Shown: positions 1 through 64,000 of the stretch, piece after piece
Layout of the letters: each line of letters begins with the position of its first letter
Numbering within the stretch: position 1 is the stretch's first letter
Assembly (NCBI GenBank): GCA_964017185.1
Contig: OZ024875.1
Span: 32,683,456 to 32,747,455, forward strand
DNA: 64,000 nucleotides
Direction: 5' to 3'
Source: Rugalucina vietnamica
Taxonomy: Eukaryota > Mollusca > Bivalvia > Lucinida > Lucinidae
The notes under the pieces: model-generated
Told to the model about the DNA's origin: nothing
Databases searched by the model: none
The model's input: the letters and a program-made list of their open reading frames with translations, nothing else
Translations under genes and position numbers: made by a program

Positions 1-21
1 ATACCCTCAGCTAGCAAAGAA

Positions 22-2284
22 GGCTGAGGCTATCCGCACGACGGTCGTGCCGATAAGCAGCGTTATCCGCACGAAGGTCGTGCCGATAAGCGGCGTTATC
101 GACCCGACTGTCGTGCGGATAGCCAGTGCTACAGGTATTGGCTATCGGCACGACAGGAGTATAAGATTTTCTAACAAGCTTTCGTATGCATTAAACTATT
201 CATTTGTCATTAAATAAAATAATTATGTGTTTAGCTATTGAAACACATTCGAAATTAACATTTTTGTTAATTATGAATAAGAAAACTAGTTTGATTTGAT
301 TAGTCTAAATCGCAGTAGATTTCTAACAGCAGAGAAAAATATAACCGAAGCTATTTTTAGCTCACCTGAGCTCAAAGGGGAGCTTATAGGATAGGTAGGC
401 ACCCGGCATCCGTCCGTCGTCCGTCCGTCCGTCGGCGTCGTCCACCATTTTCAAAGATCTTCTCCTCTGAAACCACTTGGCCAATCAAAGCCAAATTTTA
501 TGTGAAGCATCTATAGGAAGAGGGAATCAATGTGTATATATAAATAATCCAGGTCACATGACCAAGATGGCCGCCATGCCCATATATGGTACAAACCCTT
601 CAAAAATCTTCTTCTCCAGAACCGTTGGACCGATTTCAATGAAATTTGGTATGAAGCATCCAAGGCTCAAGCACTTCAATGTATGTATAAATCATGACCC
701 AGTAATGACCTTGACCTATTTTACGGCAAGGTCAACATAGGTTGCCAATGCATTTGAATGGGGAAAACTTTTAAAATGTCATTTTAAGTGAAAGTCTTGC
801 AGGAAATGGGCAGTAGGACTGAATATTAATGATTCTGAAAAAAAGTTGCACCCCAGGGGCTCATATGCCCCCACCCCGGGGCAATATACATGTATATTAC
901 CATAATATTCAAACATCATCTCCTCTGAAACCGCTTGGCCAATCAAAGCCAAATTTTATTTGAAGCATCAATAGGAAGGGGTTACCAATGTATATATAAA
1001 TAATCAAGGTCACATGACCAAGATGGCCGCCATGCCCATATATGGTAAAAACCCTTAAGAAATCTTCTTCTCCAAAACCAGTGGAGTGATTTCAACGAAA
1101 CTTGGCATGGAGCATCGATGGCTCAAGTACTACAATGTGTATATACATCATGACCCTGTGATGACCTTGACATTTTTTATTTCAAGGTCAACATAGGTCG
1201 CCAATGCATTTGAATGGGGAAAACTTTTAAAAAGTCATTTGAGGTGAAAATCTTGCAGGAAATGAGTAGTAGGACTGAATATTAATGATTCTGAAAAAAA
1301 TGGACCCAAGGGCTCATATGCCCCCACCCCGGGGCAATATATACATGTATATTACCATGATATTCAAACATCTTCACCTCTGAAACCACTTGGCGAATCA
1401 AAGCCAAATTTTATATTAAGCATCTATAGGAAGGGGGAACCAATGTGTATGTAAGAAATCCAGGTCACATGACCAAGATGGCCGCCATGCCCATATATGG
1501 TAAAAACCCTTCAAAAATCTTCTTCTCTGGAACCGGCAGACTGATTTCAATGAAACTTGGCATGAAACATCAATGGCTAAAGTACTACAATGTGTATATA
1601 AGTCATGACCCTGTGATGACCTTGAGCTGTTTTATGACAAGGTCAACATAGGTCGCCTATGCCTTTGAATGGGGATAACTGTTATTTGTCATTTGAAATT
1701 GAAGGGAAAGACTTGCAGGAAATTGGCAAATGGGCAGGATATTGATTATTATGAAAAAAATGGACACCAGGGAATCATCTGCCCCTTTACTGGGGCTTTT
1801 TTCCATAATAAATGCAAACATGTTTATTTGTATATACAACAGATCTCATGTGAGCGTTTACAGGACCATTGGTCCTCTGGTTTAATTTTGTTACTGAAAT
1901 GTTTCCATACTCCATTGTTAAAATCAAAGGCTGTTTATTCTTTTGGATTATACCACATTCTTTTATTATTTAGGTTATGATAATTACTTTCTCATTTACG
2001 CATACGCATGACTGATTTTTACAGGTAAATTCACAGGTAAGCCAATTTCAGCAAAATAACAATTTTGTTAATTAAAAAAGGAAAACATTCCTGCATGTGT
2101 AGTATTCTGTGTCAGTTTTGAAGCCAGTGTATTATATTAATCAACTTAAAATGTATCCATTTCTAAACATTTTTAACATTTGGATGTCGATTTCCCTGTC
2201 GTGCAAATAACGCCGCTTATCCGCATGACAGTTGCGCCGATAAGCGGCGTTATCGGCATGACTGTTGTGCGGATAGCCAGTGTC
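22..2284 (+). mobile_element. MULE-like DNA transposon, non-autonomous, with nested element
   Basis: The element is bounded by the direct repeat AGCAAAGAA at 13-21 and 2285-2293, a 9-bp target duplication. The other copy of this locus (48250-48275) has the uninterrupted site. The ends are inverted: GGCTATCCGCACGACGGTCG near the left end and its complement (CGGCATGACTGTTGTGCGGA region) near the right. The arms contain repeated TGCCGATAAGCGGCGTTATC blocks that could fold. No transposase is visible; an AGCTCACC element (357-1880) fills the centre. A 9-bp duplication with long inverted arms is typical of Mutator-like elements; that class is inference. Confidence 0.75.
357..1880 (+). mobile_element. 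AGCTCACC composite element (Helentron/HINE-like), three internal units
   Basis: It begins TTAGCTCACCTGAGC with a hairpin that returns to GAGCTTATAG, then a CCGTCCGTCCGTCC tract. About three units of roughly 455 bp follow, each with CTTGGCCAATCAAAGCCAAA, AAGATGGCCGCCATGCC and CCTTGACCTATTTTA. It ends with the hairpin AGGACCATTGGTCCT then CTGG before TTT. It codes for nothing; the open frames in it recur in every copy as repeat by-products. It lies within the MULE-like element. Confidence 0.8.
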
Positions 2285-2420
2285 AGCAAAGAAGTGCACA
2301 AAATTTGTTTCTTTCCACAGACTATCAGGGACTGGAATGACCTCCCTGATTCTCTGATCTCTGATGATGAAATGTCTTGTTGCGAAAACATGCACATGCT
2401 ATACATACATGTGATACTTC
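2285..2420 (+). pseudogene. LINE reverse transcriptase C-terminal remnant (copy 1)
   Basis: Translation gives [20 protein letters not shown] and then [23 protein letters not shown] is the typical tail of the reverse transcriptase protein of CR1/Jockey-type LINEs. This copy is cut from its 5' part (bases 1-21) by the MULE-like insertion. Confidence 0.65.
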
Positions 2421-2433
2421 TGAAGATTTATGG

Positions 2434-2643
2434 TGGATTCGCGACCTACCTGTTCGCGACCTATACCTGTTTGCTACCTGACTTGTTCACTACCAACACT
2501 TTTGCTACCTGTACATTTTCGCTACCTGACATTTTCACTACTAGGGTTGATAAGGTGCGAAAAGGTATGAAAAATACTGAGTAGCGAAAGTACCAATGGC
2601 AGGTAGCGAAAGGACTAAGTGCAAAAGAAACAGGTCGCGAAAC
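2434..2643 (+). mobile_element. Small palindromic element with TTCGCGACCT ends
   Basis: The left end TTCGCGACCT and right end AGGTCGCGAA are inverted. Between them the motif TTCGCTACCTG occurs several times on the left and its complement CAGGTAGCGAAA on the right, so the whole 210 bp could fold into one hairpin. A second copy is at 48418-48625. No clear target duplication is seen. Confidence 0.6.
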
Positions 2644-2683
2644 ATCCAGACACCCATCTGAAAAGCCAGATAGTGAGATTTAT

Positions 2684-2950
2684 TTGCATTGCAATATACA
2701 GAGATTTTTAAAGTTGTGAAAAATGAAAATTTTCAGCAGAAAAATGCTATTTTTAACATTTTTGCTCAAAACATTGATTGTGGGTACACATTAGAACCGC
2801 CTCGGCAAGGCGGTTCTAACAAGTACCCTCAGTCGATGTTTTGGATCAAAAGTAATAAAAATAGGTATACCCCTGTAAACCCCAGTTTTATTGCATAAAA
2901 CTGGGGTTTAACGGGGTATACAGTTCACAGACATGTTTTCCTTATGTGAT
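2684..2950 (+). mobile_element. Palindromic-core MITE (ACCGCCTCGGCAAGGCGGTT family)
   Basis: The core GAACCGCCTCGGCAAGGCGG is a near-perfect palindrome flanked by TTGATTGTGGGTACAC on the left and GTACCCTCAGTCGATG on the right. The 3' part has ATAGGTATACCCCTGTAAAC and ends near GACATGTTTTCCTTATG. The outer ends of the family are weakly inverted (GTCATTACRAAAACTTGCCC against GTCATCAGGAAAACATGTCC, the latter read from the right end). The same family recurs more than ten times in this window. Confidence 0.7.
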
Positions 2951-3068
2951 GATTGTATGTCCAAGTTCACATCTCTTGTGAGAGCCAGGGACTGATTTCC
3001 CACCTGGGGCTACCATCCCCCCCTGGTGAGTATTGTCCATCTGGCATGTCACCAGTAAACCATTCAGA

Positions 3069-3153
3069 TTTAGAACCTCATTATAATGCTATCTTTGGGG
3101 TCCATAGAAGCAGATCATGTTATAAGTGAATCGTGTAATAATGAGGTTACATG
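3069..3153 (+). mobile_element. Short MITE with AACCTCATTATA ends
   Basis: GAACCTCATTATAATGC on the left and TAATAATGAGGTTAC on the right are inverted around about 55 bp. A related, longer element with CCTCTTTATAAC ends lies at 7133-7306. Confidence 0.5.
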
Positions 3154-3869
3154 CTACAGACATAAAGCAAAGTAATAAAATTGGGTGGCATGATATGGCC
3201 ATGTTATACTGAAAGCCGCATTATAATGATGTGTGTTATAATATGTGTACAGTATCATGATGTACGTCATCCAGGTAATTCTGCTCAGTCATGTCTAATA
3301 CCTCTGTGATTACACAAGGTATCACTGATTAGGACAGAACATTGGTTTCCTTTTATTTAGCATTACCTCAAATTGTCAATCGGGTAGGCTATGTAGAAGT
3401 TGTGTAGTTAGTTTAATTCATCAGGATTCATTTTATTTTGTTTAATTGATCAAGATTAATTGTTAATGCCAGATTCCCAGTAAATGAGACTGACCTAACT
3501 TATATTTTGGTAAGGACAGACCCATCATTTTTCCCCCTACCCGTATATTTTCCCCCTTTTTTATTTATTTTGATTAAAAAAAGTATCTATATCTATCAAG
3601 TTTACAACAATTTTATAAAATGATTGTGTACTTTTCTAAAACAGTGAGTAAAAATATATATTCCTTCTTACTTACCCAGCTTGAAAATTTTAAACGGTAA
3701 ACGGGAAACAAGCATATTTTAATGAAGGCCTGAACTCTGACAGCTAGATTCCCTTTAAAAATCAACAAGGTTCCCTGAGAAAAGTCTTTCACCTTAGCCT
3801 TCTAATGATATGCAAGACCCATTATGCTTTTATCAGAAGTGTTCATTTTCAATGGAGAAAGTTGAGGTG

Positions 3870-4090
3870 TCTTGGGCTTTACCTGAGTTCACAGTAAAGA
3901 ATTATAATCAATGTATACCCTCTTAAACCCCTTGTTTTATATAGAAAATCTGGGGTTTGCAGGGGTATACCTATTTTTCTTATTGTGATCAAAAACATAT
4001 ATTGTTGGTACTCTTTAGAACCGCCACACAGAGGTGGATCTAACATATACAATAAATGTTTGAGCAAAAATATTAAAAATATCAAAAATA
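3870..4090 (-). mobile_element. Palindromic-core MITE, internally deleted
   Basis: It holds GTATACCCTCTTAAACCCC, GCAGGGGTATACCTATTTTT and a decayed core GAACCGCCACACAGAGGTGG. It is equivalent to the split MITE around 50224-53060 in the other duplication copy, but lacks the TCATCAGGAAAACATGTCCG terminal block. Confidence 0.65.
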
Positions 4091-4690
4091 TTCCAAAGAA
4101 ATTTTCTTTTTTTTTTAAGATCCGGTTACCCAGTTGTGTTTCAACTACTCAATAGATGAATAGGAATAACGTTCTGTTTTTGTCAATTTAAAAATCACAT
4201 GTCACAATTTGGTGTTGCAACTGTACTTTAGCATACAATATGCATATTTTGCGCATGCTCACTATTAAACTCAGATGTTCTATGGTTATAAGGCCCAAAC
4301 AGGTGTGGTTGTAGAGTCAGCCCAGCTCCGTGATTCTCCCAAGCTTTTTCCCCAGGACATATTCACAGCATAGAAAAAAGTACAAGTAGGCAAAGATCAG
4401 GAAAAGGCGCAATCAGAAAAAGACTCCCACTCCAGAAGAAGTCTGTGATGTAGTGGTAAGCCACTGGCTTTGTAATCAGGAATCATTAGCCTTGAGCCTT
4501 TCTGATGACATTTTCAGCATGGCCAGTCTTCGTATGACATAAGCTGTTGAATGGGCGTACAACCCCATTTATGGCAAAAAACATTGCAGTTTTAGGTTGG
4601 GAATTGGGTAGTTAAAGATAATAACTTATCAACCAAATTTAATTAAAAGTATACAGAGTGCCAAAACAATTTACAATTGCTACAATGATT
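4090..4690. other. Sequence private to duplication copy 1, with LINE and SINE fragments
   Basis: The other duplication copy jumps from about 53060 to 53100 here, so about 600 bp are extra in this copy. Bases 4377-4430 are nearly identical to 39075-39130 of the LINE downstream (TACAAGTAGGCAAAGATCAG and onward). From 4447 a tRNA-like head, GTAGTGGTAAGCCACTGGCT, suggests a degraded SINE. The left border follows a run of T. Confidence 0.5.
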
Positions 4691-4828
4691 TTTTTGAGGA
4701 GGAGTATATAATGCATGGGCGACTTTTCGTAATGTAGGATGTCACTCAGTGTTCACTGCACACCTACATGTAATTATGTAATTGGTTTCATTACCATAAT
4801 AATACATTTTGTATTTCATTTGTTTTAG

Positions 4829-4919
4829 GTTCCAGATGATACATCTCGAAGGAAGTGTTTGGTGCCTTGCATACTTATATTATCACCAAGCCTGAGTTAA
4901 AGACTGGGCTTATCACTGT
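4829..4919 (+). pseudogene. NPRL2 exon 2 duplicate, frameshifted
   Basis: This is a second copy of exon 2 with an intact acceptor (TTGTTTTAG) and donor (GTAAGT) but 91 nt instead of 92. One G is missing in GATGATACATC compared with GATGAGTACATC, which shifts the frame. The 3' half resembles the array units more than the real exon. The intron sequence upstream (from about 4690) also matches that before the real exon 2. No exon 1 or exon 3 lies nearby, so it is a dead fragment of a segmental duplication. Confidence 0.9.
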
Positions 4920-7096
4920 GTAAGTTTGATGCCTTGCATACTCACATTATCAACACGCCGGAGTTACAGATCAGGCTTATCACTGTGTAAGTTTGATGCC
5001 TTGCATACTCACATTATCAACACACCGGAGTTACAGACTAGGCTTATCACTGTGTAAGTTTGATGCCATGCATCCTTATATTATCCCCAAGCCAGAGTTA
5101 CAGGCCAGGCTTATCACTGTGTAAGTTTGATGCCTTGCATACGCATATTATCACCAAGCCTGAGTTACAGACCAGGCTTATCACTGTGTAAGTTTGATGC
5201 CTTGCATACTCACATTATCAACACACCGGAGTTACAGACTAGGCTTATCACTGTGTAAGTTTGATGCCGTGCATCCTTATATTATCCCCAAGCCAGAGTT
5301 ACAGGCCAGGCTTATCAGTTATCACTGTGTAAGTTTGATGCCTTGCATACTTATATTATCACCAAGCCTGAGTTACAGACCAGGCTTATCACTGTGTAAG
5401 TTTGATGCCGTGCATACTATATTATCACCAAGCCTGAGTTACAGACTGGGCTTATCACTGTGTAAGTTTGATGCCTTGCATATGCATATTATCACCAAGC
5501 TGGAGTTACAGACCAGGCTTATCACTATGTAAGTTTGATGCCTTGCATACTTATATTATCACCAAGCCAGAGTTACAGACTAGGCTTATCACTGTGTAAG
5601 TTTGATGCCTTGCATACTTATATTATCACCAAGCCAGAGTTACAGACTAGGCTTATCACTGTGTAAGTTTGATGCCTTGCATACTTACATGTATATTATC
5701 CCCAAGCCAGAGTTACAGACCAGGCTTATCAGTTATCACTGTGTAAGTTTGATGCCTTGCATACTTATATTATCACCAAGCCTGAGTTACAGACCAGGCT
5801 TATCACTGTGTAAGTTTGATGCCTTGCATACTTATATTATTAGCTCGCCTGCACAAAGTGCATAGAGCTATTGTAGTCACCTCGGTCGTGCGCGTTTACG
5901 TTTACGTGTGCGTCCGCGTCACACTTTCGGTTAAAGTTTTTTTATAAGTCTATATCTCTTGACCATGTTGATGGATCAAGTTGATACTTTGCATGTTGCT
6001 AGATATTGGTCTGAAGTTTTACGCAGTACCATCATGACCCACCCTGGGTGACCTTGAGGTCAAGGTCACGGACTTAGAAATTTTGTGTTTAAGTTTTCGG
6101 TTAATGTTTTTGTAAGTCTATATCTCTTGACCATATTGATGGATTGAGTTGATACTTTGCATGTTGCTAGATATTGGTCTGTAGTTTTACGCAGTACCAT
6201 TATGACCCACCCTGGGTGCCTTGAGGTCAAGGTCACGGACTTAGAAATTTTGTGTTTAAGTTTTTGATTTAAGTTTTTGTAAGTCTATATCTCTTGACCA
6301 TGTTGATTGATCGAGTTGATACTTTGCATGTTGGTAGATATTGGTCAGAAGTTTTATGCAGTACCATCATGACCTACCCTGGGTGACCTTGAGGTCAAGG
6401 TCACAGACTTAGAAATTTTGTGTTAAATTTTTAGTTAAAGTCTAAATCTCTTGAACATGTTGATGGATAAAGTTGATACTTGCATGTTGATAGATATTGG
6501 TCTCGGGTTTTATGCTGTACATCACAACTCACCTGGATGACCTTGAGGTCAGGGTCACGGACTTGGAAGTTTTGTGTTTAAGTTTTGGTTAATGTTTTTA
6601 TAAGTCTATATCTCTTGAACATGTAGATTGATCAAGATGATACTTTGCATTGGTCTGAAGTTTTATGTTGTACCATCATGACCCACCTGAGTGACCTTGA
6701 GGTCAAGGTCATGGGTCATAGATTTTAACAGATGTAGTGGCAAAGCACAATTCAGGCGAGCTACGCTGTCCTGCGACAGCTCTTATCACCAAGTCGGAGT
6801 TACAGACTAGGCTTATCACTGTGTAAGTTTGATGCCTTGCATACTCATATTATCACCAAGCCGGAGTTACAGACCAGGCTTATCACTGTGTAAGTTTGAT
6901 GCCTTGCATACTTATATTATCACCAAGCCAGAGTTACAGACCAGGCTTATCACTGTGTAAGTTTGATGCCTTGCATACTCATATTATCACCAAGCCAGAG
7001 TTACAGACTAGGCTTATCACTGTGTAAGTTTGATGCCTTGCATACTTATATTATCACCAAGCCAGAGTTACAGACTAGGCTTATCACTGTGTAAGT
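4920..7096 (+). repeat. 67-bp exon-2-derived minisatellite (copy 1, 18 units, interrupted)
   Basis: Units start at 4926, 4993, 5060, 5127, 5194, 5261, 5335, 5402, 5468, 5535, 5602, 5669, 5749, 5816, 6829, 6896, 6963 and 7030. Most spacings are exactly 67 bp; two units carry a 7-bp duplication (TTATCAG TTATCAC) and one of these also has 6 extra bases. The unit starting at 5816 is split by a 946-bp transposon (5840-6785). Sub-types exist: some units read CAACACGCCGGAG and others CACCAAGCCTGAG. The array lies in the non-functional copy of the NPRL2 segment. Long open frames across it are by-products of a 67-bp period (201 bp per three units), not genes. Confidence 0.95.
5840..6785 (+). mobile_element. 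AGCTCGCC composite element splitting the 67-bp array
   Basis: It starts TTAGCTCGCCTGCAC with a hairpin back to AGAGCTATTG and ends with CAGGCGAGCTACGCTGTCC then the hairpin to GACAGCTCTTA. Inside are about five tandem units of roughly 170 bp, each with TATCTCTTGACCATGTTGAT, GATACTTTGCATGTTG and TGACCTTGAGGTCAAGGTCA. Removing the element restores an intact array unit (TTATATTA joined to TCACCAAG) with no target duplication, which fits insertion between T and T. Confidence 0.8.
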
Positions 7097-7132
7097 TGGA
7101 TGCAAAACTTGCCCTTGCTAAATATACACCTG

Positions 7133-7306
7133 GACCTCTTTATAACATGGCTCATTACAACACGGTTTTGGATATAATACTGATCACTGTTAGACCCCAA
7201 TTGGACTATTTTTGCTGTATGTCTATACATTTGACTCTTGTTATAACACGGATTGGATAGCTAAATTGTCTTGGACCCCAGCAATAGTGTTATAAAGAGG
7301 TTGAGG
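7133..7306 (+). mobile_element. MITE with ACCTCTTTATAAC ends
   Basis: ACCTCTTTATAACATGG on the left pairs with GTGTTATAAAGAGGTT on the right. The interior repeats TTATAACACGG-like blocks and GACCCCA. It lies directly after the end of the 67-bp array in copy 1. Confidence 0.6.
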
Positions 7307-7309
7307 TAT

Positions 7310-7431
7310 AGAGATTTTTTGAGCTGTAAATATTGAAAATTTTAATTGAATACTTTTGATATATTTAATATTCATGCTCAAAACATTGATTGTGGGTACA
7401 CGTTAGCTGTTCTAACGAGTACCTTCAATCT

Positions 7432-7465
<34 letters not shown>

Positions 7466-7640
7466 ATAAAAAATAAGAAAAATATGTATACCCCTGTAAA
7501 TCCCAGTTTCACCTGTCTTAAGCAAGCGATTTTAGAGTTTCCCTTGGCCGCTTGCTTAAGACCGGTTGGACTGTATATAAAAGTGGGGTTTTAGGGGGTA
7601 TCTTTTTCACGGACATGTTTTCCTGATGATAAGTCATCAA
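7310..7640 (+). mobile_element. Palindromic-core MITE with long poly-T
   Basis: It has AACATTGATTGTGGGTACAC, a decayed core, a run of 32 T (7433-7464), ATGTATACCCCTGTAAATCC and the end ACGGACATGTTTTCCTGATG. A second small palindrome, TTAAGCAAGCG...CGCTTGCTTAAG, is inserted at about 7517-7562. Confidence 0.65.
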
Positions 7641-7782
7641 ATAATGACATTTTATAATTGAGTGATTAAAAAACCACACTCTCAACTGCTCAGCCACAGG
7701 GTCTGCTGATAGATGTCTTTAACGAAGACTGAAAGTCTATCATCCCCATTTGAGGAAACGAGACTGAATCTTACTTATAAAA

Positions 7783-8023
7783 TATGAGCCGTCTCGCGAG
7801 AAAACCAACAATCTGCATATGCGAAAACAAAGACGCAGATCAGCTTCGCGGTAACCGCGAAGCTGATCAGCGCCTTTGTTTTCGCTACTCGGATAGTACA
7901 ATTCCTCTTCTACTTAAATCCGAAATTTCAAGCTTCTAGCTCTTTTCTGTGATTGTACAGCCTGGTTTGTGTCGGACCTGTTCGGAAACCACATTGTTGG
8001 TTTTCCCACGAGGCGGCTCATAT
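7783..8023 (+). mobile_element. GAGCCGC MITE
   Basis: Terminal inverted repeats run ATGAGCCGTCTCGCGAGAAA and TTTTCCCACGAGGCGGCTCAT. The centre is a long palindrome, GATCAGCTTCGCGGTAACCG and its complement, inside GCATATGCGAAAACAAAG. Translated, this family gives [17 protein letters not shown]-like peptides that are repeat by-products rather than a gene. Confidence 0.8.
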
Positions 8024-9290
8024 GTTGACAGTCTGTTTTTCATTGATGGGTTCACATTGCTGAAGAATTTAGCCTCATACCTTTGGGAGTCTTTAACCGT
8101 CTTGACCTTTTTCGATAAAAACTTTGTAGAACAAAAATTGCTTTTTCCTACCTTCCCTGGATTGTTTTCGTGGAAAAAATAAAATGAAAATCAAAAGATT
8201 TTCCTACCAACCTACCCTATTTTTTCAGGTCGTTAGCGGAAACACGGCTATTTCGTTTTAAGGCCTTAGTGGAGATATCTGGTAATTTCAAGTGTTTAAC
8301 TGCCAACGGAACAACGCCTTATGCGGTTGCTCCTGGACAGGCGGATAATTCACGAAGACACTGGTATGTATAGAAATTGGCAGATACCTCCCAAACGAGC
8401 TGAAAACCTTTATTTTAATCTTGAATAAAAGTACTAACATACAGTGTAGACTTTGAGAAAACCAAGACTAAAATGCTGGGTAGGTAAAGGACAAATAAAC
8501 ATTTTTTTAATTCGGGCCTTATAGTCGTGATCATTTAAGTACAGCTCTTGCTAAGAACCATGCAAAACCTGCAAATGGTGATACATCGTCTGTCAAAAAA
8601 ATAAATAATTTTCAGTTTTCCTAATAGATTTGGTCCTAAAACAAGGCAGATGACCCTTTTTTGTGGTAAAATGTATTTAATATGAATGTTGCAGCTAGTT
8701 TTAAAAACACCCTCTGGAGCAATTTTCCCATAGACTTCCATTGTAAATTTTGAAGTGTTGTTTTCTCTCATGATGGACCTGTTTTATTCACAGGTTTTGG
8801 TTAAAAAGCATAAAAAAGACCTTGGCTTTTCATTTCTGCAATCAAACCCGTGTGTTTTTTAGATAGTTTATGTTAAATTGGCAAAATGTTATTAGCAAGG
8901 GAAGTAACTCAAGTTGTATCTAAGCAATAAGGGAGTAAGCACTGCATAATGATGACCAATAATTTTATTTTACCGTTTTCTCTAATTTTATCCCGTTCAT
9001 ACAAAATTCTGAAGATATACAATTAAATACTTTAAGTATTTTATAGAAATCCAATCAATAACTTTTGAAGAAAGAATTTACTTATTTTTCTGCATTTCGC
9101 AATAACGAAGGATCCCCAAGTTCAAGGCTGAATGACAACTTTTGGCGTAAAAATTGTGATAATGGTAAACCTTGGATTAGAGCGGGGATTAGAGTGACAA
9201 AACTGAGGATAAATATGTACATTATCTGTTCAAATGTAACTTTTGCATGCATAAATGAAGAAAATATTATGTAGATGTGTAAACTAATTA
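8024..9290. other. Unannotated intergenic stretch
   Basis: No coding or repeat call that I can support. Short open frames on both strands (for example 8535-8771 minus) have no recognisable domain or coding bias. AGTCGTGATCATTTAAGTACAGCTCTTGCTAAGAACCATGC at 8522-8562 resembles, in reverse, CATGGTCCTTAGCAAGAGC at 14276-14294, so 8520 to about 14300 may be bounded by an inverted repeat. Confidence 0.4.
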
Positions 9291-9297
9291 TGCTCAG

Positions 9298-9426
9298 CAT
9301 GAAATATACAGTGTCAAGGATACAGAAGAGACATTGCCACAAGCAGTAGTTCTCGGATGTCAAGAGGAAGAAAACACCATAACAGGAGAGACAGTCAAAC
9401 AATGTCAGGAAGCTGTACCAGACTGA
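9298..9426 (+). CDS. Possible terminal coding exon, unknown product
   Basis: After a possible acceptor (TTATGCTCAG) an open frame runs to TGA: HEIYSVKDTEETLPQAVV, then LGCQEEENTITGETVKQC, then QEAVPD. Codon use looks protein-like (GAA, GAG, ACA, GTC, CAG), unlike the surrounding DNA, but it is closed by a TAA just upstream of the proposed acceptor and no partner exon is found. It could be a 3'-terminal exon or a fragment of a retroposed gene. I do not recognise the product. Confidence 0.25.
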   Translation, partial: HEIYSVKDTEETLPQAVVLGCQEEENTITGETVKQCQEAVPD

Positions 9427-10016
9427 ATTAGTGTGTGAAAATTGCTTCTGCATGGACATGACTATATTGTGTGTGCCTTGACAAACAGGTTTTTCAGACA
9501 AAAAGGTAATTTTAAGTAGTTATTTGGCATGGTGCATCATCCCCTACACCTGTCCTTCCACCTTATCCCATTCCCATGTAGAGGCAAAAGCTTTTTGTCC
9601 AGCAAACAAAAGTGTATGTATAATGCACTAGACATACAAAACCACGGTCCCCACCCCCAGGGGAGGGAGGGGGATAGCCGTGGCAATAGTGAAGCTTTGA
9701 CCAAAGTTTTGCCATGGCAGTGGGGTGGAATTACCCGGGGTTTGCTTTATACAGGCGAAAAGGGCTGCAAAATGAAAGGATAGCAGGCTACTGGGGAAAA
9801 CAGCAGTGGTTTTACAGAGCAGTGGGGCTTACAGCAGAGTTTGACTGGACAAAAAGTCAAAGTCCACGCTATTCCCTAGGGCTAGGGCCCATGGTTACAA
9901 ATGACAAGTGCATAAAGCCTTAGACCCTTGCCCTAAATACCATAAGGATATAATAAATAAATGTAGATTTTTTTCTTCTGAAAAATCACAGATTAGGCCT
10001 GTACAAAAAAATCAAT

Positions 10017-10258
10017 GAGGAGCATGGTGGCCTAGTGGATGGCATGTCAGACTATGGTCCAAGTGTTTGTGGGGTTAGATCCGGGGTTACTTTATCATTA
10101 TTATAATTATTATTATTATATTCTTGCTGGCACTGTGTTGTGTCCATGAGCAAGGCATATGTACTCTCCATAATACTGTTTTTTTTACCTAGGAAATAGG
10201 TAGCCACCCTGATCATGCTGATGTGACTGAAAATTATTGTTTAACCTCAAAAAAGAAA
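10017..10258 (+). mobile_element. tRNA-derived SINE, degraded
   Basis: It has GCATGGTGGCCTAGTGGATG (A-box-like), GTGGGGTTAGATCCGG (B-box-like), then TGTTGTGTCCATGAGCAAGG and TGACTGAAAATTATTG, the body of the SINE that is better preserved at 28027-28235. An (ATT)n expansion sits in the middle. Confidence 0.6.
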
Positions 10259-10259
10259 T

Positions 10260-11700
10260 TCAGGAAGCCCTACCCATCCTTCTGTTTTGATCCTGACCCA
10301 ACTTCACCCAAGCATTTTTAAGCCACCAGGTCATATGGTAAAATTGAAAAAAAAACACAAAAAAAACAGTAATTAACTGTAAATAAAAGTCTCTGTTTCT
10401 CTGACTGGTCAGTGTTCTTTTTATGGTCATTTAAGGCCAAAAGATCTCTTCCATTTTTCTAAATCTACCACAAAAAGTGTCTTCCTGCAAACAGTTGTAC
10501 TACAATTTATCCAAGATTTTTTCAACTCAGCAAGACAAGTTTTATGTTTTTAATAGATTTTCCTGTGTTTTTGCTTTTACTTTTAAAAGCATAATGTGCA
10601 ATAAAATTTTACTTCAAAATGATCATGTTTTCCATTTTCAAGGCTGTGACAAAGTTTGACAAAAATATAGAAACTAAAATACAGTTGCAGCTATACTAGT
10701 ATCTATTATTACAGTTGCATCTGTAGACAAGAAAAAGAAGTTACCTACATTATAAGTCTCACTCTGAAATCTTTGACTAATTTGGAGGTAGATCAACTGA
10801 ACATCAATCAATATTTTGTCAGTTTATAATTTGATTCTTTGTCACTTATTCCTTGTCTGATTCTGTTTCTTTTCAGATTAAAGGCTATAAACAGATTGAC
10901 AACTTTCAAAGTCAAGTCAACTATGCAGCAGTCAGCTACCCTATCCCAGACTACTGGTGGATTAATTTAATTTCTCATCGTTCAATCTTTGACTCCAGCC
11001 ACTGTTTTGCATTGACAGTTGAATCTGCCAACAGTTTAGTAATCAGATGGTATTTATAAATAGGTGAACACTATTAAATTATTGGGCAAAGATAAAGTGA
11101 TACAAATATTTAACATAGGCCACTCTCACACACAGACTGTGGAAATATAAGTGTGCGGATGGATGCGGATGATATGATGTTCACATTTAATAGGCTGATG
11201 TAAGAAATAAAACACTATGCTGGTAGCTTACAAGGGTTGTGCTGCAAAATATGAGACAAGATTGTGATGAAATGGTCCAGTTTGCAGTGATAGATTTAAT
11301 TGCACTGATGCAGTTCTCAGAGATAACCTTAAAGTGAAATCATAGACCTCACTATATCTGATTCCATAGATTTGTTAGGAAGAAGATTGATTTATCTACG
11401 ACCAAAGCATACATGTAACAGTTTCTCCTCGTTACATCACTGTATTTCACAATTTGAACATTATGGGACAAACAACAAAACATCTCTGAACCTTATTCTT
11501 GCATAAAAGGAGCTTTTGAAATTTGTTGATGCCATGGATTAAATTCTGAAACAGGTTAATAGTGGAACCCTGACAAGAAATTGCATACAAAGAAAGAAAA
11601 AAAAATAAATATTTGTTATATTTATGGTTTAAATCTTATTTTTGGTTTATATCTTTCATGGGAGAGCTTGATGGCCTAGGCCTAAAATAAAAATAGCTGT
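10260..11700. other. AT-rich stretch with no clear gene
   Basis: A good acceptor, TGTTTCTTTTCAG at 10864-10876, precedes an open frame ending at 11059 (IKGYKQIDNFQSQVNYAAVS and onward), but neither frame shows a known domain and no matching donor or partner exon was found. Nothing else supportable is seen. Confidence 0.3.
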
Positions 11701-11924
11701 GCTTAGGGTTTCTCTACCCTACCTTAACTTTATCTGTGAACCTACACTTTTTTTTTTAATTTTTCAAAAAAAAAAAAAAAAAAAAAAAAAAAGAAAGAAA
11801 GAAAGAAGGACATCCTCCTTAGACCATATGATACACATGTTCATATTAATGAAAGTATTAAAAAAACAACACCTACCTAGTAATTTCCAGACTGAAACCC
11901 TAAGCACACAGCTATTTTTATTTG

Positions 11925-12110
11925 GCCCTAGTAGTAGTGTGTTGGACACCAAAACAAGAGGCCCTGGGTTCAATTACTACTGGGTGCACTGCATTGTTTT
12001 GTGCTTAAAGCAGATAGGAATGCTGCTTGATACCCAGAAAAATTTGGCTCCGTCTCTACATGACAAACATTTTGACTGGGGTGTTTAGCCTCAATTCAAA
12101 CAAACAAAAA
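11925..12110 (+). mobile_element. tRNA-derived SINE, degraded
   Basis: TAGTAGTAGTGTGTTGGACACC and AGAGGCCCTGGGTTCAATTA (B box GGTTCAA) are followed by the SINE body GGCTCCGTCTCTACATGAC and GACTGGGGTGTTTAGCCTCA. The tail is CAAACAAACAAAAA. Confidence 0.6.
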
Positions 12111-12459
12111 TCTGAGCAGAAGTTTTACAGGTGAACTTATATACGATAGGCATGTATCTGGTTTCTGTCAGCAATGTCTGTCCATCATCCAAATTTTCAA
12201 AGATCTTCGCTGAAATTTCTTGGCCAAGCAGAGTCAAATTTTATATGAAGCATTATAGGCAGGGGATTCAAGGTATTTGACCATTATTCCGGTGTTGTGA
12301 CCAAGATGGGAGCCTGTAAACTTCTTTTCAGGAACCTGTGGACTTATTTCAATGAAACTTACCATGTAGCATTCAGAAACTAGAGTACTACAATGTGACC
12401 CTGTGATGACCTTGACACTTTCATTTAAGGTGTGTTTTTCTTTCTTTGCATGAAAATAA

Positions 12460-13900
12460 TATTAAGGTAGAGGTACCTTTTTTTAAAGGTTTCTTGCCAT
12501 CATATACAGACAATGGCATCAGTTACTTGAATGAAAGGCATCATTGACTTATATGTCCATCTGGAGAGAAAAATATGTTGCAGTGTGCAGATTTTTTCTG
12601 AATTTACAGACTTTGAAAATGGTAACCACTACCTTAATAGTTTTTCAGGCCAACAAAAGAAAAACACATGAGTTTCTTGCCTTCTCGTTCAAGCGTTCAA
12701 GTATAAGAACCATTTTAGTGCATAGAACGAATAATAAACATACAGTAGTTCCATAATGAGTGAAAAGTTATGTTGAAATATGGGGATTTTACCAAATATA
12801 CAGATTTTGCAAACTGGATACCGCTACCTTAATATTTTTTCAGGCAAAGAAGAAAACCACACAGGCTTCTTGCCATCATAATTATGCAACAGCATCATTT
12901 AGTTGAATGACAAACATCACTGACTTGCATTAGGTCCATCGTGAGAAAAAACTTACGTTGAAATGTGCAGATTTTCTCTGCATTACAGATTTTGAAAATG
13001 GTAACCGCTACCTTAATAGTTTTTCAGGCCAACAAAAGAAAAACACATGGGTTTCTTGCCTTCTTATTCAAATATAAGAATCATTTTATTGAATAAAAGT
13101 TATAATTAACATACAGTAGGTCCATCATGAGAGAGAAGTTATGTTGAAATATGCAGATTTTACCAAATATTCAGATTTTGAAAAATGGTTGCCACTACCT
13201 TAATATTTTTTCAGGCAAAGCAAGAAAAACACACAGGTTTCTTGCCATCATTTTCAGGCAGAGGCATCATATACTTGAATGAAAGACATCACTGACTTAC
13301 ATTAGGTCCATCATGAAAGAAAAAATATGTTGAAATGTTCAGATTTTCTCCGAATTTACAGATTTTGAAAATGGTAACCGCAACCTTAATAGTTTTTCAG
13401 GCCAACAAAAAAATACACATGGGTTTCTTGGTTTTTTATTCAAGTATATGGATCATTTTATTGAATAAAAGGAATAATTTACATATAGTAGGTCCATCAT
13501 GAGAGAGAAGTTCTGTTGAAAAATGCGGATTTTACCAAATATACAGGTTTTGAAAAATGGTTACCGCTACCTTAATATTTTTTTCAGGCAAAGAAAGAAA
13601 AACAAACAAGTTTCTTGCCATAATATTCAAGCAAAGGCATGATTTAGTTGACTCAAAGGCATCAATGACTTACATTAGGTCCATCATGAGAGAAAAATTA
13701 TGTTTAAATGTGCAAATTTTCTCTAAATTTACAAATTTTGAAAATGGTCATCGCTACCTTAATATTTTTCCAAGCAAAGAAAGAAAAACACACGGGTTTC
13801 TTGGTTTTTTGTTTAAGTAAATGGTTCATATTATTGAATAAAATGCACCATTGTCCTACAGTAGGTCCATCATGGGAGAAAAAATACATTGAAATTGTCT
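12460..13900. repeat. 187-bp satellite, seven units with alternating types
   Basis: ACCTTAAT landmarks lie at 12631, 12826, 13010, 13197, 13383, 13569 and 13756, giving spacings of 195, 184, 187, 186, 186 and 187 bp. Early units alternate between AATAGTTTTTCAGGCCAAC and AATATTTTTTCAGGCAAAG types, so the true period is a dimer of about 373 bp. Each unit also has GGTCCATCATGAGAGA, TTTCTTGCC and GATTTTGAAAATGGTAACCG. No protein is implied. The near-nucleosomal period is typical of satellites. Confidence 0.88.
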
Positions 13901-14509
13901 AATTTTCGGGATTTAGCTAAAATCAGGATTTCAGGTAACCCCCCTCCCATTCAAAGCTTATTTTTTGGGCCAAAAGTAATCTTTTGGCCATTGTTAATAT
14001 ATCATATTATTAACCTGATATGACTTCATCACTCACTTAAATCAAAACTTGATTTTGATTTCCTTGGTAATAAGCTTTAGCTCATGAAAATGATGAAAAA
14101 TCAGAATTTTAGTCACGTTCATGATGAAAAATGTGCTAAAAATGAAAATTGTTGGTTGCCATGGTAACTGACATCCAATCAAAGAAATATTGTACCTATC
14201 AACGTTTGGTCATAAGTGCTACACTATGGCACACAAATTGACCAATTCTGTTACCATGGATATATCACCCTTTGCATGGTCCTTAGCAAGAGCTGTACTT
14301 AAAAGAACATGCCTTCCAAACATTAAGCATGGAACTGCATTTAATTTATTTATTAAGAGTTAACAATCTGGAGATCAAATTAAGTATTTATGAAGATATA
14401 CTAAAATCATACCAATTAAATTTCGTCGTTTTCTCTTCCAAGCGTACTGTTTTAATTTTTTTTTATCTTTAAACTATTTTTCTTTTTTTTTTCTCTTCTT
14501 TTCTTTCAG
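13901..14509. other. Spacer before the zinc-finger exon
   Basis: AT-rich, with CCCCCCTCCCATTCAAAGC at 13939 and a T/C-rich tract just before the acceptor at 14509. No gene seen; promoter and upstream exons of the zinc-finger gene could not be placed. Confidence 0.4.
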
Positions 14510-15291
14510 GACAAAGAACACAGCATATTATATTAGATGAAATTGTAGACAGTTAATATAGATCTACTCGAAAGAATATGTCCATTTCTAGAAAAGATGA
14601 AGCATGTAGGGATGATTTGAGTAAAAATCACCATGACTTCAAAGACAGCATTAAAAATGAGACTGAGGCTCGCGTTGATAGTAAATGTACAACATGTGGA
14701 AAAGTTTGTGTATCTCAATCTGCACTTATTATGCATTTGCGTGTGCATACCGGAGATAAACCATATAAATGTGATTCATGTGACAAATTATTTAAACAGA
14801 AGGGTAGTCTGAAAACACACAAGCTAATACATGAAGGATATAAACCATATGAATGTGGAACATGTGGAAAAACATTTTCACAAAAAGGCAATCTGAAAAC
14901 ACATATGCTTATGCACACCGGAGAAGGCAATCTGAAATCACACACCGGAGAAAAACCATATAAATGTGGATTATGTGACAAAACATTTTCACTGAAAGGC
15001 GGTCTAAAGAATCATCTGCGTATACACACAGGGGATAAACTTCACACCTGTGGAACTTGTGGAAAAATATTTGTACGTAAAGGTCATTTTGCGGAACATA
15101 TGCGCATGCACATTAAACCATATAAATGTGTATCATGTTACAAAACATTTACACTGAAAGCTAATCGGAAGACGCGCATGTTTATGCACACCGGGGATAA
15201 ACCATTTAATTGTGAATCATGTACAGTCATTCTCACGAAAAAACAGTCTAACCTCTCACATGCTAATACACCAATGGATAAAATCTCATAG
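14510..15291 (+). pseudogene. C2H2 zinc-finger gene exon, decaying
   Basis: A strong acceptor (CTTTTCTTTCAG) opens an exon with its first usable ATG at 14578 and a 237-residue frame to 15291. Residues about 38 onward form Kruppel-type fingers (C-X2-C-X12-H-X3-5-H) with TGDKPYKC/TGEKPYKC linkers: CTTCGKVCVSQ, CDSCDKLFKQK, CGTCGKTFSQK, CGLCDKTFSLK, CGTCGKIFVRK. A truncated finger (TGEGNLKSHTGEK) sits between the third and fourth. The sixth finger has Arg in place of its first zinc-binding His (NRKTRMFMH), and the seventh keeps only its two Cys. Such proteins bind DNA in the nucleus. The frame then breaks, so this is more likely a dying gene than a working one; a truncated product cannot be ruled out. 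Confidence 0.75.
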
Positions 15292-16230
15292 CTGTGGAAC
15301 ATGTGGAAAATCTTTTATACGTAAATCTCAACTTGTGTATCATATGTTTTTCCACAATGGGGATAAAACATTTAAAAGCGGAAACTGAGAAATCATTCAT
15401 GAGGAAATGTCATTTAACAAGCCACATGTCAATTCATACGGGAGATTAACCTTAAAGCTTATCACTATCCACATACAAAAGAACTCTTGCTCATTATATG
15501 TTGATCAACAGTGGAGATAAGCCACATTATTCTGAAAATTGTGGACAGTCATTCACTCAAACACATAACTCTTTCACAGCATAAGCTTATTCACACCAGG
15601 AATCAAGCTCATAACTGTGAAGCTTGTTGAAAACTATTCGGACTGTAGCGCAGTCTTCAACGACATATGATTATGCACTCTGGAGACAGCCTTCAAGACT
15701 GAATATTATTCACACAGAGAAAAAATTTATAGCTTTTAAACGTATGAAAAAACATATTCCAAAAATCATTATTTTCAAAGTCGTATATGCTTATTCACGT
15801 CAAAGATAAGCCATATTTTGTCGAAATCTGTTTCATATCATTTACACGCAAATGTCATCTTAAACAGTATATGCTTATTCATATTGATCAAACAAACACC
15901 TTAAAGTGTGAAAATCCGAAAAATCATTAAAAGTTAAAAGAAAGTTGGCTTTGGGTTGCCAAATCTAAAGGGTCACTGACGAGACTTTAATAGTTGAAAC
16001 CGCGGTATGGCCCATCCCCTTTCTCATTAATGTGTTCACTGCTCTTAAAGGATCTCAGTTTAAATTTTTAATCAGCCTGTTTAATTACACTGGAAACAAG
16101 CCATATTTCGTGGCAGTCGTGTGCTTCAAAATATCTTAAACAATATATGCATAATCATACTTTGAGATAGACCATATTAATATGGATCGTGTGAAAAAAA
16201 ATGTAATTTACAAAAATAGCCATCTGGAAT
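15292..16230 (+). pseudogene. Out-of-frame zinc-finger remnants
   Basis: The finger repeat continues past the stop in shifting frames. From 15292 one frame reads CGTCGKSFIRKSQLVYHMFF before a stop; later pieces include GTGGACAGTCATTCACTC, GATAAGCCATATTTTG and ACGCAAATGTCATCTTAAAC with GCTTATTCA linkers. Traces reach about 16230. The original array probably had more than ten fingers. Confidence 0.7.
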
Positions 16231-16921
16231 CCCTTATGCTTATTCCTAATATGAAATAAATAGGTTTTACCTATTGCCGTGCATCCTAAACACACAACAA
16301 TGAAAACTTTAAAATAAAATAATATAAATGCTATGCAATAAATGATCTTACACGAGTACTTATTTCACAACTCACCAAAGTATTCTTAAATATGTTTCAT
16401 ATGATATGACCATGAGTGTTAGATATATAAAATACCGAAAAACCTTACCATAATAATGTAGAAAAATATTGCACCCTTTAAGTGTTCAACGTCAGAAACC
16501 CGGAGATGCACAAGGTGCAGGGTGCTAAAAGTGCAATAAGCAACTTATTATATGGTTCGTCCGTGTGTACAAACGATAACCACTCCCTTAGAGCTTGTGT
16601 AGATAAAAAAAAGGCTTTGGTTGGCCAAGGGATTTCAGAGAAGAAGATTTTTGAAAATATGACTGTACGGACGCACGCCGACTCGAGTACCATACTATAA
16701 GCTATCTCATGTCAGCTAAAATCGTTGAATTTTGCAACAGAAAATGCAAAATAAATACTGTCTATTGTGAAACTATACAAGGGATAATTTGACTAATTAC
16801 TCCCTGGTAAGTTTCTGCCATTCCCCACTTTTGCATTTTCGATTTAGTCGAACAAAAATGAAAGTTTCATTCTTTATTGAAATAATCATGTGAAAAACAT
16901 TAAAGAACAATTAATTTTCAT
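16231..16921. other. Unannotated stretch
   Basis: No gene or repeat that I can support. The frame at 16482-16700 overlaps one on the opposite strand and shows no domain. Confidence 0.35.
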
Positions 16922-17159
16922 ATATGAGCCGCCGCATCAGAAAACCAACAATCTGCATATGCGAAACCAAAGGCACAGGTCAGGTGTGCAGTAACTGTAC
17001 AGCTGATCAGCGCCTTTCTTTTCAGTACAGGAATAGTAAAATCCCTCTTCCTGTTAAATGACATTTTCAAGCTTCTTAAATCTAGGACTGTACAGACAGA
17101 TATTTGTCAGGCCTGGTAAGAAACCCAGATTGTTGGTTTTCTCGTGCGAAGGCTCATAT
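16922..17159 (+). mobile_element. GAGCCGC MITE
   Basis: ATGAGCCGCCGCATCAGAAA and TTTTCTCGTGCGAAGGCTCAT form the ends. The central palindrome is decayed (GTCAGGTGTGCAGTAACTGT and its partner). Confidence 0.75.
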
Positions 17160-17645
17160 ACGACACCTGACACCCTGATTATTTGATACAAAATAATAAT
17201 AACAAACATCCAACTATCAAACACAATCACAGATCAGCTTAATCACATACAAAACAAATCAGCCTGATTACTTTTCATTGCATAAAGGCCCTGATAGTAC
17301 ATGTATGTGTGAGTGAGAGCTTCCCTGGTATTGACTGACCTGCGTCATCTGAAAAACTGGATTTTTGCATAGCTGTTCAATCCCTATAACGTTTGTTAAC
17401 CCAAATTTCCAAATCTAGAGCTATTTTCTGTGGTTGTATAATAGCTTTCAGATCTGGTCAAAACACCCAGGACCTGGTCAGAACAACCAAATACCAATTT
17501 TCTCGTAACACAGCTCGTACATTTATACTTTCTAAGAACAATGTACTGCTCATGATGCATTTACAGTGTGTTAAACTAGATGGTAACGTAACAATTCTCA
17601 TTTATATTGGGTAGTCATAAAATTTAAAAGAAATAAATAAAGAGA
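17160..17645. other. Spacer with repeat traces
   Basis: It contains a weak GAGCCGC-MITE-like remnant (CTGTGGTTGTATAATAGC and TTTTCTCGTAACACAGCTCG at about 17425-17515). No gene seen. Confidence 0.35.
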
Positions 17646-17649
17646 AAAA

Positions 17650-18827
17650 AAAAAGACATCAAACTATGACCAAAGCAAACTTTGAAATCGGTCCACCAGT
17701 TCTGGAGAAGATTTTTGAAGAGTTTTTACCGTATATGGGCTTGGCGGCCATCTTGGTAATGTGACCTAGATTATTTATATATGCACATTGATTCCCCCAT
17801 TCTATAGATGCGTCACATAAAATTTGGCTTTGATTGGTCAAGCAGTTTCACAGGAGAAGATGTGTGAATATTATGGTAATATACATATACAATACCCCGG
17901 GGTGGGGGCAGATGAGGCCCTTGGGTCCAATTTTGTTTTCAGAATCATTAATATTCAGTCCTACTGCCTATTTCCTGCAAGACTTTCACTTTAAATGACT
18001 TTTTAAAAGTTTTCTCCATTCAAATGCATTGGGGACCTATGTTGATCTTGCCGTAAAATAGGCCAAGGTCATCCCAGGGTCATGATTCATATATACTTTG
18101 TAGTACTTGAGCCATCGATACTTTAGGCCAGGTTTCATTGAAATCGTTTTACTGGTTCTGGAGAAGAAGATTTTTGAAGGGTTTTTACCATACATGGGCA
18201 TGGCGGCCATCTTGGTCATGTGACCTGGATTATATTTATATACACATTGGTTACCCCTTCCTGTTGATGCTTCACATAACATTTGGCTTTGTTTGGCCAA
18301 GCGGTTTCAGAGGAGATGTTTGAATATTATGGAGATATACATGTATATTGCCACGGGGTGGGGCACATGAGCCTCTGTGGTCCAATTTTTTTCAGAATCA
18401 TTAATATTCAGTCCTACTGCCCATTTCCTGCAAGACTTTCACTTTAAATGACATTTTAAAAGTTTTCCTCATTCAAATGCATTGGCGACCTATGTTGACC
18501 TTGCCGTAAAGTAGGTCAAGGCCATCAATGCTTCATGCCAAGTTTCTTTGAAATCGGTCCACCGGTTCTGGAGAAGATTTTTGAAGGGTTTTTACCATAT
18601 ATGGGCGTAGTGGCCATCTTGGTCATGTGACCTGGATTTCTTATATACACATTGGTTCCCCCTTCCTATAGATGCTTCATGTAAAATTTGGCTTTGATTG
18701 GCCAAGTGGTTTCATAGGAGAAGATCTTTGAAATTGTGGACGGACAATGACGACAGGTGACGGACGGACGCCAGAGCATGGCTATCCTATAAGCTCACCA
18801 TGTGAGCCTTCGGCTCAGGTGAGCTAA
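17650..18827 (-). mobile_element. AGCTCACC composite element, 3'-truncated
   Basis: On the minus strand it starts TTAGCTCACCTGAGC at 18827 with the terminal hairpin and the CCGTCCGTC tract, and contains about two and a half units with AAGATGGCCGCCATGCC. The far end lacks the AGGACCATTGGTCCT hairpin and stops near a poly-A stretch at 17650. Confidence 0.75.
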
Positions 18828-19292
18828 AAAAGGCAAATAGAACATACTTTGTGGGTATTCATTAAAATCATGAATTTAAACAATTTATTCATCAACCCTC
18901 AATACAATCAAAAGTGTGACTACGTTTCAGAAATAGGCAACATTTTGTAACCCTCATTAAAGTCTCTTGTCACCCTCATTAAAGTCTAAAGGTAAACAAA
19001 GTCACCAAAATAAAATCAACCAACAATTAAGATAACAAACATCGATTTTTTGGTCAAAATTGATCATTTTGTTTATATCCAATCAAATTTGTGTGCCTTG
19101 ATTTTTCATCAAAAATATCATAAACTTAAGAATCGCCTATATCAACAACTGTGGGCTTCAGCTAATATCTCAAATAAACATTACAGTTGGCGAAATAAGG
19201 CCGTCTCTCACCAAGCACTGCCCTACCAGACTCTGTATCAGACTGCTCAGGCGGAGTGCAGCAATTGTGTTCAGCTAGTTCCAGCTTAGGTT

Positions 19293-19666
19293 TCATAGGG
19301 CACTAGATTTTCCTTTGGAGGATCTAATATGAACAGCAGCTACTCGCTTCTGAATTTCACTTGAAGCAACCTTATACTTCTGTACACTTTTCTCAGATCT
19401 ATGTCCAGTCCTTTGCATTATTTCTTGCTCATCCACCCCTGCCATGTAGAGTTGTGTCACACACGTTCTTTTACCGCTATGATTGGTATAATTCCCAGGA
19501 AGTTCAGCATGTGCCCATATTACTTTTATCATGTTTTTATGTTTATTTACTCCAATGACTTGACTGCCATAGCGTATAGGGAGTCCAGCTAGTGGTCTTC
19601 GGTAGAAAGCTCCTCTATTTAACGCCACCAAATATTTCTTAAAAGATCTGCAATTGGTTTTCTCAT
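19293..19666 (-). CDS. Crypton-like tyrosine recombinase, C-terminal exon
   Basis: The minus-strand exon begins after a T-rich acceptor (TTTTTTTTCAG) and ends at a stop. The protein reads FKKYLVALNRGAFYRRPL, then YTNHSGKRTCVTQLYMAG, VDEQEIMQRTGHRS and VQKYK. This is the catalytic end of the DUF3504/Crypton-type tyrosine recombinases: a His in NHSGKR, a TGHRS box and a terminal Tyr. The position that usually holds Arg (HSLR) is Lys here (HSGK) with Arg next to it. It would cut and join DNA if intact. Metazoan relatives include both transposons and domesticated genes such as KIAA1958 and the ZMYM group. Confidence 0.7.
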
Positions 19667-19689
19667 CTGAAAAAAAAAACACCCAAAAA

Positions 19690-19925
19690 ACACACCATCA
19701 AGAAGACATGTCCGTGAAATAAATACCCCCTTGAACCCCTATTTTATACAGTAAAACAGGAGTTTACAGGGATGTGCCTATCCAAAGCATAGATTGTGGG
19801 TACTCGTTAAAACCGCCTCAGCGAGGCGGTTCTCAAGTGTTCCTACAATTAATGTTTTGAGCACATGAAATAAACATATAATTTTTCTAATGAGATTTCA
19901 ATTTTTACAGAGCTGCAATGATCTC
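19690..19925 (-). mobile_element. Palindromic-core MITE
   Basis: It reads in reverse: CATCAAGAAGACATGTCCGT at one end, GTATTTTACTG-type TATACCCC block, core AACCGCCTCAGCGAGGCGGT. It lies in the intron of the Crypton-like gene. Confidence 0.75.
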
Positions 19926-20036
19926 AATTTCAATTTTTCGTATAAATGCTAAGAATCAGACTATTTGGTACAATTTAATTCAGACATCAGTTCCACTTGT
20001 TTACACAAATTATTTCTATAATACTTACTGTCCAAA

Positions 20037-20204
20037 CATGGGCGGATCCAGAGGGGGGGGGGAGGGGGGGGGACAGGGGTCCCCCCCCACCTGGAATTGC
20101 CAGATTATATGTTTTTGCCATGTTGAAATTTTCCGTCAGACCCCTTCTGAGAATTTGGACACCCCCGCCCCCACCCCTGGGAAAATTATCTAGATCCGCG
20201 CATG
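20037..20204. mobile_element. CATGCGCGGATC MITE with G- and C-runs
   Basis: The ends are CATGGGCGGATCCAGAGG and CTAGATCCGCGCATG. Inside are runs of G and C (GAGGGGGGGGGGAGG, TCCCCCCCCACC). A related copy at 23513-23689 has cleaner ends. Confidence 0.7.
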
Positions 20205-20540
20205 CCAAACACAATCTTTCAGAATCTTTTTTTCAAAATAATTACTTCCCTTGCTAACTTTTTCTCAAATTTATTTTCTCCACGGGAAATTCTTGGATTT
20301 TTTTTTTTATTTCAATACAGGTTTTCATTCTATTTATGTGACAACTTTTTGAACGTGACAGAATGACAAATTTTCCTTCAGGTGCTCCACAAAAGGGTGA
20401 ATTTACAAACGCAGTTTCTGAAATACGAGCCATGTTGGCATGACATTCAATGACAAAATATAACAAAAAGATACATACCATTTAGGCTGTAATGTCTTAT
20501 CCGTTTGTTAGAGAGTTCCAAGTCCTTTTAGCCCCCTTTG
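20205..20540. other. Unannotated intron-like stretch
   Basis: AT-rich DNA between two elements inside the Crypton-like gene. No middle exon of the recombinase is recognisable. Confidence 0.35.
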
Positions 20541-20542
20541 TA

Positions 20543-21412
20543 CACTGAAGAGCTTTAAAAACGCAAAGAAAGAAAATTGGTAATTTTTTGCACCAAGGAT
20601 ATTTTAAGTCTTCCGTAACAGGTGAAAGAGATCAGTAACTGTACTCTGCTTCCATTTTTACACAAAACCGGCATTTGTAAAGTCACTGACTACCCGCAGG
20701 AATAAAAAGCCATTTTATACTTTTTGCCATGTTGCGTCACGTTGAAGTAATGAAGAAAAACATTTGACCATTTCACACGGAGCTTGTAGTAATCCATATC
20801 TAAAAAACACTTTAGTTTTCGTTTTGTTTCATTTTTGACAATTCTACGGGTCTTTGAAAATGAATTATCCAGCACAATTGAATTTTTACTAACTTTATGA
20901 CGTATATGTGACGCCACGTGACGTCATAATTACCATTTTTCATCTATACGGCACTGCAGCAGACCCATCCGAGGCTATTGGGACAGTGAAAGGTTGACAC
21001 CGGTCTGATCAACCGAACTTTTCACGTCAAGGCACTAATGTCTCTAGAGATTTGACGTAAAAACGCTATATTACGTGGATTACGTCGACAATGACCAATC
21101 AGACAAGCTAGCATTATTGTCATGCAATCAAGGCAATTGGCAAAACCTGTGCTTTTAATGAAATAGCAATGCTCTTTGTGCCAAGGAACAAATTGTAGTC
21201 GTGCTCAATATCTTTTGCAGTTTTGGATTTTAGGGGTATAGCTCTAGCAAGGACTGTAACTCTCACATTTCTCATTATTTTGATACGAAATTCACAGGAT
21301 AGTTTTCAAACATATCAATGTTTATGTGTGTCACATTTCATAAAAATCGAACTACTAGAAGTATGAAAATACAATTGAATTACAACTTTTGCGTTTTTAA
21401 AGCTTTTCAGTG
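20543..21412. mobile_element. Tc1/mariner-type MITE, 870 bp
   Basis: The ends CACTGAAGAGCTTTAAAAAC and GTTTTTAAAGCTTTTCAGTG are inverted and are flanked by TA on both sides (20541-20542, 21413-21414). No transposase is present. It sits about 35 bp downstream of the donor of the N-terminal recombinase exon. It contains the CRE-like TGACGTCA region near 20920. Confidence 0.82.
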
Positions 21413-21448
21413 TATGTTTTGGAGCTTTGTCTACTAAACTCGACATAC

Positions 21449-21731
21449 TTCCCATGGGCGATAGGGTTTGACTTCTTTCTTCCGTGCTTCCACCACAAAT
21501 CTGCTCAAATAATGGTTCATCTGCTCCACTGTCATTAACTGTATTTCCGGCATGAATTCAGGTCCAGCAGCATTTCTCCAAGAGGAAAAGACCCCTGCAG
21601 CCCAGTTTGTGTTTTTCTTTGTGTTTCTGTTCTTATGGTTCTCTATGAGCTGACGGACCTCATAATCGGATACTGTCTGCACAAATCGGGATGTGGCGGT
21701 TTCAGCACCCGTTTCAGCAACAGTGGCATCG
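21449..21731 (-). CDS. Crypton-like tyrosine recombinase, N-terminal exon
   Basis: The minus-strand exon has an acceptor (TTTTGTTTTAG) and a donor (GAA followed by GTATGT). It encodes VSDYEVRQLIENHKNRNTKK, NTNWAAGVFSSWRN and MTVEQMNHYLSRFVVEARKK, the N-terminal SAM-like region found before the catalytic domain in the same family (the TNWAVRVFQEW and LNYWLCKFVVEVRKK pattern). The middle of the protein, with the first catalytic Arg, is not found between this exon and 19666, so the gene is either broken or has lost its middle exon. Confidence 0.65.
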
Positions 21732-21739
21732 CTAAAACA

Positions 21740-22135
21740 AAAATATAAATATCAAAGATTTTCGTTTTATCAAAAGGTGTTAACTGAAATTTTAAATTGT
21801 TACAGCTTATAAAACCGCTGTTACATCTTGGACCGTATATCTATTTATCCTTGTATTTGGCGGTTCTAGCGTGTACCCTAGATCTATGACCAATCAGTAC
21901 TTTATGTGGGCAGAAACAAGAGAACCCCGAGAAAAAACACCTGGCACACCCGCAAGCAGAACTTGGCTTGTCTCACACATGCTAGTGGATAATTTCCTGT
22001 CATAAAAAGTGTTATGAACACACATGACATGTATTATCACTTTTATGGGAATATGAGACGTATGTAAAAACAATGTAATATGAATATTACACTCATGGTT
22101 ATTTCCATATATATCCGTATGAAACTTATTGTTGC
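21740..22135. other. Unannotated stretch upstream of the recombinase exon
   Basis: No further recombinase exon was found. TGGCGGTTCTAGCGTGTACCC at 21859 looks like half of a palindromic-core MITE. Confidence 0.35.
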
Positions 22136-22154
22136 TTTGTATAGAGGCGTACAA

Positions 22155-22318
22155 TTTTTCAGTCATCATGTCAGGATGGACCCAACTCTTCCTGGGTTTA
22201 ACCAGTACTGTAGGGAGTTAATGTGTCTTGCTCAAGGACACAACAAGGTGACGCATGTGGGGATTGAAACCAGGACCTCTCTATTCGGAGTTCCACACAC
22301 TACCACTACGCCATCACG
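22155..22318 (-). mobile_element. tRNA-derived SINE
   Basis: On the minus strand GTGATGGCGTAGTGGTAG (A box), AGGTCCTGGTTTCAATCC (B box), GTCACCTTGTTGTGTCC, AAACCCAGGAAGAGTTGG and TGACTGAAAAATTGTA follow in order, as in the copy at 28027-28235. Confidence 0.82.
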
Positions 22319-22590
22319 AAAACATGTCCGTGTAATGTATACCCCTTGAACCCCACTTTCATATAGCAAAACTGGGGTATGCAGGGGTATACCTATTTTT
22401 CTTATTTTTGCTTCAAATCATAGATTGTGGGTACTCGTTAGAAACGCCTCGCCGAGGCGATTCTAACGTGTACCCATAATCTAAGTTTTGAGCAATAATA
22501 AGAAAAATATGTCAATTTTTCAGCTGAAAATGTTCAATTTTTAAAGCTCAAAAAATCTGTATATTGCATCATGGGCAAGTTTTCGTAATG
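22312..22590 (-). mobile_element. Palindromic-core MITE
   Basis: From left to right: CATCACGAAAACATGTCCGT, GTATACCCCTTGAACCCCAC, core GAAACGCCTCGCCGAGGCGA, then TAAAGCTCAAAAAATCTGTA and CATGGGCAAGTTTTCGTAATG at the other end. The two ends form an imperfect terminal inverted repeat. Confidence 0.8.
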
Positions 22591-22729
22591 CCATTGTCAT
22601 GATTGTACCCCCTATAAAATTTATTAAATTTATGCAAGATGCTGGGGTGGGATTAATGCTTCGTCATCAATGTAACATTACTATCACTGAAAAACTTAAA
22701 TATCTTGCATAACATCAGAAATAACATAT

Positions 22730-22995
22730 CAATGATATGTATGCCCCCATAAACCCCACTTCTATATATAGAGAAACTGGAGTTTGCAGGCGGTATACCT
22801 ATTTTTCTTATTTTTGATACAAAACATAGATTGTGGGTGTTAGAAATGCCTAGCCAAGGCGGTTCTAACATGTACCCACAACCTATGTTTTGAGAAAAAT
22901 TATCAATATTTTTCCAATGAAATTTTCAATTTTTACGGCTGAAAAGAATCTAGAGATGTATATTGAATCCATGGTAAAGTTTTCATAATGATGGC
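22730..22995 (-). mobile_element. Palindromic-core MITE, degraded
   Basis: TATGCCCCCATAAACCCCAC, GCGGTATACCTATTTTTC, core AAATGCCTAGCCAAGGCGGT, ending near CATGGTAAAGTTTTCATAATG. Confidence 0.7.
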
Positions 22996-23512
22996 TAAAG
23001 ACCATAGCTGTATGTTTCAATGTTTCATTCCAAGGTTAAAAGGATAGTAAACAAAACTTACCCAAATTACTCTGTAACTGTTTCACCAGTCTAACTACAG
23101 TACTTTTAACCTCTGTGAATCACTACAAAATAGAAAAACAAATAGAGAATCTTACACTGGAAAATAACAACATCATATGATAATTCTAACACACCTCACC
23201 TATATTACACGTGTTATAATATTGTGCAATAATTTCACTGGGCCAATACGCGTAATTACTTTGCGCCTTCTGTGATATCAGCTATTCCATCAAGCAGCGT
23301 TAGACGGGGTAACGTGGTTTTAGAGCATAAAAAACACAATAAATGTGTAAATACCTGCTTAACAGTCAAATATTTGACGGAGATTATCTACAATGCAATT
23401 GCGGAAAGCTGAACGATATTGACGTTTTCAGTGACTTATTCCGTTTATTGTGTGTTTACTGTTAGAATCGTAATAGATCAGCTTAAGTACATGTGAATTG
23501 TTGAGTAATTAT
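22996..23512. other. Unannotated stretch
   Basis: No gene or clear repeat. AATTGTTGAGTAATTAT at 23496 and its complement AATTATTACTCAACAATTC at 23764 bracket the next MITE, suggesting an older inverted repeat around it. Confidence 0.35.
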
Positions 23513-23689
23513 CATGCGCGGATACAGAAATTTTCATGAGAGGGGGTCCAACGAAAATGGTAATTTTTGGTCACAGACGATGGGGGGTCCAACCCTCAAA
23601 AAATCCCGAAATTACCTTTTTTTTAGGTAAAATTTTCAAATTCCAGGGGGGGTCCGGACCCCCGGTCCCCCCCTCTGGATCCGCGCATG
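23513..23689. mobile_element. CATGCGCGGATC MITE
   Basis: CATGCGCGGATACAGA and TCTGGATCCGCGCATG form 16-bp inverted ends. ATTAT on both sides is a possible 5-bp target duplication. The interior is rich in GGGGTCC and GGACCCCC. Confidence 0.78.
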
Positions 23690-23910
23690 ATTATTCAGTT
23701 TTTTTGGTCAGTTGTAAGAATATGCGCTCGTGATTTGATCCTCTTTACTGATCTCCAAACAGTAAATTATTACTCAACAATTCACTGCTAGAGCTGATCC
23801 AAGAGTGATCAGCATTCAGCAGTCAAACAGCTGGTATTCCACAGCTCCTGAGGTAATGGTCAGAAATTGATCGACTCGGTAAACGGTAAAAAAAGATATA
23901 TCTGCTTAAG

Positions 23911-24579
23911 CCCCTATCTCACTGGAATGAGACAACTGGAGACTAGTTCGTGAATAGTTTGCCACTATTTTTCGACAAAATTTAAAGATACAAACACAAC
24001 ATTCACGTTGCAGCCTCGCTGAATGGACGTTTATGAAACAAATTCGGGAGTTTCAATCTAATTTTGAAAATATATCTCGCGACTGTCGCACGACAGTCAC
24101 GAGACATTCATGAGAGTGTCTCCCGACTTTCCCACGAATGTAGCTTATTTTCATTTTCATTCGTATAACAGTTGCGTGACATTGGAATGAATGTTGTTTA
24201 GTTTTATTTTCTCGCCAGATAGTCGCGAGGTGTTCGCATTTTTTTTCTCAAGACTGTTGCGCGAACTTCATACCACACACGCACGACATTCATACGAGCG
24301 TCGCAAAAATTTTGCATTGTAAATTTGCCAAAGTTTTGCGGCGACAAGTTCGCAACACTCCCACGAACGTCCCACGAGTAGCGTGACAGTCTTGCAAAAT
24401 ATTTTGGTAAAAACTCGCATAAAATTTTTAAACAAGTTTAAAAATTTCGTGACCAGTTCGCGACACATGAAATACTTGTGACACTCGTGCAACACTGACC
24501 AGTACGAATGTTGTGTGAAAGTCCGCGACAAAATTCGCAAAACAGTCGCCAGAAATTCGCATGCCAGTGAGATACTAGC
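23911..24579. mobile_element. MITE with CTATCTCACTGG ends
   Basis: CCCCTATCTCACTGG and CCAGTGAGATACTAG are inverted ends of a 670-bp element. The interior is densely self-complementary with many TCGCGAC, GTCGCAC and ACTCGTG pieces. No transposase is visible. Confidence 0.68.
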
Positions 24580-25400
24580 TTTTCTCAACCCCTCAAATTA
24601 TTATTTAGCTGACAGAATGAGGGACTTCGATTTCAGACCATAGACTAGTCCTGGAAGGTCGAACAATGTTTGGTTGGTATATGGAAGCTAATATGGCGGC
24701 GCCCATGGTCAACTGTCTTGTATTTGTTAAATTTCAAAATAAAGAAGAGAGAATATTTCAGAGGATTGAAAAACATGAGAATATGCATCAGAGAAACAAG
24801 AAAAAGTAACAAAATCCCCCCCCCCCCCCCCCCCCCCCCGATCATCGTTTTTCGATTAATCAAATGTATTATTATAAAGGACCAGGAAATATTTTCAACA
24901 CTGTCGGTCATACCAGGGAACTGCCAGGTTAACAGTCCCTGGTCATACATGGTCCGGCGAAACCATTCAGAACTATGATATCAGGGAAATGACATCAGAC
25001 AAACTGATGTGTATCAAAGCATAAAGTCTATAGTCTCCGATCGAAGTCGGTCTATAATTGACATCTGCGAATGCAGAGCCAAGGGCGACAATGCGATTAA
25101 CAGATTATACTTTATTTTTTGTTCTTCTGTCATTCCACTGACATTCTTTATATCGGACTGCAATGCACAAGTTTATGCGATGGGAATAGCTTGTACTCAG
25201 CGAAATCAATGCAATATTTAGCTGTCTGCTAGAAAGTTTTGTCTTATGTTATGTAATTCAATATTCTGAGGTGATGATCAGAAATTGATCGACTCAGTAT
25301 CTGAAGAAAGAAAAGAAAGAAACAAGTCTATAATGAAACGAAACATAATCCTCGCGAGAGGGTGCTGCAGTATATATAGAAAGAAGGAAAGAGAGGGCAA
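24580..25400. other. Spacer with poly-C run
   Basis: A run of 24 C lies at 24816-24839. GGTCAGAAATTGATCGACTC occurs at both 23857 and 25272, so 23850-25300 may be flanked by a direct repeat. No gene seen. Confidence 0.4.
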
Positions 25401-25414
25401 TTTCATCATGCAGA

Positions 25415-25640
25415 GTGTTTCTTGTGCTAGAGGTCCTGGGTTCGATCCCCGCCGGCGGCGAGGAAAATTTGTTGGTCCGAACTTGCTTCCCTTCGTGTCA
25501 TTTGCAGGAATGACATGATACAGTGCGCCGACCTTCGGATCGGGACGTTAACTGGAGGCCCCCTGTGCAGGGACAGTCATCCCCTAGACAGGTGCAGGTT
25601 AAAGATCCCTACACAGGTTCTATCCTCATGCATGTAGGCT
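25415..25640 (+). mobile_element. tRNA-derived SINE of a second type
   Basis: GCTAGAGGTCCTGGGTTCGA has a canonical B box (GGTTCGATCCC). The body CCGACCTTCGGATCGGGACG, TTAACTGGAGGCCCCCTGTG and AGGTTAAAGATCCCTACAC differs from the SINE at 28027. Confidence 0.65.
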
Positions 25641-25818
25641 CATCCTGCAAAATACACCGGAGTGTACAATGTACACCTCCCATGAATTGATGGGAGTAAC
25701 AGGAAAAAAAAAAATGATTATTACATAAACAAGACGCCACACGTGTCCGCTTTAATTGACCGTAGCCAACATCAAAGGTCCTTGTTGTATGAGTAGGCCT
25801 ATTATATCCTAGTGTAAG

Positions 25819-26774
25819 CAATAATCACGCACATAACACTTCCCTGCTCATTTAAAATACAAGCATAGACCAAGCAATTAATTTATCTTTATTCTATATT
25901 CATTCATCTAAGTCCTTGCTCCCATGTCTGGTGCCAAATTTAAAAAGCACCTTTTTACATGATATATCTGACTTTGAAAAATCCCAAATAAATATGGCGG
26001 CTTGCTGTGTACGTCATCAAAAATCACTCACTTCAAAAATAATTGAATTTATGGGCAGACAAACACACAACAAGTCTAAACTGTATTGCAATTTAAAACC
26101 TAGTATTTTGGCTATACAGGAAGCAAATTGCAAGTTTGCAACTGCTAAATCTTCTAAGTAACTGGTAATTCAACACAGACATAGTAACTACACAAAGAGA
26201 AACCAAGGCTGAGACTCATGAAAATAAATGACTGCTCATTCCATCATTACCGTGAAGTATCTATCTGACTTTAAAGAAAATAATATGGCGTCAATCGAAA
26301 ATTAGACTTCATGCCCGATTTATTGATCATGCCTGTTCCTTGGTAAAAATTAGTTGTGATGAACTCGCTGACAGTGGTCAATGAAAATTATCATTATTTT
26401 ATTTTACATAAGAAATAAGGTAAGTGTGGATGCCTATATATTCTTAAGTAGGGCGAGTAATCATAAAATGTTGACATGATTTGGTAGCCTGGATGTTAAC
26501 AAACACAGCAGACCAACTGTCAAAATTTTAGGGTAATTGAAAAAAATATTATTGGCTCAAGTTGAGTTTCAAAATTTTGGGTATAAGAAAAACATACCAA
26601 AAATGACACTGGGTACATGATTTGACCATGAACTTATCGAAACATTTATTAATTTCCAGATAATAACCCTGAGCGAAAGTAGAGAACATGTGGTTTCTAA
26701 AAATAAATGCGTCATATCATCACTTTTTGTATAAACAGCAGGAGAGGCTCGAGAACAAAGGTGCGTGATTATTG
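25819..26774. repeat. Possible 956-bp element with CAATAATCACGCAC ends
   Basis: CAATAATCACGCAC at 25819 and GTGCGTGATTATTG at 26761 are perfect 14-bp inverted repeats, each followed inward by a CCTGCT/AGCAGG block. No target duplication is obvious and the interior has no recognisable gene. Confidence 0.5.
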
Positions 26775-27446
26775 TGTAGCGTGAAAAAGCATACTCGTTT
26801 GGGATCGCACAAATCGGGTTTTGTTGGCAAGACTAAAGATTACGCTGGTCGTGATGGTCAGGTCGGGTGTCGCGCTAACGCGCGACCCCCTCTGTCATCG
26901 TTTTGAGTGACAAGTCCGTTCAATTATCAAATAAACACCTGAAAAAGTGCTCTGTCTGTGGCTTTTGAAGCTTCAAAAATGGCGGCGGTAAACAGCTGAC
27001 AGACCTCTGTCAGTGGGCGGAGCATGCTAATGCGCATTGCGCAGTCGAAAGATTAGCCCGCTTTCCTGGCGAGTTCATTCAAAAGATCATCTTTGATTGG
27101 ACGATTGGGAGCATGCGCGAGGGTGTTTCCGCGGTCCGTGCGCGACGCAGTCTCGTGATCTAAACCACACTTTGCACGCAATGGATTATGGGAATTTAGA
27201 CATACGATGAGTGGGAAGAAAGCAAAGTACTCCGCATATATTTTCAATATGCCGCGACAGGGTTGCACCCAATTATACAGGGCGCGGCCATTTAATGAAT
27301 CAGTCCGAGTCCTTCGGTTCTTTTCCTTATCCTTTTGACAGACACTTTCTTGGAGCCTAAGTACAACGTATAACGTGCAACCTAAAGGATGCACGTATTA
27401 GCCTGAAATATCTTTCAGTCTAATTTCCACTTGGATTTAGCATATA
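26775..27446. other. GC-richer unannotated stretch
   Basis: It contains GTGGGCGGAGC, AAAATGGCGGCGG and several CpGs (26860-27300), unlike the AT-rich surroundings. It could hold a promoter, but no start of a coding sequence is recognisable on either strand. Confidence 0.3.
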
Positions 27447-27934
27447 CAGGGCCCCTAGGGGAACCTTTAAAACCTTTAAAAACCTTTATTTTAATAGAAA
27501 TCCTTTAAAACCTTTATTTTGTTCCAAAATCCACCAAAAAGCCTATAATTTTTCTCTCAAACCTTTATTCTGTGATAATTTTAACTAAATAGCCTTTATT
27601 TTACATATTGCTATCAGGAAATGCTGAAATTGTAAGGGAACTTGAGGCTTAGTATTTGGCTTCTGGGGGCCTAGCCGGCCCCCAGACCCCTGGCTTAATT
27701 AAGCTTTATGCTTCACTCATACTTTTACAAGGGGGAACTCTTCTGGGTTATTTCACAAAGAGTTGAAGTGGTAAATAGGTGTTGCTGATCTCTGAAAACT
27801 ATTTCACTGTGTTGTTAGCAGACCACACTGTGCTCTTTATTTTCTCAAAAATCTGTCTTAAAAGAGCCTTTATTTTGGCAAAAATAGCCTTTATGAAAAA
27901 ACCTTTATTTTTCTTGGAATCTGCTAGGGGGCCT
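27447..27934. mobile_element. hAT-like MITE with CAGGGCCCCTAG ends
   Basis: CAGGGCCCCTAG at the left and CTAGGGGGCCTG at the right are inverted with one mismatch. GCATATA is directly repeated at both borders, a 7-8 bp target duplication. The interior repeats AACCTTTATTTT many times and has a GGGGGCCTAGCCGGCCCCC palindrome. End sequence and duplication length fit hAT. Confidence 0.72.
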
Positions 27935-28026
27935 GCATATATTTAATTCAAAGTATATATACTGAGGTGATTCAAAAAGAAAACAACACACTTTCATGCG
28001 TTATATTAATGTATTTGACAGAAAAG

Positions 28027-28235
28027 GGGTTGCGGTGGCGTAGTGGTAGATTGTCGGACTCCGAAACGAGAGGTCCTTGGTTGGATACCCACAAGCGTCA
28101 CCGTGTTGTGTCCTTGAGCAAGGCACATTTACTCCCTTCAGGACTGGTTAAACCCAGGAAGCGTTGGCTCCGTCCCGACATGACTGAAAAATTGTTGACT
28201 GGGACGTTAAGCCTCAACCAAAAAAAAATCACGAT
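28027..28235 (+). mobile_element. tRNA-derived SINE, best-preserved copy
   Basis: GGTTGCGGTGGCGTAGTGGT holds the A box and AGGTCCTTGGTTGGATACCC the B box. The body reads CACCGTGTTGTGTCCTTGAG, AAACCCAGGAAGCGTTGG, CATGACTGAAAAATTGTTGA and TTAAGCCTCAACC before an A-rich tail. It is a SINE and not a tRNA gene: no complete cloverleaf follows. Confidence 0.85.
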
Positions 28236-28779
28236 GGGTCTGACCGTCAGGGAAATCGCTTGAAAAAAAAAACAAGGGGGAGTAAATCTTGTTTTTCTTA
28301 ACCGGAAGTGACGCTTTACTATACATTCCTTTCGATCCGCCATTACTAAGCTGTACACACATTTTAAGTGGTATGATCTGTAAGAATTATGGATGACAAC
28401 ATTGATTTTGATGCTATCCCCATTGTGAATTAGCGTCATGTACCCCATATCAATTAGAGCTACAGCCGACAGTTCTCTCAAAAATAAGTAAGACGCATCA
28501 AGTCAATCCTTCCCGTTCATTTGAGAAGACCGCCGATATCCGAATTCCAGAGTGTAGTTCTTGTTTACTGAGGCGCGCGTCTGATCAGTGATCTATAATA
28601 CAAGTGATTGGAGTCTAACCCTATTTAATAGAATATGACTGTCTTGCCACCTGGACTGGGCTGGACAGGTATTCCAACAATTGACATAACTTAAAAAGAA
28701 ATATACCATTCTAAAGATGAACTGCCCCAGTGTAGTTTTATGTAAAATTCAAATATATTGAGTGAATACTTTTATATAA
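28236..28779. other. Unannotated stretch
   Basis: No gene or repeat that I can support. Confidence 0.35.
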
Positions 28780-29884
28780 TAAGAGCTGTCGCAGGACAGC
28801 GTAGCTCGCCTGACTTGTGCTTTGTCACTAAATCTATTAATTCTACGACCAAAGACATTGACCTCATTGTCACTCAGGTGGGTTGTGATGGTACAGCATA
28901 AAACTTCAGACCAATATCTACCAACATGCTAAGTTCAACTTGATCCATCTACATATTTGATATAGACTTATAACCTAAAATCTAAGTCTGTGACCTTGAC
29001 CACAGGTGAGTCAAGATGCTACAGCATAATAAAAGAATAATATCTAACAGCAAAGTATCAATTAGATCCATCCATCTGTTCCAGCAATATACAGTTCAAA
29101 ACACTTTAAGCAAAAGCTTTAACATAAAATTTCAAAGTCTGTGACCTTGAACTCAAGGTCACCCAGGTGGGTCATGATGGTACAGCATAAAACTTCAGAC
29201 CAATATCTACCAACATGCAAAGCATCAACTTGATCCCTCTACATATTCAAGAGATATAGACTTATAAAAACTTCAACCAAAAACTCTAACACAAAATTTC
29301 TAAGTCCGTAACCTTGACCTCAAGGTCACCCAGGTGGGTCATGATGGTACAGAATAAAACGTCAGACCAATATGTACCAACATGCAAAGTATCAACCTGA
29401 TCTATCAACAACTTCAAGAGATATAGACTTATAAAAAACTTTAACCAAAAACTTTAACAAAAAATTTCAAAGTCTGTGACCTTGAACTCAAGGTCACCCA
29501 GGTGGGTCATGATGGTACAGCATAAAACTTCAGACCAATATCTACCAACATGCAAAGTATCAACTTGATCCCTTTACATATTCAAGAGATATAGACTTAT
29601 AAAAACTTTAACCAAAAACTCTAACACAAAATTTCTAAGTCTGTGACCTTGACCTCAAGGTCACCCAGGTGGGTCATGATGGTACAGCACAAAACTTCAG
29701 ACCAATATCTACCAACATGCAAAGTATCAACTTGATCCATCAACAACTTCAAGAGATATAGACTCATAAAAACTTTAACCAAAAACTTTAACATTTTGAG
29801 CAATGCCGACGCTAACGCTAACGCCGACGCCGACGCCGGGGTGACTGCAATAGCTCTTCCTGTACTTTCGTACAGGCGAGCTAA
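28780..29884 (-). mobile_element. AGCTCGCC composite element
   Basis: On the minus strand it starts TTAGCTCGCCTGTACGAAAG at 29884 with a hairpin and ends GACAGCTCTTA at 28780. Five to six units of about 180 bp carry CCACCTGGGTGACCTTGAGG. A GCGTTAGCGTTAGCGTCGGC-type tract follows the 5' hairpin. Confidence 0.82.
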
Positions 29885-29944
29885 AAAGGCTGTTACAAAA
29901 GAGGTAAAAAACTTCTTCTGGAAGAAAACAATTTTTCTTCATTT

Positions 29945-31463
29945 TTAGCTCACCTGAGCCGTCAGGCTCACAAGGTGAGCTTATAGTATACCCATGCTCC
30001 GTCGTCCGTCCGTCCGTCCGTCGTCCGTCGTCCACACTTTTCAAAGATCTTCTTCTCTGAAACCGCTTGGCCAATCAAAGCCAAATTTTACATGAAGCAT
30101 CTATGGGAAGGGGGAACCAATGTGTATATAAATAATCCAGGTCACATGACCAAGATGGCCGCCATGCCCATATATGGTAAAAACCCTTCAAAAATCTTCT
30201 TCTCCGGAACCACTGGACCGATTTCAACCAAACTTGGCATGAAGCATCGATGACTCAAGCACTACAATGTGTATATAAGTCATGACCTTGCGGTGACCTA
30301 GACCTATTTTACGGCAAGGTCAACATAGGTCGCCTTTGCATTTGAATGGGAAAAATTGTTAAATTGTCATTTAAAGGAAAAATCTTGCAGAAAATGAGCA
30401 GTAGGACTGAATATTAATGATTCTGAAAAAAATTGGGCACCAGGGGCTCATCCGCCCCCACCCCGGGGCAATATACATGTATATTATCATAATATTCAAA
30501 CATCTTCTTCTCTGAAACCGCTTGGCCAATCAAAGCCAAATTTTACATGAAGCATCTATGGGAAGGGGGAACCAATGTGTATATAAATAATCCAGGTCAC
30601 ATGACCAAGATGGCCGCCATGCCCATATATGGTAAAAACCCTTCAAAAATCTTCTTCTCCAGAACCGGTGGACTGATTTCAACAAAACTTGGCATGAAGC
30701 ATTGATGGCTCAAGCACTACAATGTGTATATAAATCATGACCCTGTGATGACCTTGACCTATTTTATGGCAAGGTCAACATAGGTCACCAATGCATTGGA
30801 ATGGGGAAAACTTTTAAAATGTAATTTAAAGTGAAAGTCTTGCAGGAAATGGGAAGTAGGACTGAATATTAATGATTCTGAAAAAAATTGGACCCCAGGG
30901 GCTCATGTGCCCCCACCCCGCGGCAATATACATGTATATTTCCATAATATTCAAACGTCTTCTCCTCTGAAACCGCTTGGCCAATCAAAGCCAAATTTTT
31001 TGTGAAGCATCTATAGAATGGGTGAATCAATGTGTATATAAATAATCTAGGTCACATGACAAAGATGGCCGCCATGCCCATATATGGTAAAAACCCATCA
31101 AAAACCTTCTTCTCTAAAACCAATAGACTGATTTCAAGGAAACTTGGCATGAAGCATCGATGGCTAAAGTACTTTAATGTATATATAAATCAGGACCCTG
31201 TGATGACCTTGACCAAGTTTATGGCAAGGTCAACATGGGTTGCCTATGCATTTGAATTGGGAAAACTGTTAAAATGTCATTTGAAGGGAAAAGCCAGCAG
31301 GAAATTGGCAAATGGACAGAATATTGAAGATTCAGAAAAAAGAAAATGGCCCAAGGGCTTCATCTGCCCCTGCACTGGAATAAAATACCATAATATTCAT
31401 ACATGTTTATTGGTATATGCAGCAGATCTCAGGTGAGCGTTTACAGGACCATTGGTCCTCTGG
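29945..31463 (+). mobile_element. AGCTCACC composite element, complete
   Basis: It starts TTAGCTCACCTGAGCC with the hairpin and CCGTCCGTCCGTCCGTCG tract, has three units of about 455 bp (CTTGGCC at 30067, 30522 and 30978) and ends with the hairpin AGGACCATTGGTCCT then CTGG. It is followed with no gap by another element of the same superfamily starting at 31464. Confidence 0.85.
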
Positions 31464-34438
31464 TTAGCTCACCTGAGCCGTAGGCTCAAAGGTGAGCTTA
31501 TAGTATAGGGAGGCATCCAGCGTCCGTCCGTCCGTCATCGTCCGTCGTCAACAACATTTTCAAACGACTTCTCCTCTGAAGCTGCCATGCCGAATCTTTT
31601 CATATTTCACATATGGCATCTACAGGTGGGGGGGACGAATATTTGTGTTTTTTATTTCGATCGGATAAGAACTCTGGTTGCTATGGCAACTTATGCTTCC
31701 CATAGACTTATAATGGAAAAAAGTGAAAATTGCCTATTTTTGCTGTCTTGTTTGAGATATTTGAATTTTGTTTTTGCAGAAATGTTTATTGAAGAGTCCT
31801 CTACGTTTCATGTGACTTTTGTCCTAATCCTTTGTTTTGATTGGTTGCAGGGGCCCCATATAGGGCAAAATTTCGAAAAACATTCAAAAATCTTCTTCTC
31901 AGAAACTGTCCAGGGGATTAAGACTGTACTTTGTATACATGTTCCTGACAGTGGCCTCTACAAAATTTGTGTTTTTTATTCCAGGCGGATAAGAACTCTG
32001 GTTGCTATGGCAACTGAAAGTTTCCATAGACTTATAATGGGAAAAGTGGAAATCGGCATTTTTTCCGCTAAAATTGCAGACATTTGAATTTTGTTTTTGC
32101 AGAAATGTTTATTGAGTAGCGTTTGGCGTTTCTTGTGAGTTTTGTCCTAATCCTTTATTTTTAGCTCGCCTGTACGAAAGTACAGGAAGAGCTATTGCAG
32201 TCACCCCGGCGTTGGCGTTAGCGTTAGCGTCGGCGTTGCTCAAAATGTTAAAGTTTTTGGTTAAAGTTTTTATGAGTCTATATCTCTTGAAGTTGTTGAT
32301 GGATCAAGTTGATACTTTGCATGTTGGTAGATATTGGTCTGAAGTTTTATGCTGTACCATCATGACCCACCTGGGTGACCTTGAGGTCAAGGTCACGGAC
32401 TTAGAAATTTTTTGTTAAAGTTTTTGGTTAAAGTTTTTATAAGTCTATATCTCTTGAAGTTGTTGATGGATCAGGTTGATACTTTGCATGTTGGTACATA
32501 TTGGTCTGACGTTTTATTCTGTACCATCATGACCCACTTGGGTGACCTTGAGGTCAAGGTTACGGACTTAGAAATTTTGTGTTAGAGTTTTTGGTTAAAG
32601 TTTTTATAAGTCTATATCTCTTGAATATGTAGAGGGATCAAGTTGATACTTTGCATGTTGGTAGATATTGGTCTTAAGTTTTATGCTGTACCATCATGAC
32701 CCACCTGGGTGACCTTGAGGTCAAGGTTACGGACTTAGAAATTTTGTGTTAGAGTTTTTGTTTTGGTTAAAGTTTTTATAAGTCTATATCTTTTGAATAT
32801 GTAGAGGGATCAAGTTGATACTTTGCATGTTGGTAGATATTGGTCTGAAGTTTTATGCTGTACCATCATGACCCACCTGGGTCACAGACCCACCATGACC
32901 CACCTGGTCACAGACTTTGAAATTTTATGTTAAAGCTTTTGCTTAAAGTGTTTTGAACTGTATATTGCTGGAACAAATGGATGGATCTAGTTGATACTTT
33001 GCTGTTAGATATTATATTCTTTTATTATTCTGTAGCATATGCTGTAGATGTAGATGATCTCGACTCACCTGTGGTCAAGGTCACAGACTTAGATTTTAGG
33101 TTATAAGTCTATATCAAATATGTAGATGGATCAAGTTGAACTTAGCATGTTGGTAGATATTGGTCTGAAGTTTTATGCTGTACCATCACAACCCACCTGA
33201 GTGACAATGAGGTCAATGTCTTTGGTCGTAGATTTAATAGATTTAGTGACAAAGCACAAGTCAGGCGAGCTACGCTGTCCTGCGACAGCTCTTATTATTG
33301 GTTGCTGGGGCCCCATAAAGGGCAAAATTTTGAAAAAAAAAATATCTTCTCCTCAGAAACTGTCAAGTGGATGAATCCTGTATTTTGTATACATATATGT
33401 TCCTGACAGTAGCCTCTACATAATTTGTGTTTTTTATTCCGGTCGGATAAGAACTCTGGTTGCTATGGCAACTTGAAGTTTCCATTGACTTGTATGGAGA
33501 AAAGTGGAAATTGGCATTTTCGGTTGTCAGGCTGGGGATATTTGAATTTTGTTTTTACATAAATGTTTATTGAGTAGTCCTTCACGTTTAAGGCAACTTT
33601 TATAAAAATCACTTTATTCGTTTGGTTGCTATAGCAACATAAAGGGTAAATTTTCGAAAAAAATATTCAAAAATCTTCTTCTCAGAAGCCGTATGGGGAA
33701 TGAAGCTGAAATTTAGCATACATGCTTATGACATTAGCCTGTACAAAGTTTGTGTTTTTATTGTCTTTGTCCAACTACTTTGGTTGCTGTGGTAACTTGA
33801 AGTTTCCATTGACTTATAAGGCAAAAAGTGGAAATTTGCAATTTCTGCCGTTTCATTGAGGATATTGAAATTTTGTTTTTACATAGATGTTTATTGAGTA
33901 GTCCTCCCCGTTTTAGGCACTTTTTGTCAAAATCGCTTTATTCGTTTGGTTGCTATAGCAACGTAAAGGGTAAATTTTAGAAAAAATATTCAAAAATTTT
34001 CTTCTCAGAAGCTGTAAGGCGGATGAAGCTGAAACTTTGCATACATGCTTATGATATTAGCCTCTACAAAGTTTGTGTTTTTATTGTCCTTGTCCCACTA
34101 TGCTATGGCAACTTAAAGTTTCCATTGACTTTTAAGACAAAAAGGGGAAAATTGCAATTTATGCCATTTCGCTTGAAATATTTGAGTTTTGTTTTTACGT
34201 AAATGTTTGTTGACTAGTCCTCCACAATTTTGGCAATTTATGTCATAATTGCATAATTATTTTGGTTGCTATAGCAACGTAAGTGTGAATTTATGAAAAA
34301 ATATTTTAAAATCTTCTCAAAGGTTGTAAGGAGGATGAAGCTGAAACTTTACATGCATGCTTATGACATTTTTCAAATATCTACAAACGCAGCGTTTCTG
34401 CATTACTCAGGTGAGCTACGTGGCCGATAGGCCTCTGG
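31464..34438 (+). mobile_element. AGCTCACC-ended element with GGTTGCTATGGCAAC core, carrying a nested insertion
   Basis: The ends are TTAGCTCACCTGAGCCGTAG and CAGGTGAGCTACGTGGCC plus the hairpin GGCCGATAGGCC then TCTGG. The core units of about 300 bp contain GGTTGCTATGGCAACTTGAA, TTCCATTGACTT and TTCTTCTCAGAA. The AGCTCGCC element at 32161-33294 has inserted into it. Confidence 0.8.
32161..33294 (+). mobile_element. AGCTCGCC composite element, nested
   Basis: Ends TTAGCTCGCCTGTACGAAAG and GCTGTCCTGCGACAGCTCTTA. Units of about 170-180 bp include TGACCTTGAGGTCAAGGTCA or the variant AAGGTTAC. Confidence 0.85.
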
Positions 34439-35209
34439 TTTATACAGATGGCTTAGGGGTATTTTTTGGTGTATATATTCAAACTTGACATAAAACAACA
34501 GCCCAATATGTGTTCAAACAGATGACATGTTTTGCTCGAATGAAAATGCAATATAGAAGAAGGAGTAGTTCGTAGAAACTGACCACTATAAACACATTTT
34601 CTTACTTATTCTCCATGTAAATACCTACAAAGCTGGCGTGACTCCAAGTCGCGCATAAATTGGAATTGGAACATGATAATAGCAGTAATGAAGTTTCATA
34701 TCACTGTAAATCTACTGTCCCTGGTCTGATACAACATTTTTTTGTTGTTATTCATTATTATTATTATTATTATTTTCTTAAGTATTTGACACTTATCTTT
34801 ACAATAGGGCAGCGCAGGAATGGATTCTATGAACTTCATGAAATCAGTCATGAACTCGAATATTCTTCTTTTTAATCATTTATACTGTTATTTCATGTAT
34901 ACACTCTTACCCACAGTACCAGAATTATTGCTTCAGAACCAAAAACCCTCCAGTTCATAAAAGATAATTAAGTGGCTATCAAAACACAGCATGTACTTCT
35001 TTTCTGGCAATATGATAATTACAGTGGGCCAACCTTGAACAGCATGAGGCCCCTACCATATGGTACAAAGATAGTGTTACTCTCACTCCTTATTTATGCC
35101 AGAAAATAATATTATCGGTATTATGTCAAATGAAGTTGAGAATCCAAGCTTTTTGTCATCAAATACACTGAAGCAAACTTCTTCGCATGATCCAGTAAGG
35201 CTGAAATAA
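34439..35209. other. Spacer, no gene; (ATT)n tract
   Basis: An (ATT)n microsatellite lies at about 34752-34775. GCAGCGCAGGAATGGATTCT to GAACTCGAATATTCTTCTTT (34810-34870) is about 75% similar by eye to 46370-46430, so both are remnants of one dispersed repeat. Confidence 0.45.
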
Positions 35210-35449
35210 AATGAGCCACATTATGAGAAAACCAACATTTTGCATATGCGAAAACAAAGGCGCAGCTCAGCTTTTCGGTAACTACGAATCTGACTAGCAC
35301 CTTTGTTTTTGCTACATGGATAGTACAATTCCACTACTTTTTAAGTCAAAAGTTTCCAGCCTCTAGCCATCTTCAGTTCTTGTACAGCTCGGTTTGTGTC
35401 GGACCTGTTCGGAAACCACATTGTTGGGTTTTCATGACGCGACTCAAAT
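35210..35449 (+). mobile_element. GAGCCGC MITE, degraded
   Basis: Ends AATGAGCCACATTATGAGAA and TTTTCATGACGCGACTCAAAT; the interior has GCATATGCGAAAACAAAGGC and GTCGGACCTGTTCGGAAACC. Confidence 0.72.
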
Positions 35450-35813
35450 GTTGAATTGTCTGGGGAAACCCATACATTGTTTCCATAGATTGAACAATTA
35501 TTATTCTAGAACTTTGTTTCGTTTTAAATAAACTGATACTAATCCACACAGTACTTGTACATGATATATTCTGATCCGCGCATTATAATTATGCGGTGTC
35601 AGACCTCGATCATACTCAAATATTTAGTCTATATGAAATTAAAGGTGCAGATGTGCCGGACATGCATTTCTCTTGTTGAATGAAATGCTCTTCTTTTGAA
35701 ATCTAAAGTGCATGCCATTCACTATTTCCTATGGATTGTCTGAAAACATGCTGTTATAAACCGTAAAAAGGGATCTAACATGATATAATAAAACAAATTT
35801 CTTTAATTTATTT

Positions 35814-37006
35814 TTAGCTCACCTGAGCCAAAGGCTCACAAGGTCACAGAGCTTATAGTATAGTAGTCGAGCCGGCGTGCGTCCGTGCGTCCACATTTTC
35901 AAACATCTTCTTCTCTGAAACCGCTTGGCCGATGAAAGCCAAATTTTGTGTGGAGCATCCATGGGTAGGGGGAACAAAAGTTTGTTCGCGGGATCTTGAT
36001 CACATGACCAAGATGGCCCCCACGCCCATATATGGTAAAAGCACTCAAAAATCTTCTTCTCCAGAACCAGCAGGCCGATTTGGTATGTAGCATCAGGGAC
36101 TCCAGCCCATCATAGTTTGCCCAAATGATGACCCTGGGATGACCTTGACCTATTTTACGGCAAAGCCAATTTTGGAAACATAAGCTTTTACATAGGAAAA
36201 AGTGAAAACTATGGATTTTTTTTTAAACTATTGCAGCCTGAGACCTGAAAAGTGGTAGATGCAGAGAACTAATGAAGTATATGAAGGTATGTAATTAATT
36301 TAGGTCAAGGTCATCTCTTGACCTTGGCCGGTCTGTCGTCCAAACACACTTTTCAAAGATCTTCTCTGAAACCGCTTGGCCAATCAAAGTGAAAATTTAT
36401 GTGGAGTATCCATGGGTAGGGGGAACAAAAGTTTGATTGCGAAATCTGGGTCACATGACCAAGATGGCCGCCACGCCCATATATGGTAAAAACCACTCAA
36501 AAATCTTCTTCTCCAGAACCGGCAGGCCGATTTTCATGAAACTTGGTGTGTAGCATCGGGGACTCCAGTCCATCGTAGTTTGATCAAATGATGACCCTGG
36601 GATGACCTTGACCTATTTTACGGCAAGGTTAATTTTGGAAACACAGGCTTTTACATAGGAAAAAGTGAAAACTATGGATTTTTTGAAAACTATTGCAGCC
36701 TGAGACCTGAAAAGTGGTAGATGCAAACAACTAATGGAGTAGATATAGGTATGTGATTAATTTAGGTCAAGTTCAATTTTGGAAACATAGGCTTATACAT
36801 GGGGGAAAAAGTAACAACTAGGTCTCAGGTAAGCGTTTACAGGACCAATCATCTTATAGAAACTATTGCAGCCATAGACCTGAAACATGACCAAGATGGC
36901 CGTCATACCCATATATGGTAAAAAAACCCAACAAAAAACAACCACTTTGTCCAGTGACTATACTTGTTGACTCTCAGGTGAGCGATCGTTGCCCTTGGGC
37001 TACTTG
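35814..37006 (+). mobile_element. AGCTCACC composite element, two-unit variant
   Basis: It starts TTAGCTCACCTGAGCCAAAG and ends CAGGTGAGCGATCGTTG with the hairpin GCCCTTGGGC then TACTTG. Two units of about 490 bp carry GATGGCCGCCACGCCCATAT and GATGACCTTGACCTATTTTA. Confidence 0.8.
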
Positions 37007-37100
37007 TATTCAGTTTTACGGGGCTGTTGGTGATATGACGTTAGTCAATCGAAATTTCAAAAGCTGAAGTCGAATGATTTTGCTAGTTTGTATATATATC

Positions 37101-37359
37101 TGAGCTGCGATGCGAGAAAACCAGTCTGTGGGATTTCAAAATAGGCCCGACACAAACCAGTCTGTGCGGCTGCAGTCAATAGTTAAAAACTTGAAATTTC
37201 AGACCGAGAAAGAAGAGGCATCAAATTATCTATTGGGCGAAAACAAAGGGGCTGATCTCCTTGCAGTTACTGTACAACTGATCTGTTACTGTACAACTGA
37301 TCTGTGTCTTTGTTAAAATGCTACATGCAAAATGCCGGTTTTCTCATCATGCGGCACAT
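37101..37359 (-). mobile_element. GAGCCGC MITE
   Basis: Reverse copy with TGAGCTGCGATGCGAGAAAA and TTTTCTCATCATGCGGCACAT at the ends. An internal CTGTACAACTGATCTG piece is duplicated (37272-37305). Confidence 0.72.
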
Positions 37360-37739
37360 TTTGTTACAAAAAAAGACTTTAAAAAGTTTAAAAATGATCT
37401 AAGCAAGTAGTATGAGTATGAGCATTAAGACTTGTAATCATGTAAATATTCAAATTGAAATAGAAAGCAAAATGTGGATCTATGCAGTAATGCCTTTGCT
37501 TTTGATATATATGCATATTTCAAATGATAAAATGAATGCTAATTGAGAACATCTATATTGTTATCTTCAGTTTGCTTTCCTCAGCAGTCCATGCATTATT
37601 AATTAGCACCTACACTTGGTAGCCACTATCACTCTCTCCCTGCTGTGATTATTAACTTCCACCAATTATAGCAGCAGCCTCAATATGAGGCTGGTTTTTG
37701 GTATTGTGGGTAGGACGTACTGTATATTCTATAAAGTTG

Positions 37740-38340
37740 CCGCCTGATATGACACTTTTATTATCAGCTACCTATATTGCACCGTGCACTTATTGCACCT
37801 GTTGATTCTTAGAGCCGGTAAAAATCACTCGCACTTATATTGATATGTCACGTGGCAGACACGTGCCGCATGAATAACCGATAACCTACCCAAATGACCC
37901 GGTCGCGTGAGGAAAAATCAATATTGGTTACCGGAACTGCACCTTTCCCGCCTATTCGCTCATTCGGTTGAGGGTATAACTCGGTCAATATCGTTGTGAT
38001 TTAATCATTTTTAGATGCTTATAAAATCATAATTTGCCAGAAACATAACGGGGTTTATACCTTGAGTTGAAGAAATTTGTGAAGATCGAAAAATACATGC
38101 AAAGCTTTTATTAATATTTTTATTTTGTTTTCATATTTTCTGCTTTTAATTCAGTAAGGTTAAGCGATAAACACCGAGCAATTCACCTCGTACGAATGAC
38201 CTATGACGTCACGCCGACCCGATCAGTTTAATTGGTTAAAAATGTAAAAATATTGAAGACTGTATACGGAAACATAATTAATTAATTACACAATGAATAA
38301 GTATAGATTTTAAGCCAACATGCAACCACACTTTTCTTGC
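37740..38340 (+). mobile_element. Probable 5' untranslated region of the LINE
   Basis: Blocks here match 46490-46740: GACACTTTTATTATCAGC, GCACCGTGCA, GAGCCGGTAAAAATCA, CACGTGCCGCATGA and ACATTGAAG-like TTGAAGACTGTATACGGAAA. The match stops close to the start of the LINE coding part, so this looks like the shared 5' end of the element. Assignment is inference. Confidence 0.45.
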
Positions 38341-38347
38341 AGTGCCA

Positions 38348-38349
<2 letters not shown>

Positions 38350-38417
<68 letters not shown>
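38350..38417. repeat. (CT)n microsatellite
   Basis: About 68 bp of uninterrupted CT dinucleotides between the presumed LINE leader and its first coding region. It creates RE/SL dipeptide frames that are not genes. Confidence 0.98.
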
Positions 38418-38420
<3 letters not shown>

Positions 38421-38587
38421 TTTATAATTGGACGAGGATCTGGTAAAAGGGACTTTCGAGCATTCAAGTACATTTATACTATTACATTTAAAAAAAAAAC
38501 ATCTGAATGTGAAATATTTGCTCTGATACTTATGCTTAACTGCTTTGATATTGTAACACAATCCAAGACACATACATTGTATATTTT

Positions 38588-39170
38588 TTGCGAAACAAAG
38601 TTGTTTATATCATGTATGTTGCCATGCCATCAACAAACTTGTTGATTCTTATCATTTTGGCTGGAGATATCGAAATGAACCCAGGCCCCAGGTTCCAATT
38701 CCGCACGTGCAAGAAGTATTGCAAAGCGGCCGAGAAAGCAGTTAAATGTGAAGATTGCGAGAAAAATTTCCATGCGTCTTGCGTAAATCTTGGTCCCGTT
38801 GAGTTACAAAAGATTGAGTCGGGTAATGATTCTTGGTATTGTTCAAACTGCAAAGCTGAGTGCAGCCTATGCAGTGGTGCTGTTTTGAATTCCCATAAGG
38901 CTGTCCAGTGTGACAAATGTGAAATGTGGGTGCACAATAACTGTTCTTTTATGTCAGACTCAAGAGTATGAAACAATGCAAAACTCAAACTGTACATGGA
39001 TTTGCCCAAAATGTGACTTTTTCAATTTCTCAGGCTCTTTTTTCAATGGACAGTTTAACTTGGAAAGTGAAAAAGGTACAAGTAGGCAAAGATCAGGAAA
39101 AGGCGCAATCAGAAAAAGATTCCCACTCCAAAAACCGAGGTGGGAAAAAAAAAACACTAACAATCAGGTA
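38588..39170 (+). pseudogene. CR1-type LINE ORF start: 2A-like motif plus PHD-type zinc fingers
   Basis: After the possible starts at 38588, 38615 or 38627 the protein reads STNLLILIILAGDIEMNPGP. DxExNPGP is the 2A ribosome-skipping motif; N-terminal 2A sequences after a hydrophobic stretch are known in CR1-like LINEs of sea urchin, amphioxus and molluscs. Then come two Cys/His-rich fingers: CKKYCKAAEKAVKCEDCEK with HASC and WYCSNC, and CSLCSGAVLNSHKAVQCDKC with WVHNNC and WICPKC. A one-base frameshift near 38968 breaks the second finger. Such proteins bind nucleic acid or help the retrotransposon RNA particle. The copy is dead. Confidence 0.8.
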
Positions 39171-39529
39171 CTTATACCATGAAACATATCGTAAGCCGAA
39201 TGAGCAGCTATTTTCCCAATAGGTGGCCACTCAGTTACCTTAACTAAAACTATGAAAACACACATAAGGCGCCAACAGCACAAAAAAATTTAAACACCAA
39301 GACATAAAACAAAAAGAACCACCACAGAAGTATCGCCTTGGAACGATCACTAACACAAAGTCACTGGCGGGCTTAAACCAGTTTTATAGGCGCCAAACCT
39401 CAGCTTCTGCAGTGGTTTTGTTATACACAAATATAAACAAATAAGGAAAATCATGTTAACAAAATATATATAGGTACCAATAGGTTTGACCCACTTGCGA
39501 AAGGTCATGAAACCAAGCCCACTGAAACC

Positions 39530-40567
39530 TTGACTAGCAAAAACAGTTTTATTAGTGGTCTGAAATATTCCAATATCAACATAAACAGTATAAGAGGCCA
39601 AAAACTTGAGTTGTTGGCCTTCATTGCTTTTCATCAATCTCAGATTTTGGCGATTCAGGAGACAAAAATTGACAATTCCATATTAACGCCTGAGTTATTT
39701 CCGGAATCTTTTCCATACAGCGTGTACAGAAAGGATAGAACCCTAAATGGTGGTGGCGTTATGCTGCCACACATGCCCCTCACAGAATTGGACAATGACT
39801 CAGAGTCAATTTGGGTCAAACGTTTTGTAAATAAGAAAACTCACTTTGTGGCTAGCTGGTATCGACCACCTGTCGATGGTCATTTACCAGTATCGGACAA
39901 TGGAAATGACTTATTGAATTCCCTGGAAAAGTTTGACAATTTATTTAGAGAACAGCTTGACAAAATCAAAAATATTAATAAAGGCAACAAACCCCCAGCC
40001 CCCCCCCCCCCCTTAATTCATGTTTTAGGTGATTTCAACTTTAGAGATATTGTATGACCGGACAGACTCAGCAAATCTGGGTCATCATTGTGTCAGACGG
40101 AGGGTCAGATTTTTATAGATATCATGAATGACCATGGTTTGGAACAATTAGTCAATTTCCCCACCAGAGAAAAAATACTTTGGACTTAATTTTGACCTCT
40201 CTTCCTGGTCAGTTTGTAGACATTCATTCCCCGGATAAGCTCAGTGATCATGGCATTGTTTCTGGCACATTGAATTGCTATCCCCCCTATAAAGAAACCT
40301 AGGAGAAAAGTGTATCGTTATCAGAAAGGTGATTATGAATCTATGAGAGCAGAAACACTTAAATTTGCAAAGGAAAGATACTTCAACGGTTACTCAGATA
40401 CTCGGTCGGTCCAGGAAAATTTCAATCTCATTACAACGTTTATTCAGGAATCTGCAGATAAACATATCCCCTCAAAAACTAGTCGCTCAGTTTCCTCTGT
40501 CCCTTGGATAACACATGAAATAAGAAGGAAGATTCGCAGAAAAAAATGCAACTCATGCAAAAGCTAA
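39530..40567 (+). pseudogene. LINE endonuclease domain (AP type), broken; reverse transcriptase missing
   Basis: The frame from about 39536 gives NININSIRGQKLELLAFI, ILAIQETKID (catalytic Glu in QETK), VASWYRPP and VLGDFNFRD (GDFN), hallmarks of the apurinic endonuclease that nicks target DNA for CR1/L2/Jockey-type LINEs. A TGA replaces Trp at 40055-40057, and single-base shifts follow near 40170 and 40295. Further pieces include SPDKLSDHGIVSG with the SDH motif, and SSVPWITHEIRRKIRRKK. The copy stops at 40567 before any reverse transcriptase motif, next to a (TG)n run. Confidence 0.85.
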
Positions 40568-40572
40568 AAAGT

Positions 40573-40581
<9 letters not shown>

Positions 40582-40622
<41 letters not shown>
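40582..40622. repeat. (TG)n microsatellite
   Basis: About 20 TG repeats after TATATATA, exactly where the LINE copy is truncated. Confidence 0.97.
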
Positions 40623-40626
<4 letters not shown>

Positions 40627-41108
40627 ATAATACGTATATTTAGTTCATGAAGAGCCTGGCCAGGAAGCAACATGCTTTAAACGTAGACATGAAGACATGG
40701 CTTGTCTCACATGTGGCCAGAGCTGGGCTCGAACCCACAGCAGACACAGCGGTGAGATGATCAATTTTTCAGTATATACTCCGAGAAGCTTGGTCTTTCA
40801 TATGTCATAAATATCTGAATATTGAATTTTCTGCCATAAGACCCCTTTTATCAGATCTTGGCCCATATGTATATTTGCCTCTCTCAGCAGCGGTTTCTTT
40901 TGAAATGGTCGTAGTGTTGTACAGCTCCGTTTAAAAAATGATATAGCCCTGCAATGTTGCATAAATAGTCGACCATTTCGCATGTATTATACAGATCTCT
41001 AGTGAGTAGTTATCGAACAGACGTCGTAAAACTTCTATACTTATATACATGTATATACCTATGTGTGTTTGAATGATAATAAGTATATTTAGTTCATGAA
41101 GAGCCTTT
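40615..41108. repeat. Direct repeat flanking about 400 bp, with a SINE fragment
   Basis: GTGAATGATAATACGTATAT to GTTCATGAAGAGCC at 40620-40660 recurs at about 41069-41104 with few changes. Between them, the minus strand at 40690-40750 has GTGGGTTCGAGCCCAGC, a tRNA-like B box, probably a SINE piece. Confidence 0.55.
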
Positions 41109-41245
41109 TTATATTTTTCTTATTTTTGCTCAAAACATAGATTGTGGGTACACGTTAGAACCGCCTGCATACCCCAGTTTTGCTATATAAAAGTGGGATT
41201 CAAGGGGGTTTACTTGTTACGGACATGTTTTCGTGATGATTAGCA
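41108..41245 (+). mobile_element. Palindromic-core MITE with core half deleted
   Basis: TAGATTGTGGGTACACGTTA and GAACCGCCT run directly into GCATACCCCAGTTTTGCTAT, skipping one arm of the palindrome. It ends TACGGACATGTTTTCGTGAT. This is what a deletion through a hairpin would leave. Confidence 0.7.
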
Positions 41246-41377
41246 TCGTTAAAGTACGTTTCAGAGTTGAATAAGAGGTATCGTCAATGACTTGTGATAA
41301 TAGCCTGTTAATGTTTTGACTTTTTTGTGCTGTTTCAATAGGTCACTTGTTAATACTTGGTAGGCCCTCATTTAGCT

Positions 41378-41525
41378 TACCCTTTTGGGCATCGAATCGT
41401 ACAGCGCCATTATTACCCTCCGATTTATCTAATAGCATAGGGAACTGCTTCTACCCGTTTGGGCATCGAATCGTACAGCGCCGTTATATTACCCTCCGAT
41501 TTATCGAATACCATAGGGATGTTAT
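41378..41525. repeat. Two-copy 74-bp tandem repeat
   Basis: TTGGGCATCGAATCGTACAG begins at 41385 and 41459. Both units continue to ACCCTCCGATTTATC and CATAGGGA with small differences. Confidence 0.85.
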
Positions 41526-42517
41526 GTTCACCCAAACCTTTATTTTGTCTTAAAATTTCGCGTTTCTGATAAGTAAGAACTCCGTCTATATACACTACAG
41601 TTAAAGGCCCGGGTATAGGCCCCACAAGAGTATTTTATATAAGAATATCCTTTAAAATAAAAGCCCCGTGACTTATTTTTCAATGAGATTTCTATATTAA
41701 AATTACAGTTTGGGACCTATAACGGTATAAACAAACTTTAATTGATACAAGGTAAGTTCTTATCACTGGAAGGTATTACTTTTACCAACAATCAAGCGTC
41801 CAAGTGATCATGATCATTTAAAGTTGCAAAAATTGCCTTTTTCGGCATAAAAAAAAATATTGGCATGAATTAAAGGCCCCGGGGGGAAATAACGGTATAT
41901 TGCCTCAATTCGCTGCTACTGTCTGGAAAACTACATGAAGGGACCTTATTATATAAATACCTAGATCAGCTGGCTAGCCTTCACTACGATACACTTCGAG
42001 ACCTCGTTCCACTTCTGTGACAGCATAGGTTTCCTTTAAACCAATGTCGAACTAATTATATATTTTGTTAGTTACTGTCTTGTAGCCATGTTATTTTTGT
42101 GGTAATCGTGTTAATTTTGTTAGGTATTTGTACAAATAGCAAAAATCTCACAGTGAAAACATGAAAGTGTCTACAAAGTTTCAACAAGAAACATCTTTAA
42201 AACAGATAATTGTCGAAGATTAATATCTGTTCTGCAATAGGGTACAGGATGAATGATGTACATTTTATGTATGATTTATTCGAAATGCTTTTCAAATGTC
42301 CTTACGGCGAGAGTCCTCAAGAGTCGCTAGACCGAAACGACTCGTTCTGTTGAGCAGAGCCTTTGATCCGAAATGGAGAAAATCCGAACGCATCTTATCT
42401 ACATGTATCGTGTATGGCTACAAGTGAAGTCATACAATTTAATTTTTTTATGGGGACGAAATTACCCGGAATACGCTACGGCGCGCCGCTTAGAAACTTT
42501 CAAACAAGTACATCAAT
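41526..42517 (+). promoter_or_regulatory. Upstream region of NPRL2 (promoter not resolved)
   Basis: About 1 kb before the NPRL2 start codon without other gene or clear repeat. CpGs become more frequent from 42300 to 42517 (CTTACGGCGAGAG, AGACCGAAACGACTCG, TACGGCGCGCCGC), as expected near an animal housekeeping promoter. No TATA box is convincing. The exact start site cannot be told from sequence. Confidence 0.4.
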
Positions 42518-42598
42518 ATGGCTGAGAGAGATGGAACAATTAGGTGTATATTTTTCAGCGAATTTCATCCTAAAGCGGGACCAAAAATTACACATCAG
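42518..42598 (+). CDS. NPRL2: NPRL2 exon 1 (start codon, 27 codons)
   Basis: The exon runs from an ATG in the context caatATGgct to CAG followed by the donor GTATTA. It encodes [20 protein letters not shown] and then GPKITHQ, the start of the longin-like domain of NPRL2. The ATG is chosen because it leads straight into the conserved IFFSEFHP block at the same distance as in vertebrate NPRL2. The 5' UTR and transcription start cannot be placed. The exon ends in phase 0. Confidence 0.92.
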
Positions 42599-45500
42599 GT
42601 ATTACATGAAATAAATATACGCCATGAATAGGGAAATTTTCCTTTTCTGTTCATGACACTTCGAAATATTTCAAAACAAGCGCAAAATTTACACGATTTG
42701 TATACAAGTATTAGTTTTTGATAAAAGCCATGCTCATTAATGTTGGTGTAACGTCAATAAATCAGTGATCGGTTACAGTGGTCAAGAAAGGTAGATAGGT
42801 TTTAGTATTTACATATTTGTCTTTAGGGTTGTGAATGAATTAAGGTACAGGTCAACATACAGATGTAGTGTCTCCAACTGAAATGGGAACCAGAGCATGA
42901 CAATGATGGCGTCCACATAAAAAAGTGGTCCATGAAATTGAAACCGGAAATGGTTCAAAATTGAGTTGTTGGCATGTTGTCATCAGTTGTTGTGTGAAAA
43001 TAACGAAATAGGGGTTCAAATTACATCGGCAAGTAAGTTTATTGTTGTTCAAGCGAATTTCAGTAAAAAAATAATTTTTGTATTTTTCGATTTTTCGGGT
43101 TCCACTTCATTCCACTACTATGTAGGCAACATTTATTCAATATGTAAAACATTTGTGCCAAAATTTCTGACATCGTGTGAAGCGAAATTAAGCGATAGCA
43201 AGTTAAAATTGCGGTCATCTTATGGTCAGCTAAAATCTAATTATAGTCTATAGTCTGTTTCAGACAATCATTCATGGTAATGTTGGCTTGCATGTGCTTA
43301 ATTGTGCTTCAATCTTGGCAGCTATTTTTTGCATAAAATGTTTACTTTTTGAATACATTTTGCCTACAATGTAGTGGAATGAAGTGGAACCCCAAAAATA
43401 TCAAAATAAAACAGGCAATGAATATTTATCCCATATATATATGTTGAAAAAGACTATAGTAGGAAGTTCAAGGTCACCTATGATTTGTTTACATTTTTTC
43501 TTAAATTTTGTTGCATATTTTAATTAATTTTTATATACAAATGTTTGAAATCTATTTATTATAATGTTTAATTGGCACAGAGACATATACAGATACAGAG
43601 ACTTGAAACTGCTATTGAAAATTGATATTTGCCTCCGCTCTGTCTGTCGCTTAGGTAGGCAGGTAAATCGGCGAATAAAATCAATACTTTTATCGGTCGC
43701 TGAATGTGGTCCGAAATTTTGTATATTAGCAAAAATAAATTTTCTTCGCCATAATCCATATAATAGTAGAAGATTTTATTTCCGTTAAATAGAGCTTCAA
43801 ATTTCCAACAAATAGATACTAAACACGACCGGCATCTTTGTAAGAGAGAGAGAGAGAGTCATTTCTTTAGTTGGTGTTATTAACAAGTATCATCAATTAT
43901 CCTTCGATTGGCAAAAGCTGTTGTTCTTTATTTTTACGAATTACGCTTATACAGGATGTTAAGAAAGTTCGAAGACATCAGTTAAAAGGGCACTAAGTGT
44001 TTAATAAAGCATATAGATATCATAATATACTGTACTTTTAATTTTGAAAATATGGCATACAAGATATAATGGACAAAAACTTTGTTTTATATCAAACTGA
44101 TAAGAAAATCATATGTGGCAATAAGCTACCCCTCTTCTTAACTGACATTTACAAAATGCAAAATGTGGGTTTAAACAGTGCTTGTCTGAGAAACTGTTAA
44201 AATTTCCAATACCAGTGGATTCATAATAAATACATTGATCACAAATATCATCAGGAATGTTTTATGCTAATTTGAGTCATCATTTCCTATTGTCTTGTAA
44301 ACTTTCTGGAAGTGTTGAGCAAAATCTTAGGGTACCCCCATTCTTGAAAAAGGCCACAAATAGCAGTCAGGGACAAAACCTGAACAAGTTATAAAAAAAT
44401 AACTGAAACAAGTTATTAATACACTTTAAATGATCTCCCTTTCCAAGCTGTTAGAGTTCACTTTTCTTGGATATTTTTTTCAGATCAAAAAACCACTTAT
44501 ATAAGTTATGCTTTTATTAGTAATTATGACAATATTAACTTGAATAGGTTATTAGTATCATTACCCCACTTGTCTTTGAAGTACCTGCGTACCACTTTTT
44601 AGACTATGCGTACTAAGAAATTCTTTTGTAGTAGCTACATTAAAGTTACATCATCCTAGGAAAATTGTCTAGACATGTGCCAAAATTCTTGTAAGGTGGG
44701 AACAGATGTTTTAAAATCAGGGATTTTGCCATTCTGATGCCAAAAAAATGCATAAAAAACTGAAATTTTCAAAATCTTAATGGTATATACTAACTTTCAG
44801 CCATGTGAGTATAAAGCTCTCATCTTGCTGCATCTCCCATTAACATTTTAATTATGTAAAACCCTGCATATTTCAATTAAATTAAGAAAAACTTCACAGA
44901 TTTTGACTGATGCAGGAAAAATGAAAAATAACTTGTTTCAGTTATTTTTTTTATAACTTGTTTAGGTTTTGTCCCTGACTGAATAGTAGGGGGTATAGGT
45001 AACTATTTTATAAGCATTTGAAACTGCCTGGGTTATTGTCATTTCTTTTTCTAATATAATGCTATTTAATATGTTGTGGCATAACAACAACTCATTTTTG
45101 ATGATGTCACTTCCTTATCTTTGAAGAAAACTTAACGAACAGTACGTTATACCTTACCCTGTCCCTCCAATTCATCAACATGCAATTTTGTGTTAAAAAC
45201 TTAAAAAAAAAAAGTGAATATAACATACACATACAGTAGTTTATTCAGATTGGCGTGGTAATATTTGTTAACGGATTGTGTATTATTGTGATTTACGGTG
45301 CCCATACCAGTAAAAATGTTATATTGTTTATGAAAATCTCAATTTTCCGTAATTTTACCTAATTTTGGTACTTTTTTGGGGGTCAAAGCTTATGTATGAT
45401 AGATTTTAACCACACAATCTACAAAATTGGCATTTTAACAATTCTGTTCACTTTACAGACACTTAATACATATTATGAAATAGTTTATGTAAGTTATTTG

Positions 45501-48500
45501 CTCTACATTGTGTCTGTGTTATGTCTTGATTACCCCTATCCCCTATCAAAACACCCACAGTTTTTCTGTTCGTAAATTATGCGTTTTCATGAAAATTCAT
45601 ATGTTCTGAACTATCTTATAATAACTATTATGTTCATGGTAAAGTTAAGGACAATCACTATCACTTAAAGTTATCTTATGTTCCCCAATTTATATTGTGG
45701 ATGTTTTAAATTATGTTTAATATACCACCCCCTTTTACACAATATCTCATAGAGAATACGGCAAGCTGTGGCACCCTGACTTAGATAGTGTTATATAAAC
45801 CAGTCAAAACAGAAGTTATAGAAGTTCTATGATATTGTGCAAACTGATAATAAAATGGGTTTTAAGTGTGTAGAATTTTTGGATTGTATGGTTAATCATT
45901 GTGAAGTTATAAGGATTATTGCAATGTCTTCGAACTTTCTTAACACCCTGTAATTATGCTTATTTTCTACGCCACTGGACACATACAACGATTCTTAACG
46001 GATTATCTTTAGATTAAAGAAACGCCGATTGATCAATTTCGCCGTATCACTAATCATACTTAACACCGAAAAATAACGTAATTAATGAACAAGGTGTACT
46101 CTTCAATTCAAATTAACATCTTTTTTAAGCTTTAAACCTTAAGGGTTATGAATGACAAAGGAGATTGCCCTATATCAGTTCTAGCCACAACCGGCATTGA
46201 CGCATCAAGTCTGTCTATCACGTTCAATGAAGAATACCGCCAATATCCGAATATAATTCTATTGCGCACGTTAGAGAGAGGCGTTTGGTGCAACAACCAT
46301 TTTAGCTCTTGTCTATTTTTTTCCCTTCGTTTTGTTGGTCTTATTTTACACTTTACTTTACAAAAGAGCAGTGGAGGAACGGATTATGTGAATTTAATGG
46401 AATCAGTCAAGCATGAACTCCAATATTCTTTTTATTTCTCTCATTCATGTATATGATATTCTAAGAAGACGCCGCCGGATTTCAAAAGAAAAAATGACAC
46501 TTTTATTACCAGCTACCTGTATCGCACCGTGCAATACCTGTTGATTCAGTGACTTGTTTGATCATCGAGCCGGTAAAGATCATTCGCACTTATGTCACGT
46601 TGCAGGCACGTGCCGCATTAATGACCGAAACAGTTTTATGTAACTTTATTGAAGATTGTATTCGGAAACATATTTAAGATAAATACATTATGAAAAAATA
46701 ATCATAAACTGTAGGTCAACATTTTTTCTTGCAATGTTAGCTCTTATCATGATATAGTCATACTCAAAATTTCGAAAAAAATAATACGGTAGCTTTATAT
46801 GTATACATGCCCGTGCTCTGAGCAACGATTTCTTTTTTAATAATAGCTGCGATGGTGTGTGTTTTCAGACGCGGTCTCTCAGTTTTCACAGTGCACGAAA
46901 ATGCAACAATGGGATGTTTTTCAAAAGCATGAAAGTCAAAATGGAATCCGCATATCAGAGCGCCTTTCGCCGGTTCCTATTTTTTTCTTCTTCTCAATTC
47001 TGGGCTTAACGTATTTTCTCCTGCACTTTGCTACGCAAAATGTCATTTCTTCTTTTATCACTGTTTTTATTTCGAAAAATGTGGAAATTATTTTTTTCTG
47101 TTGTTCCCATCACATTTCCGGGCATGGCTATCCCAAATCCCGGGCACGGGACATGGGGAGGGTGTGTGGTTATAAATACAAAATAAACTATTGACCAAAT
47201 AGAAAACCAACCACTGGAGATTATCTGTAAAAGCATAGTATGTCATTCTGCATACAAATGTAACATTTTAGTCTTATTTGCAATGCCGACCAATGTGTAG
47301 AAGAATCTCCATTTTGACTCAAAAGCGGCGAAAAGTTGTGAAAAACAGCTGATTCATTAGTGCGATGTTGTTTGTCAGAGAAAAGTCATTCATAGAAACC
47401 TTTTAATATAAACAATTACACATCGTTTTGAGATCGGACCAAATCGTTTTTGCTAAAATGACAAAAATAGTCAATATTTATACGATCATAAGACAAACAC
47501 AGTCAAAGATTGTGTGCTAATTAACAAATAAAACGATTTCTATATTTTTCTTCTTTCATATTTTGTTGATAAAAGATTACCTAGCCTTTTAAAAACAACG
47601 CATTATAGTAAAAAAGTACCGACTATTTTACGCTTGGTCGCCATTTTGAATCGCCGAACAAGGAATTCAGTGTTTTATCAACGTGTAATAAACAATTAAA
47701 AATCCAATAAAAACACACAAACATCAAAATCTGGTTCGTAAATGAAATATAAAATATTTACAGTTTCTTTAGAACTAAAATATTATCTCATCGGATGTAT
47801 GAAATTGCCAATGAAAGTCTATATTTAATGCATTGGTTTTGTTTTCTAAACAATATGGCGGTGGATCGTGTGGCGCCACAGGTACAGGCGCGACAAACCT
47901 AAAGTGGCCGCTAGGCGGACTTTCTAATCTCTTCATCTTTATCTCAGATTGGCAGTGCTAATGAAAATTTAAATATAAAAAATATTTGAAGAAAAAAATT
48001 TGGTCACTTAGTTACAAATGCATGACCATAGCAACATTTGTTGTAGTGTGTTACTAAGGGTTCGAATAAAGCAAAACAGTGACCAATCAAATGTGATCAT
48101 GATATTTTATTGTTGCTCAAGGTCATATGGGTTCATAAAGCCAGTAAAATCTTAATATTTTCTTGTTTGAAATTTCAGTTGGAGACACTAACAGATGACC
48201 TTAACCCGAAGAATAGACATTGTAGAAATCAACACTCTTTGGCATTTCAGATACCCTCAGCTAGCAAAGAAGTGCACAAAATTTGTTTCTTTCCACAGAC
48301 TATCAGGGACTGGAATGACCTCCCTGATTCTCTGATCTCTGATGATGAAATGTCTTGTTACGAAAACATGCACATGCTATATACATACATGTGATACATC
48401 TGAAGATTTATGGTGGATTCGTTACCTACCTGTTCGCGACCTATACCTGTTGTTCGCTACCTGACTTGTTCGCTACCAACACTTTCGCTACCTGTACATT

Positions 48501-51500
48501 TTCGCTACCTGACATTTTTACTACTAGGGTTGATAAGTTGCGAAAAGGTATGAAAAATACTGAGTAGCGAAAGTATCAATGGCAGGTAGCGAAAGGACTA
48601 AGTGCAAAAGAACCAGGTCGCGAAACATCCAGACACCCATCTGAAAAGCCAAATAGGGAGATTTGCTTGCATTGCAATATACAGAGATTTTTAACCTTTA
48701 GCATGCTGAGCAATATAGTGTAATCAATATGGCAGCCCACTGACGTTTTTTCCAATTTTTTTCCGTGTTTTCTTAATTTTTGAGCCATAAAAACAGCTGA
48801 ATAAATTCAATAAACGCAGTAAACAAATCTACTTTCGGTTTCGGAAGTCTTTGTTACGCCGATTTCTAGCGTAAAAATTCATCATACGTACCGTTACGAT
48901 GTCATATTTCGGGTGTAAATGCACCCAATTTTCCATTTACCAGCGAAAAAAGCGCTGAAAATGCATTTCTAATGCAAAAATAACGAAAATCCGATCAAAA
49001 TCGGCCGACAAATCGGTCCCAAAACCACAAGCCGCCATGTTGTTTTCATGCGCAACTGTCTGGGCATCGCTCATTAATATTCATAAATAGGCAGTGGGCG
49101 AAAAGTGCGGGAAATTTGAAAGCGGTTTTTCTTGTCGACCGCAGTCGCCTCTAGTTGGCACAGATAGGTATTCCACGGGTGACCGCAGTCGCCTACAGCA
49201 TGCTAAAGGTTAAAAGTTGTGAAAAATGAAAATTTTCAGCAGTAAAAAGTTATCTTTAACATTTTTGCTCAAAACATTGATTGTAGGTACACATTAGAAC
49301 TGCCTCAGCAAGGTGGTTCTAATGAGTGCCCTCAATCTATGTTTTGGATCAAAAGTAATAAAAATAGGTATACCCCTGTAAACCCCAGTTTTATTGCATA
49401 AAACTGGGGTTTAATTGGGTATACAGTTCACCTTATGTGTTTTCCTTATGTGATGCCTGTATGTCCAAGTTCACATCTCTTGTGGACTGATTTCCCACAT
49501 GGGGCACCTCCTCATTTTGCCCCCTACCCAAATTTTTTCCCCTTTTTAATTTATTTTATTTTATATTTTTTTAATTAAAAAAAAGTATTTATTTTATATC
49601 TATCAAATTTACAACAATTTTATAAGATGATAGTGTGCTTTTCTAAAACAGTGAGTAAAAATATATATTCCTTCCTACTTACCATTACAAAAACTTGTCC
49701 ATGCAATACACAGAGATGTTTTGAGCTTTAAAAATTGAAAATTTTCAGCTGAAACATTTTGGTATTTTTCTTATTTTTGCCCAAAACATAGATAGATTGT
49801 GGTACATGTTAGAATCTAGGCGGTTCTAATGAGTACCCACAGTCTATGTTTTGGAGCAAAAATAAGAAAAATAGATATACCCCTGCATACCCCAGTTTTA
49901 CTATATTTTAAGAATGGGGTTTAAGGGGGTGTTCATTACACGGACATGTTATCCTGATGCCCAGCTTGAAAATTTCAAGTCGGTAAACAGCAAACAAACA
50001 TATTTTAATGAAGGCCTGAACTCTGACAGCTAGATTCCCTTTAAAAATCAACAAAGTCAACTAGGTTCCTTGCCAGTAGGTTCCCAGAGAAAACTCTTTC
50101 ACCTTAGCCTTCTAATAATATGCAAGACCTATTATGCTTTTATCAGAAATGTTCATTTTCAATGGAGAAAGTTGAGCTGTCTTGGGCTTTACCTGAGTTC
50201 ACAGTAAAGAATTATAATCAATCTTCATCAGGAAAACATGTCCGTGAAATGTATACCCTCTTAAACTCCACTTCTTTATAGAAAATCTGGGGTTTGCAGG
50301 GGTATACCTATTTTTAGCTCACCAGAGCCGAAGGCTCACAGGTGAGCTTATAGGATAGGCAGGGGTCCGTCGGTGTTGTCGTCCACAATTTCAAAGAAGA
50401 ATATTTCTGAAGCTAGCAGGCCAATCTGATCTAATTATACCCTCGGCATTTATGCCGACGGGTATATAGTTTTCGCTTTTCCGTTCGTATGTTCGTTCGT
50501 TAGTTCGTTTCTTCGTTCGTAATTCCAGAATGTTCGTAGAATTTATGTCAATGTTTTGGTTACAGTTTCTCTAGAGGTGTATATCTCATGAACCAATGGT
50601 CAGAAACTATTCATATTTGGACCATAGGTACCCTATAGGGTTTGCTTTGTTTCCATGAGTTCGGACCCCAGGGTCCATGCCCAGGGGTGGGGCTAGAGGT
50701 CAAAATCTAGGTCACCTTTAAAATGTGCTGTTTACAATGTTAATGTTTCTTCTCTAAGTCCATATCTTATCAAACAATCATAGGGATGTATTCTTATTTA
50801 GTTCATAGATACCCTATAGGGTTTGCTTTCATATTCAATTTCACCAAATCCTGGGGACCATCCCCAGGGTGGGGCTAGAGGTCAAAATCTAGGACACATC
50901 TATAATATGATAGATACCATGATAACTTTTCTGTAAGTCTATATTTTCTTGACATCCATTAAGTCTTGTCAGAAAGCATTCATACTTAGAACTCTGTGGT
51001 CCATGTGGGGGGGGGGGGATGTACTAGAGGCCAAAATCTAGAACTTCTTTAAAAATTGTATTTTCTTAACTTTTTTTTACTACCATGTTTAGAAACCATT
51101 CTGACTTGCACCATACATACTCTATAGGGTTTGCCTTGTTCCTAATGACATTACACTCTAGGGTCCATGCCCAGGGTGGGGCTAGAGGTCAAGATCTAGG
51201 ATATCTATTTTTTTTTTTTTTTTTTTAATATTATTGAAGAATGACATTCTATTTTCCATCTAGGACCGAGGACCTGACCTTCAATGTCCGCGATCAAGTC
51301 CTAGACTGAGTATACAAGTCAGCTCTGTATACTGCTCTATAATAGATCTGTCATTCTACTACACTCCCCCCACCCCTCACAATGGTTTTAGACAATGCTT
51401 TTTGCACAAAAAAAAACAACAAATTTTAAGATGTACTTGTTGGGGGGTGGGGGGGGGGGGTGCTCTCTTTATTTCGGGAATTGAAGTTCAATGTGTCAGT

Positions 51501-54500
51501 GTCAGTGAGGTTGGGCTACTAGTGGGGCTACCAGTCGGGGGTATACGTGCCTCTCAAGGCACTTTTTCTAGTTTGATGTGAACCATCATTGGGTTGGGGG
51601 ATTGATTGCATTAGGTTTTGGAGCAGATTGTATCAAAATTAGCTCTCATAGACTTACAATGGGAAAAACTAAAAAAATCTTCTTCTCTGAAACCACTAGG
51701 CCCACAGCTTTGATATTTGTTATATGGCAATGGCTAATGGTCCTCTTTATAAATTGTGCCATTCATGCCCCTGGGGTCAAATTTGGCCTCGCCCCGGGGG
51801 TCAATAGTCTCCATAGACTTTCTATGGGAAATCATTAAAGCATCAATATCTCCAAAACCAGAAGGGGGATCTTGATCAAATTACACACACAGCATCACTG
51901 TGTAGTAGGAAAGGTTACATATTGTTTTGGGCAGATCGGACTGGAACTCTGGTTGCCATGGCAACATACATATTTTAATGGAAAAAAAAATCAGAAATCT
52001 TATTTTCTGAAACCACAGGGCCCACAGCTTTGATATTTGGTATGTAGCAATGGCTTATGGTCCTCTACATAAATTGTGCCAGCCATGCCCCTGGGATCAA
52101 ATTTGGCCACGCCCAGGGTGTCGATAGTCTCCATAGACTAACAATGGGAAAAACTAAAAAAAATCTTCTTCTCTGAAACCACAAGACCCAGAGCTTCTAT
52201 ATTTGGTATGTAGCAATGTTTGTTAGTCCTAATTATAAATTGTGCCAACCATGCCCCTGGGATCAAATGTGGCCACGCCCCGGGGGGTCGTTAAGTCTCC
52301 ATAGACTTTCTATAGAAAACCATTCAAAATTCAGTGTCTCCACAGCCAGGAGGTGGATCTTGATCAAATTACACACACATCATGACTTGACAGTAGGAAA
52401 GGTTGCATATTGTTTTTGGGCAGATCGGACTGGAACTCTGGTTGCCATGGCAACATATGTTTTAATGGAAAAAATAATCAAAACTCTTCTTCTCTGAAAC
52501 CACAAGGCCCATAGCTTTGATATTTAGTATGCTTCAATGGCTAATGGTCCTCTACATAAATTGTGCCAGCCATGCCCCTGGGGTCAAATTTGGCCATGCC
52601 CAGGGGGCTGATAGTCTCCATAGACTTACAATGGGAAAAACTAAAAAAATCTTCTCTGAAACCAGATGGCCCAGAGCTTCTATACTTTGTATGTAGCAAT
52701 GTTTGGTAGTCCCCATTATAAATTATGCCAATCATGCCCCTGGGGTCAAATTTGGCCATGCCCCGGGAGTCAATAGTCTCCATTGACTTAACTAGGAAAA
52801 CATTCAAAATTCAATATCTCCAAAGCCAGTAGGCAGATCTTGATCAAATTACACACACAGCATCACTGGGCAGTAGGAAAGGTTGCATATTGTTTTGGGG
52901 CAGATCGGACTGGAACTCTGATTGGTCTATTCTGAATGAAATAATAGAATTGATTTAATTCCCATGAACTTACAATGTGATAATCTCTCAGGTGAGCTAC
53001 AGGACCAATGGTCCTCTTGTTCTTATTTTGATCCAAAACATAGATTGTTGGTTCTCTTTAGAACTCTTTTTTTTATATTATTTTTTTTTATATAATGAAA
53101 TATCCTATGTTGCATGGGCGACTTTTCGTTCGTAATGTAGGATGTCACTCAATGTTCACTGTAATTATGTAATTGGTTTCATTACCATGTATAATAATAT
53201 TTCATTTGTTTTAGGTTCCCGATGAGTACATCTCAAAGGAATTGTTCGATGCATTACATACGTACATTATCACCAAGCCAGAGTTACAGACTAGGCTTAT
53301 CACTGTGTAAGTTTGATGCCTTGCATACTTATATTATCACCAAGCCGGAGTTACAGACTAGGCTTATCACTGTGTAAGTTTGATGCCTTGCATACTTATA
53401 TTATCACCAAGCCGGAGTTACAGACCAGGCTTATCACTGTGTAAGTTTGATGCCTTGCATACTCATATTATCACCAAGCCGGAGTTACATACCAGGCTTA
53501 TCACTGTGTAAGTTTGATGCCTTGCATACTCATATTATCACCAAGCCGGAGTTACATAATAGGCTTATCACTGTGTAAGTTTGATGCCTTGCATACTTAT
53601 ATTATCACCAAGCCGGAGTTACAGACCAGGCTTATCACTGTGTAAGTTTGATGCCTTGCATACTTATATTATCACCAAGCCGGAGTTACATAATAGGCTT
53701 ATCACTGTGTAAGTTTGATGCCTTGCATACTTATATTATCACCAAGCCGGAGTTACAGACCAGGCTTATCACTGTGTAAGTTTGATGCCTTGCATACTTA
53801 TATTATCACCAAGTTACGGACTAGGCTTATCACTGTGTAAGTAATAGTCATCAAATAATCATATTTTATGAAAGTTTTGTCATTACAAAAACTTGCCCAT
53901 GCCATAATTATGCAGAGATTCTTTTCAGAAGAAAAAAATAAAGATTTTATTGAGAAAAAAAAATGATTTTTTTTTTAATATTTTCGCTCAAAACATACAT
54001 TGTGGGTACATGTTAGAACCACCTCACTGAGGCAGTTCTAATGAGTACCCACAATGTATTTTTTGGATCAAAAGTAAAGAAAATATGTATACCCCTGTTA
54101 ACCGCAGTTTTACTACATAAAAGTGGGGTTTTTTCACGGACATGTTTTCCTGATGACTAGTTTTCAAATAATCATATTTTATGAAAGTTTTGTTAGTGTT
54201 CTTTTAAAAGACATTGATGTAGGTATGTATTAGGATAAGGAATATTTCATTGAAGTGCTTGTAATGCATTTTACAGGCGATCGGTCATGTCAGCCCAAAA
54301 CAGTCTCGGCCCAAGATGCTTAGACCATTATTCAATCTGGGAGACTTCTAATGCCTAGATCATATTTAGCTCACCTGAGCCGAAGGCTCACAAGGTGAGC
54401 TTATAGTATAGTAGTCGAGCCGGCGTCCATGCGTCGTCGTCAACATTTTCAAAAAACTTCTCCTCTGAAGCTGCCAGGCCGAATCTTTTAATATTTCACA

Positions 54501-57500
54501 TATAATAGCATCTTCAGGTAGGGGGAACGAATATTTGTGTTTTTTATTTTGCTCGGATAAGAACTCTGGTTGCTATGGCAACTTGAAGTTTCCATTGACT
54601 TGTATGGAGAAAAAGTGGAAATTGGCATTTTCCGTTGTCAGGCTGGAGATATTTGAATTTTGTTTTTAGCTCGCCTGCACGAAGTGCACAGAGCTATTGT
54701 TGTCACCTCGGTCGTCCGTGTTTACGTGTACGTCCGCGTCCCCGTCCGCGTCACATTTTTAAAATTGTTATATCTTGATAGTCACTGACCAGAAATCATT
54801 CATATTTGGAACATTGCTACATATGAGGGTCCTCTGTGATTTAGTGTGAAGGGACCCGTGGGGTCATGCCTGGGGGCGGGGCTAGAGGTCAATATCTAGG
54901 ACACCTTTGTACAATGCTCAGATGCTGTGTTAGTTTCTCATCAACTGTTAAGCCTAGAACTGTCAAACCTTACATAAGGCTTCTCCTCGATGTCCCGACT
55001 GGGCACCCACATTGACCTACTGACCTTGACCTATATTTCATGCTCCAGTGACTTTGTCATTTTTTTAGCCAACCCTAAATATCTCATTAACTATAAAGCC
55101 TACAACCATCAAACCTTGCATATGGCTTCTCCTCGATGTCCCTACTTTGCACCCACGTTGATCTAGTGACCTTGACCTATATTTCGTGCTCTAGTGACTT
55201 TGTCATTTTTGAAGCCAACTCTTAATATCTCATCAACTATAAAGCCTACAACCATCAAACCTTGCATATGAATTCTCCTCGATGTCCCGACTCGGCATCC
55301 ACATTCACCTAGTGACCTTGACCTATATTTCGTGCTCTAGTGACTTTGTCATTTTTGAAGCCAACCCATAATATCTCATCAACTATAAAGCCTACAACCA
55401 TCAAACCTTGCATATGGCTTCTCCTCGATGTCCCGACTCGGCACCCACATTCACCTACTGACCTTGACCTATATTTCATGCTCCAGTGACTTTGTCATTT
55501 TTTAAGCCAACCCTTAATATCTTATCAACTATAAAGCCTACAACCATCAAACCTTGCATATGGCTTCTCCTCGATGTCCGGACTTTGCACCCACATTGAT
55601 CTAGTGACCTTGACCTATATTTCGTGCTCTAGTGACTTTATCATTAAAGTTTTTAGAAGTCCATATCTCTTGAACATGTTGATGGATCAAGTCGATACTT
55701 TGCATGTTGGTAGATATTGGTCTGAAGTTTTATGCAGTACCATCATGACCCACCCTGAGTGACCTTGAGGTCAAGGTCACAGACTTAGAGAATTTTTTTG
55801 TTAAAGTTTTCGGTTAAAGTTTTTAGAAGTCTATATCTCTTGAACATGTAGGTTGATCAAGTTGATACTTTGCGTGTTGGTAGATATTGGTCTGAAGTTT
55901 TATGCTGTACCATTACGACCCACCCTGGGTGAACTTGAGGTCAAGGTCATGGCCTTAGAAATTTTTGGTTAAAGTTTTGGGTTAAAGACTTTTGAAGTCT
56001 ATATATCTCTATGTTGATGGATCAAGTTGAAACTTTGCATGTTTGTGGATATTGGTCTGAAATTTTATGCTGTACCATCACAACCCACCTGAGCGACCTT
56101 GAGGTCAAGGTCATGGGTCATAGATTTTGATAAGTTTAGTGACAAAGCACAAGTCAGGCGAGCTACGCTGTCCTGCGACAGCTCTTATTACATAAATGTT
56201 TATTGAGTAGTCCTTCATGTTTAAGGCAACTTTTGTAAATATCACTATATTTGTTTTGTTGCTATAGCAACATAAAGGGTAAATTTTCGAAAAAAATATT
56301 CAAAAATCTTCTTCTCAGAAGCCGTATGGGGGATGAAGCTGAAAGTTAGCATACATGCTTATGACGTTAGCCTGTACAAAGTTTGTGTTTTTTATTGTCT
56401 TTGTCCAACTATTTTGGTTGCTATGGTAACTTGAAGTTTCCATTGACTTATAAGGCAAAAAGTGGAAATTTGCAATATCTGCCGTTTCATTGAGGATATT
56501 GAAATTTTGTTTTTGCATAAATGTTTATTGAATAGTCCTCCCCGTTTTAGGCAACTTTTGTCGAAATCGCTTTATTCGTTTGGTTGCTATAGCAACGTAA
56601 AGGGTAAATTTTCGAAAAAATATTCAAAAATTTTCTTCTCAGAAGCTGTAAGGCGGATGAAGCTGAAACTTTGCATACATGCTTATGATATTAGCCTCTA
56701 CAAAGTTTGTGTTTTTATTGTCCTTGTCCCACTACTTTGGTTGCTATGGCAACTTAAAGTTTCCATTGACTTAAAATTAAGACGAAAAGCGGAAAATTGC
56801 AATTTTTTGAAAAGTATTGCAGCCTGAGACCTGAAAAGTGGTAGATGCAAACAACTTATGGAGTAGATGAAGGTATGTGATTAATTTAGGCCAAGGTCAT
56901 CTCTTGACCTTGAAGGGTCTGTCATCCATACACACTTTTCAAAGATCTTCTCTGAAACAGCTTGGCCAATCAAAGTGAAATTTTATGTGGAGCATCCCTG
57001 GGTAGTGGGGACGAAAATTTGATCGCAAAATCTGGGTCACATGACCAAGATGGCTGCCACACCCATACATGGTAAAAACCACTCAAAAATCTTCCTCTCC
57101 AGGACGGGCAGGCCGATTTTCACGAAACTTGGTTGGTAGCATTTGGGACTCTAGCCCATCGTAGTTTGATCAAATAATGACCCTAGGATGACCTTGACCT
57201 ATTTTACGTCAATGTCAATTTTGGAAACATAGGGTTTTACATGGGAAAAAGTGAAAAATATGGATTTTTTGAAAACTATTGCAGCCTGAGACCTGAAAAG
57301 TGGTAGATGCAAAACAACTAATGAAAGTATGTGATTAATTTAGGTCAAGGTCATCTCTTGATCTTGGCCGATCGGTCGTCTACACACACTTTTCAAAGAT
57401 CTTCTTCTCTGAAACCGCATGGCCAATCAAACTGAAATTTTATGTGGAGCATCCCTGGGTAGGGGTAACGAAAGTTTGATCCCGAAATCTAGGTCACATG

Positions 57501-60500
57501 ACCAAGATGGCCGCCGCGCCCATATATGGTAAAAACCACTCAAAAATCTTCTTCTCCAGAACCGGCAGGCTGATTTTCACGAAACTTGGTATGCAGCATT
57601 TGGGACTCCAGACCATCATAGTTTGATAAAATGATGACCCTAGGATGACCTTGACCTATTTTACGGCAAGGTCAATTTTGGAAACATAGGCTTTTACATG
57701 GGAAAAAGTGAAAACAATGGATATTTTGTAAACTAAATGCAGCCTGAGACCTGAAAAGTGGTAGATGCAAACAACTAATAGAGTAGATGAAGGTATGTGA
57801 TTAATTTAGGTCAAGGTCAATTTTGGAAACATAGGCAAACATGGAAACATGAAGAAAAGTGACAACTAGGTCTCAGGTAAGCGTTTATAGGACCAATGAG
57901 CCTATGGTAACTATTGCAGCCATAGACCTGAAACATTACCAAGATGGCCGTCATACCCAGATAGGGTAAAAAAAAAGAGAAAAAATTCTCTTTGTCCAGT
58001 GACTGTACTTGTTAACTCTCAGGTGAGCGATTGTTGCCCTTGGGCTACTTGTTTTAGATAAAATTACCGGTAACTGTAGTTGATAATCGAAAAAAGAAAT
58101 GTTAATAAATGAGCCGCCCCATGGGAAAACCAACAATCTGCAGATGTGAAAACAAAGGCACAGATCAGCTTCGCAGTAACTGCGAAGCTGATCAGCACCT
58201 TTGTTTTCACTACACGGACAGTACAACTCCTACTTTCTAAATCCAAAAGTTTAAGTCTCTAGCCATCTTCTGTGCTTGTAAAGCCCGGTTTGTGTCGGAT
58301 CTGTTCAGAAACCACATTGTTTGTTTTCCCACGAGGCAGCTCAAATCTTTTGTCCATTTCAGAAATGCCCTAGGCCATAAGATTGTTGGCTGTCCTGTTT
58401 GTATTGAGGATAAGAAATACGAGAGAAATGCCCTGATGTTTAATGTGTGTTTTGTGTTCGACTCATCAGCTCGACTGACACATATCTATGGACAAGCAGT
58501 GAAGAAATTGGCGACATATCTAACTCAACTTGAGGTTTGTAAACATTGACTATACACTACACCATCTGTCAGTCAAAATACACACTCACCAGTACATTTT
58601 ATATAATGACAAATATCCAGAACATTTAAATGCATGTAGCTTATTCTTAATACATGTTACATGTATGTTTAATTTTGTGTAAACGAATACATTATTTTTT
58701 GCTTATCCTTGATTTAAATGAGAGGCCGAGGGATAGTATAAATCACCTTTGGTCAATCTTTAAATGTATCCTTGTTACAGGGTTACAAACCTGGCCCATA
58801 AAAAATTTTCGTGCTCAACTCAGCTGAGCATGAAATTTAAACTGCTCATAAATGACAAAATAACCCAAATAAATTGAAATTTCAGATTGAGATCACCAAA
58901 GCCAGTATTTATCCTGCTTATAAATGTTAAAATGCCAACAGTTGTTAGCATTTTAACATTTATGAACAGGATAAATTTTAGTCTCAGCTGAGCTGAGAAT
59001 GAAAAAAGTTGTATAATCTCTGGGCCTGGTCCACCTGTACACCTGTCTGTTACAACCACAAAAAGTGAGTGTAGGTTTGAAGTTTTTGAACGACACATCA
59101 ATTTTGAACCCAAAGACACTGATCAGTCACATGGTCACTATATGTCAGCTGATCTTCACCTTTGCTTTTTTATATGCAAAGATCATGCTTTCTTATAATG
59201 AGATGATATTGTCATCACATGCATGTTATATTTATGTACAGCATAGTCATACACATACTTTCAGTTTCAGTTGAAGAAAGAACTCAATAATCAATTTATG
59301 TCTGATATAAAACATTGGCATTTCACAAGTACCCACAATTTTTCAGCTTGAAAACTCCTTCCTGTCTGACGAGAAGAAGAAAGAAAGCATACCCCAGTTC
59401 CTGAGAGAAGTTCTCATAAAACTTAATGACAGAGGAAGTTGCAGGCTGTTCATGGGTAAGGATGGTCAGGATCAAGCATGGCTTTTATATATGTCCCCCC
59501 AACCGAAGGTGGGGGACAAATTGTTTTTGATGCGGATCCCGTCGGCGTCTGCGTCCGCGTCTGCGTCTGCTTAGCTTCTTTCCGACGCGATATCTTTTGA
59601 ACCAGTGGATAGATTTTGACCAAACTTGCATAGATACATGGTTGGGAAGGGGGAAAGAGTTGATTAGATTTTGGTGACCTTGACCTAATTTTCAAGGTCA
59701 CCAGCCCATGATCGAATTAGGTTTTCTGACATGATATCTTCTGACAAATGAATGGATTTTGACCAAACTTGCACAAGAGCATTGTTGGGAGGATGCTCAG
59801 TTGATTAGATTTTGGTGACCTTGACCTAATTTTCAAGGTCAGGAGTCCATAAAAACTGTTGAAATTAGTCTGTCCAACGCAATATCTTGTAAACCAATTG
59901 ATGGATTTTGACCAAACTTGCACAGAAGCATTGTTTAGAGGAGGCTCAGAGTTGATTAGATTTTGGTGACCTTGACCTAATTTTCAAGGTCACGAGTCCA
60001 TAAAAAATGTTGAAATTAGTCTTTCCAACGCGATAACTTGTAAACTAATCGATGGATCTTGACCAAACTTGCACAGAAGCATTGTTGCGAGAAGGCTCAG
60101 AGTTGATTAGATTTTGGTGACCTTGACCTAATTTTCAAGGTCACGAGTCCATAAAAAATGTTGAAATTAGTCTTTCCAAAGCAATATCTTGTAAACCAAT
60201 CGATGGATTTTGACCAAACTTGCACAGAAACATTGTTGGGAGGAGGCTCAGAGTTGATTAGATTTTGGTGACCTTGACCTAATTGTTAAGGTCACGAGTC
60301 CATAAAAAATGTTGAAATTAGTTTTTCCGATATGGTATCTTGTAAACTAATTGATGGATTTTGACCAAACTTGCACAGAAACATTGTTGGGAGGAGGCTC
60401 AGAGTTGATAAGATTTTGGTGATCTTGACCTAATTTCCAAGGTCACTAGTCAAAAACTGTTGAAATTAGTCTTTCTGACGCGATATCTTGTAAACTAATT

Positions 60501-63232
60501 GATGGATTTTGACCAAACTTGCACAGAAGCATTGTTGGGAGGAGGCTCAGAGTTGATAAGATTTTGGTGACCCTGACCTAATTTCCAAGGTTCATAACTG
60601 TTGAAATTAGTCTTTCGGACGTGATAACTTGTAAACCAATTGATGGATTTTAAACAAACTTGCACAGAAGCATTGTTGTGAGGAGGTTCAGAATTTTAGA
60701 CAGGGTCCAAAACTAGTTTAAACTACCACACCTTACAGAACAAGATGGGCATGGTGTCTTCCATAGAAAAGCTTCATATCACAAGGTAACTACACTTCAA
60801 TTACTAAATGGTTGGGGGGACATTGTTTTCCTCAGAAAACACTGTTTTAATTATATGAGCCCAATCACAAGAAAAAGGGCCTGGGGGGTTTCCAACCAGG
60901 TTGGACACAAACTGGCATCTACAGTCAGAAAATAGGGCTAGATACTTGAAATTTTGGATTTAAGTAGAAAAGGAACTATACTTTTAATCTAAAGAAATTA
61001 AGCACTGATCAGCTGATTTGGGACTTTGTTCTTTCATATGTAAAAAGCCAGTTTTCCCATGATGCAACAGATATTATACTGGATCTCAGCTATTTAATGG
61101 ACACAAATACAATAAATCAAAACAAAATGCAAACTGACATGCATGTATGTCAATGCTTTCAAAATGTAACATTGTACAAAATAACATGTCTCGAGTAAAC
61201 AACCAAGGTCAGTTATTTTATACCAATATGACCCTCTAAGTGACCTTGTTAGGCAAATTATTTTGCTCAAATTCTAAGTTTCTACAGATGAGTCATGCAC
61301 TATCCACCTGAAGGTTTCCCAGGTTATTGAGGACCCCCACCCCGTACAGGACCATGATGTACCCATCTTTCTGGGCAAGAAAACTCAGTTCAACAGCAAC
61401 TCTTGGGACCTTACCACACAACAGGTACTTGATGAGCCGTGAGACAAGAAAAATGGTCTTCGGGGTTTCCGACCAAGTCCGACACAATTTGGCCTGTACA
61501 GTCACAGAAGCAGGCTAGAGACTTGAAATTTTGGCTATTGGTAGAAGAGGAATTACACTATCCGAATAGCAAAAACAAAGGAGCTGGTCAGCTGTGCAGT
61601 TGCTGCACAGCTGATCTGCGCCTTTCTATTGCGCATATGCAAAAATCTGGTTTTCTCATGATGCGGCTCAAATTATAGATTTGGCAGGAAGGAAATTCTT
61701 CATGCATAATATAATTAGATTTTGAAATACAAAAATGATGTCTGTGAATACATATCACCCACTATATAACGTTAGTGTTATAGAGATGTTGTGTTTAACT
61801 CTAGACATGCACATATTTAGGGAGCATGGTGGCTTTGTGTAGGACTCTAAATCAAGAGATCCCAAGTTAGAACCCTGCTCCACAGGGTAGAGACCTTGAG
61901 CAAGACCCAGTTTATCTCCATAGGATTGCTGCAATTTACACTAATGTCCTTCTATTCATCTTAAGGTGATACCCTACATAGATGGTTTCAACCACGTTGC
62001 TAAAGTAGCTGCAGAAGCTGATATTGAGATAAATCTAGTCAAGGCATGCCTACAAAATTTACTGTAAGTACCATTGCGACAACTTGCTCATGCAATATAC
62101 AGAGATTTTTTTTTTCATTTGTAAAAATTGAAAATTTCATTGGAAGAAAATTGATATCTGTAATATTTTTGCTCAAAACATAGATTGTGGGTACACATAA
62201 GAACCACCTCGCCAAGGCAGTTATAATGAGTTCCCACAATTTATGATTTGGATTAAAAATACAAAAATAAGAAAAAATTGTAAACTCCTGTACACCCGCG
62301 TTTCACTACATAAAAGTGGTGGGTAAGGGTGTATTTATTCCATGGACGTGTTTTCCTGATGTATGGAATTGCTTTTGTGGAAGAAGGTAAGAAGCTGCGT
62401 AAATTTAATCTGACTTATTTCATACTCTGACTTTAAAGATTGGTAACTTAAAGGTAAAGTGTAGGACTCAGAATTGAGAGGCCCTGGGTTTGATCCCTTC
62501 TACTTTATTGTGTCCCTATGCGAAAAGTGAGCCACCTCGTGGGAAAACCAACAATGTGGTGTCCGAACAGGTCCGACACAAACCGGCCTGTACAAGTACA
62601 GAAAAGAGCTAGAAACTTGAAATTTTGGATATAAGTAAAAGAGGGATTGTACTATTTGAGTAGCGAAAACAAAGGCGCTGTTCAACTTCGCGGTTACCGC
62701 GAAGCTGATCTGCGTCTTTGTTTTCGCCTATGCAGATTGTTGGTTTTCCCATGAGGCGGCTCAAATATGTACGCCCCATAGTCATTAGGAAAACTTGCTC
62801 TTGCAATATAAAGAGATTTGGATCAAAAAGAAAGAAAAATAGGTATACCCTTGCATACCCCAGTTTTTCTATATAAAAGTGGTGTTAAAGGGGATATAGA
62901 ATTTACAGACATGTTTTACTGATGACTGGAAATACCCAGGAAGTACTGGTTTTATTTCAGGCATGTCTATCAAGTTGTTGATTAGAAATCAGATATGTTA
63001 CTTCAAAGAGAGGTTGCTTGAAATTTATCTATTCATCTTGCTATTTATTATAACAAACATAACTTCTCTGTACAGTCACAGAAGATAGATTTTAGGTTTA
63101 GGAGGTAGAGGAATAGTATAATCGATACAGTAACAGTGGATTAAGTAAATTGTTCTGTTAATGACGTTTATTGCAATGCTTCTTTTTCTTTTCAGACATT
63201 TTGGTGTAATTACTATTATCTCAATTTTCCAG
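42518..63232 (+). CDS. NPRL2: NPRL2, GATOR1 complex subunit (partial, exons 1-7)
   Basis: Seven exons join in phase: 42518-42598, 53215-53306, 58363-58534, 59347-59455, 61288-61424, 61966-62063, 63196-63232 (726 nt, 242 codons). The product matches NPRL2, the subunit that with NPRL3 and DEPDC5 forms GATOR1, the lysosomal GTPase-activating complex for RagA/B that turns TORC1 off when amino acids are short. The N-terminus holds the family signature [16 protein letters not shown], then [13 protein letters not shown] and [16 protein letters not shown]. The Arg in KKYERNA (residue 79 here) aligns with human Arg78, the catalytic arginine finger. Human NPRL2 is about 380 residues, so roughly 140 C-terminal residues lie past the window edge. 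Introns are 0.3-10.6 kb and filled with repeats. I see no frameshift or premature stop in these exons. Identification is from memory of the family and the splice structure; confidence is high. Confidence 0.93.
42599..43067. other. NPRL2 intron 1, 5' part
   Basis: No repeat or alternative exon that I can support. CCATGCTCATTAATGTTGG and AT-rich DNA only. Confidence 0.4.
43068..43420. repeat. Inverted repeat in NPRL2 intron 1
   Basis: GGGTTCCACTTCATTCCACT (43098) and AGTGGAATGAAGTGGAACCC (43371) are exact complements. The pairing continues outward through T-rich/A-rich flanks and inward to TGTAGGCAA. It would fold into a long hairpin in the pre-mRNA; probably a MITE. Confidence 0.72.
43952..45950. 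mobile_element. 2-kb Tc1/mariner-like element with no transposase
   Basis: CAGGATGTTAAGAAAGTTCG and CGAACTTTCTTAACACCCTG are inverted ends (27 bp paired with one mismatch), flanked by TA at both sides (43950-43951, 45951-45952). The 2-kb interior is AT-rich with no open frame of note, and it houses a second inverted-repeat element. It lies in NPRL2 intron 1. Confidence 0.85.
44364..44981. mobile_element. Nested MITE with about 55-bp inverted ends
   Basis: CAGTCAGGGACAAAACCTGA and TAGGTTTTGTCCCTGACTG form long inverted ends that continue through ACAAGTTATAAAAAAATAAC. AATAG is repeated on both sides (44359-44363, 44982-44986), a 5-bp target duplication. It sits inside the mariner-like element. 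Confidence 0.85.
45953..46490. other. NPRL2 intron 1 stretch with unrecognised open frame
   Basis: The frame from 46148 ([20 protein letters not shown] and onward) has fairly coding-like composition up to about 46270 but no domain I recognise. Its 3' part resembles 34810-34870, so it is more likely repeat sequence. Confidence 0.3.
46490..46740 (+). mobile_element. LINE 5' leader fragment, internally deleted
   Basis: It matches 37748-37880 and then 38250-38345, skipping about 370 bp between them: GACACTTTTATTACCAGC, GAGCCGGTAAAGATCATTCG, CACGTGCCGCATTA, GAAGATTGTATTCGGAAAC, TTTTCTTGCAATG. Confidence 0.5.
46741..48180. other. NPRL2 intron 1 stretch, no gene
   Basis: AT-rich with CACAATATGGCGGTGGATCG at 47850 and CGACCATTTTGAATCGCC-like sequence at 47636. 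Nothing else supportable. Open frame 46859-47194 has no domain. Confidence 0.35.
48180..48400 (+). pseudogene. LINE reverse transcriptase C-terminal remnant (copy 2)
   Basis: The frame reads [35 protein letters not shown] and [29 protein letters not shown] followed by a short tail is the usual C-terminus of CR1/Jockey-like reverse transcriptases, where [10 protein letters not shown] also occurs. Only the last 60 or so codons are left. It lies inside NPRL2 intron 1 in sense orientation. Confidence 0.7.
48418..48625 (+). mobile_element. Small palindromic element (TTCGCTACCTG family), copy 2
   Basis: Same element as at 2434-2643. The left end has decayed to TTCGTTACCT, the right end is AGGTCGCGAA. 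GTTCGCTACCTG and CAGGTAGCGAAA arms are clearer here. Confidence 0.6.
48663..49450 (+). mobile_element. Palindromic-core MITE split by the piggyBac-like MITE
   Basis: The left part (TTGCAATATACAGAGATTTT) stops at 48694, and the right part resumes at 49210 with AAAAGTTGTGAAAAATG, the decayed core GAACTGCCTCAGCAAGGTGG and AGGTATACCCCTGTAAACCC. It is the ortholog of 2684-2950. Confidence 0.75.
48695..49209. mobile_element. piggyBac-like MITE
   Basis: CCTTTAGCATGCTG and CAGCATGCTAAAGG are perfect 14-bp inverted ends, flanked by TTAA on both sides (48691-48694, 49210-49213). The matching site in the other duplication copy (near 2706-2716) has a single TTTTTAAAG, an empty target. TTAA duplication and CCY-starting ends fit piggyBac. 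The interior has no transposase and repeats GACCGCAGTCGCCT near the right end. Confidence 0.88.
49682..49960 (+). mobile_element. Palindromic-core MITE private to copy 2
   Basis: ATTACAAAAACTTGTCCATG to ACGGACATGTTATCCTGATG. In copy 1 (3676-3690) ACTTACCCAGCTTG is uninterrupted. No clear target duplication beyond CC. Core GAATCTAGGCGGTTC has lost one arm. Confidence 0.75.
50314..53019 (+). mobile_element. AGCTCACC-ended element with CCATGCCCCTGG core units
   Basis: Ends TTAGCTCACCAGAGCCGAAG and CAGGTGAGCTACAGG then hairpin AGGACCAATGGTCCT and CTTG. Units of about 370 bp contain CTCCATAGACTTACAATGGG, GGTTGCCATGGCAACATA and TTCTTCTCTGAAACCAC. It holds a TATACCCTCGG element (50433-51571). Removing it restores CTATTT joined to TTCTTATT without duplication. 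Confidence 0.8.
50433..51571 (+). mobile_element. TATACCCTCGGC element with terminal hairpin
   Basis: ATTATACCCTCGGCATTTAT and its hairpin partner GCCGACGGGTATATAG open it, followed by a GTTCGTTCGTTAGTTCG tract. It has about four units with GGGGCTAGAGGTCAAAATCT and CCCTATAGGGTTTGC, and ends CGGGGGTATACGTGCCTC with a hairpin to AAGGCAC. The plan (hairpin, simple tract, tandem units, hairpin) is the same as in the AGCTC families. Confidence 0.7.
53215..53306 (+). CDS. NPRL2: NPRL2 exon 2
   Basis: The acceptor is TTTTAG after a T-rich stretch and the donor is ACTGT followed by GTAAGT, a perfect consensus. The 92 nt encode [17 protein letters not shown] and then [13 protein letters not shown], leaving two bases that combine with the first A of exon 3 to give Val. 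The exon is followed with no gap by a 67-bp tandem array derived from its own 3' end. Compared with the array units, the exon differs at six codons over the shared 21, all synonymous (TTC/TTT, GCA/GCC, TTA/TTG, ACG/ACT, TAC/TAT, CCA/CCG). Confidence 0.93.
53307..53846 (+). repeat. 67-bp minisatellite made from NPRL2 exon 2 plus its splice donor (copy 2, 8 units)
   Basis: Units begin with TTGATGCC at 53313, 53380, 53447, 53514, 53581, 53648, 53715 and 53782, an exact 67-bp period. Each unit is exon-2 coding sequence ([20 protein letters not shown]) followed by the donor GTGTAAGT. The last unit has a short deletion. The array sits directly at the 5' end of NPRL2 intron 2, so the transcript carries nine near-identical 5' splice sites in a row. 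In the NPRL2 reading frame each unit hits TAA straight after the LITV codons. Units carry variants such as CATAATAGG in place of CAGACTAGG. Confidence 0.96.
53876..54160 (+). mobile_element. Palindromic-core MITE
   Basis: GTCATTACAAAAACTTGCCC to CACGGACATGTTTTCCTGAT. Core GAACCACCTCACTGAGGCAG. The flank TCAAATAATCATATTTTATG with GAAAGTTTTGT appears on both sides (53852, 54166), a direct repeat of about 35 bp, far longer than a usual target duplication. Confidence 0.75.
54366..58051 (+). mobile_element. Large AGCTCACC-ended chimeric element in NPRL2 intron 2
   Basis: It starts TTAGCTCACCTGAGCCGAAG, then has GGTTGCTATGGCAAC core units like those at 31464-34438 (to about 56800), then GATGGCCGCC units like those at 35814-37006, and ends CAGGTGAGCGATTGTTG with the hairpin GCCCTTGGGC then TACTTG. 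So two subfamilies are fused. The AGCTCGCC element 54666-56187 is nested inside. Confidence 0.8.
54666..56187 (+). mobile_element. AGCTCGCC element, nested, mixed cores
   Basis: Ends TTAGCTCGCCTGCACGAAGT and GCTGTCCTGCGACAGCTCTTA. The first 900 bp are a different set of about five units of 170 bp with CTTGCATATGGCTTCTCCTC and GTGACCTTGACCTATATTTC; the rest are the usual TGACCTTGAGGTCAAGGTCA units. The empty sequence TTGTTTTTACATAAATG exists in the paralog at 33549, and removal gives exactly that with no duplication. Confidence 0.85.
58109..58346 (+). mobile_element. GAGCCGC MITE abutting NPRL2 exon 3
   Basis: ATGAGCCGCCCCATGGGAAA to TTTTCCCACGAGGCAGCTCAA. Its central palindrome AGCTTCGCAGTAACTGCGAA with GCTGATC flanks is intact. 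It ends 16 bp before exon 3. Confidence 0.85.
58363..58534 (+). CDS. NPRL2: NPRL2 exon 3 (arginine-finger exon)
   Basis: The acceptor is CCATTTCAG and the donor is GAG followed by GTTTGT, a weak donor. The 172 nt encode [35 protein letters not shown] and the helix [11 protein letters not shown]. The conserved Arg of YERNAL is present. A GAGCCGC-type MITE ends only 16 bp upstream of the exon, so the branch point of this intron probably lies inside the MITE. Confidence 0.93.
58535..59346. other. NPRL2 intron 3
   Basis: No gene. GCCAACAGTTGTTAGCATTT sits in an inverted repeat: CTGCTTATAAATGTTAAAATG (58915) pairs with CATTTTAACATTTATGAACAG (58949). AGCTGAGCATGAAATTTAAA near 58820 and its complement-like AGCTGAGCTGAGAATG near 58985 extend the symmetry to about 180 bp, probably an old MITE. 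Confidence 0.5.
59347..59455 (+). CDS. NPRL2: NPRL2 exon 4
   Basis: The acceptor is ATTTTTCAG and the donor is ATGG followed by GTAAGG. The 109 nt encode [18 protein letters not shown] and [18 protein letters not shown], matching the block after TTLE in vertebrate NPRL2. It ends in phase 1, and the leftover G completes an Asp codon with exon 5. A composite repeat starts about 35 bp after the donor. Confidence 0.9.
59490..60823 (+). mobile_element. TATGTCCCCCC element with 150-bp tandem units
   Basis: ATGTCCCCCCAACCGAAG folds back to GGTGGGGGACAAATTG, followed by a GTCTGCGTCCGCGTCTGCG tract. About eight units of 150 bp follow, each with GATTTTGACCAAACTTGCAC, AGCATTGTTGGGAGGAGGCT and GTGACCTTGACCTAATTTTC. 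It ends GGTTGGGGGGACAT. It lies in NPRL2 intron 4, about 35 bp from the exon 4 donor. Confidence 0.82.
60854..61070 (-). mobile_element. GAGCCGC MITE, degraded
   Basis: ATGAGCCCAATCACAAGAAA and GTTTTCCCATGATGCAAC mark the ends. Interior has GTTGGACACAAACTGGC and AGCACTGATCAGCTGATTTG. Confidence 0.65.
61288..61424 (+). CDS. NPRL2: NPRL2 exon 5
   Basis: The acceptor is TTTCTACAG and the donor is CAG followed by GTACTT. The 137 nt encode (D)[18 protein letters not shown], the conserved HDVPIFL and [11 protein letters not shown]. In vertebrate NPRL2 the same positions read DESNTIHLKV and QWDLTTQQ. A reverse-oriented GAGCCGC MITE begins about 6 bp after the exon end, just past the splice donor. 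Confidence 0.93.
61431..61673 (-). mobile_element. GAGCCGC MITE abutting the NPRL2 exon 5 donor
   Basis: GATGAGCCGTGAGACAAGAA to GGTTTTCTCATGATGCGGCTCAAAT. It starts 6 bp after the end of exon 5, so only GTACTT separates them. Confidence 0.85.
61818..61960 (+). mobile_element. tRNA-derived SINE remnant before NPRL2 exon 6
   Basis: GGGAGCATGGTGGCTTTGTG (A-box-like), AGATCCCAAGTTAGAACCCT (B-box-like), then GACCTTGAGCAAGACCCAGT. It runs to within a few tens of bases of the exon 6 acceptor. Confidence 0.55.
61966..62063 (+). CDS. NPRL2: NPRL2 exon 6
   Basis: The acceptor is CATCTTAAG and the donor is ACT followed by GTAAGT. The 98 nt encode [20 protein letters not shown] and [12 protein letters not shown], matching the ILPYIDGF..ISAEADVELNLV region of vertebrate NPRL2. 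It leaves two bases (CT). A SINE remnant lies just upstream, and a palindromic MITE begins about 8 bp after the exon end. Confidence 0.92.
62072..62362 (+). mobile_element. Palindromic-core MITE abutting the NPRL2 exon 6 donor
   Basis: CATTGCGACAACTTGCTCAT begins 8 bp after the exon end, right after GTAAGTAC. Core GAACCACCTCGCCAAGGCAG, then GACGTGTTTTCCTGATGT at the end. Confidence 0.82.
62455..62526 (+). mobile_element. SINE fragment cut by a MITE
   Basis: GTGTAGGACTCAGAATTGAG, GCCCTGGGTTTGATCCCTTC (B box) and TTGTGTCCCTATG are the SINE middle; the sequence is cut by the next MITE. Confidence 0.55.
62527..62766 (-). mobile_element. GAGCCGC MITE, well preserved
   Basis: TGAGCCACCTCGTGGGAAAA to TTTTCCCATGAGGCGGCTCA, with core CTTCGCGGTTACCGCGAAGC. 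Confidence 0.85.
62783..62928 (+). mobile_element. Palindromic-core MITE, core deleted
   Basis: TTAGGAAAACTTGCTCTTGC runs straight to GGATCAAAAAGAAAG and AGGTATACCCTTGCATACCC, ending ACAGACATGTTTTACTGATG. Confidence 0.7.
63070..63126 (-). mobile_element. GAGCCGC MITE fragment near exon 7
   Basis: CTGTACAGTCACAGAAGATA and GGAGGTAGAGGAATAGTATA match the outer half of the family on the minus strand. It lies about 70 bp before the exon 7 acceptor. Confidence 0.5.
63196..63232 (+). CDS. NPRL2: NPRL2 exon 7 (last exon in window)
   Basis: The acceptor is TTCTTTTCAG and the donor is CAG followed by GTAAGA. With the two carried-over bases the 37 nt encode [13 protein letters not shown], matching LLYYGVVTLVSILQ in vertebrate NPRL2. 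The exon that should begin with the YSNVY-like sequence is not in the remaining 770 bases, so the gene continues off the right edge. Confidence 0.88.
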
Positions 63233-63261
63233 GTAAGACTTATTTAGGTGGATATTTTGTT

Positions 63262-63480
63262 GCGATCTCCGTTGGGAGATCGCATATATAGTTGATCAAG
63301 ATCAGAACGTGGGGCTTAATCGACCACTGAGGTCACACTAAACACCGTAATATACTGTCGGGGTCCGTGGAAAAACCCCAAACACCAGAGTCTTTTCGGT
63401 CTGTGGTTATCGCCGTGTCATACAGTGAAAATAGTGCTGAGAGATCGCAAGCATTTTAGAAACGCTTATACTTGTTAGAC
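63262..63480 (+). mobile_element. GCGATCTCC hairpin element in NPRL2 intron 7
   Basis: GTTGCGATCTCCGTTGGGAG with GATCGCATATATAG forms a terminal hairpin like those of the AGCTC families. GAGAGATCGCAAGC near 63440 is the inverted partner at the other end. Short, with no tandem core. Confidence 0.5.
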
Positions 63481-63740
63481 ATAATGATCACAAAATCTCG
63501 CCCATGTGTTGAACAAATGTTTTGCGTCTTTGAAAATAAAAAAAAAATCATTCTTGGCATTTTCAATGTTTTTCCTCAAAACATTGATTGTGGGTTCAAG
63601 TTAGAATGGCATCACCGAGTTGGTTCTAAGAAGTACCCAAAATCTATGTTTTGGAGCAAATTTAAGAAAAACTGTGTGACCATGTACACCCCAGTTCTGC
63701 TATATCAGAGTGGGGTTTCAGTGGGTGAACATTACACAGA
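63481..63740 (+). mobile_element. Palindromic-core MITE, degraded, cut by a GAGCCGC MITE
   Basis: TCTCGCCCATGTGTTGAAC, AACATTGATTGTGGGTTCAA, decayed core, ACCATGTACACCCCAGTTCT, then TACACAGA where the next MITE begins; its GACATG end is missing. Confidence 0.7.
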
Positions 63741-63980
63741 TATGAGCCGCCTCATGGGAAAACCAACAATTTGCATATGCGAAAACAAAGGCGCAGATCA
63801 GCTTCGCGGTAACCGCGAAGCTGATCAGCGCCTTTGTTTTCGCTACACGGATAGTACAATCTCTCTACTTCCTAAATACGAAATTTCATGCTTCTACTGT
63901 CTTCTGTGACTGTACAGCCTGATTTGTGTCGGACCTGTTTGGAAGCCACATTGTTGGTTTTCCCTCGAGGGGGCTCATAT
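63741..63980 (+). mobile_element. GAGCCGC MITE, near-perfect central palindrome
   Basis: TATGAGCCGCCTCATGGGAA to TTTTCCCTCGAGGGGGCTCATAT. The core GCGCAGATCAGCTTCGCGG pairs with CCGCGAAGCTGATCAGCGC around a GTAA-type centre. Confidence 0.88.
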
Positions 63981-64000
63981 GTTGTCCTGATAATATCTTA

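Follow-up and report, generated by a model that had tools for sequence, protein, structure and literature searches.

Exon 2 of the NPRL2 gene of the bivalve Rugalucina vietnamica (53215-53306) is followed by eight extra copies of its last 61 bases, each with the GTAAGT of its splice donor, so the gene has nine donors at this point. A preliminary description of this DNA had reported the array, and it is real. That description overlooked a second array further upstream, the pseudogene that adjoins it, the fact that the exon and the units differ at synonymous sites only, and the divergence of the ninth donor. These observations are probably best explained if the units descend from a coding exon of the kind that the pseudogene now carries, if the two arrays draw on a shared pool of units, and if the working gene is spliced mostly at its first donor, with the other eight as leaky decoys at most. 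We hold to this explanation as a whole with some confidence, but not with a great deal.

The window, by which we mean the whole 64,000-nucleotide stretch that we analysed, is C7:32683456-32747455 of a 1.09 Gb genome in 47 contigs. The gene is NPRL2 by its Pfam match (NPR2, E = 3.5e-86), and the five best relatives of its protein are all from bivalves, at 64-70% (Ruditapes 70%, Mya 69%, Mactra 66%, Sinanodonta 65%, and Solemya 64%). Exon assembly gave 11 coding exons and 389 residues, and all 10 introns have GT donors and AG acceptors. Exons 1 (from the ATG, 42518-42598) and 2 were located with tblastn as well as by assembly, and all of the exons in the window are on the plus strand. Exon 2 is 92 nt long, follows the acceptor TTTTAG, and ends with ACTGT in phase 2; exon 3 (58363-58534) begins at AG|AAATGCC and supplies the rest of the valine codon GT|A, which the intron splits. 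Exons 4 to 7 are at 59347-59455, 61288-61424, 61966-62063, and 63196-63232, and exons 8-11 are just past the window's end, in stretch L012. When we searched the whole genome with the protein, 40 candidates were scored and 22 matches were listed, all of them on this gene (locus B), on a duplicate within the same window (locus A), or on a short piece on contig C9. As far as this search sees, NPRL2 is single-copy, as this is the sole full gene among the matches listed. In an alignment of eight bivalve NPRL2 proteins, which is blind to untranslated decoys, none showed an insertion where exons 2 and 3 meet.

Tandem Repeats Finder (TRF) reports the locus B array as a 67-bp repeat at 53244-53842, with 9.0 copies and a 94% match. 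The unit consists of the 61 last bases of exon 2 (53246-53306) and GTAAGT (53307-53312), so the first unit (53246-53312) is the end of the exon with its own donor, and the array directly abuts the exon boundary of an intact 11-exon gene. The eight further units (53313-53842) comprise seven of 67 bp and a last one that is shortened to 61 bp by a 6-bp deletion, as found by TRF and unit alignment. Each unit ends with the exon's donor (9 of 9 at locus B and all 19 of the units at locus A with a complete 3' end), and 28 of the 38 GTAAGT motifs on the plus strand of the window sit inside the two arrays. At locus B, the donors start at 53307, 53374, 53441, 53508, 53575, 53642, 53709, 53776, and 53837, and each of them reads TGT|GTAAGT. 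From -9 to +12, donors 1-8 show no differences, and their context runs on as GTAAGTTTG; the ninth (53837-53842) is followed by AATAG and runs on as GTAAGTAATAG. The ninth donor is probably the old start of the intron. We considered whether the repeats might be a chance similarity or an artefact, and rejected this because of the structure of the units and the second locus.

As the preliminary description had stated, only donor 1 gives NPRL2. Exon assembly through it yields the protein of 389 amino acids, and assembly through any other donor predicts a product of 58 amino acids that ends at a stop. The account of the reason in that description also holds: reading past donor 1 meets GTG TAA at once, and the loss of frame that it expected downstream is borne out in the predicted products. 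Donors 2-9 would add 67, 134, 201, 268, 335, 402, 469, and 530 nt, respectively, but because the stop directly follows donor 1, each of them leads to the same predicted 58-residue product.

Computed donor strength does not single out donor 1. The U1 pairing of donor 9 is -7.0 kcal/mol, as compared to -5.4 kcal/mol for donors 1-8, and the ten native donors of the gene range from -3.6 to -11.0 kcal/mol. Donor 9 also has a higher computed accessibility (0.028, versus 0.002-0.006 for the others). Better pairing in a more open site would favor the end of the array over donor 1, which counts against our explanation, and as donor 9 has the best pairing, some leak into the array is plausible. Secondary structure that hides only the decoys was not seen: all of the donors are computed to be paired for the most part, with the ninth as the most accessible. 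It is also unlikely that units act as exons of their own: there are no acceptor-like YAGs in 53307-53842 or in 4920-7103, where we required at least 9 pyrimidines in the 12 preceding bases, a test that the true acceptor of exon 2 passes. By this simple pyrimidine count, we rejected the ideas that the units are cassette exons or recursive splice sites. The choice between neighboring donors is described as depending on SR proteins and hnRNP A1 (PMC5585400), so the sequence of exon 2 at locus B could matter for donor choice.

Locus A is a truncated direct duplicate of NPRL2 exons 1-2 that lies 48 kb upstream. Its exon 1 is damaged and lies 6.6-6.7 kb before the window (L014 2722-2821); its exon 2 (4829-4919, plus strand) is one base short (GATGATACATC) by sequence comparison and hence frameshifted. 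Neither tblastn nor the whole-genome protein search found exons 3-11 of this copy. Its array is larger than that of the working gene, with 19 donors (4859-7096) versus 9. The 5' part (4859-5840, plus strand; TRF and donor listing) has 14 donors and one unit that is cut by an insertion, and the 3' part (6783-7096, plus strand) has 5 donors and contains the locus A units that are, on average, nearest to those of locus B in the unit alignment. Between the two parts is an inserted repetitive element (5841-6782). Comparison of repeats showed that this element is related to another at 54663-56191 (TAGCTCGCCTG...CTGTCCTGCGACAGCTC); these elements have internal tandem repeats of about 150-170 bp.

Which exon did the units come from? 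The preliminary description had proposed that a coding exon became a minisatellite. This is only partly right, as the units are not copies of the present exon: the unit consensus carries exon 2 states of another type, which are common to the upstream pseudogene and the chimeric piece on C9. Between exon 2 of the working gene (exon B) and the unit consensus, 6 of 61 sites differ (53247, 53253, 53256, 53262, 53265, and 53280), and all six are third positions and synonymous. Six random changes would all be synonymous with a probability of 1e-4 to 7e-4, according to the transition rate that is assumed; if site 53280 is set aside, then it is five of five, with a chance of 6e-4 to 2.4e-3. In contrast to these differences, the variants among the other 26 units (leaving out the two units that are part of exons and the one truncated unit at locus A) include 6 that are synonymous and 16 that are not (Fisher P = 0.0025), which implies that the units evolve without coding constraint. 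The synonymous-only difference of exon B implies that the full NPRL2 protein is selected for.

Of these six sites, the pseudogene's exon 2 (exon A) agrees with the unit consensus at five. In the eight extra units at locus B, the exon B state is absent from all six. Among the 18 locus A units, it occurs in 2 at 53262, in 3 at 53265, and in 8 at 53280, but is not seen at the remaining three sites, so the state of the founder is uncertain, above all at 53280, where the units split three ways. Exon B is 9-13% diverged from its own units. Diversity among units is 0.034 at locus B, 0.083 in the 5' part of the locus A array, and 0.036 in its 3' part, and between locus B and this 3' part it is 0.038. 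We favor the reading that both arrays draw on one recent pool of units. We also built a tree from 29 short sequences (the units, both exons, and the C9 copy); it is weakly supported (1 of 20 inner branches starred), its locus B units do not form one group yet are more clustered than expected by chance (4 of 500 shuffles were as low), and exon B has the longest end branch. The tree would also be compatible with a single origin of the locus B units.

We also compared the two loci outside the arrays. Between exons 1-2 of locus A and those of the working gene (L014 2722-2821 and 4829-4919 versus 42518-42598 and 53215-53306), 23 of 190 sites differ (12.1%), whereas in the adjoining non-coding DNA only 9 of 288 do (3.1%; Fisher P = 2.4e-4). 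That the exons should be about four times more diverged than their flanks is the reverse of what is expected if locus A is a pseudogene. Farther stretches of intron 1 align at 80-95%, so it may be that the flanks next to the exons are unusually alike. One explanation among others for the contrast between exons and flanks would be that the flanks and the array were converted, while exons that had been converted were purged.

The evidence on donor choice that comes nearest to a transcript is the piece on C9 (L009 4400-5090, minus strand; C9:52106.4-52107.1 kb). One further match of the 67-bp unit lies here. The piece contains exons 1 and 2 of the locus A type, without the intron: it differs from locus A at 8 of 191 sites and from locus B at 23 of 198, and it shares the one-base deletion of locus A. 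After the end of exon 2 (CACTGT), it continues with GTGGCC..., which is position 715 of an LTR, and it keeps none of the 67-bp units. The LTR is 1194 bp long (TGTCAC...GTGACA) and occurs on C3, C2, and C15 as pairs separated by 6.45-6.48 kb, as well as in further copies. Of the 10 other fetched copies that contain this stretch, 8 read TTTCAG just before position 715 and 2 read TTTCAT; an eleventh locus, L026, contains another part of the query and did not match. At the junction, the last bases of exon 2 thus meet a place where the LTR has an AG acceptor, from which we conclude that donor 1 was spliced to the LTR and that the product was later copied to C9. We also considered that the copy might end at donor 1 because of truncation or a template switch, and set this aside, as other copies of the LTR have an acceptor at the exact spot. 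The C9 piece is a fossil of at least one use of donor 1, at locus A, and is silent on how frequent such use was. It counts against our explanation that this is one transcript, of locus A rather than locus B, and that only the diversity of the array suggests that locus A already had it when the transcript was made. The LTR is absent from the window and from the adjacent stretches L012, L013, and L014, which suggests that it was on another haplotype or has since been lost.

The C9 piece is presumably similar to retroposed chimeras that carry an LTR. Like them, it joins spliced host exons to a partial LTR; it differs in that it has LTR sequence at one end only. It ends at the 3' end of the LTR, with a small duplication of GTGAC and no clear target-site duplication. 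As for the LTR itself, three young pairs (L016-L023) are 99.5-100% identical over about 1.19 kb, have the acceptor at position 715, and have a 5-bp target duplication (GGCAG in L016/L017).

We propose that NPRL2 exon 2, with the first six bases of the intron, was once duplicated in tandem, which a 2-base microhomology (GT) at the junction would fit, and that this grew into a minisatellite. The founder would have been a coding exon of the type that is now in truncated locus A. The array of the working gene would come from the same pool: either locus A probably seeded it, or unequal exchange or gene conversion homogenised the two. The presumed direction of transfer would be from A to B. As the single intact gene is under constraint, donor 1 must be used often enough. 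Together with the fossil, this favors donor 1 as the main site, so splicing in the working gene today would be mostly at the sole donor that makes NPRL2. The eight downstream donors would be leaky decoys at most, and their products, which stop at once, would be expected to decay. Most likely, then, the array at locus B is tolerated clutter with at most some leaky poison splicing.

Minisatellites at exon boundaries with repeated donors are already known from IFI6, CBS, and ABCA7, and the NPRL2 array is of that kind. In CBS, the repeat units reportedly act as donors, and a 1995 title by Turri is said to describe IFI6 (6-16) as having a minisatellite with multiple splice donors. Human CBS has a 31-bp VNTR at the boundary of exon 13 and intron 13, named c.1444_1467+7(16_21) (PMC2630376), which we take to mean 24 bases of exon and 7 of intron. 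As in NPRL2, its units span the end of an exon and the start of an intron, so the two arrays share their anatomy. More units go with lower enzyme activity, according to a source that calls the repeat non-coding (PMC5188458). The NPRL2 array differs in having a unit of 61 + 6 bases, in being in a bivalve gene, in having a second array at a pseudogene, and in being known from sequence only. In human IFI6, the units of an exon-end minisatellite serve as alternative donors (PMC4526556), and two downstream units are reported to be used and to give isoforms, whereas the extra donors of NPRL2 all predict a stop. The VNTR in intron 18 of human ABCA7 has a 25-bp unit that starts with the GT of the exon 18 donor (PMC5954066). 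As in NPRL2, there is a donor in every unit, and, as is predicted for NPRL2, retention of one unit gives a frameshift and stop, but the ABCA7 unit is intronic rather than derived from an exon. In that study, retention of one unit accounts for 2 +/- 1% of isoforms, and VNTR length anticorrelates with expression, with skipping of exon 19 as the main effect of length (PMC5954066). For the NPRL2 array itself, we found no paper in the open-licence literature, and none of the listed matches for bivalves, NPRL2, or TORC1 mentioned bivalves.

These human genes bear on the idea that the nine donors compete, so that array length, varying between individuals, would set the share of poisoned transcripts and hence the level of NPRL2 and the activity of TORC1. 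Length does relate to output in CBS (PMC5188458) and ABCA7 (PMC5954066), all eight extra donors of NPRL2 predict the same immediate stop, and donor 9 pairs with U1 best of the nine. Nevertheless, we think that such tuning is unlikely, if worth keeping in mind: the frameshifting retention in ABCA7 is described as unchanged with length (PMC5954066), and the sole trace of a transcript that we found, the C9 fossil, used donor 1. Eight identical sites followed by the strongest one might even suggest that the downstream donors mostly win, and that an allele with strongly reduced NPRL2 survives because little is needed. This seems quite improbable to us given that all of the differences between exon B and the consensus of the units are synonymous, so that the full protein has been selected for, and that there is no second full NPRL2 among the listed genome matches. 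Another scenario, which we offer as a long shot, is that a decoy array born in a pseudogene was ectopically converted onto the sole working NPRL2, where it would act as a poison-splicing brake of variable length. The exon would have been recoded in response (at up to 6 of about 15 synonymous sites, far faster than its surroundings), which would keep donor 1 ahead of the eight decoys and block conversion into the exon.

We see very little chance that the array or the second locus is an assembly error. The locus B array is just 0.6 kb and has unit-specific variants; the two loci differ in their flanks, inserts, and exon states; the C9 copy independently bears the locus A states; and an assembly of 1.09 Gb in just 47 contigs does not suggest such problems. 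It is similarly hard to believe that the repeated GTAAGT is kept for another end, such as binding of U1 to shield intron 2 from premature polyadenylation. The motif is intact in 28 of 28 cases, and a block of 27 columns around the donor has only one variable column (permutation P = 0.0014, for a block that was picked post hoc). But the six donor columns alone give P = 0.11, and the same pattern is seen in the array of the pseudogene. We had also considered conservation of the donor in particular, and rejected it because significance appears only in the larger block.

The locus offers a natural test of donor choice by the spliceosome, as a gene that restrains TORC1 here presents it with nine almost identical donors, of which a single one is viable. 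It also suggests how splice-site clutter can reach a working gene from a related pseudogene that serves as its reservoir, and that fossil cDNAs in genomes can be read as evidence for past splice choices. Elsewhere in the window, open frames at 38549-40057 resemble, by eye, a PHD-type zinc finger and a LINE endonuclease domain, and an open frame at 19293-19697 (minus strand) resembles, by eye, the end of a tyrosine recombinase.
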